From positions 1-23,439 of the IMG/VR virus record IMGVR_UViG_3300025402_000068: 23,439 nucleotides of DNA; one strand, 5' to 3'. The stretch's first letter is position 1. Each line of letters begins with the position of its first letter. Source of the DNA: a virus. Below are positions 1-23,439 of the stretch, one piece after another. Under the pieces are notes generated by a model. The model was not told where the DNA came from and did no database searches. It was given only the letters and a program-made list of their open reading frames with translations. The position numbers were made by a program, and so were the translations under genes.

Positions 1-741
1 GTTATAGACCCAACTACGGGGATGTATAACTATCTGATTAACAAAGACGTTAACTTTATGCGTCAAGCCTACCCTTATGCAACCAATAATGGTACAACCT
101 ATCAAGGAACTCCGGGCGGTACGCCTAAGTATTACGCCTTATTTGGCTCGCAGTATTCCGATGTAAATGAAATGACTTTAATGGTAGCCCCTGCACCAGA
201 CCAAGCTTACCCAATAGAAATGCACTATTACTACTACCCACCTACTATTGTGCAGGGTCAGATTAATGGTACTAATATCAGTAATGCAGGTACGCTATAT
301 ACCAACGGTGTATACCAAAATGTTTCATTAACAGGAGGCTCAGGAGCAAATGCTACAGCTAATATCGTCATTAGTGGTGGAATTGTCACTAGTTGTAATA
401 TTACTTTTGGTGGTAATTTCTATGTTGTAGGGGATGTGCTTTCCTGCTCATCTTTAGGTTCTACTGGTTCTGGTTTTCAATTAACTGTATCTAGCGTATC
501 TAATGCTACAGGAACTAGCTGGCTAGGCGATAATTTTGACCCCGTTTTATTCTACGGCGCTATGCGGGAAGCTATGTTGTTTATGAAGCAAGAAGCTGAT
601 TTAGTAACTAATTATGAGCAAAAATACCAAGAAGCTTTGATGGAATTTAGACGCTTCTGTGACGGTCTTGATCGTGGCGACGCTTACAGAGACGGTCAAA
701 CCAAACTTAATATTAATCTTAAAGGTAATGTGGCATCATGA
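1..741 (+). CDS. Adaptor-like head-tail connector protein, 5'-partial, with an inserted domain
   Basis: The frame is open from the first base, so the true start lies upstream; the first in-window ATG at 22 is probably internal. Counting from that Met, residues 34-75 (GTPKYYALFG, the APAPDQAYPIEMHYYYYPP stretch) and 165-225 (SWLGDNFDPVLFYGAMREA, then a helical YEQKYQEALMEFRR segment) resemble the adaptor/neck proteins of short-tailed phages, which sit under the portal and receive the tail nozzle. Between them, residues about 80-163 are a Gly/Ser/Thr-rich beta-type segment (LYTNGVYQNVSLTGGSG, then VVGDVLS) that looks like a module inserted into the adaptor fold. The next gene starts inside its stop (ATGA at 738). 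The family call comes from recalled sequence patterns and could be a related connector or completion protein. Confidence 0.6.
   Translation, partial: VIDPTTGMYNYLINKDVNFMRQAYPYATNNGTTYQGTPGGTPKYYALFGSQYSDVNEMTLMVAPAPDQAYPIEMHYYYYPPTIVQGQINGTNISNAGTLYTNGVYQNVSLTGGSGANATANIVISGGIVTSCNITFGGNFYVVGDVLSCSSLGSTGSGFQLTVSSVSNATGTSWLGDNFDPVLFYGAMREAMLFMKQEADLVTNYEQKYQEALMEFRRFCDGLDRGDAYRDGQTKLNINLKGNVAS
259..510 (+). other. Inserted Gly/Ser-rich beta module within the adaptor-like gene
   Basis: About 84 codons rich in Gly, Ser, Thr and Asn separate two segments that would be contiguous in a plain adaptor. The pattern of an LTGGSG turn, alternating hydrophobics and a Tyr-Val-Val-Gly-Asp-Val-Leu end is one I associate with accessory beta modules in many phage structural proteins. 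The boundaries are estimated from composition only. Confidence 0.5.
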
Positions 742-1193
742 TTACCCAAACTTCTTGCACAATTTTTCAGCAGAATTTGCTTAACGGTAATGAGAACTTT
801 ACTACCGGAACCTATAAGATTGCCCTTTACAATGCGTTGGCTAATATAGGTCAGCAGACTACGGCTTATACATCGGTAAATGAGGTTGTAGGCACGGGAT
901 ATACAGCTGGCGGTCAGGTATTAACTATATCTACCCCTCCTACCCAAAACAGCCAATATAACGTTACCTATGTATCATTTCAGGATGCAGTTTGGAATCC
1001 AGCTAGCTTTACCGCTAGGGGGGCATTAGTATACAATGCAACTACAGGCGCAGCGTGTTTTGTACTAAATTTTGGGTCAGACAAGACTTGTACATCTAGC
1101 TTTACCGTGCAATTTCCAACGGCGAGTTATTCGTCCGCAATTTTAACCATTGGTACTACCACAAGTAGTATTAACTATAGTAGTTCAGACTAG
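738..1193 (+). CDS. Small virion structural protein
   Basis: This is a 151-residue protein whose start overlaps the previous stop (ATGA), suggesting coupled translation. It has no signal peptide or TM segment. Residues 24-75 (TYKIALYNALANIG, then TAYTSVNEVVGTGYTAGGQVLT) and 85-120 (VWNPASFTARGALVYN, then VLNFGSDKT) match a pattern I recognise from a common small structural protein found next to adaptor and fiber genes in aquatic phages. The family's exact place in the particle is not known to me. The fold is likely all-beta, judging by alternating polar and hydrophobic residues and many Thr/Ser. A head or tail decoration role is inferred from context only. Confidence 0.5.
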   Translation: MITQTSCTIFQQNLLNGNENFTTGTYKIALYNALANIGQQTTAYTSVNEVVGTGYTAGGQVLTISTPPTQNSQYNVTYVSFQDAVWNPASFTARGALVYNATTGAACFVLNFGSDKTCTSSFTVQFPTASYSSAILTIGTTTSSINYSSSD

Positions 1194-1201
1194 GAGTAAT
1201 T

Positions 1202-1813
1202 ATGCATAAAGAATTTACAGGATCTGGCGACCACGCAGAAATTACTCTGCAGACTAACGCTATCAAAGACGAGACATTTGGTATTGAAGGCCACTACCAT
1301 GTAGAGTGCCGTGATGCAGATGGTAATGTAAAGTGGACTGAAGACTTCCCTAACCAAGTAGTTCAAGTTGGCAAGATTTTTATGCTTTCCCAAACTTTAT
1401 TGTCTTCACCAGTTGCTTTAGTTGGTCCTTATCTTGGACTAGTAGTTGGTACAGGAAACACATTCTCGCCAACCGATACCATGACTTCACACTCTGGTTG
1501 GACTGAATTTACTGCCTATACCGTATCTTCTTCAGCTGTCCGTGGAACTGCAGTATTTACAACCCCTACTGGAAATAATAATACGACTTCTGGTTCTAAC
1601 GTTGTAACAGCATCTGCTTCTGCAATTACTTACACAATTACTGGTTCAGGCGGTGTAGTTGGTGGATGCTTCTTGGTTACCGGCACTGGCGCTACATCTA
1701 CTTTTGGTAATACTGGTGGTACTTTATACAGCGCTGGCGCATTTGGTACGGCTAAGACAACAACAGCTGGCGATACTGTAAGCGTTACATATTCTACAAC
1801 TGCGACTAGCTAA
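1202..1813 (+). CDS. Small virion structural protein with Thr/Ser-rich beta C-terminus
   Basis: This 203-residue protein begins 8 bases after the previous stop, with TAGGAG just upstream as ribosome site. The N-terminal 60 residues are mixed and charged (EGHYHVECRDADGNVKWTEDF). The rest is Thr/Ser/Gly-rich, with a segment GPYLGLVVG, then DTMTSHSGWTEF, and a C-terminal GCFLVTGTGATSTFGNTGGT stretch. That arrangement recurs in phage structural proteins found near tail genes. I cannot assign a precise role; a minor tail or head-surface protein is the best inference from its position between connector and fiber genes. Confidence 0.5.
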   Translation: MHKEFTGSGDHAEITLQTNAIKDETFGIEGHYHVECRDADGNVKWTEDFPNQVVQVGKIFMLSQTLLSSPVALVGPYLGLVVGTGNTFSPTDTMTSHSGWTEFTAYTVSSSAVRGTAVFTTPTGNNNTTSGSNVVTASASAITYTITGSGGVVGGCFLVTGTGATSTFGNTGGTLYSAGAFGTAKTTTAGDTVSVTYSTTATS

Positions 1814-1817
1814 GGAG
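1812..1817 (+). promoter_or_regulatory. Strong Shine-Dalgarno of the S74 fiber gene
   Basis: AAGGAG overlaps the stop codon of the upstream gene and lies 6 bases before the ATG at 1824. It fixes the fiber start and suggests strong, partly coupled translation. Confidence 0.7.
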
Positions 1818-1823
1818 TCCTAA

Positions 1824-3950
1824 ATGGCTCTAGTGCTGTATGACCGAGTCCAACAGACTGGTTCTGCTAACACAACCGTAAGTTTTACATTAAGCGGAAG
1901 CGTTGCAGGGTATCAGTCTTTTGCCGTTGTAGGTAACGGAAACACCACCTATTATGGCGCTGTAGATGCTTCTGGTAACTGGGAAGTAGGTCTTGGCACT
2001 TACTCTACTTCTGGGCCAACATTAACACGCACAACGATTTTATCGTCTTCAAGCTCCAATACTGCGGTTAGCACGTTTAGTGGCTCTGTTAACATATTTG
2101 TTACATACCCTGCTGAAGATGCAGTTTATTTAAATGGCGGTAACGTAAGCTCATTAGGTACGATTACATCAGGAACTTGGAGTGCTACTACGATTGCCGT
2201 AGCTTCTGGCGGTACTGGCGTTACTACTTCTGCTAGCAATAGTGCTAACTCGGTTGTATTAAGAGATGCCAACGTAAATATAGCGGCAAATAATACGTTT
2301 AACGGAATTACAGTAACCACAGCAGCTAGTCTTACAACTACAATGACTGCGGCTTCTAGCTTTTATCAAAAGTTAACTGCGGGAACAGGCGGTCAAACTT
2401 TTAAGCTTCCGGATGCTACTACCGTACCTGCTGGCGCAACATACATTTTTGATAATGATTCTAGCGGGACTATGACCATTCAGGATAATGCTGGTGGTGC
2501 GGTAGATACTATTCAACCCGGAAGTATTGATTATATATTTTTAGAAGCGGGCAGTACAGTTGCCGGTTCTTGGAGTAACTATGCGTTAATTCCAGATACT
2601 TATGACTTTAATACAACCACTGCTTCTTTTGGTAACGCCGCAATTACTAATGCATCATGGAATGGCGTAGCAATTACTTCCGCTTATGGAGGTACAGGTT
2701 TAACTAGTTTTGGATCTTCTAACTACGCTTTATATTCCACATCACCTTCGATATTAACTGCTGGTACTTTGCCGGTTTTAGCTGGTGGTACAGGACAAAC
2801 TTCCGCTGCTAACGCCTTTAATGCATTAAGTCCAATTACTACCACTGGAGATTTAATTGTTGGTAACGGCACTAATAGCGCAACTCGCTTTGGTATTGGT
2901 TCAAGTGGATATGTATTAAGTTCTAATGGGTCAACTGTAGCTTGGACTGCTCCGGGCGGTTCCTCTATTCTTACAACTACTGACTTTACCGCAACGTCTG
3001 GTCAAACAACATTTAGCGTAACCTATACCCCAGCTTTATTACAAGGTGTTTATCGTAATGGTATTAAGTTAGGTTTGTCTGACTATACGGCTACAAACGG
3101 TACATCTATTGTTTTAAATACCGGTGCTATTACGGGCGACTTGATTGAGGTTCAGTATTTCTCTGCTTTAGCTACAACCACAACTGTTACATCATTTAGC
3201 GGTGGATCAACAGGATTAACGCCATCTTCTGCAACTTCTGGTGCGGTTACTTTATCTGGTACTTTAGCAGTTGGTAATGGTGGTACTGGAATAACAACAA
3301 CGCCGTCTAATGGACAGATTCCAATAGGAAATGGCACAAACTATACTGCAGCAACTTTAACTGCTGGTACTGCAATTAGCATTACAAACGCATCCGGATC
3401 GGTAACTATTGCAGGAGCTACTTCTGGTGTTACTGCTGGTTCATATACAACAGCTAATATTACGGTAGATGCGCAGGGTAGAGTTATTTCAGCTTCTAGT
3501 GGTTCGGGTGGCTCTACTGTTACTCCTACGACTACAAATGCTACTTACTACATAGTTGGCTCTTCTGCTACATCAGGAACTTTAACAGCTTATATTTCAA
3601 ATACTAATTCTGTTTCTTATAATGCTTCTACCGGTGCTTTAACTGCTGTATCGCATGTATCGTCTTCTGACGAACGTTTAAAACAAGATATTGAAACTAT
3701 TGCCGATGCTTTAACTAAAGTAGAAACTATGCGGGGCGTAACCTATTTAAGAAATGGTATACGTGAGATTGGTGTGGTGGCTCAAGAAGTAGAACGAGTT
3801 GTGCCGGAAGTAGTCCACACAGAAGATGGTGAATATGGTTATAAATCAGTATCTTACGGTAATATGGTCGGTCTATTAATTGAAGCAGTTAAAGAGCTAT
3901 CTGCAGAAGTAAAAGAACTAAAGGCAAAATTAAATGACACAAGCGAATAA
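1824..3950 (+). CDS. Tail fiber with C-terminal intramolecular chaperone (peptidase S74 domain)
   Basis: 708 residues. Residues 1-105 form a likely virion-anchoring domain (MALVLYDRVQQTG start, FVTYPAEDAVYLNGG end). The middle is a long Gly/Ser/Thr-rich beta shaft punctuated by GGTG motifs. The C-terminus from residue 615 is an S74 chaperone: S615-D-E-R-L-K620 carries the Ser and Lys expected five residues apart for self-cleavage in endosialidase-type fibers, followed by GVVAQEVERVVPE and a leucine-zipper-like final helix (AVKELSAEVKELKAKL). By family knowledge this domain helps the fiber trimerise and then cuts itself off, releasing about 94 residues. The last 17 bases overlap the next fiber gene in another frame. 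Confidence 0.88.
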   Translation: MALVLYDRVQQTGSANTTVSFTLSGSVAGYQSFAVVGNGNTTYYGAVDASGNWEVGLGTYSTSGPTLTRTTILSSSSSNTAVSTFSGSVNIFVTYPAEDAVYLNGGNVSSLGTITSGTWSATTIAVASGGTGVTTSASNSANSVVLRDANVNIAANNTFNGITVTTAASLTTTMTAASSFYQKLTAGTGGQTFKLPDATTVPAGATYIFDNDSSGTMTIQDNAGGAVDTIQPGSIDYIFLEAGSTVAGSWSNYALIPDTYDFNTTTASFGNAAITNASWNGVAITSAYGGTGLTSFGSSNYALYSTSPSILTAGTLPVLAGGTGQTSAANAFNALSPITTTGDLIVGNGTNSATRFGIGSSGYVLSSNGSTVAWTAPGGSSILTTTDFTATSGQTTFSVTYTPALLQGVYRNGIKLGLSDYTATNGTSIVLNTGAITGDLIEVQYFSALATTTTVTSFSGGSTGLTPSSATSGAVTLSGTLAVGNGGTGITTTPSNGQIPIGNGTNYTAATLTAGTAISITNASGSVTIAGATSGVTAGSYTTANITVDAQGRVISASSGSGGSTVTPTTTNATYYIVGSSATSGTLTAYISNTNSVSYNASTGALTAVSHVSSSDERLKQDIETIADALTKVETMRGVTYLRNGIREIGVVAQEVERVVPEVVHTEDGEYGYKSVSYGNMVGLLIEAVKELSAEVKELKAKLNDTSE
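3660..3677 (+). other. Predicted S74 autocleavage site (S-S-S-D-E-R)
   Basis: Codons 613-618 of the fiber. Cleavage is expected immediately before S615, the Ser of the SDERLK motif, with K620 just beyond as partner. This is inferred from the S74 family; cleavage itself cannot be seen in DNA. Confidence 0.65.
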
Positions 3951-5097
3951 CGTAGCTATTGAAAGCTCGCAAATAAACTCATCAGGAGTATTACAACCTG
4001 CTGGCGGCGGCACTGGAACTACTACATCTACTGGGTCTGGTTCTGTTGTATTGGCAACTAGCCCTACAGTTACTACACCAACTATAGACAAAATTAACAC
4101 TTCTGTTGCCAATACTTCATTAGGTGCTGGTGATGCTTCTATGTTAAAGAACCGCATTATCAATGGTGAATGTGTAGTAAATCAATATGCTTTAGGAACA
4201 GTCACTCCTGCTATCGGTACTGCAACTTATATTATTGATAGATGGAATACTTATCAAACTCAGTCATCTAAATTTACCATTCAGCAATCTTCAACTGCCC
4301 CAGCAGGGTTTACAAACTCTTTATTGGTAACATCTTCTTCTGCTTATTCAGTAGCTTCAGGTGATACTTTTACTGTTCAGCAATATATTGAAGGCTTGAA
4401 TTGTCGTGATTTGGCTTGGGGAACAGCAAACGCTAAAACAGTTACTTTGTCATTTTGGGTGCAATCTAGTTTAACTGGTACTTTTGGCGGTGCGTTGTCC
4501 AATAGTGCAGTAAGCCGTTCATATCCGTTTACCTATTCAATTCCAGTAGCTAATACATGGACTCAAATTAGCGTAATAATTGCTGGTGATACAGCAGGAA
4601 CTTGGCTCACAACCAATGGTGTTGGTATTCGTGTGTATTTTGGTTTAGGAGTTGGAACAACTCAAAGCGGAACCGCTGGTGCATGGGCTGGAGCACAATA
4701 CCAATCAGCCACAGGCGCAACATCCGTAGTAGGAACAAACGGAGCAACCTTCTACATTACTGGTGTTCAACTAGAAGTAGGAAGTAGTGCTACTGGATTT
4801 GAGTATCGTCAGTATCAGCAAGAGTTAGCTTTGTGTCAGAGGTATTATGAAACTGGTATTGCTGGTTGGCAAGGATACACAACAAGTGGTTCAGCTTTTG
4901 CAACATGGGTTCAATATGAAGTTTCAAAAAGAACATCTGCTACATTAACTGTAACAAATGCATATAATGGTGGTTCTTGGAGTTCTCCTTCTGGTTCTGA
5001 TGGAACTGTAAATGGATTTTTAACTAAACAAACTGCTGGATCAACTGCAAACTCCGCATATTATTTTAATAACTTTACTGCTAGCTCGGAGTTATAA
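3934..5097 (+). CDS. Second tail fiber / receptor-binding protein with jelly-roll-like domain
   Basis: 387 residues, starting 17 bases inside the end of the S74 fiber gene in another frame. Residues 1-60 are a linker with a GGGTG motif and TSPTVTTPTID. From about residue 70, the pattern KNRIINGECVVNQ, IDRWNTYQ, VQQYIEGLN, LSFWVQSS, then FYITGVQLEVGSSATGFEYR and ELALCQRYYE is one I recognise from a widespread family of phage fiber proteins with a carbohydrate-binding-module-like beta-sandwich. Sugar binding is inferred from that resemblance. The last 80 residues (GWQGYTTSG onward) are likely the variable receptor-contact part. A GGAG near the 3' end serves the following small gene. Confidence 0.75.
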   Translation: MTQANNVAIESSQINSSGVLQPAGGGTGTTTSTGSGSVVLATSPTVTTPTIDKINTSVANTSLGAGDASMLKNRIINGECVVNQYALGTVTPAIGTATYIIDRWNTYQTQSSKFTIQQSSTAPAGFTNSLLVTSSSAYSVASGDTFTVQQYIEGLNCRDLAWGTANAKTVTLSFWVQSSLTGTFGGALSNSAVSRSYPFTYSIPVANTWTQISVIIAGDTAGTWLTTNGVGIRVYFGLGVGTTQSGTAGAWAGAQYQSATGATSVVGTNGATFYITGVQLEVGSSATGFEYRQYQQELALCQRYYETGIAGWQGYTTSGSAFATWVQYEVSKRTSATLTVTNAYNGGSWSSPSGSDGTVNGFLTKQTAGSTANSAYYFNNFTASSEL

Positions 5098-5250
5098 ATG
5101 TATAAATTATTTAATAATTTAAATGGAAATAAAAGTGTAATTCGTTTATCAGACAATGCTTTTATTCCTTTTGACCCTGACAATACAGATTACCAAGCCT
5201 ATCTAAAATGGGTGGCTGAAGGAAACACCCCACTTCCTGCGGATAGCTAA
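5098..5250 (+). CDS. Small fiber-assembly-type protein (50 residues)
   Basis: An ATG directly follows the previous TAA, with GGAG six bases upstream, and its own stop overlaps the next ATG (TAATG). The product begins [10 protein letters not shown] and contains [16 protein letters not shown], then [20 protein letters not shown]. The IPxDPDNxDYQxYLxWxxEGNTP pattern is common in short proteins and domains placed just after phage fiber genes and is often linked to fiber assembly or attachment. Complete at 50 residues, perfectly tiled between neighbours and rich in recognisable motif, it is very likely a real gene. The chaperone role is inferred from position and similarity. Confidence 0.78.
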
Positions 5251-6152
5251 TGTTCGGAATAACCGCCTTTGCCCAAGCTCCATTTGCCGCATTAGGTGGT
5301 AATGCCTATGTATTTTCTCTTACTGAGGATTCTGGTTTAGCTGATTCTAACAGCCAAACTTTTGCATTTTTACAGTCTATTACAGAGCCTTTTACGATAA
5401 CGGACAATAATTCGCAAGCAGGGTTGTTTATTGAAACTATTTCAGAAGCATTTAGTTTAGCCGATTCCAATACTGCAACGGCAACCCTTTTAGAATCCAT
5501 TACAGAAAATGTAAGCATTGCAGATTCTGAGGCTATAACTGCCGCATTTGCCGTATCCGATACCGAAAACTTTAGTTTAGCCGATACACCATCTTCTTAT
5601 TTTGCCGCACTAGAAAGCATTACCCAAAGCGCTAATTTTGCCGACTCTAATACAAATCAGTTTGCGTTTGGGCAGTCTATTACTGAGCCATTTACTATGT
5701 CTGATTCTAGGGCCATTACTGCTCAATTTTCCCAATCAGTTTCCGAAGCATTTACCTTGGCTGACTTTGAAACTATAACTGCCCAGTTTGCTGCCTCTAG
5801 AACGGAAAACTTAACGCTGGCGGACTTAGAAACCATTGTTTCCGTGTTTTTCTTGTCTATCGTAGAAAACCTTAGCGTAGCCGATGCCAATACTGCAGCT
5901 TCTGGATTTATTTTAACTATTACTGAAAACTTGAATTTAGCCGATTCTAACGCTACCCAGTCGGCTTTCCTAGAGTCTATTACAGAAAACTTTAGTCTTT
6001 TAGACTCCCTATTTACCACAGGATGGTTTAAAATCAACGATAATCAGACAATTACGTGGAATGCCATTAACAACACTGGATCCGTAACTTGGTCTAATAT
6101 TGGGGATGCGCAAACCCCCAACTGGGTAGTAATTAATAATACGCAGCAATAA
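5250..6152 (+). CDS. Repeat protein: twelve 20-residue repeats and an 11-residue Trp repeat
   Basis: 300 residues. The ATG shares one base with the preceding stop (TAATG). Residues 24-263 are twelve consecutive units of exactly 20 residues with consensus near I-T-E-x-F-x-L-A-D-S-x(6)-F-x-x-S; the Glu at position 3 and Asp at position 9 are especially constant. Residues 259-300 then show Trp at 259, 270, 281 and 292, a strict 11-residue spacing, with Ile three residues after most of them. No enzyme motif, signal peptide or membrane segment is seen. A fiber, spike or beta-solenoid role is inferred from regular repeats, high Ser/Thr and position inside a fiber cluster. The fold is unproven. Confidence 0.75.
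   Translation: MFGITAFAQAPFAALGGNAYVFSLTEDSGLADSNSQTFAFLQSITEPFTITDNNSQAGLFIETISEAFSLADSNTATATLLESITENVSIADSEAITAAFAVSDTENFSLADTPSSYFAALESITQSANFADSNTNQFAFGQSITEPFTMSDSRAITAQFSQSVSEAFTLADFETITAQFAASRTENLTLADLETIVSVFFLSIVENLSVADANTAASGFILTITENLNLADSNATQSAFLESITENFSLLDSLFTTGWFKINDNQTITWNAINNTGSVTWSNIGDAQTPNWVVINNTQQ
5319..6038 (+). repeat. Twelve in-frame 60-bp coding repeats
   Basis: Each unit encodes 20 residues, without insertion or deletion across 240 codons. Units begin, in order, LTED, ITEP, ISEA, ITEN, DTEN, ITQS, ITEP, VSEA, RTEN, IVEN, ITEN, ITEN. DNA identity between units is only partial, so the repeat is ancient and kept at protein level. Confidence 0.88.
6024..6149 (+). repeat. 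Four-unit 11-residue Trp repeat at the C-terminus
   Basis: Units WFKINDNQTIT, WNAINNTGSVT, WSNIGDAQTPN and a shortened WVVINNTQQ run back to back. The first overlaps the last 20-residue unit. Confidence 0.8.
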
Positions 6153-6160
6153 GGATAAGT

Positions 6161-6868
6161 ATGTCATCTTCATATACAACTAGCTTAAAAATCCAAGAAA
6201 TTGGGAACGGCGAGCAGTCGGGAATTTGGGGTTCTACGACCAATACAAACTGGCAGTTAATTGAACAAGCCGTAGCTGGTGTACAGACCATTACTATGGC
6301 AAACGCCAACTATACCCTATCAAATCTTAATGGTTTGCTAGACGAAGCCCGCAATATGGTTTTGGTAGTTACAGGAACAAACAACACTACCTATCAAGTT
6401 ATTGCCCCACTAGTTCCTAAAATGTATGTGGTTACTAACAATACAACTGGTGGCAATTCCATTACTATCGGTGCTTCTACTGGGTCGGTTATTACTATCC
6501 CTAACGGTGTAACTGCCCAAGTATATTGTGATGGATCTACTGGTTTTTACTCAGCGCAAACCGGATCTGCTGGTAATTTTTTAATTAATGGTAACTTAAG
6601 TGTTACTGGTAATCTAGTAGATGTAGGCTCTTTAACGGGGTCTACTATTACGGCATCCAACCAATTTTCAGGACCCGGAACAGGGTTAACTGGAACCGCA
6701 TCAAGTTTAACTACAGGTTCTGCAAATACCCTAACAACAACTAATTTTTCAATTTCTGAATCTGGTGGAAAGTTGTATATTTATTATCAAGGCACACCAG
6801 TTGCATCAATAAGCTCTACCGGCGCTATAGTTTCTGCTAGTACTATAACTCCAAACGGAACACCATAA
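6161..6868 (+). CDS. Fiber/structural protein with 'TSLKIQEIGNGEQSGIWGSTTN' type N-terminus
   Basis: 235 residues, preceded by AAGGA at the upstream stop. The N-terminal about 45 residues (SLKIQEIGNGEQSG, then TNWQLIEQAVAG) match a very common N-terminal domain of aquatic phage fiber-like proteins, probably the virion-attachment part. Then comes a beta-rich domain with VLVVTGTNNTTYQVIAPLVPK and VTNNTTGGNSITI. Residues 140-180 include a short shaft (INGNLSVTGNLVDVG). The last 35 residues (GKLYIYYQGTPVASISSTG, ending TPNGTP) are mirrored at the end of the 7098 gene. Its precise site in the tail is unknown. Confidence 0.65.
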   Translation: MSSSYTTSLKIQEIGNGEQSGIWGSTTNTNWQLIEQAVAGVQTITMANANYTLSNLNGLLDEARNMVLVVTGTNNTTYQVIAPLVPKMYVVTNNTTGGNSITIGASTGSVITIPNGVTAQVYCDGSTGFYSAQTGSAGNFLINGNLSVTGNLVDVGSLTGSTITASNQFSGPGTGLTGTASSLTTGSANTLTTTNFSISESGGKLYIYYQGTPVASISSTGAIVSASTITPNGTP

Positions 6869-6877
6869 GGACAAATA

Positions 6878-7096
6878 ATGGCTCAATTTACAATAAGCGG
6901 TGACACAAGTGGTACTTTAGCTTTAGCTGCCCAAGCATCTGCTGGTAGCACAGTTATTACTTTTCCTAACGTAACCGGTAACGCTTTGGCTTCCACTGCG
7001 GTATCAAGTTCATCTACCAATACTGTGACTAATAAAATTGCCGTAAACATTAATGGCACAACGTACTACTTGCTAGCTTCTACATCAGGAACCTAA
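6878..7096 (+). CDS. Short fiber-module protein (72 residues)
   Basis: AAGGA overlaps the upstream stop and sits about 8 bases before the ATG. The product has a beta-type segment FTISGDTSGTLALAAQASAGSTVITFP and ends IAVNINGTTYYLLASTSGT. Both are modules I associate with larger phage fiber proteins, where they occur joined to other domains. Here they form a free-standing short gene with its own start and ribosome site. It could work as a separate subunit or be a split remnant of a larger fiber; the clean gene borders favour a real gene. Confidence 0.6.
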   Translation: MAQFTISGDTSGTLALAAQASAGSTVITFPNVTGNALASTAVSSSSTNTVTNKIAVNINGTTYYLLASTSGT

Positions 7097-7097
7097 T

Positions 7098-7439
7098 ATG
7101 GCAACTACATTAACAGCCGGCACAACTACGGCAACTTCGCTTGTTATTAATTCGGATACTTCTGGCACTTTAGCTTTTGTAGGCGGAACTGGAACCGCCA
7201 TGACCATTACTAGTGGTGTTGTTACTTTATCTACACCTTTAGCGGTGACTTCTGGCGGTACGGGAAATTCAGCAGGCACAGCGCCTTATGCAAATGCTAT
7301 AGCGAATACTGGTGGATGGAACGTAACGCCTAGCGGTACAAAACTTTATTTTAATTACAATGGCACAAACGTAGCTAGCTTGGATTCGTCCGGTAATCTT
7401 AGAGTGCTAACATCGGTTATATCCGGTACTACCCCATAA
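7098..7439 (+). CDS. Short fiber-module protein (113 residues)
   Basis: The ATG follows the previous TAA by one base, so translation is probably coupled. The N-terminus (LVINSDTSGTLAFVGGTG) repeats the DTSGTLA peptide of the preceding gene. The middle has an LAVTSGGTGNSAGTAPYANA linker. The C-terminus (GTKLYFNYNGTNVASLDSSGN, ending ISGTTP) parallels that of the 6161 gene. This mosaic of shared pieces suggests module shuffling or duplication among fiber genes. Role: probable fiber or tail-surface subunit, inferred from composition and neighbours. Confidence 0.6.
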   Translation: MATTLTAGTTTATSLVINSDTSGTLAFVGGTGTAMTITSGVVTLSTPLAVTSGGTGNSAGTAPYANAIANTGGWNVTPSGTKLYFNYNGTNVASLDSSGNLRVLTSVISGTTP

Positions 7440-7451
7440 TAGGAGCAATAA

Positions 7452-7970
7452 ATGTCAATTACAACTTCAGGCACAATCATAACTTTTAGTGATGGGTCAA
7501 CTTTAGCTTCAAACCCAGTTCCATCAGGTTCTGTATTTGTGCTTTATCAAGCATCTGCTCCTACTGGCTGGACACAGGTTACTTCGCTTAATGATTATGC
7601 TTTAAGAATAGTATCTGGAACTGGCGGCACAACTGGCGGCTCAACTGCATTTAGTTCAGTATTTACCAATCAGACTCCTAGCATTTCTGTCAATGTGTCT
7701 GGGCTTTCTGCTGGAGCAACAACATTGTCTACTGGACAGATACCAAGCCATAACCATGCAACTATTTATAGCACATATAATTGTGGTTGTAACCCTACTA
7801 ATCCATACGCACCTTATGATAAAGCTCTTAGTAATTACTCATTCAATAGCAACAACACTGGTGGTGGTGGGTCGCACTCTCACTCAATTTCTGGATCAGC
7901 ATCAGGATCATCTTCAGCTATTACGCTTAACGTACAATACGCAAATCACATTCTTTGCAGTAAAAACTAA
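7452..7970 (+). CDS. Fiber tip / tail-collar-type protein with HxH motifs
   Basis: 172 residues with TAGGAG upstream. Residues 23-55 (VPSGSVFVLYQASAPTGWTQ, then YALRIVSGTGG) are typical of collar-type fiber tip domains. Residues 84-103 (GLSAGATTLSTGQIPSHNH) and 137-146 (GGGGSHSHS) hold two His-x-His motifs (H100/H102, H142/H144), and the end (VQYANHILCSKN) is the usual closing strand. In T4-like fiber tips, paired HxH motifs bind iron ions along the trimer axis; a similar metal-threaded needle is inferred here. Residues 104-133 between the His motifs (YNCGCNPTNPYAPYDK) are the most unusual part and probably the receptor-facing loop. Confidence 0.75.
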   Translation: MSITTSGTIITFSDGSTLASNPVPSGSVFVLYQASAPTGWTQVTSLNDYALRIVSGTGGTTGGSTAFSSVFTNQTPSISVNVSGLSAGATTLSTGQIPSHNHATIYSTYNCGCNPTNPYAPYDKALSNYSFNSNNTGGGGSHSHSISGSASGSSSAITLNVQYANHILCSKN

Positions 7971-7982
7971 CTAGAGGATAAA

Positions 7983-8303
7983 GTGAAACTCGAATCTAAA
8001 TCAAATTGCCCGTTAAATAATTTTGAACCTTGCAAACTATGGGAATGCTCATGGTTTATTGAAATAAAAGGAAAACATCCGCAAACTGGAACAGATGTAA
8101 ATGAATGGGGTTGTGCGGTAGCTTGGTTACCAGTAATGATGATCGATAATGCAAGACAACAACATTCTACCGCAGCGGCAGTTGAAAGTTTTAGAAATGA
8201 AATGGTTAAAGCAAACGAAGCATCACAAAAATTATTAATAGAAACAACCAAAGCCGCACAAATTATTGAAAATGAACTTAAACAAATTGAGGTAAAACCA
8301 TGA
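7983..8303 (+). CDS. Four-Cys small phage protein with helical C-terminus
   Basis: 106 residues from a GTG start with AGAGGA about 5 bases upstream; no ATG is better placed. Residues 9-44 contain four Cys (C9, C17, C22, C44) in CPLNNFEPCKLWECSWFIEI and VNEWGCAVAWLP, a pattern I have seen in phage proteins of unknown function. Four Cys could bind zinc or form disulfides; neither can be shown here. Residues 58-103 are charged and helical (AAAVESFRNEMVKANEASQ), possibly a coiled coil. Overlaps the next gene by ATGA. It lies between the fiber tip and lysis genes, so a structural or host-takeover role is equally possible. Confidence 0.6.
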   Translation: MKLESKSNCPLNNFEPCKLWECSWFIEIKGKHPQTGTDVNEWGCAVAWLPVMMIDNARQQHSTAAAVESFRNEMVKANEASQKLLIETTKAAQIIENELKQIEVKP

Positions 8304-8623
8304 GTAATGTAACAATTATTGTTGAAGATGGCGCTGTATATTTAGATGGATTTGCGCTTGCTGGATTAAATTTATCCATTTGCGGTATACCTGCAAATGT
8401 CCATGCTTTACAGTGGAAAACTAATCTTGGTTGGATTGAGTTTAAAGATAATACAGATTTTACTAAACCAGCAAACGAAGTGATTAATGCTTTACCAGAT
8501 TGGGCAAATAATTGTGTAAATGCTTTTAATGCACAAGTAGCAGCAAATCAAGCAGCTGCTGCTGAAGCTGCAGCAAAAGCGTCTATTACCCAGCCTAAGT
8601 CTACTGGTACACAAACATTATGA
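8300..8623 (+). CDS. Small phage protein of fiber-accessory type, function unknown
   Basis: 107 residues, linked by ATGA overlaps to both neighbours. Residues 12-48 (AVYLDGFALAGLNL, CGIPANVHALQWKTNLGWIEF) and 60-72 (EVINALPDWANNC) follow a pattern common in small proteins near phage fiber genes. The C-terminus is an Ala-rich helix (AAAAEAAAKAS). No catalytic motif or membrane segment is visible. A role in fiber assembly or attachment is only a guess from neighbours. Confidence 0.55.
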   Translation: MSNVTIIVEDGAVYLDGFALAGLNLSICGIPANVHALQWKTNLGWIEFKDNTDFTKPANEVINALPDWANNCVNAFNAQVAANQAAAAEAAAKASITQPKSTGTQTL

Positions 8624-8925
8624 ACCAAGTAATTCCAAAAAGTAGTGTAATTGCTGTACCACCAGCGCATAGTCTTACTTATGATGGGTCTACTTTAAAC
8701 ATATTTCATGCAAACAAAGGCGAAGGTTTACCGGCTCATAACCATCTTTATGCTCACGCTACTATGTGTATGGCAGGTTCTTGCATGGTTCGCAAAGATG
8801 GTAAAGAGCTTGTAATGACTAAAGATACACAACCTATTAATTTAGTTGCTATTGAGTGGCATGAAATTGAAGCGCTAGAAGATGGGACAGTATTTGCCAA
8901 TATGTTTGCTGAAGGTAAGTATTAA
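8620..8925 (+). CDS. Single-domain cupin protein
   Basis: 101 residues. Residues 33-54 (KGEGLPAHNHLYAHATMCMAGS) form cupin motif 1 with H40, H42 and a third His (H46) where Glu is usual. H81 in residues 78-94 supplies the motif-2 His. Four metal-binding His in a small beta-barrel fit a metal-binding cupin. The ligand or reaction is unknown; phage cupins are often fiber-linked or of unknown role. ATGA overlap with the preceding gene and immediate junction with the following GTG gene place it in the same transcript as lysis genes. Confidence 0.7.
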   Translation: MNQVIPKSSVIAVPPAHSLTYDGSTLNIFHANKGEGLPAHNHLYAHATMCMAGSCMVRKDGKELVMTKDTQPINLVAIEWHEIEALEDGTVFANMFAEGKY

Positions 8926-9153
8926 GTGAATGAAATATTTAAACAACTTCTTACTGGCAAAGATAACCAAACGCATGATCTAGGTCGTTGGACTTGGTTT
9001 ATTGGGTTTATTGCCGTTATTGCTATTGCTATTTATGAAGTAATGGAAGCTAAGTCTATTAGCCTTACCGAACTTGCTTCGGCATTAGGTATTGTTTCCG
9101 GTGCTGGTGGAGCTAGTGTAATGATGAAACAAAACTCTGAACCGGAGGCGTAA
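8926..9153 (+). CDS. Small membrane protein, holin-like candidate
   Basis: 75 residues from GTG directly after the preceding TAA; the ATG four bases on is out of frame, so GTG is the start, with GAAGG upstream. The N-terminus is polar (LLTGKDNQTHDLGRW), one clear TM segment covers residues 23-41 (WFIGFIAVIAIAIYEV), and a weaker Gly/Ala-rich hydrophobic helix spans 47-66. It opens the lysis block, so a holin or holin-regulator role is plausible, but the other candidate (9566) looks better. Confidence 0.6.
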   Translation: MNEIFKQLLTGKDNQTHDLGRWTWFIGFIAVIAIAIYEVMEAKSISLTELASALGIVSGAGGASVMMKQNSEPEA

Positions 9154-9569
9154 TGTTTCCATTACCGATAATAACTTATGTCAAAGCTGGTCTACTTATT
9201 TTACTTGTATGTGGTGTGTTTTTCGCTGGCTGGCATACTAGGGATCGTGATTTTACTATTTACAAAGATCAGGTCCTTATTGCAGCAGAGAAACAACAAG
9301 CAGAAAATGAGTCGATCAAGAAACAACAAGAATTAGTTAATAAAGGAATCCAAGATGAATATGATGCGAAGCTTGCTCTTTTGCGCCAGTATTATGCTAA
9401 CGGGGTGCGGAACAACAATGGTTCCGGTGCAGTGTCCGGCATTTCCTCAACCACCAAGCTCTCTGATGCAATCGCCGCCTACAATCAACTTGCTTCAGAT
9501 TGCGCAGCCACAACCCTCCAAGTAGTTACGCTCCAGCAGTGGGTTAATGAGCAGTTGAATGTCAAATGA
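9153..9569 (+). CDS. Rz-like inner-membrane spanin (i-spanin)
   Basis: 138 residues. The ATG overlaps the previous stop (TAATG) and GGAGG lies just upstream. Residues 8-27 (TYVKAGLLILLVCGVFFAGW) are the N-terminal TM anchor. Residues 35-80 are charged and coiled-coil-like (KQQAENESIKKQQELVNKG). The C-terminus (ASDCAATTLQVVTLQQWVNE) matches the end of many Rz-like proteins. By family knowledge it spans the periplasm and, with its lipoprotein partner, fuses inner and outer membranes in the last step of lysis. The partner is fully nested in the +1 frame at 9355-9525, which strongly supports this assignment. Confidence 0.85.
   Translation: MFPLPIITYVKAGLLILLVCGVFFAGWHTRDRDFTIYKDQVLIAAEKQQAENESIKKQQELVNKGIQDEYDAKLALLRQYYANGVRNNNGSGAVSGISSTTKLSDAIAAYNQLASDCAATTLQVVTLQQWVNEQLNVK
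9343..9348 (+). promoter_or_regulatory. Shine-Dalgarno of the nested o-spanin
   Basis: AAGGAA with GGA ending about 7 bases before the ATG at 9355. It lies inside the i-spanin gene and supports the first of three nearby in-frame ATGs (9355, 9361, 9364). Confidence 0.65.
9355..9525 (+). CDS. Rz1-like outer-membrane lipoprotein spanin (o-spanin), nested in the i-spanin gene
   Basis: 56 residues in the +1 frame, entirely inside the i-spanin gene, as in lambda Rz/Rz1. The N-terminus MNMMRSLLFCASIM is a short signal peptide ending in a lipobox LTGC with the acylated Cys at residue 18. After processing, a Pro-rich tail of 39 residues follows (VPVQCPAFPQPPSSL, then SPPTIN), typical of o-spanins. 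A well-spaced ribosome site precedes it. By family knowledge it is anchored in the outer membrane and binds the i-spanin C-terminus. The combination of nesting, lipobox, Pro-rich tail and lysis context makes this a confident call despite the short length. Confidence 0.88.
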   Translation: MNMMRSLLFCASIMLTGCGTTMVPVQCPAFPQPPSSLMQSPPTINLLQIAQPQPSK

Positions 9570-9781
9570 GTAAAGAGCAGTTAGCCGCTTGGGTGACTTT
9601 GGTTGCCACTTTTACTTTATGTGTAACGGTAGTAGCTATGGTAAGCGTATTTATGATGGGTTTTTTTGACCCTCAAGTAGACAACAACAAGTTATTTGAA
9701 ATAGTCGGACCAGCTTTCCAAACTATTGTAGGTGGCTTTATTGGATTAATTACAGGTATTAAAATAGGTTCAGACGAATGA
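9566..9781 (+). CDS. Two-TM small membrane protein, likely holin
   Basis: 71 residues, overlapping the i-spanin stop by ATGA and the endolysin start by ATGA (9778). Two hydrophobic segments, residues about 9-33 (WVTLVATFTLCVTVVAMVSVF) and 45-66 (IVGPAFQTIVGGFIGLITGI), are joined by a short acidic loop (FDPQVDNNK), with a polar C-terminus. Length and topology fit small holins, which puncture the inner membrane to release endolysin. The tight coupling to the endolysin gene supports this. No holin family is recognised with certainty. Confidence 0.65.
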   Translation: MSKEQLAAWVTLVATFTLCVTVVAMVSVFMMGFFDPQVDNNKLFEIVGPAFQTIVGGFIGLITGIKIGSDE

Positions 9782-10368
9782 AACCAGAACAACTAACACA
9801 GCTTGGTATTGACGCAGCAACATGGTATACCCCACTAATAGATATGTTTGCTCGGTATAATATTAATACTACGCAGCGCCAAGCATTTTTTATAGGACAG
9901 TGCCAACATGAGTCAAACAATTTCAGAACTTTGGAAGAGAACCTTCATTACTCTGCCGATGGACTTATGCGTACATGGCCCTCAAGATTTCCTAGTCCAG
10001 ATGTGGCTCAACAATTTGCAAATAATCCAGAAAAAATTGCAAACAAAGTATATGCAGGACGCATGGGAAATACAGAAGAAGGTGATGGCTGGAAATATCA
10101 TGGACGTGGTGTTATTCAATTAACTGGGCGAGAAAACTATGAGCGTTGTGGAACGGCAATTAGCGCTGACCTTATTAATCAACCACAGCTTTTGGTTGAG
10201 CCTCATTATGCTGTTTTGTCTGCCGGTTGGTTCTGGAATAAACTTGGCCTCAACGATTTGGCGGACGCTCAAGAATACGGTCAGATGACTAGACGCATTA
10301 ATGGTGGTACATTAGGGTTGGATGACAGAATTGCTAAAATAACTAAAGCAAAACAAGTACTAGGGTAA
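9778..10368 (+). CDS. Endolysin, GH19 (chitinase-like) muramidase/glycosidase type
   Basis: 196 residues, a full-length single catalytic domain. The GH19 pattern is visible: residues 36-60 include the Q43-H44-E45-S and EENLHYSA motifs, with E45 the likely catalytic acid and E53/E54 candidate second Glu; 91-118 hold YAGRMGN, then the GRGVIQLTG stretch (109-117), the family hallmark; 171-177 hold RRINGG. It has no signal peptide, so it depends on a holin for release. GH19 phage enzymes cut peptidoglycan glycan strands. The ATGA link to the holin candidate completes the cassette. Confidence 0.9.
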   Translation: MKPEQLTQLGIDAATWYTPLIDMFARYNINTTQRQAFFIGQCQHESNNFRTLEENLHYSADGLMRTWPSRFPSPDVAQQFANNPEKIANKVYAGRMGNTEEGDGWKYHGRGVIQLTGRENYERCGTAISADLINQPQLLVEPHYAVLSAGWFWNKLGLNDLADAQEYGQMTRRINGGTLGLDDRIAKITKAKQVLG

Positions 10369-10373
10369 ACCCT
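10362..10373 (+). repeat. Small inverted repeat at the nozzle gene start
   Basis: AGGGT-AA-ACCCT spans the endolysin stop and the only visible purine-rich ribosome site of the next gene. As RNA it could form a 4-bp stem with a TAAA loop, slightly hiding the start. Such a short repeat can arise by chance. Confidence 0.3.
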
Positions 10374-10374
10374 T

Positions 10375-12864
10375 ATGCCATTACAAAAACTACAATTTAG
10401 ACCCGGTTTAAACCGTGAAGGTACTATCTACTCTAATGAGGGCGGCTGGTATGACGGGGATAAAATTCGGTTTCGTTCTGGACTACCAGAAAAAATAGGT
10501 GGTTGGGTTCAAGTATCTGCAAATCAATTTCAAGGTGTTTGCCGGTCTATTTGGAACTGGCTTGATGGTGATTCTGGTGTAGGTAATCAATATATTGGTG
10601 TAGGCACAAGCTCTAAATACTACATTTATTCTGGCGGTGTATATAACGACATTACACCTATCTATAAAACTGAAACCCTTTCAGGACCTTTTACAACTGC
10701 ATCGGGTTCATCTATTGTTACAGTAACTGATAATGCATATAGCCCAGCAGCGGGAGACTATGTAAACTTTTCTGGCGGCACTGCAATCGGAGGGGTATTA
10801 GTTTCTGGCGATTATATGGTTGCTTCGGTATTATCAGGTACCCAATACACAATTATTGTTGGTCAAACCGCTTCTGCAACGGTTACAGGCGGTGGTACTG
10901 TTACGGCCCAATATGAATATCCGTCAGGTAATACTGTTTACTCTGTAGGTACTGGATGGGGCGCAGGGCCTTGGGGCGGAATTACTCCAGCGATTGCTAC
11001 TTTATTACCCAATAACCCATTTCAAATTAATGCAGGTAGCAACATAGTTACGGTAACTCAACCTAATCACGGATTTACTGCAGCGGGGCAATATGTAGCT
11101 TTTACTAATGCTTTAACCTTATCCACTACACCAACTACTTATTCTTTTACATCTGGTACTTACGGGTTTAGATCTGGTACTTATGATCTTTCTGGCGCTA
11201 CCTATGATACCTTGGGTTCTAACTATTTAAACGGAACATTCACGATTGCTAGCATAACAAATGCAAGTGCTTATACGATTGTGATTCAAAAAACTGTGCT
11301 TGCCAATATGGTGGGTGGCGGTGCCGGTGTTATTGAGTATGGACAATCTGGTTCACAAGGGTGGGGTCAAGCATATTCATCGGGTATTGGTTCTCAGTTA
11401 CGCCTTTGGTCTAATGATAATTTTGGAGCCGACTTAGTTATTGCACCTCGTGGCGGACCAGTATTTTATTGGCAAGATGTTAATGGGGTATCTACCCGCT
11501 CTATATATTTAAGTAGTTTAGCTAATACTACAACTGCGGTAAGCGATGCTTCTACTTTTACGGCTAGCGCCACGTCTATTACTGTAACGTCTGCCAACGC
11601 TCCGTATATTTATCCTTACATGTATATTACGGGTAACAATATTTCTGCCGGCACTCAAGTTGCTTCTACGTATATAACGGGCGCTACAACGGTACCTATT
11701 ACGTCCCCCACTACTGGAACTAGCTCGTCCATATATAACTTCTCTTATGCAGGCGCATTTGTCCCTACGCAGACATACCAAGTTATTTCATCAGAGGTAC
11801 AAGAGTTTTTAATTTGTTTTGGCGCTAACCAATATAGTCCTAATAACGCTAATACGGCATTTAACCCGTTAACTGTGCGTTGGTCTGACCAAGCTAATCA
11901 ATACCAATGGATTCCAATTATTACCAATCAGTCAGGTGAATACACTTTAACTAACGGCTCATACATTATGGGCGCACGGGCAACCCGCCAAGAGATTTTA
12001 GTTTGGACTGATTCAGCTATTTATTCTATGCAGTATATTGGCGCTCCTTATGTTTGGGGCTTTCAGATTTTGATGGACAACATATCTATCATGTCACCTA
12101 ACTGCATGATTACAGTAAACAATATTACTTACTGGATGGGACGAGACCGTTTCTATATGTATGACGGTACAGTTAAAACCTTACCATGCGCGTTAAAACA
12201 ATACATATTTGAAGACTTAAACCAAAATCAATCCTACCAAGTATTTGCTGGCGCTAATGAAGGTTTTAATGAAGTATGGTGGTTCTATTGCAGCAACTCA
12301 AGCCAAGACACTAAAGTAGATAAGTATGTGGTTTATAACTATTTAGATCAATGCTGGTACTACGGTAGCATGGCAAGAACTGCTTGGTATCAAACTGGAA
12401 CTCAGCCTTACCCTATTGCAGCGGATTACAACGGCAGATTGCTATACCATGAGAATGGTAATGATGATAATTCAGTACAGGGCGTAACCACACCTATAAA
12501 TGCTTATATTCAGTCTTCAGACTTTGACATTGGCGATGGTAATAACTTTGGCTTTGTATGGCGGATGTTACCTGACGTAAACTTTAATAGCTCAACAACT
12601 AATCAGCCGTCGGTCACTATCCAGCTTCAACCTCGATTAAATTCGGGTACGGCTTACAATACAACTGCGGATAATCCCACAGCGCAAAGCACCCAGAATT
12701 TCTCTACTAATGTGCCAGCTTATACGGTTAACCAGTTTACTGGACAGGTCTATACCCGTGTTCGGGGTCGCCAAATGGCATTTAGATTGCAGTCTACTGG
12801 TACTGGGGTAGCTTGGCAGCTGGGCGCTCCACGTATTGATATTCGTATGGATGGTCGTAGATAA
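10375..12864 (+). CDS. Tail nozzle / DNA-stabilisation-like protein (P22 gp10 type)
   Basis: 829 residues, beginning MPLQKLQFRPGLNREGT, then NEGGWYDGDKIRFRSGLPEKIGGW and NQYIGVGTSSKYYIYSGG, then DITP. This N-terminus and the later YSMQYIGAPYVWGFQIL, MITVNNITYWMGRDRFYMYDG and WWFYCSNSS blades are typical of phage proteins of the P22 gp10-like, beta-propeller nozzle type that close the tail and hold packaged DNA. The regular core is interrupted by at least three Gly/Ser/Thr-rich inserts: residues 104-182, 215-322 and about 388-462. Inserts one and two share a module. The stop overlaps the next ATG (TAATG). The family is assigned by recalled motifs, so tail rather than nozzle is possible. Confidence 0.65.
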   Translation: MPLQKLQFRPGLNREGTIYSNEGGWYDGDKIRFRSGLPEKIGGWVQVSANQFQGVCRSIWNWLDGDSGVGNQYIGVGTSSKYYIYSGGVYNDITPIYKTETLSGPFTTASGSSIVTVTDNAYSPAAGDYVNFSGGTAIGGVLVSGDYMVASVLSGTQYTIIVGQTASATVTGGGTVTAQYEYPSGNTVYSVGTGWGAGPWGGITPAIATLLPNNPFQINAGSNIVTVTQPNHGFTAAGQYVAFTNALTLSTTPTTYSFTSGTYGFRSGTYDLSGATYDTLGSNYLNGTFTIASITNASAYTIVIQKTVLANMVGGGAGVIEYGQSGSQGWGQAYSSGIGSQLRLWSNDNFGADLVIAPRGGPVFYWQDVNGVSTRSIYLSSLANTTTAVSDASTFTASATSITVTSANAPYIYPYMYITGNNISAGTQVASTYITGATTVPITSPTTGTSSSIYNFSYAGAFVPTQTYQVISSEVQEFLICFGANQYSPNNANTAFNPLTVRWSDQANQYQWIPIITNQSGEYTLTNGSYIMGARATRQEILVWTDSAIYSMQYIGAPYVWGFQILMDNISIMSPNCMITVNNITYWMGRDRFYMYDGTVKTLPCALKQYIFEDLNQNQSYQVFAGANEGFNEVWWFYCSNSSQDTKVDKYVVYNYLDQCWYYGSMARTAWYQTGTQPYPIAADYNGRLLYHENGNDDNSVQGVTTPINAYIQSSDFDIGDGNNFGFVWRMLPDVNFNSSTTNQPSVTIQLQPRLNSGTAYNTTADNPTAQSTQNFSTNVPAYTVNQFTGQVYTRVRGRQMAFRLQSTGTGVAWQLGAPRIDIRMDGRR
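10705..10920 (+). repeat. Insert module A in the nozzle-like gene
   Basis: Encodes residues 111-182: GSSIVTVTDNAYSPAAGDYVNF, then SGDYMVASVLSGTQYTI and VTGGGTVTAQYEY. The same plan recurs in module B, so it is an internally duplicated accessory domain. Confidence 0.6.
11035..11340 (+). repeat. Insert module B in the nozzle-like gene, with a further Gly-Thr-Tyr insert
   Basis: Encodes residues 221-322: GSNIVTVTQPNHGFTAAGQYVAF, then LNGTFTIASITNASAYTI and VGGGAGVIEYG, parallel to module A. Residues 253-284 interrupt it with a short SGTYGF, SGTYDL, SGATYD repeat at 11131-11226. Confidence 0.6.
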
Positions 12865-13160
12865 TGGCTATTAAATTCTACAATGGTACTGCGTTAAATC
12901 CAGCACCGCCAAACTTGCCCGTTTCAGCGCCAGAAAACTATACCCCGCAGTTTGAGAACCAAATCCTTAATGTGCTACGGCTGTACTTTAACCAGCTAAA
13001 TAACTTTTCCCAAGCTACAGCAATACCTGATAATGGTACAACGGTTAATAGACCAACGGCAAACCAACAAATTGGGCAGTTTTACTTCGATACTACCCTT
13101 GGCTATCCTATTTGGTGGAATGGTAAAAAATGGGTAAACTATAACGGAACTGCAGTATGA
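12864..13160 (+). CDS. Small virion structural protein following the nozzle gene
   Basis: 98 residues starting within the nozzle stop (TAATG). Residues 22-50 (APENYTPQFENQILNVLRLYFNQLNNFSQA) are amphipathic helical, and 60-97 (TVNRPTANQQIGQFYFDTTLGYPIWWNGKKWV) form a short beta domain that I recognise from many phage structural or fiber-associated proteins. Precise role unknown; coupling to the nozzle gene suggests a tail partner. ATGA overlap with the following cupin gene. Confidence 0.6.
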   Translation: MAIKFYNGTALNPAPPNLPVSAPENYTPQFENQILNVLRLYFNQLNNFSQATAIPDNGTTVNRPTANQQIGQFYFDTTLGYPIWWNGKKWVNYNGTAV

Positions 13161-13549
13161 GTGTACTAACTCACCCATCTTTTAGTAAAATTGAAGCCAT
13201 GATGCCAGAACTTCGTGCTATGCCACAGGCGCAGTGCGTTGAGAAACATTATTTTGGGCCGGGTTTATATGTAAAAGAAGTAACTATGCCAGCGGGTTCT
13301 GTAATTGTAGGTAAACCCCATAAGGTAGAACATTTATGCGTCATGCTTCAAGGCAAAATGAAACTGCTTAAGGATGATGGAGAAGTAATTGAAGTATCTG
13401 CCCCAGCTACGTTTGTAGGAAAGCCGGGTAGAAAAGTAGCGTACATAATTGAAACAGTGGTATTTCAAAACATTTTTGCAACCGATGAGACTGATGTGGA
13501 AAAACTAGAACTGATGTTTATCGAGACTCCAGCATTGGAAGGAAACTAA
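13157..13549 (+). CDS. Second cupin-type protein, with a reduced metal site
   Basis: 130 residues. Residues 32-72 (YFGPGLYVKEVTMPAGSVIVG, KPHKVEHLCVMLQGKMKLL) match a cupin barrel with H55, E58 and H59 as likely ligands. The second half has SAPATFVGKPGRKVAYIIETV, then IFATDETDVEKLE. In related phage cupins the stretch before ETDxEKLE usually has a His; here it is IIET, so the site may bind metal weakly or not at all. This is unlike the first cupin (8620), which keeps all its His. Role unknown; possibly structural. Confidence 0.65.
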   Translation: MSVLTHPSFSKIEAMMPELRAMPQAQCVEKHYFGPGLYVKEVTMPAGSVIVGKPHKVEHLCVMLQGKMKLLKDDGEVIEVSAPATFVGKPGRKVAYIIETVVFQNIFATDETDVEKLELMFIETPALEGN

Positions 13550-13550
13550 T

Positions 13551-14969
13551 ATGGCATTTGTTGATGCAGCGTTGGCTGTTGGTTCATTTATAGGGGCTGA
13601 TGCTCTTGGCGCTACAGCTGCTACTATTATTGGTGGTGGCATTATCGGCGCTGGTGGCGGAGCGCTCTACGGTGCATTAACAGGTGATGGTAGTATTGGT
13701 AAAGACGCTTTATATGGCGCTGGCATTGGTGGCGGTGGTGCCGCTGTTGGTTCAGCATTGGGCGCTGGCGCAGCTGCTGATGGTGTTGTTCCTGGGGCTG
13801 TTGGGGCTGGTCCTGCTCCCACCGCTTTTGGTCTTTCCGCCCCTGCTGGTGTCTCTACTGCAAGTTTATATCCAAGCACCGCAGGTTTAACTGGCGGTAG
13901 TACTTTTGGTAGTTTAGTTGCTCCTGGCGCTGGCGCTAGTACTTTTGGTAGTTTAGCCGCTCCTACCGTATCTTCTTTAGAAGGCGCTGCTGGTTTAGGT
14001 GGTTCTAGTTTAGCTGCTTCAGCTGCCCCCGCTAGTGCCCTTGCTAGTGGTTTTGATGCCGCTACAAGTTGGATGGGTGAACACCCAATTATGACTGGTC
14101 TTGGTGTTTTGGCAGGAGCTAATATGTTAGGTTTAAATAGACCAACACAAACCCAATTACCTGCTGGTTCTAGCAATACTATGAATACGGGTTACTACAA
14201 ATTAAACCCAGCTACGTTTCAACCTAATCGTCCGCCAGTAACACAAAACCCTGTAATGCCAAGTTATAGAAATTATGTAACTGATCCTTATCAAGGACCA
14301 GGCATGGCGTCGGGCGGTATAGCTGGATATAGCGATAGTAATTACAAAGACATCATGGATGAAACAAATACCATGAATCAATACGAACAAATGTTAACTG
14401 GTAGACGTGCCGCATCGCAAGAAGCAGCTCCAGCATGGGTAGATAACCCTGGCATAGTACAAGATACTGACCCAAATACTAGAGATTTATCGGCCTATGA
14501 AGCAGCTAGATATAGAGCAGCTAAAACTTATGCTAATGCAGGGGCACCAACAAGTGCTGGAATAGGTATTGCTCCTCCTGTTTCTAATTACGGTCAAGTA
14601 AGTACAGACCCAGCTATGGTTCGTGCAGCTATGGCGCAACAGCAACAACAAGTACAAGGCGCTGCGCAAGGTGGCATTATGGGTTATAGCTTAGGAGGGT
14701 ATGCAAGTGGTGGAAATCCCCGTTTACTTAAAGGCCCTGGCGATGGTATGTCTGATAACATCCCTGCTACTATTGGTGATAGACAGCCTGCCCGCTTGGC
14801 TGATGGCGAGTTTGTTGTACCTGCGGATGTCGTCTCTCATCTTGGGAATGGTTCTACTGACGCTGGCGCTAAAAAATTACATAGCATGATGGATAAAGTA
14901 AGAGAAAAACGAACTGGGAAAAAGAAACAAGCTCCAGCGGTAAACCCTGATAAGTTTATTCCAGAATGA
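13551..14969 (+). CDS. Internal/ejection-type virion protein with Gly-zipper N-terminus
   Basis: 472 residues, start one base after the previous stop. Residues 10-75 are Gly/Ala-rich and hydrophobic (GATAATIIGGGIIGAGGGALYGAL), a membrane-prone glycine zipper as expected of proteins that leave the capsid and enter the host envelope. A low-complexity Ala/Gly/Pro/Ser stretch follows to residue 170, with a duplicated STFGSLxAP peptide. Residues 252-260 and 372-379 carry a GGI motif shared with the 15373 gene. The C-terminus (KGPGDGMSDNIPATIG, then LADGEFVVPADVVSHLGNGS and a basic tail) is a conserved phage block. The ejection role is inferred from order and composition. Confidence 0.65.
   Translation: MAFVDAALAVGSFIGADALGATAATIIGGGIIGAGGGALYGALTGDGSIGKDALYGAGIGGGGAAVGSALGAGAAADGVVPGAVGAGPAPTAFGLSAPAGVSTASLYPSTAGLTGGSTFGSLVAPGAGASTFGSLAAPTVSSLEGAAGLGGSSLAASAAPASALASGFDAATSWMGEHPIMTGLGVLAGANMLGLNRPTQTQLPAGSSNTMNTGYYKLNPATFQPNRPPVTQNPVMPSYRNYVTDPYQGPGMASGGIAGYSDSNYKDIMDETNTMNQYEQMLTGRRAASQEAAPAWVDNPGIVQDTDPNTRDLSAYEAARYRAAKTYANAGAPTSAGIGIAPPVSNYGQVSTDPAMVRAAMAQQQQQVQGAAQGGIMGYSLGGYASGGNPRLLKGPGDGMSDNIPATIGDRQPARLADGEFVVPADVVSHLGNGSTDAGAKKLHSMMDKVREKRTGKKKQAPAVNPDKFIPE
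13899..13956 (+). repeat. 19-bp direct repeat in the Gly/Ala-rich gene
   Basis: The same 19 bases (agtacttttggtagtttag) occur at 13899-13917 and 13938-13956, coding STFGSL twice. The perfect DNA copy suggests a recent in-frame duplication. Confidence 0.75.
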
Positions 14970-15385
14970 ATTTAAGTATTAAAACAGTAGGGGCTGAAAG
15001 AATTGCCCAACTGTTTCCGGCAGTTGAAGGTTTTATTGGTCAAGGGTTATCAAATACAGATGACTGTACAGTTGATCAAGTAAAACTTTTTTTAATGAAT
15101 GGTACTTGGCAGTTGTTGGTAGTAATAGATAAAAAAAATCTAATTGTAGGTTGTTATGTTTTATCAATAGTGAATTCTCCTAACGATAGAACAGCTACAA
15201 TAGTAGCAGCGGCGGGTAAAGGATTAGCGGGTCAAGAAATATTTGACCAAGTTTGTGAGTATGTAAAGGCATTAGGCGCTACTAGGGTTCAAGCATTAGC
15301 TAAAGAATCAGCGGCTAGATTATATGGACGTGTTGGCTTAAAAGAAAAAGCAATTTTGGTGGAGAAAAGATTATGGGCGGAGTAG
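14966..15385 (+). CDS. GNAT-like acetyltransferase-fold protein
   Basis: 139 residues, ATGA overlap with the previous gene and 13-base overlap with the next. Core strands LLVVIDKKNLIVGCYVLSIVN and ATIVAAAGKG, then GQEIFDQVCEYVKALGATRVQALA and SAARLYGRVGLKEKAILVEKRL, follow the GNAT order. The motif-A loop (GKGLAGQEIF) is not the usual strict Q/R-x-x-G-x-G/A, so acetyl-CoA binding is uncertain. GNAT-like small proteins are recurrent next to internal virion proteins in podoviruses. It may be structural, chaperone or modifying; position between two internal protein genes favours a virion-related role. Confidence 0.65.
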   Translation: MNLSIKTVGAERIAQLFPAVEGFIGQGLSNTDDCTVDQVKLFLMNGTWQLLVVIDKKNLIVGCYVLSIVNSPNDRTATIVAAAGKGLAGQEIFDQVCEYVKALGATRVQALAKESAARLYGRVGLKEKAILVEKRLWAE

Positions 15386-18000
15386 TTAATGCAATTTTTG
15401 GTGGTGGCGGCGGTGGTGGTAGCTCAACTCCAGCTCCTGCTCAGTCTACTACGAGTAATGTCTATCAAACTAATATTCCTGAATATGCGCAACCCTATGT
15501 TCAGAATATGCTCAATGCCACGCAGGCACAATTGTTTCAGACTGACTCTAGCGGAAACATAACAGGATTTAATCAGTATCAACCCTATAGCGGGATGAAC
15601 CAACAAGAACTACAGAATGCTTCTCAAGCAGTAGCAGGGTTTACACCACTTCAACAACAAGCTTTTAGTGGCGTTGCTAACTTACAAACTCCAGGTCAGT
15701 ACGGTCAGGCTACACAAGGTACCAATATGGGTATCATGGGTTCTTATGGTTTAGCTGGTCAAGAAGCGCAAGCTGGTAATCGTTTGGCTCAACAATCTAC
15801 AAATCCGTATGCTATTGGCGCATACATGAATCCTTTTATTCAAAACGCATTAAATCCAGCGCTACAACAACTTAATCAACAGTATGGAATTGCTGGCTCA
15901 CAAATGGCTGGACAAGCTACTGGACAAGGTGCTTTTGGTGGTACGCGTAGCGCGTTGCAACAAGGTTTAAATCAACAGAACCAGATGTTGGCACAAAACC
16001 AGTTGGTAGGTAATGCTTATAACCAAGCATTTACAAACGCACAAAACCAAATGAACCAAGTTGCTCAAACTGGTTTGGCTGGGCAACAAGCGGCTATGCA
16101 AGGTATTGGTCAAGGTATACAAGGCGCTGGTCAACTAGCTAGTATTGGTGGTCAACAGCTTGGCGCACAACAAAACATCCTTGCTGCTCAAGCTAATGCA
16201 GGCGCAACCCAACAAGCTAATGCTCAACAGATTATTAATCAAGGCATTCAAAACTATGCTACAGCGCAGCAATATCCTCTTATGGAGTTGGGTACAATGT
16301 CCAATATGTTGCGTGGCTTACCAATGCAATCAGCAACAACCCAGCAATATCAAGCCGCGCCAACTGCATTAGCTCAAGGTGTAGGTATCGCTGGCACTGC
16401 CGCATCTTTGGCAGCGCTAGGTAAGAAAAAGGGTGGTATGGTTAAAAGCATGGCTGCAGGTGGTATTGCTAGTTATAGCGCAGGTGATGTTATTGATAGT
16501 ACCAAGTATAACTTAATGGATATGCCAACCTTAGATTTGCAAAAAGAACTGGCTTCAACCGATAGCGATACTATCAAAAACCAAATTAAAGGTATTCTTG
16601 CTTTGCGCGCTGGCGCACCTATGGCTGGTGGCGGTATTGTTGCCTTTGCTGATGGTAATGATGGTCAAGCAGTTAAAGAAGATCAAGCTTATTCACAACC
16701 CGCTTCGCTTACTCCTATGCAACAAAGACAAGCGGCTATAAGCGCAGTTAATCAAGCATTACCTGAACCAAATGCAGTACCATCTGACTATAAAGGTAGT
16801 ATGAGTCAGTATTTAAATGAGCCAGCTACAAAACAGTTAATACAAAATAGACAAATTGCTTTAGATGCAGTTAAACAAAATAACCCCGTTAATACTGCTA
16901 ATCCAGCATTTGCACAAAACCAAGCACCATCTGGTTCTATTATGTCTGCTCAAGCAGCTCCTGCTCCAACTACTACACCTGGCGCCGCTCCTGCCCCAGC
17001 CGCTACCCCTGCTACGCCTCAACCCGGTATTAAACAAGCGTCTCCACAACAGGCACAGCCACAGGTAGATACACATAAAGCTATTGAAACTCACGCTGCT
17101 AAAGAAATTACACAGAAAATGAGTGACCCAAATATTAAGAGTTGGCAAGATTTATTGATGCCCGGCAAAGATTATATGCAAGCTCAATTAGCTGATAAAG
17201 CCGCTTATGTTGGTGATCCTAATGTAAAAGGACAAGTAGCTGCTTTGGAGCAACGCCGTATTCGTGAACAAAAATCTGCTGATACTAGAGATGCGCTTAT
17301 TAGAGCGCAGTTGTTTGCAAAGATGGGTACTACCCCTGGATCATTTATTACTGCTGCATTAACCGGTGTTCAAAGCGCTATCCCAGGTATGATTGCTAGT
17401 AGAGATAAACGCGATGAAGCAATGAATCATATTGACGATGCTATTTCAAATATTTATAAAGCTGATAGAGCTGAGCGCGCTGGCAACTGGGAAGATGTTC
17501 AAAAGCACCAAGAAAAAACAATTGATGCAACTATCAATGCCTACAAGACTTTCTTTGGCGCTAAAGCTGAAATGATAAAAGCCAATGCCGAAGCAGCTAA
17601 AGTTGATGGTGAAGGCGGCGGCAATAAGAGTTTAAATAATCTATTGACTCGTAGAAACTCATTGGAGCAAACTATTACTGCCAGAGAAAAAACGCTTGGT
17701 CCGATTGTAACAATGGCTAATTTACCTGATAGTAAAGATAAAGATACTCAAGCTAGAATTGTAGCCGCTAGAGAAAAAGTAAAAAATTCTATGGGTAATC
17801 TGTATGAGCAAAGAGATCAATTAAATCAACTAATTAACAAGCATCCACAAATGCAAGGGATTACTAGCGGTACAACTCAAGCTGGTTCTATTACTCCTCC
17901 TGATGCGGCAATTGCGGCTTTAAAAAGCAATCCAAAACTAGCAGATCAGTTTGACGCAAAATTTGGTAAAGGTTCAGCGGCTAAAGTGCTAGGTAGCTAA
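15373..18000 (+). CDS. Large Gln-rich internal virion/ejection-type protein
   Basis: 875 residues; GGAG lies about 9 bases upstream of the ATG, inside the GNAT gene. Regions in order: poly-Gly (residues 10-16), a conserved start block (TNIPEYAQPYVQNMLNATQAQ), a long Gln/Ala/Gly-rich helical region to about 340 (for example ALQQGLNQQNQMLAQNQ), two GGI motifs (about 360-372 and 417-428), an Ala/Pro linker (about 527-560), then a charged helical C-terminus (KAAYVGDPNVKGQVAAL, KRDEAMNHIDDAISNIYKADRAERAGN). It has no TM segment or enzyme motif. In short-tailed phages such proteins are packed in the head and ejected ahead of DNA; this role is inferred. Confidence 0.6.
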   Translation: MGGVVNAIFGGGGGGGSSTPAPAQSTTSNVYQTNIPEYAQPYVQNMLNATQAQLFQTDSSGNITGFNQYQPYSGMNQQELQNASQAVAGFTPLQQQAFSGVANLQTPGQYGQATQGTNMGIMGSYGLAGQEAQAGNRLAQQSTNPYAIGAYMNPFIQNALNPALQQLNQQYGIAGSQMAGQATGQGAFGGTRSALQQGLNQQNQMLAQNQLVGNAYNQAFTNAQNQMNQVAQTGLAGQQAAMQGIGQGIQGAGQLASIGGQQLGAQQNILAAQANAGATQQANAQQIINQGIQNYATAQQYPLMELGTMSNMLRGLPMQSATTQQYQAAPTALAQGVGIAGTAASLAALGKKKGGMVKSMAAGGIASYSAGDVIDSTKYNLMDMPTLDLQKELASTDSDTIKNQIKGILALRAGAPMAGGGIVAFADGNDGQAVKEDQAYSQPASLTPMQQRQAAISAVNQALPEPNAVPSDYKGSMSQYLNEPATKQLIQNRQIALDAVKQNNPVNTANPAFAQNQAPSGSIMSAQAAPAPTTTPGAAPAPAATPATPQPGIKQASPQQAQPQVDTHKAIETHAAKEITQKMSDPNIKSWQDLLMPGKDYMQAQLADKAAYVGDPNVKGQVAALEQRRIREQKSADTRDALIRAQLFAKMGTTPGSFITAALTGVQSAIPGMIASRDKRDEAMNHIDDAISNIYKADRAERAGNWEDVQKHQEKTIDATINAYKTFFGAKAEMIKANAEAAKVDGEGGGNKSLNNLLTRRNSLEQTITAREKTLGPIVTMANLPDSKDKDTQARIVAAREKVKNSMGNLYEQRDQLNQLINKHPQMQGITSGTTQAGSITPPDAAIAALKSNPKLADQFDAKFGKGSAAKVLGS

Positions 18001-18001
18001 T

Positions 18002-21000
18002 ATGGCAAACTACTTTGATCAGTTTGACGAAGCTAAACCTTCTGAAAATTATTTTGACCAGTTTGACGAAAAACCTAAAGCTGATTCTTTAGGACGTTAT
18101 AAAGCTGACACCACTGTAAAACCACAAGAAGGTCCTGTACAGGTAGGCGAAGATGCGCCTGATTTTACTCGTGGCTTTGCAAATACATTAGGTAACCTTC
18201 AACAAACATACGGCGGCGCTAAGGTATTAGCTGGTAAAGCTTTAGGTAGTAAAGAACTTATGCAGTCTGGTCTTCAAAGCATGAAAGAAGGCGAAGCTAG
18301 AACAGAAGTTAAAGCCTCAGATGATTTAACAGAAGCCTACAAAAAAGGTATTGGTACAGTCTTAACAGATTGGCTGCCATATCAAATAGGTTCAGGCGCT
18401 GGAAACATAGTAGAAACCCTAGGTATGATGGGTATTGGAGCCGCCGCTGGTGCTGTTACAGGTGGTGGAGTAGGTGCTTTACCTGGCGCTGTTGGCGGTT
18501 TTTTAGAAAAAAGTTTAGCTGAAAAAGGTATTCAGATTGCGGCTAAAAAGATATTAGAGACAGAAGGCAAAGAAGCTGCTGAGGCATACGTAGCTAAACA
18601 CGCTGCAGAAGCTCTTACTGATATTCAATCTAAAGCGTTTGCGCGTAGCGCTGCCAAATCTATTGGTAGCAATTTAGGTATTGCATCTGAAGCAGCATTA
18701 CATGGCGCTGGTGAAGTAACCCAACAGGCTGTTGACCAAGCCCAAAAAGAAGGTCGTGACCCTACAGATATTGATTTGCAACGAGTTATACCCGCTGCCC
18801 TTGTTCACGGCGTAGCAGATTTCTTTACGGAAAAAATTGGTTTACATGCTTTAGATGGTATGGCTTCAAACGCGTCCGGTTCAATGATTAAAGACATAGC
18901 TAAAGCTATTGCGCTTACTGGTACTAAAGAATTAGTTCCCGAAGAAATTCAAGAGATTGCGCAACGCTATGGCGCTAACATGTCATTAACAGACGCTGAT
19001 GCGCTAAAAGATTATTTAAACACAGCTGGAGCTTCATATGCTATGTCAGTCGCACCTGCTGGTATTGGTGGGGTACGTACACATTTAGCTGGCAGAATAC
19101 CAACAGCACCTGCTGATTCTAATGCAAAAGGAATTGAAGACGTTAAACAAGATTCTCAAACAGTAGATCCAAGTCTACAAGACCCATTACTACATTCCAC
19201 TGTGGATGAAAATGGTAACGCTGTAGATAATCCAGATGTAGTATCACAAGAAACACAGGAGACTAAAAATGTCGGAACAACAACTGTCGCTGGAACAGAT
19301 AGAACTGGCACTGAAGTACCTGGACAGCAAGGAACAACAACTGCCGGAGGAGCTACCACCACTGACACTGGAGGATTGGGTGGAGTTAAGCCATTTGTTG
19401 ACTTGTCTGAAGCGGGAGAAGGACCAAAGCGCGCTACACTAGAAGAGAAAGTTGAAGAACAAAAAGTAGGGCAAAACTTAGGTACTGAAGAACAAAAACC
19501 TTATTTAACTACTCAAAGTGTATATAGCGCACAGGCACCAGGAGATGTTGACACAGGTATTAATCATGCCGGACATGAGCAAGCATTTGATGCTTACGAT
19601 ACCGTTGACTATAAAAATGGCGTATTACCAGAACTTAAAACAATAGCTGAAGAAAAAAATAAACAGCAACAAGAAAAGCGCGATAAATTAGCTGCGCAAA
19701 TGAAAGATAACGGCGAAAGTTCTAAAGTCATTAAAGCTGCTTTAGCACAAATAAAAGATTTTAAACCTGGGGCACCCCTTGAGTTTATGTCTGAACAAGA
19801 GCTAGTAGATTTATATGACAAGCACTCTGGCAAAACTAATTTTGATAAGAGTGAAGCCACTACCCGCAAAAAAGACCAAGAGTCTCGTAATCAGTTTGTA
19901 AGTACGTTAGAGCCTTTACAACAAGCCAAAGTTAATGCTGTTGCGCAACGTTCTTTTGCAGATGAAGTTATTGCTGGAGAACGCCGTAAGAAACAAACTA
20001 CTGAAGCTGACCAACGCAAAAATAGAGAAAAGAAGCAAAAAGATAAAGCATTTTTTGATGTACAGCAACAGCTGGAAGAAGCCAAAACAGACGTAGCTGA
20101 GCGTGAAAAACAAGCAAACGAAGCTGCTGAAAAAGAAGCTAGTGAAGAAAAAGATTTAGAACAGACAGCTAAAGAAGTATCTGCCGCCGCTGAAAAAGTA
20201 TTGCCTAAAAGAGAAAAGACTCCTCCTTCTCCCAAAGAAAGAACTGTATCTAAACGGATACAAAATATTACACAAGCAATTAAAGATAAAAGCCTACCAG
20301 CTTTATTAAAAGCTGTTGGCGGAACAAGGCGTGGCAGTGATCCAGCTACCGTTCAAATTGCTAATATATTTGATAATTTACTGGCTACATTTACTACTAA
20401 TACTAAGATTCAATTTGGTGAGGTAGAAAATGGCGCGCCCGGTAAATATGATCCAGCTACTGATACTATTACCATTCAAGGTAATGACGAACAAGGCTAT
20501 ACAGGTAAACGTGCATTAGATGAAACTGTATTACATGAAGTATCGCACTCCGTGCTGGACCACGTATTTGATAACCCAGAAGCCTATATTAAATCTTTGC
20601 CCGGTGAAAAACGTAATGAAGCGCGCGCCGCATTAAACAGACTAAATAATAACTATAAAAAGATTAAAGCTAAGTTTGGTAGTAAATATAATATTGATAC
20701 AATAAAAGAATTTGCTGCAGAGTTCTGGTCTAATTCTAAGTTCCAAATGGATTTGGCGTTGATGCCATCTGAATCTACTTATGCACCAAAAGACAATATG
20801 TTTACGGCTATTGTTAGAACTCTTGCCAACGTATTTGGTGTAAGTAATAAAGACGAAGCGGTAAACTTTAAAGAAGTTGCTGAAGATTTAGCTAGACTTA
20901 TTTCAGCGCCAAGCGAAGGCATTACTGGTAAAGAAGTTTCTTATGCTAAACAAGCCGAAGATAAACTAAGGGATGAAGGCAATATTATGCCAACCCCCGG

Positions 21001-23439
21001 TGAAAAATCAGACTACGAAGTACCTTTAGAGCAACAACCTAAAAATGTTAAATACTTTAAAGACTTGTTATTTACCCGTGCTGGTTGGAGAAGGATTGCT
21101 ACAAAGGTACAAAATGAACGGTATGAAGTTAAGCATTGGCAAGATGTTCTTGATATGGCTGGAAAGATTTACTATGAAGGTAAAGACAAGATCAATAATA
21201 TCTATGGTCAGCTAACACTTGCTACTGGGCGCGGTAAAAATTTATTTAATTCTATGGTTGAAGGTCATTATGAGGCTTTAGACCAATCTATCTATAACTT
21301 ATCTAAAGCAGTAGGTCTAGATATTTCTGGTACTTTAGATATGATGCACCGTGTTTTAGAAGGTTTGCATGACCAAGAACGCCGTCAAATTAAATATTTA
21401 ATGATTGTTCCGCTATCAGAAAAAGCTGTTTTAAAACAAAACGGTAAAATGATTAGCCCCGCTGAGCGCCGTTCACAAATATTTAAATTACTAGATACTA
21501 AGAGCTTAACTGAAACTCAAGCTAAACAATTACGTAATGAATTAAATATTATTGTTAAAAAGTATACTGACCCATTAGGCGAAAGCCCACGTCAAGTAGT
21601 GGGTGAAGATGGTAAGCGTATAGGTGTTGATACAAATATTGACTCCCCAATTTATAACGTAACTGGTCTCACTGCAGAAGCAGCTAAAGAACGCGTTCGC
21701 CAATACGAAGCGTCGCCACATAAGGCTCAGATTGATGAAGTTAGGAAGCATATTAAAGCGCTACACCATACTACTACTGAGCTTAATAAGATGGCTAACT
21801 ATTGGTCACAGCCAGTAACCAACCGCGTAAATTTCTATGGGTTTGATAACTATGTACCGTTAGAAGGCGTTGCCAAACACGGCGAAGAAGATGAAGCATT
21901 AGACTTTGATAGCAAACGCATGGGGCGTGAATTGCAAGATGTAGCCCATTCATTCGACGGTCGTATTAGCGTATCTAATAACCCAGTATTACAGACTATG
22001 TCCAACGCAACCCGCGCCGCTATGCGGGCTGGTCGTAAAGATTTAACTCAGTCTATTAAAAATTCTTTAAAGAAAGATGACAAATTAAATCCACATGGTC
22101 AAGGCATTCTGTCTGGTAGTGTAATCAAACACATTACATTTGAAGAACGTCGTGATGAGAACGTGCTTAAAGAAATCCCAAGAGAGAATACTGTATTCCA
22201 TTACAACGAAGATGGCAGTATTGATATATTAGAGATCCGTGATCCTAAATTACGTGAAGCAATCCGCCGTACTTATAGAAATAGCAGCCCGTTAGTAGAC
22301 GTTGCCAACAGCGTAACTAGCAAATTAGGTATGCTTCATACCCGTTATAACTATAACTTCGCGCCTTTAAACTACGTACGCGATACATTAACCAACGCTT
22401 GGGCTATCGGTGCTGAGCTTGGTCCTACCCAGTCCGCTAAGTTCTTGGCACAGGTAGCATCTAAAGTAACTCAAGGTAGTTTGCCAAAAGCCATGAAAGT
22501 GGCAGCGTTGTATGAAAGTAAAGACTTTGACCAGATTAAAGCTTTAGCTGATAGAGACCCAACCATTAAGGATATGTATGACTTTATTCAGCAAGGTGGT
22601 ATGGTTAACTACATCCAAGGTATCTCTCTTAAATCTAACTTCCAACAACTGCAAAAAGAAATTGGTCGTTCTGGTGTAATGCGTAACATTGCGCAGTGGA
22701 ATAAGTATGTAGATATCTGGACTGACATGTTTGAATTGTCTAGCCGGTCCGCTGCATTTGCCATCGCTAAGCAGAATTTTATACAACACGGAATGGATGA
22801 GAAAGCGGCTACAACTAAAGCTGCTGAGTATGCTAAGAACTTAGCTAACTTTGAACAAGTCGGTGAGCATGGTAAAGCGCTAGGCGCAGTCTTTATGTTC
22901 TTCCGCCCATCGGCAACAGGTGCTGTCCGCGCTATTGAAGCCGCTGCTCCAGCATTCCAAAAGGTAAATGACGTAATGCGTACTCTACCTTCAAACTTAA
23001 GTGAGCAAGATAAAGCTACATTTAAAAAGAACTTCTTAGAGCGCCAAAAGAATGCTCAGTATATGTTGACCGTCTTAATGGGTCTTGGCGCAATGGCTTA
23101 CACTATGTCTATGATGATGGCTCCAGACGACGAGTTAAATCGTAATAGAGTAATGACTGATGATCCAGCACAATGGACACGCTTTGCCCGTTTTTATTCG
23201 CCTTTTGGTAAGGAGCCACTACAGCTTCCTTGGGGCTTTGGTTTAGGTTCTTTTGCAGCGGGTGGCGCTCAACTGGCTATGGTTACAACTGGACATCAAT
23301 CTGTTGGCGGCGCTTTAAATAATATACTGACACAGATTTCTTTAGATTCGTTTGTTCCTATCCCAGTATCCCGTATGAACATTGCTGATAACCCAGCGCT
23401 GTGGATGCTTGATTCTTTAACGCCTAGCATGTTACGCCC
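18002..23439 (+). CDS. Giant polyvalent-type internal protein with zinc-peptidase motif, 3'-partial
   Basis: An ATG one base after the previous stop opens a frame that reads without stop for 1812 codons to the right edge. In order: NYFDQFDE twice (residues 3-10, 16-23); a Gly-rich hydrophobic segment (about 141-170); a Thr/Gly linker (about 420-460); coiled coils (about 545-575, 661-735); a gluzincin-like site H845-E-V-S-H849 with downstream EFAAE (903-907); helical domains (RAGWRRIATKVQNERYEVKHW near 1025); and a conserved C-terminal block (FAPLNYVRDTLTNAWAIGAE near 1450, FFRPSATGAVRAIE near 1635) with a TM-like stretch (1685-1708) that recalls the LPD38 domain of phage polyvalent proteins. 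It is probably ejected into the host with DNA, as T7 gp16 is; protease activity is inferred. Confidence 0.72.
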   Translation, partial: MANYFDQFDEAKPSENYFDQFDEKPKADSLGRYKADTTVKPQEGPVQVGEDAPDFTRGFANTLGNLQQTYGGAKVLAGKALGSKELMQSGLQSMKEGEARTEVKASDDLTEAYKKGIGTVLTDWLPYQIGSGAGNIVETLGMMGIGAAAGAVTGGGVGALPGAVGGFLEKSLAEKGIQIAAKKILETEGKEAAEAYVAKHAAEALTDIQSKAFARSAAKSIGSNLGIASEAALHGAGEVTQQAVDQAQKEGRDPTDIDLQRVIPAALVHGVADFFTEKIGLHALDGMASNASGSMIKDIAKAIALTGTKELVPEEIQEIAQRYGANMSLTDADALKDYLNTAGASYAMSVAPAGIGGVRTHLAGRIPTAPADSNAKGIEDVKQDSQTVDPSLQDPLLHSTVDENGNAVDNPDVVSQETQETKNVGTTTVAGTDRTGTEVPGQQGTTTAGGATTTDTGGLGGVKPFVDLSEAGEGPKRATLEEKVEEQKVGQNLGTEEQKPYLTTQSVYSAQAPGDVDTGINHAGHEQAFDAYDTVDYKNGVLPELKTIAEEKNKQQQEKRDKLAAQMKDNGESSKVIKAALAQIKDFKPGAPLEFMSEQELVDLYDKHSGKTNFDKSEATTRKKDQESRNQFVSTLEPLQQAKVNAVAQRSFADEVIAGERRKKQTTEADQRKNREKKQKDKAFFDVQQQLEEAKTDVAEREKQANEAAEKEASEEKDLEQTAKEVSAAAEKVLPKREKTPPSPKERTVSKRIQNITQAIKDKSLPALLKAVGGTRRGSDPATVQIANIFDNLLATFTTNTKIQFGEVENGAPGKYDPATDTITIQGNDEQGYTGKRALDETVLHEVSHSVLDHVFDNPEAYIKSLPGEKRNEARAALNRLNNNYKKIKAKFGSKYNIDTIKEFAAEFWSNSKFQMDLALMPSESTYAPKDNMFTAIVRTLANVFGVSNKDEAVNFKEVAEDLARLISAPSEGITGKEVSYAKQAEDKLRDEGNIMPTPGEKSDYEVPLEQQPKNVKYFKDLLFTRAGWRRIATKVQNERYEVKHWQDVLDMAGKIYYEGKDKINNIYGQLTLATGRGKNLFNSMVEGHYEALDQSIYNLSKAVGLDISGTLDMMHRVLEGLHDQERRQIKYLMIVPLSEKAVLKQNGKMISPAERRSQIFKLLDTKSLTETQAKQLRNELNIIVKKYTDPLGESPRQVVGEDGKRIGVDTNIDSPIYNVTGLTAEAAKERVRQYEASPHKAQIDEVRKHIKALHHTTTELNKMANYWSQPVTNRVNFYGFDNYVPLEGVAKHGEEDEALDFDSKRMGRELQDVAHSFDGRISVSNNPVLQTMSNATRAAMRAGRKDLTQSIKNSLKKDDKLNPHGQGILSGSVIKHITFEERRDENVLKEIPRENTVFHYNEDGSIDILEIRDPKLREAIRRTYRNSSPLVDVANSVTSKLGMLHTRYNYNFAPLNYVRDTLTNAWAIGAELGPTQSAKFLAQVASKVTQGSLPKAMKVAALYESKDFDQIKALADRDPTIKDMYDFIQQGGMVNYIQGISLKSNFQQLQKEIGRSGVMRNIAQWNKYVDIWTDMFELSSRSAAFAIAKQNFIQHGMDEKAATTKAAEYAKNLANFEQVGEHGKALGAVFMFFRPSATGAVRAIEAAAPAFQKVNDVMRTLPSNLSEQDKATFKKNFLERQKNAQYMLTVLMGLGAMAYTMSMMMAPDDELNRNRVMTDDPAQWTRFARFYSPFGKEPLQLPWGFGLGSFAAGGAQLAMVTTGHQSVGGALNNILTQISLDSFVPIPVSRMNIADNPALWMLDSLTPSMLR
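18008..18070 (+). repeat. Duplicated NYFDQFDE peptide at the giant protein's N-terminus
   Basis: Copies at 18008-18031 and 18047-18070, 39 bases apart, with only silent differences. FDQFD-type starts occur in other large phage internal proteins, so it could be a packaging or binding peptide. Confidence 0.75.
20534..20548 (+). other. HEVSH zinc-metallopeptidase motif
   Basis: Codons 845-849 give H-E-V-S-H in a helix (DETVLHEVSHSVLDHV). H845 and H849 would bind zinc and E846 activate water. E903 or E907 in KEFAAEFW, about 55 residues on, is a likely third ligand as in gluzincins. Confidence 0.65.

What the first reader, a model, noticed from the sequence alone, without database searches (positions are those of the whole stretch)
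5319..6038. Twelve perfectly phased 20-residue repeats
240 codons hold twelve units of exactly 20 residues with constant I-T-E, L-A-D-S, Phe and Ser positions and no length drift, although the DNA has diverged. That implies strong structural selection, perhaps one solenoid turn per unit. The repeat count may vary among relatives and set a fiber length.
Basis: partly seen in the sequence, partly recalled or inferred. Interest (0 to 1): 0.62.

Follow-up and report, generated by a model that had tools for sequence, protein, structure and literature searches.

The report
Phased repeat shaft in phage protein
A short-tailed aquatic phage carries a protein whose middle is built from about twelve 20-residue units; relatives keep the 20-residue step while unit number (8-23) and even unit type change, which fits an interchangeable, length-quantised shaft on the virion, although neither its shape nor its place in the virion has been shown.

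Summary
ORF 5250-6152 (300 aa) is an N-terminal cap (1-23), an array of 20-residue units (24-263) and a tail of 11-residue Trp repeats. Lag-20 self-identity is 0.35 (z 15.9); D9 is in 12/12 units, E3 in 11/12, the other 'constant' positions only 7-10/12. Unit 12 runs into the Trp tail. Among 103 segmentable IMG/VR proteins, 91% of interior units are exactly 20 aa and array length is quantised in 20-residue steps (8-23 units, mostly 12). dN/dS of 0.10-0.21 shows purifying selection. Distant relatives keep the cap, or the Trp tail, around unrelated 20- or 22-residue arrays: the protein is modular. The gene lies among tail-fibre genes. Best reading: a tail-fibre-like virion protein with a docking cap and a repeat shaft. 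'One solenoid turn per unit' is not established: one AlphaFold2 run gave a moderate-confidence beta-solenoid, a second with a deeper alignment gave no structure (pLDDT 42), and AF2 is known to invent solenoids for repeats. No credible Pfam or PDB match; PHROG matches are weak. An uncharacterised variant of a known kind; function inferred from context.

The parts
5250..6152 (+). ORF of the repeat protein, 300 aa, ATG start
   Evidence: the ORF listing; 100% identical in L003-L005, conserved in further loci
5250..5318 (+). N-terminal cap [23 protein letters not shown]; inferred docking peptide
   Evidence: M1 F2 G3 F7 Q9 L15 invariant in 63 sequences; the only region aligning to the class with an unrelated centre (hhalign E 3.7e-8)
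5319..6038 (+). array of twelve 20-residue units (consensus about ITENFSLADSNTITAAFLES); unit 12 merges into the Trp tail
6024..6149 (+). C-terminal tail of 11-residue Trp repeats (W259, W270, W281, W292)
   Evidence: Trp spacing 11 in 280/287 gaps among relatives; aligns to tails of the 22-residue class
6161..6868 (+). downstream fibre-type gene (MSSSYTTSLKIQEIGNGEQSG...), conserved neighbour
   Evidence: matched in 55 of 68 relative loci, usually directly downstream; several of the rest are cut off by the contig end; homologous to N-termini of annotated tail fibre proteins
3934..5097 (+). tail fibre protein gene upstream
   Evidence: phrog_4492 tail fiber E 8e-48
1824..3950 (+). tail fibre gene with Peptidase_S74 chaperone
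   Evidence: Pfam PF13884 E 1e-12
10375..12864 (+). stabilization (gp10-like) protein, marks a short-tailed phage tail module
   Evidence: phrog_3287 E 1e-64; stabilization/needle head annotations in relatives

Best explanation
A tail-fibre-like accessory virion protein of a short-tailed (P22-type tail module) phage. The conserved ~20-residue cap docks it to the tail; the central array of 20-residue beta-rich units forms a rigid shaft, most likely as an oligomer because a single chain does not give a stable prediction; the Trp repeats form a distal or capping element. Adding or removing whole units changes shaft length in fixed steps, and whole arrays are exchanged between lineages. Shown: phasing, quantised number, purifying selection, modularity, gene context. 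Inferred: virion location, docking, oligomer, length effect.
For: Phase 20 or 22 in the complete relatives tested, including those with unrelated unit sequence. Array length clusters at multiples of 20 also outside the 12-unit class (n=23, Rayleigh R 0.95, p~1e-9). Bulky hydrophobics at odd positions 55/120 against 17/120 at even (p 1e-7); across 500 units E/D3 97%, bulky 7 89%, D/E9 92%, bulky 17 93%. dN/dS of repeats 0.10-0.21 against six relatives. Unit order is kept (in-register identity exceeds every shifted register). Recent whole-unit duplications in L029 and L043. Cap-only and tail-only homology to other array classes. Fibre-gene context; weak hits to phrog_28766 'tail fiber protein' in 3 of 63 members.
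Against: No proteomics, structure or annotated function for any relative found: cultured carriers are annotated hypothetical or with implausible names. AF2 gives no robust fold. Most relatives keep about 12 units, so length is conserved more than varied.
Confidence: 0.6

Rival explanations
1. Monomeric beta-solenoid, one coil per 20-residue unit with two strands and two corners, E3 and D9 forming ladders that may bind Ca2+ as in the antifreeze beta-helix 3p4g.
For: First AF2 run: two strands per unit, array pLDDT about 54-78; structure comparison best with 3p4g (Z 20.8, rmsd 2.9, 237 residues) and curli CsgA 8c50 (Z 19.5, rmsd 9.3). All-odd alternation would close on a 20-residue coil. 32 D+E against 3 K+R in the array.
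Against: Second AF2 run with 63 register-matched homologues: pLDDT 41.7, pTM 0.12, no strands; four of five models of the first run below 50. Foldseek found no PDB match at E<=0.001. AF2 is documented to build unrealistic solenoids with stacked charges, and calcium-dependent antifreeze proteins are named there as a possible source (PMC11795689).
Confidence: 0.2
2. Flexible, largely disordered low-complexity linker whose repeats only reflect duplication.
For: Second AF2 model is low-confidence coil; Ser/Thr about 27%.
Against: Hydrophobic alternation, near-invariant E3/D9/F17, 20-residue phase kept over units only 38% alike, purifying selection.
Confidence: 0.1
3. Non-virion or transient protein (assembly factor, secreted protein) encoded in the tail region.
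For: No direct evidence of incorporation into the virion.
Against: Position among fibre and tail genes in most relatives.
Confidence: 0.1

Closest known systems
Uncharacterised proteins A0A6J5N9D9 and, more weakly, A0A6J7X0B7, A0A6J5Q0E6 (uncultured Caudovirales phage, BFVD)
   Same: A0A6J5N9D9: 42% identity over 277 alignment columns, Foldseek E 8e-14
   Different: No function or experiment; A0A6J5N9D9 is longer (480 aa)
HTVC023P gp68, Phage DSL-LC04 WJZ48131.1, Methylophilales phage Venkman gp51
   Same: Similar gene position beside fibre/stabilization genes; related cap and/or Trp-rich tail; 20- or 22-residue phased centre
   Different: Centre sequence unrelated to this unit (profile alignment covers cap or tail only)
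Curlin repeats / CsgA
   Same: Two strands per ~20-residue unit in the first AF2 model
   Different: No Curlin match in Pfam; acid-rich units
Triple beta-spiral and other trimeric phage fibre shafts
   Same: Works like: rigid repeat shaft between dock and tip (inference)
   Different: Triple beta-spiral unit is about 15 residues (own knowledge), not 20; trimer not tested

Membership tests
Tailed-phage tail fibre (functional kind) | Encoded in the tail-fibre gene cluster | tested here: met
Tailed-phage tail fibre (functional kind) | Conserved N-terminal part with exchangeable distal part | tested here: met
   pattern of conservation met; docking itself not tested
Tailed-phage tail fibre (functional kind) | Present in virion, oligomeric, binds host | not testable with these tools
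   no proteomics or complex prediction available
Tailed-phage tail fibre (functional kind) | Sequence match to a fibre family | tested here: inconclusive
   phrog_28766 in 3 of 63 members, best E 1e-4; no plausible Pfam match
Beta-solenoid proteins | One coil per repeat in a confident structure | tested here: inconclusive
   moderate, absent; AF2 bias
Curlin repeat family (PF07012) | Match to the Pfam curlin profile | tested here: not met
   not among the matches of the window protein at E<=1, nor the 25 commonest of 63 members
Triple beta-spiral | ~15-residue repeat (own knowledge) | tested here: not met
   period is 20; trimer not testable

The most novel reading that the evidence does not exclude
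An undescribed oligomeric fibre fold with a 20-residue, two-strand unit and a conserved Glu/Asp ladder (metal-bound or otherwise compensated), used as a length-quantised shaft that lineages swap as a cassette between a fixed cap and a Trp-repeat tail.
Probability: 0.25. Interest if true: 0.65.

Novelty: new variant of a known kind. Interest (0 to 1): 0.42.

Why it matters
At least 267 relatives in IMG/VR but no Pfam family and no function: a widespread aquatic phage protein with clean modular rules. It offers a natural length series (8-23 units) and natural shaft swaps for testing how phages tune fibre reach, and a good blind test for structure predictors on natural diverged repeats.

Tried and rejected
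Noncoding or chance repeat: rejected (shuffles, dN/dS). DNA-level recent array: rejected for the window, no unit pair above 65% DNA identity; recent duplications do occur in L029 and L043. Antisense ORFs 5306-5518 and 5723-6037: not pursued, probably shadows of the repeat frame. Pfam hits such as RAD24_helical, OSCP, Glyoxalase_8, all weak and unrelated: treated as spurious. PDB by sequence: none. GenBank phages by the whole protein: none. Bacterial genome contigs: 80 pattern matches but no relative, so no prophage copies or hosts found. Literature: the cap sequence was not found in papers, no paper on 20-residue phage fibre repeats. The first AF2 solenoid was not accepted at face value because the second run failed to reproduce it. 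The two IMG/VR scans overlap in contigs; proteins were deduplicated by sequence.

Full report
Observation. The ORF at 5250-6152 (+) encodes 300 residues. From residue 24 it reads as twelve 20-residue units without indels. Self-identity peaks at lags 20, 40, 60 (z 15.9, 12.0, 10.7); no shuffle exceeded 0.169 at any lag, against 0.35 observed. Units are 38% alike as protein and 50% as DNA, third positions 38%. The strongest columns are D9 (12/12), E3 (11/12), F17 (10/12). The end of unit 12 (WFKIN) is the start of a second phased repeat: Trp every 11 residues (280 of 287 gaps in relatives).

Family. One scan of IMG/VR gave 68 loci; a second found 267 relatives and kept 80 loci. Of 108 distinct complete proteins, 103 could be segmented with a cyclic profile: 8 to 23 units, 78 of them with 11-12 by that counter, which can miss a terminal unit. 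Measured instead from residue 23 to the first Trp-tail motif, 66 of 93 proteins with the motif have the 12-unit length (233-237 residues). After removal of near-duplicates, the 23 others have centres of 156, 174-176, 214, 254, 295, 315-317, 334, 394 and 455 residues, that is, steps of 20 within two residues (Rayleigh R 0.95). Interior units are 20 aa in 91% and 21 in 8%; in 12-unit proteins the 21-aa units fall mostly at unit positions 3, 6 and 7.

Evolution. Against six close relatives the repeats show dN/dS 0.10-0.21. Unit order is preserved: at 40-48% identity, 2-6 of 12 units still match best the unit of the same index, where one would be expected by chance, and in-register identity exceeds every shifted register. 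So the array is old and stable here. Elsewhere it turns over: L043 holds two consecutive units copied exactly four units further on, its relative L050 one such unit at 97%, and L029 (22-23 units) many pairs at 80-88% DNA identity.

Modularity. The complete relatives tested show a period of 20 or 22, even those whose units are unrelated; the signal is weakest in L070. Profile comparison with the L066/Venkman class aligns only the cap (E 3.7e-8); with the HTVC023P class only the Trp tail (E 4e-9). The array thus behaves as a cassette between conserved ends.

Context. The gene follows two tail-fibre genes (S74 chaperone; phrog_4492) and precedes a gene whose product matches N-termini of annotated tail fibre proteins; that downstream gene was found in 55 of 68 loci, several of the others being cut off by the contig end. 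A gp10-like stabilization protein follows further on. In cultured phages the counterparts lie in a similar place and are annotated hypothetical or with implausible names.

Structure. Run 1 (23 sequences) gave an all-beta repeat with array pLDDT about 54-78, cap and tail below 50; only one of five models exceeded 50 on average. Its best structural neighbour is the Ca2+-dependent antifreeze beta-helix 3p4g (Z 20.8). Run 2 (63 register-matched sequences) gave pLDDT 41.7, pTM 0.12 and no strands. Pratt et al. (PMC11795689) show that AF2 invents solenoids for repeats, with stacked acids, and name calcium-dependent antifreeze proteins as a possible cause; they also found AF2 more reliable where natural repeats have diverged, as here. 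The array has 32 acids and 3 bases. I therefore leave the fold open. Bulky residues at odd positions (p 1e-7) argue for ordered beta structure; failure of the monomer argues, weakly, for an oligomer.

Mechanism. Most likely a virion-attached fibre-like protein: the cap docks, the array forms a shaft, Trp repeats finish it, unit number sets length. Phasing, quantisation, selection and modularity are shown; the rest is inference.

Novelty. No Pfam family, no PDB relative by sequence; homologues exist in databases as uncharacterised proteins. A widespread, uncharacterised variant of a known kind (phage fibre-like repeat proteins).

Noticed in passing
6024-6149: Second phased repeat: Trp spaced exactly 11 residues, 2-12 Trp among relatives; number moderately correlated with unit number (r 0.49).
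   Followed up: partly
5250-5318; L071 14269-15399 (DSL-LC04): Cap motif F-A-Q-x-P-F-A resembles W-G-Q-V-P-W-G near the start of the DSL-LC04 protein: possibly one docking motif with Phe or Trp.
   Followed up: no
6878-7096 and 7098-7439: Two tiny fibre-like ORFs (TISGDTSGTLAL... / LVINSDTSGTLAF...) next to the fibre genes, recurring in several relatives; possibly fragments or modular fibre pieces.
   Followed up: no
L029 4001-5830: 609-residue relative with 22-23 units and 12 Trp, with recent unit duplications.
   Followed up: partly
L026-L028 and L042, C-terminal tail: A 45-residue gap between two Trp: an insertion containing FGGxxFAGS within the Trp tail.
   Followed up: no
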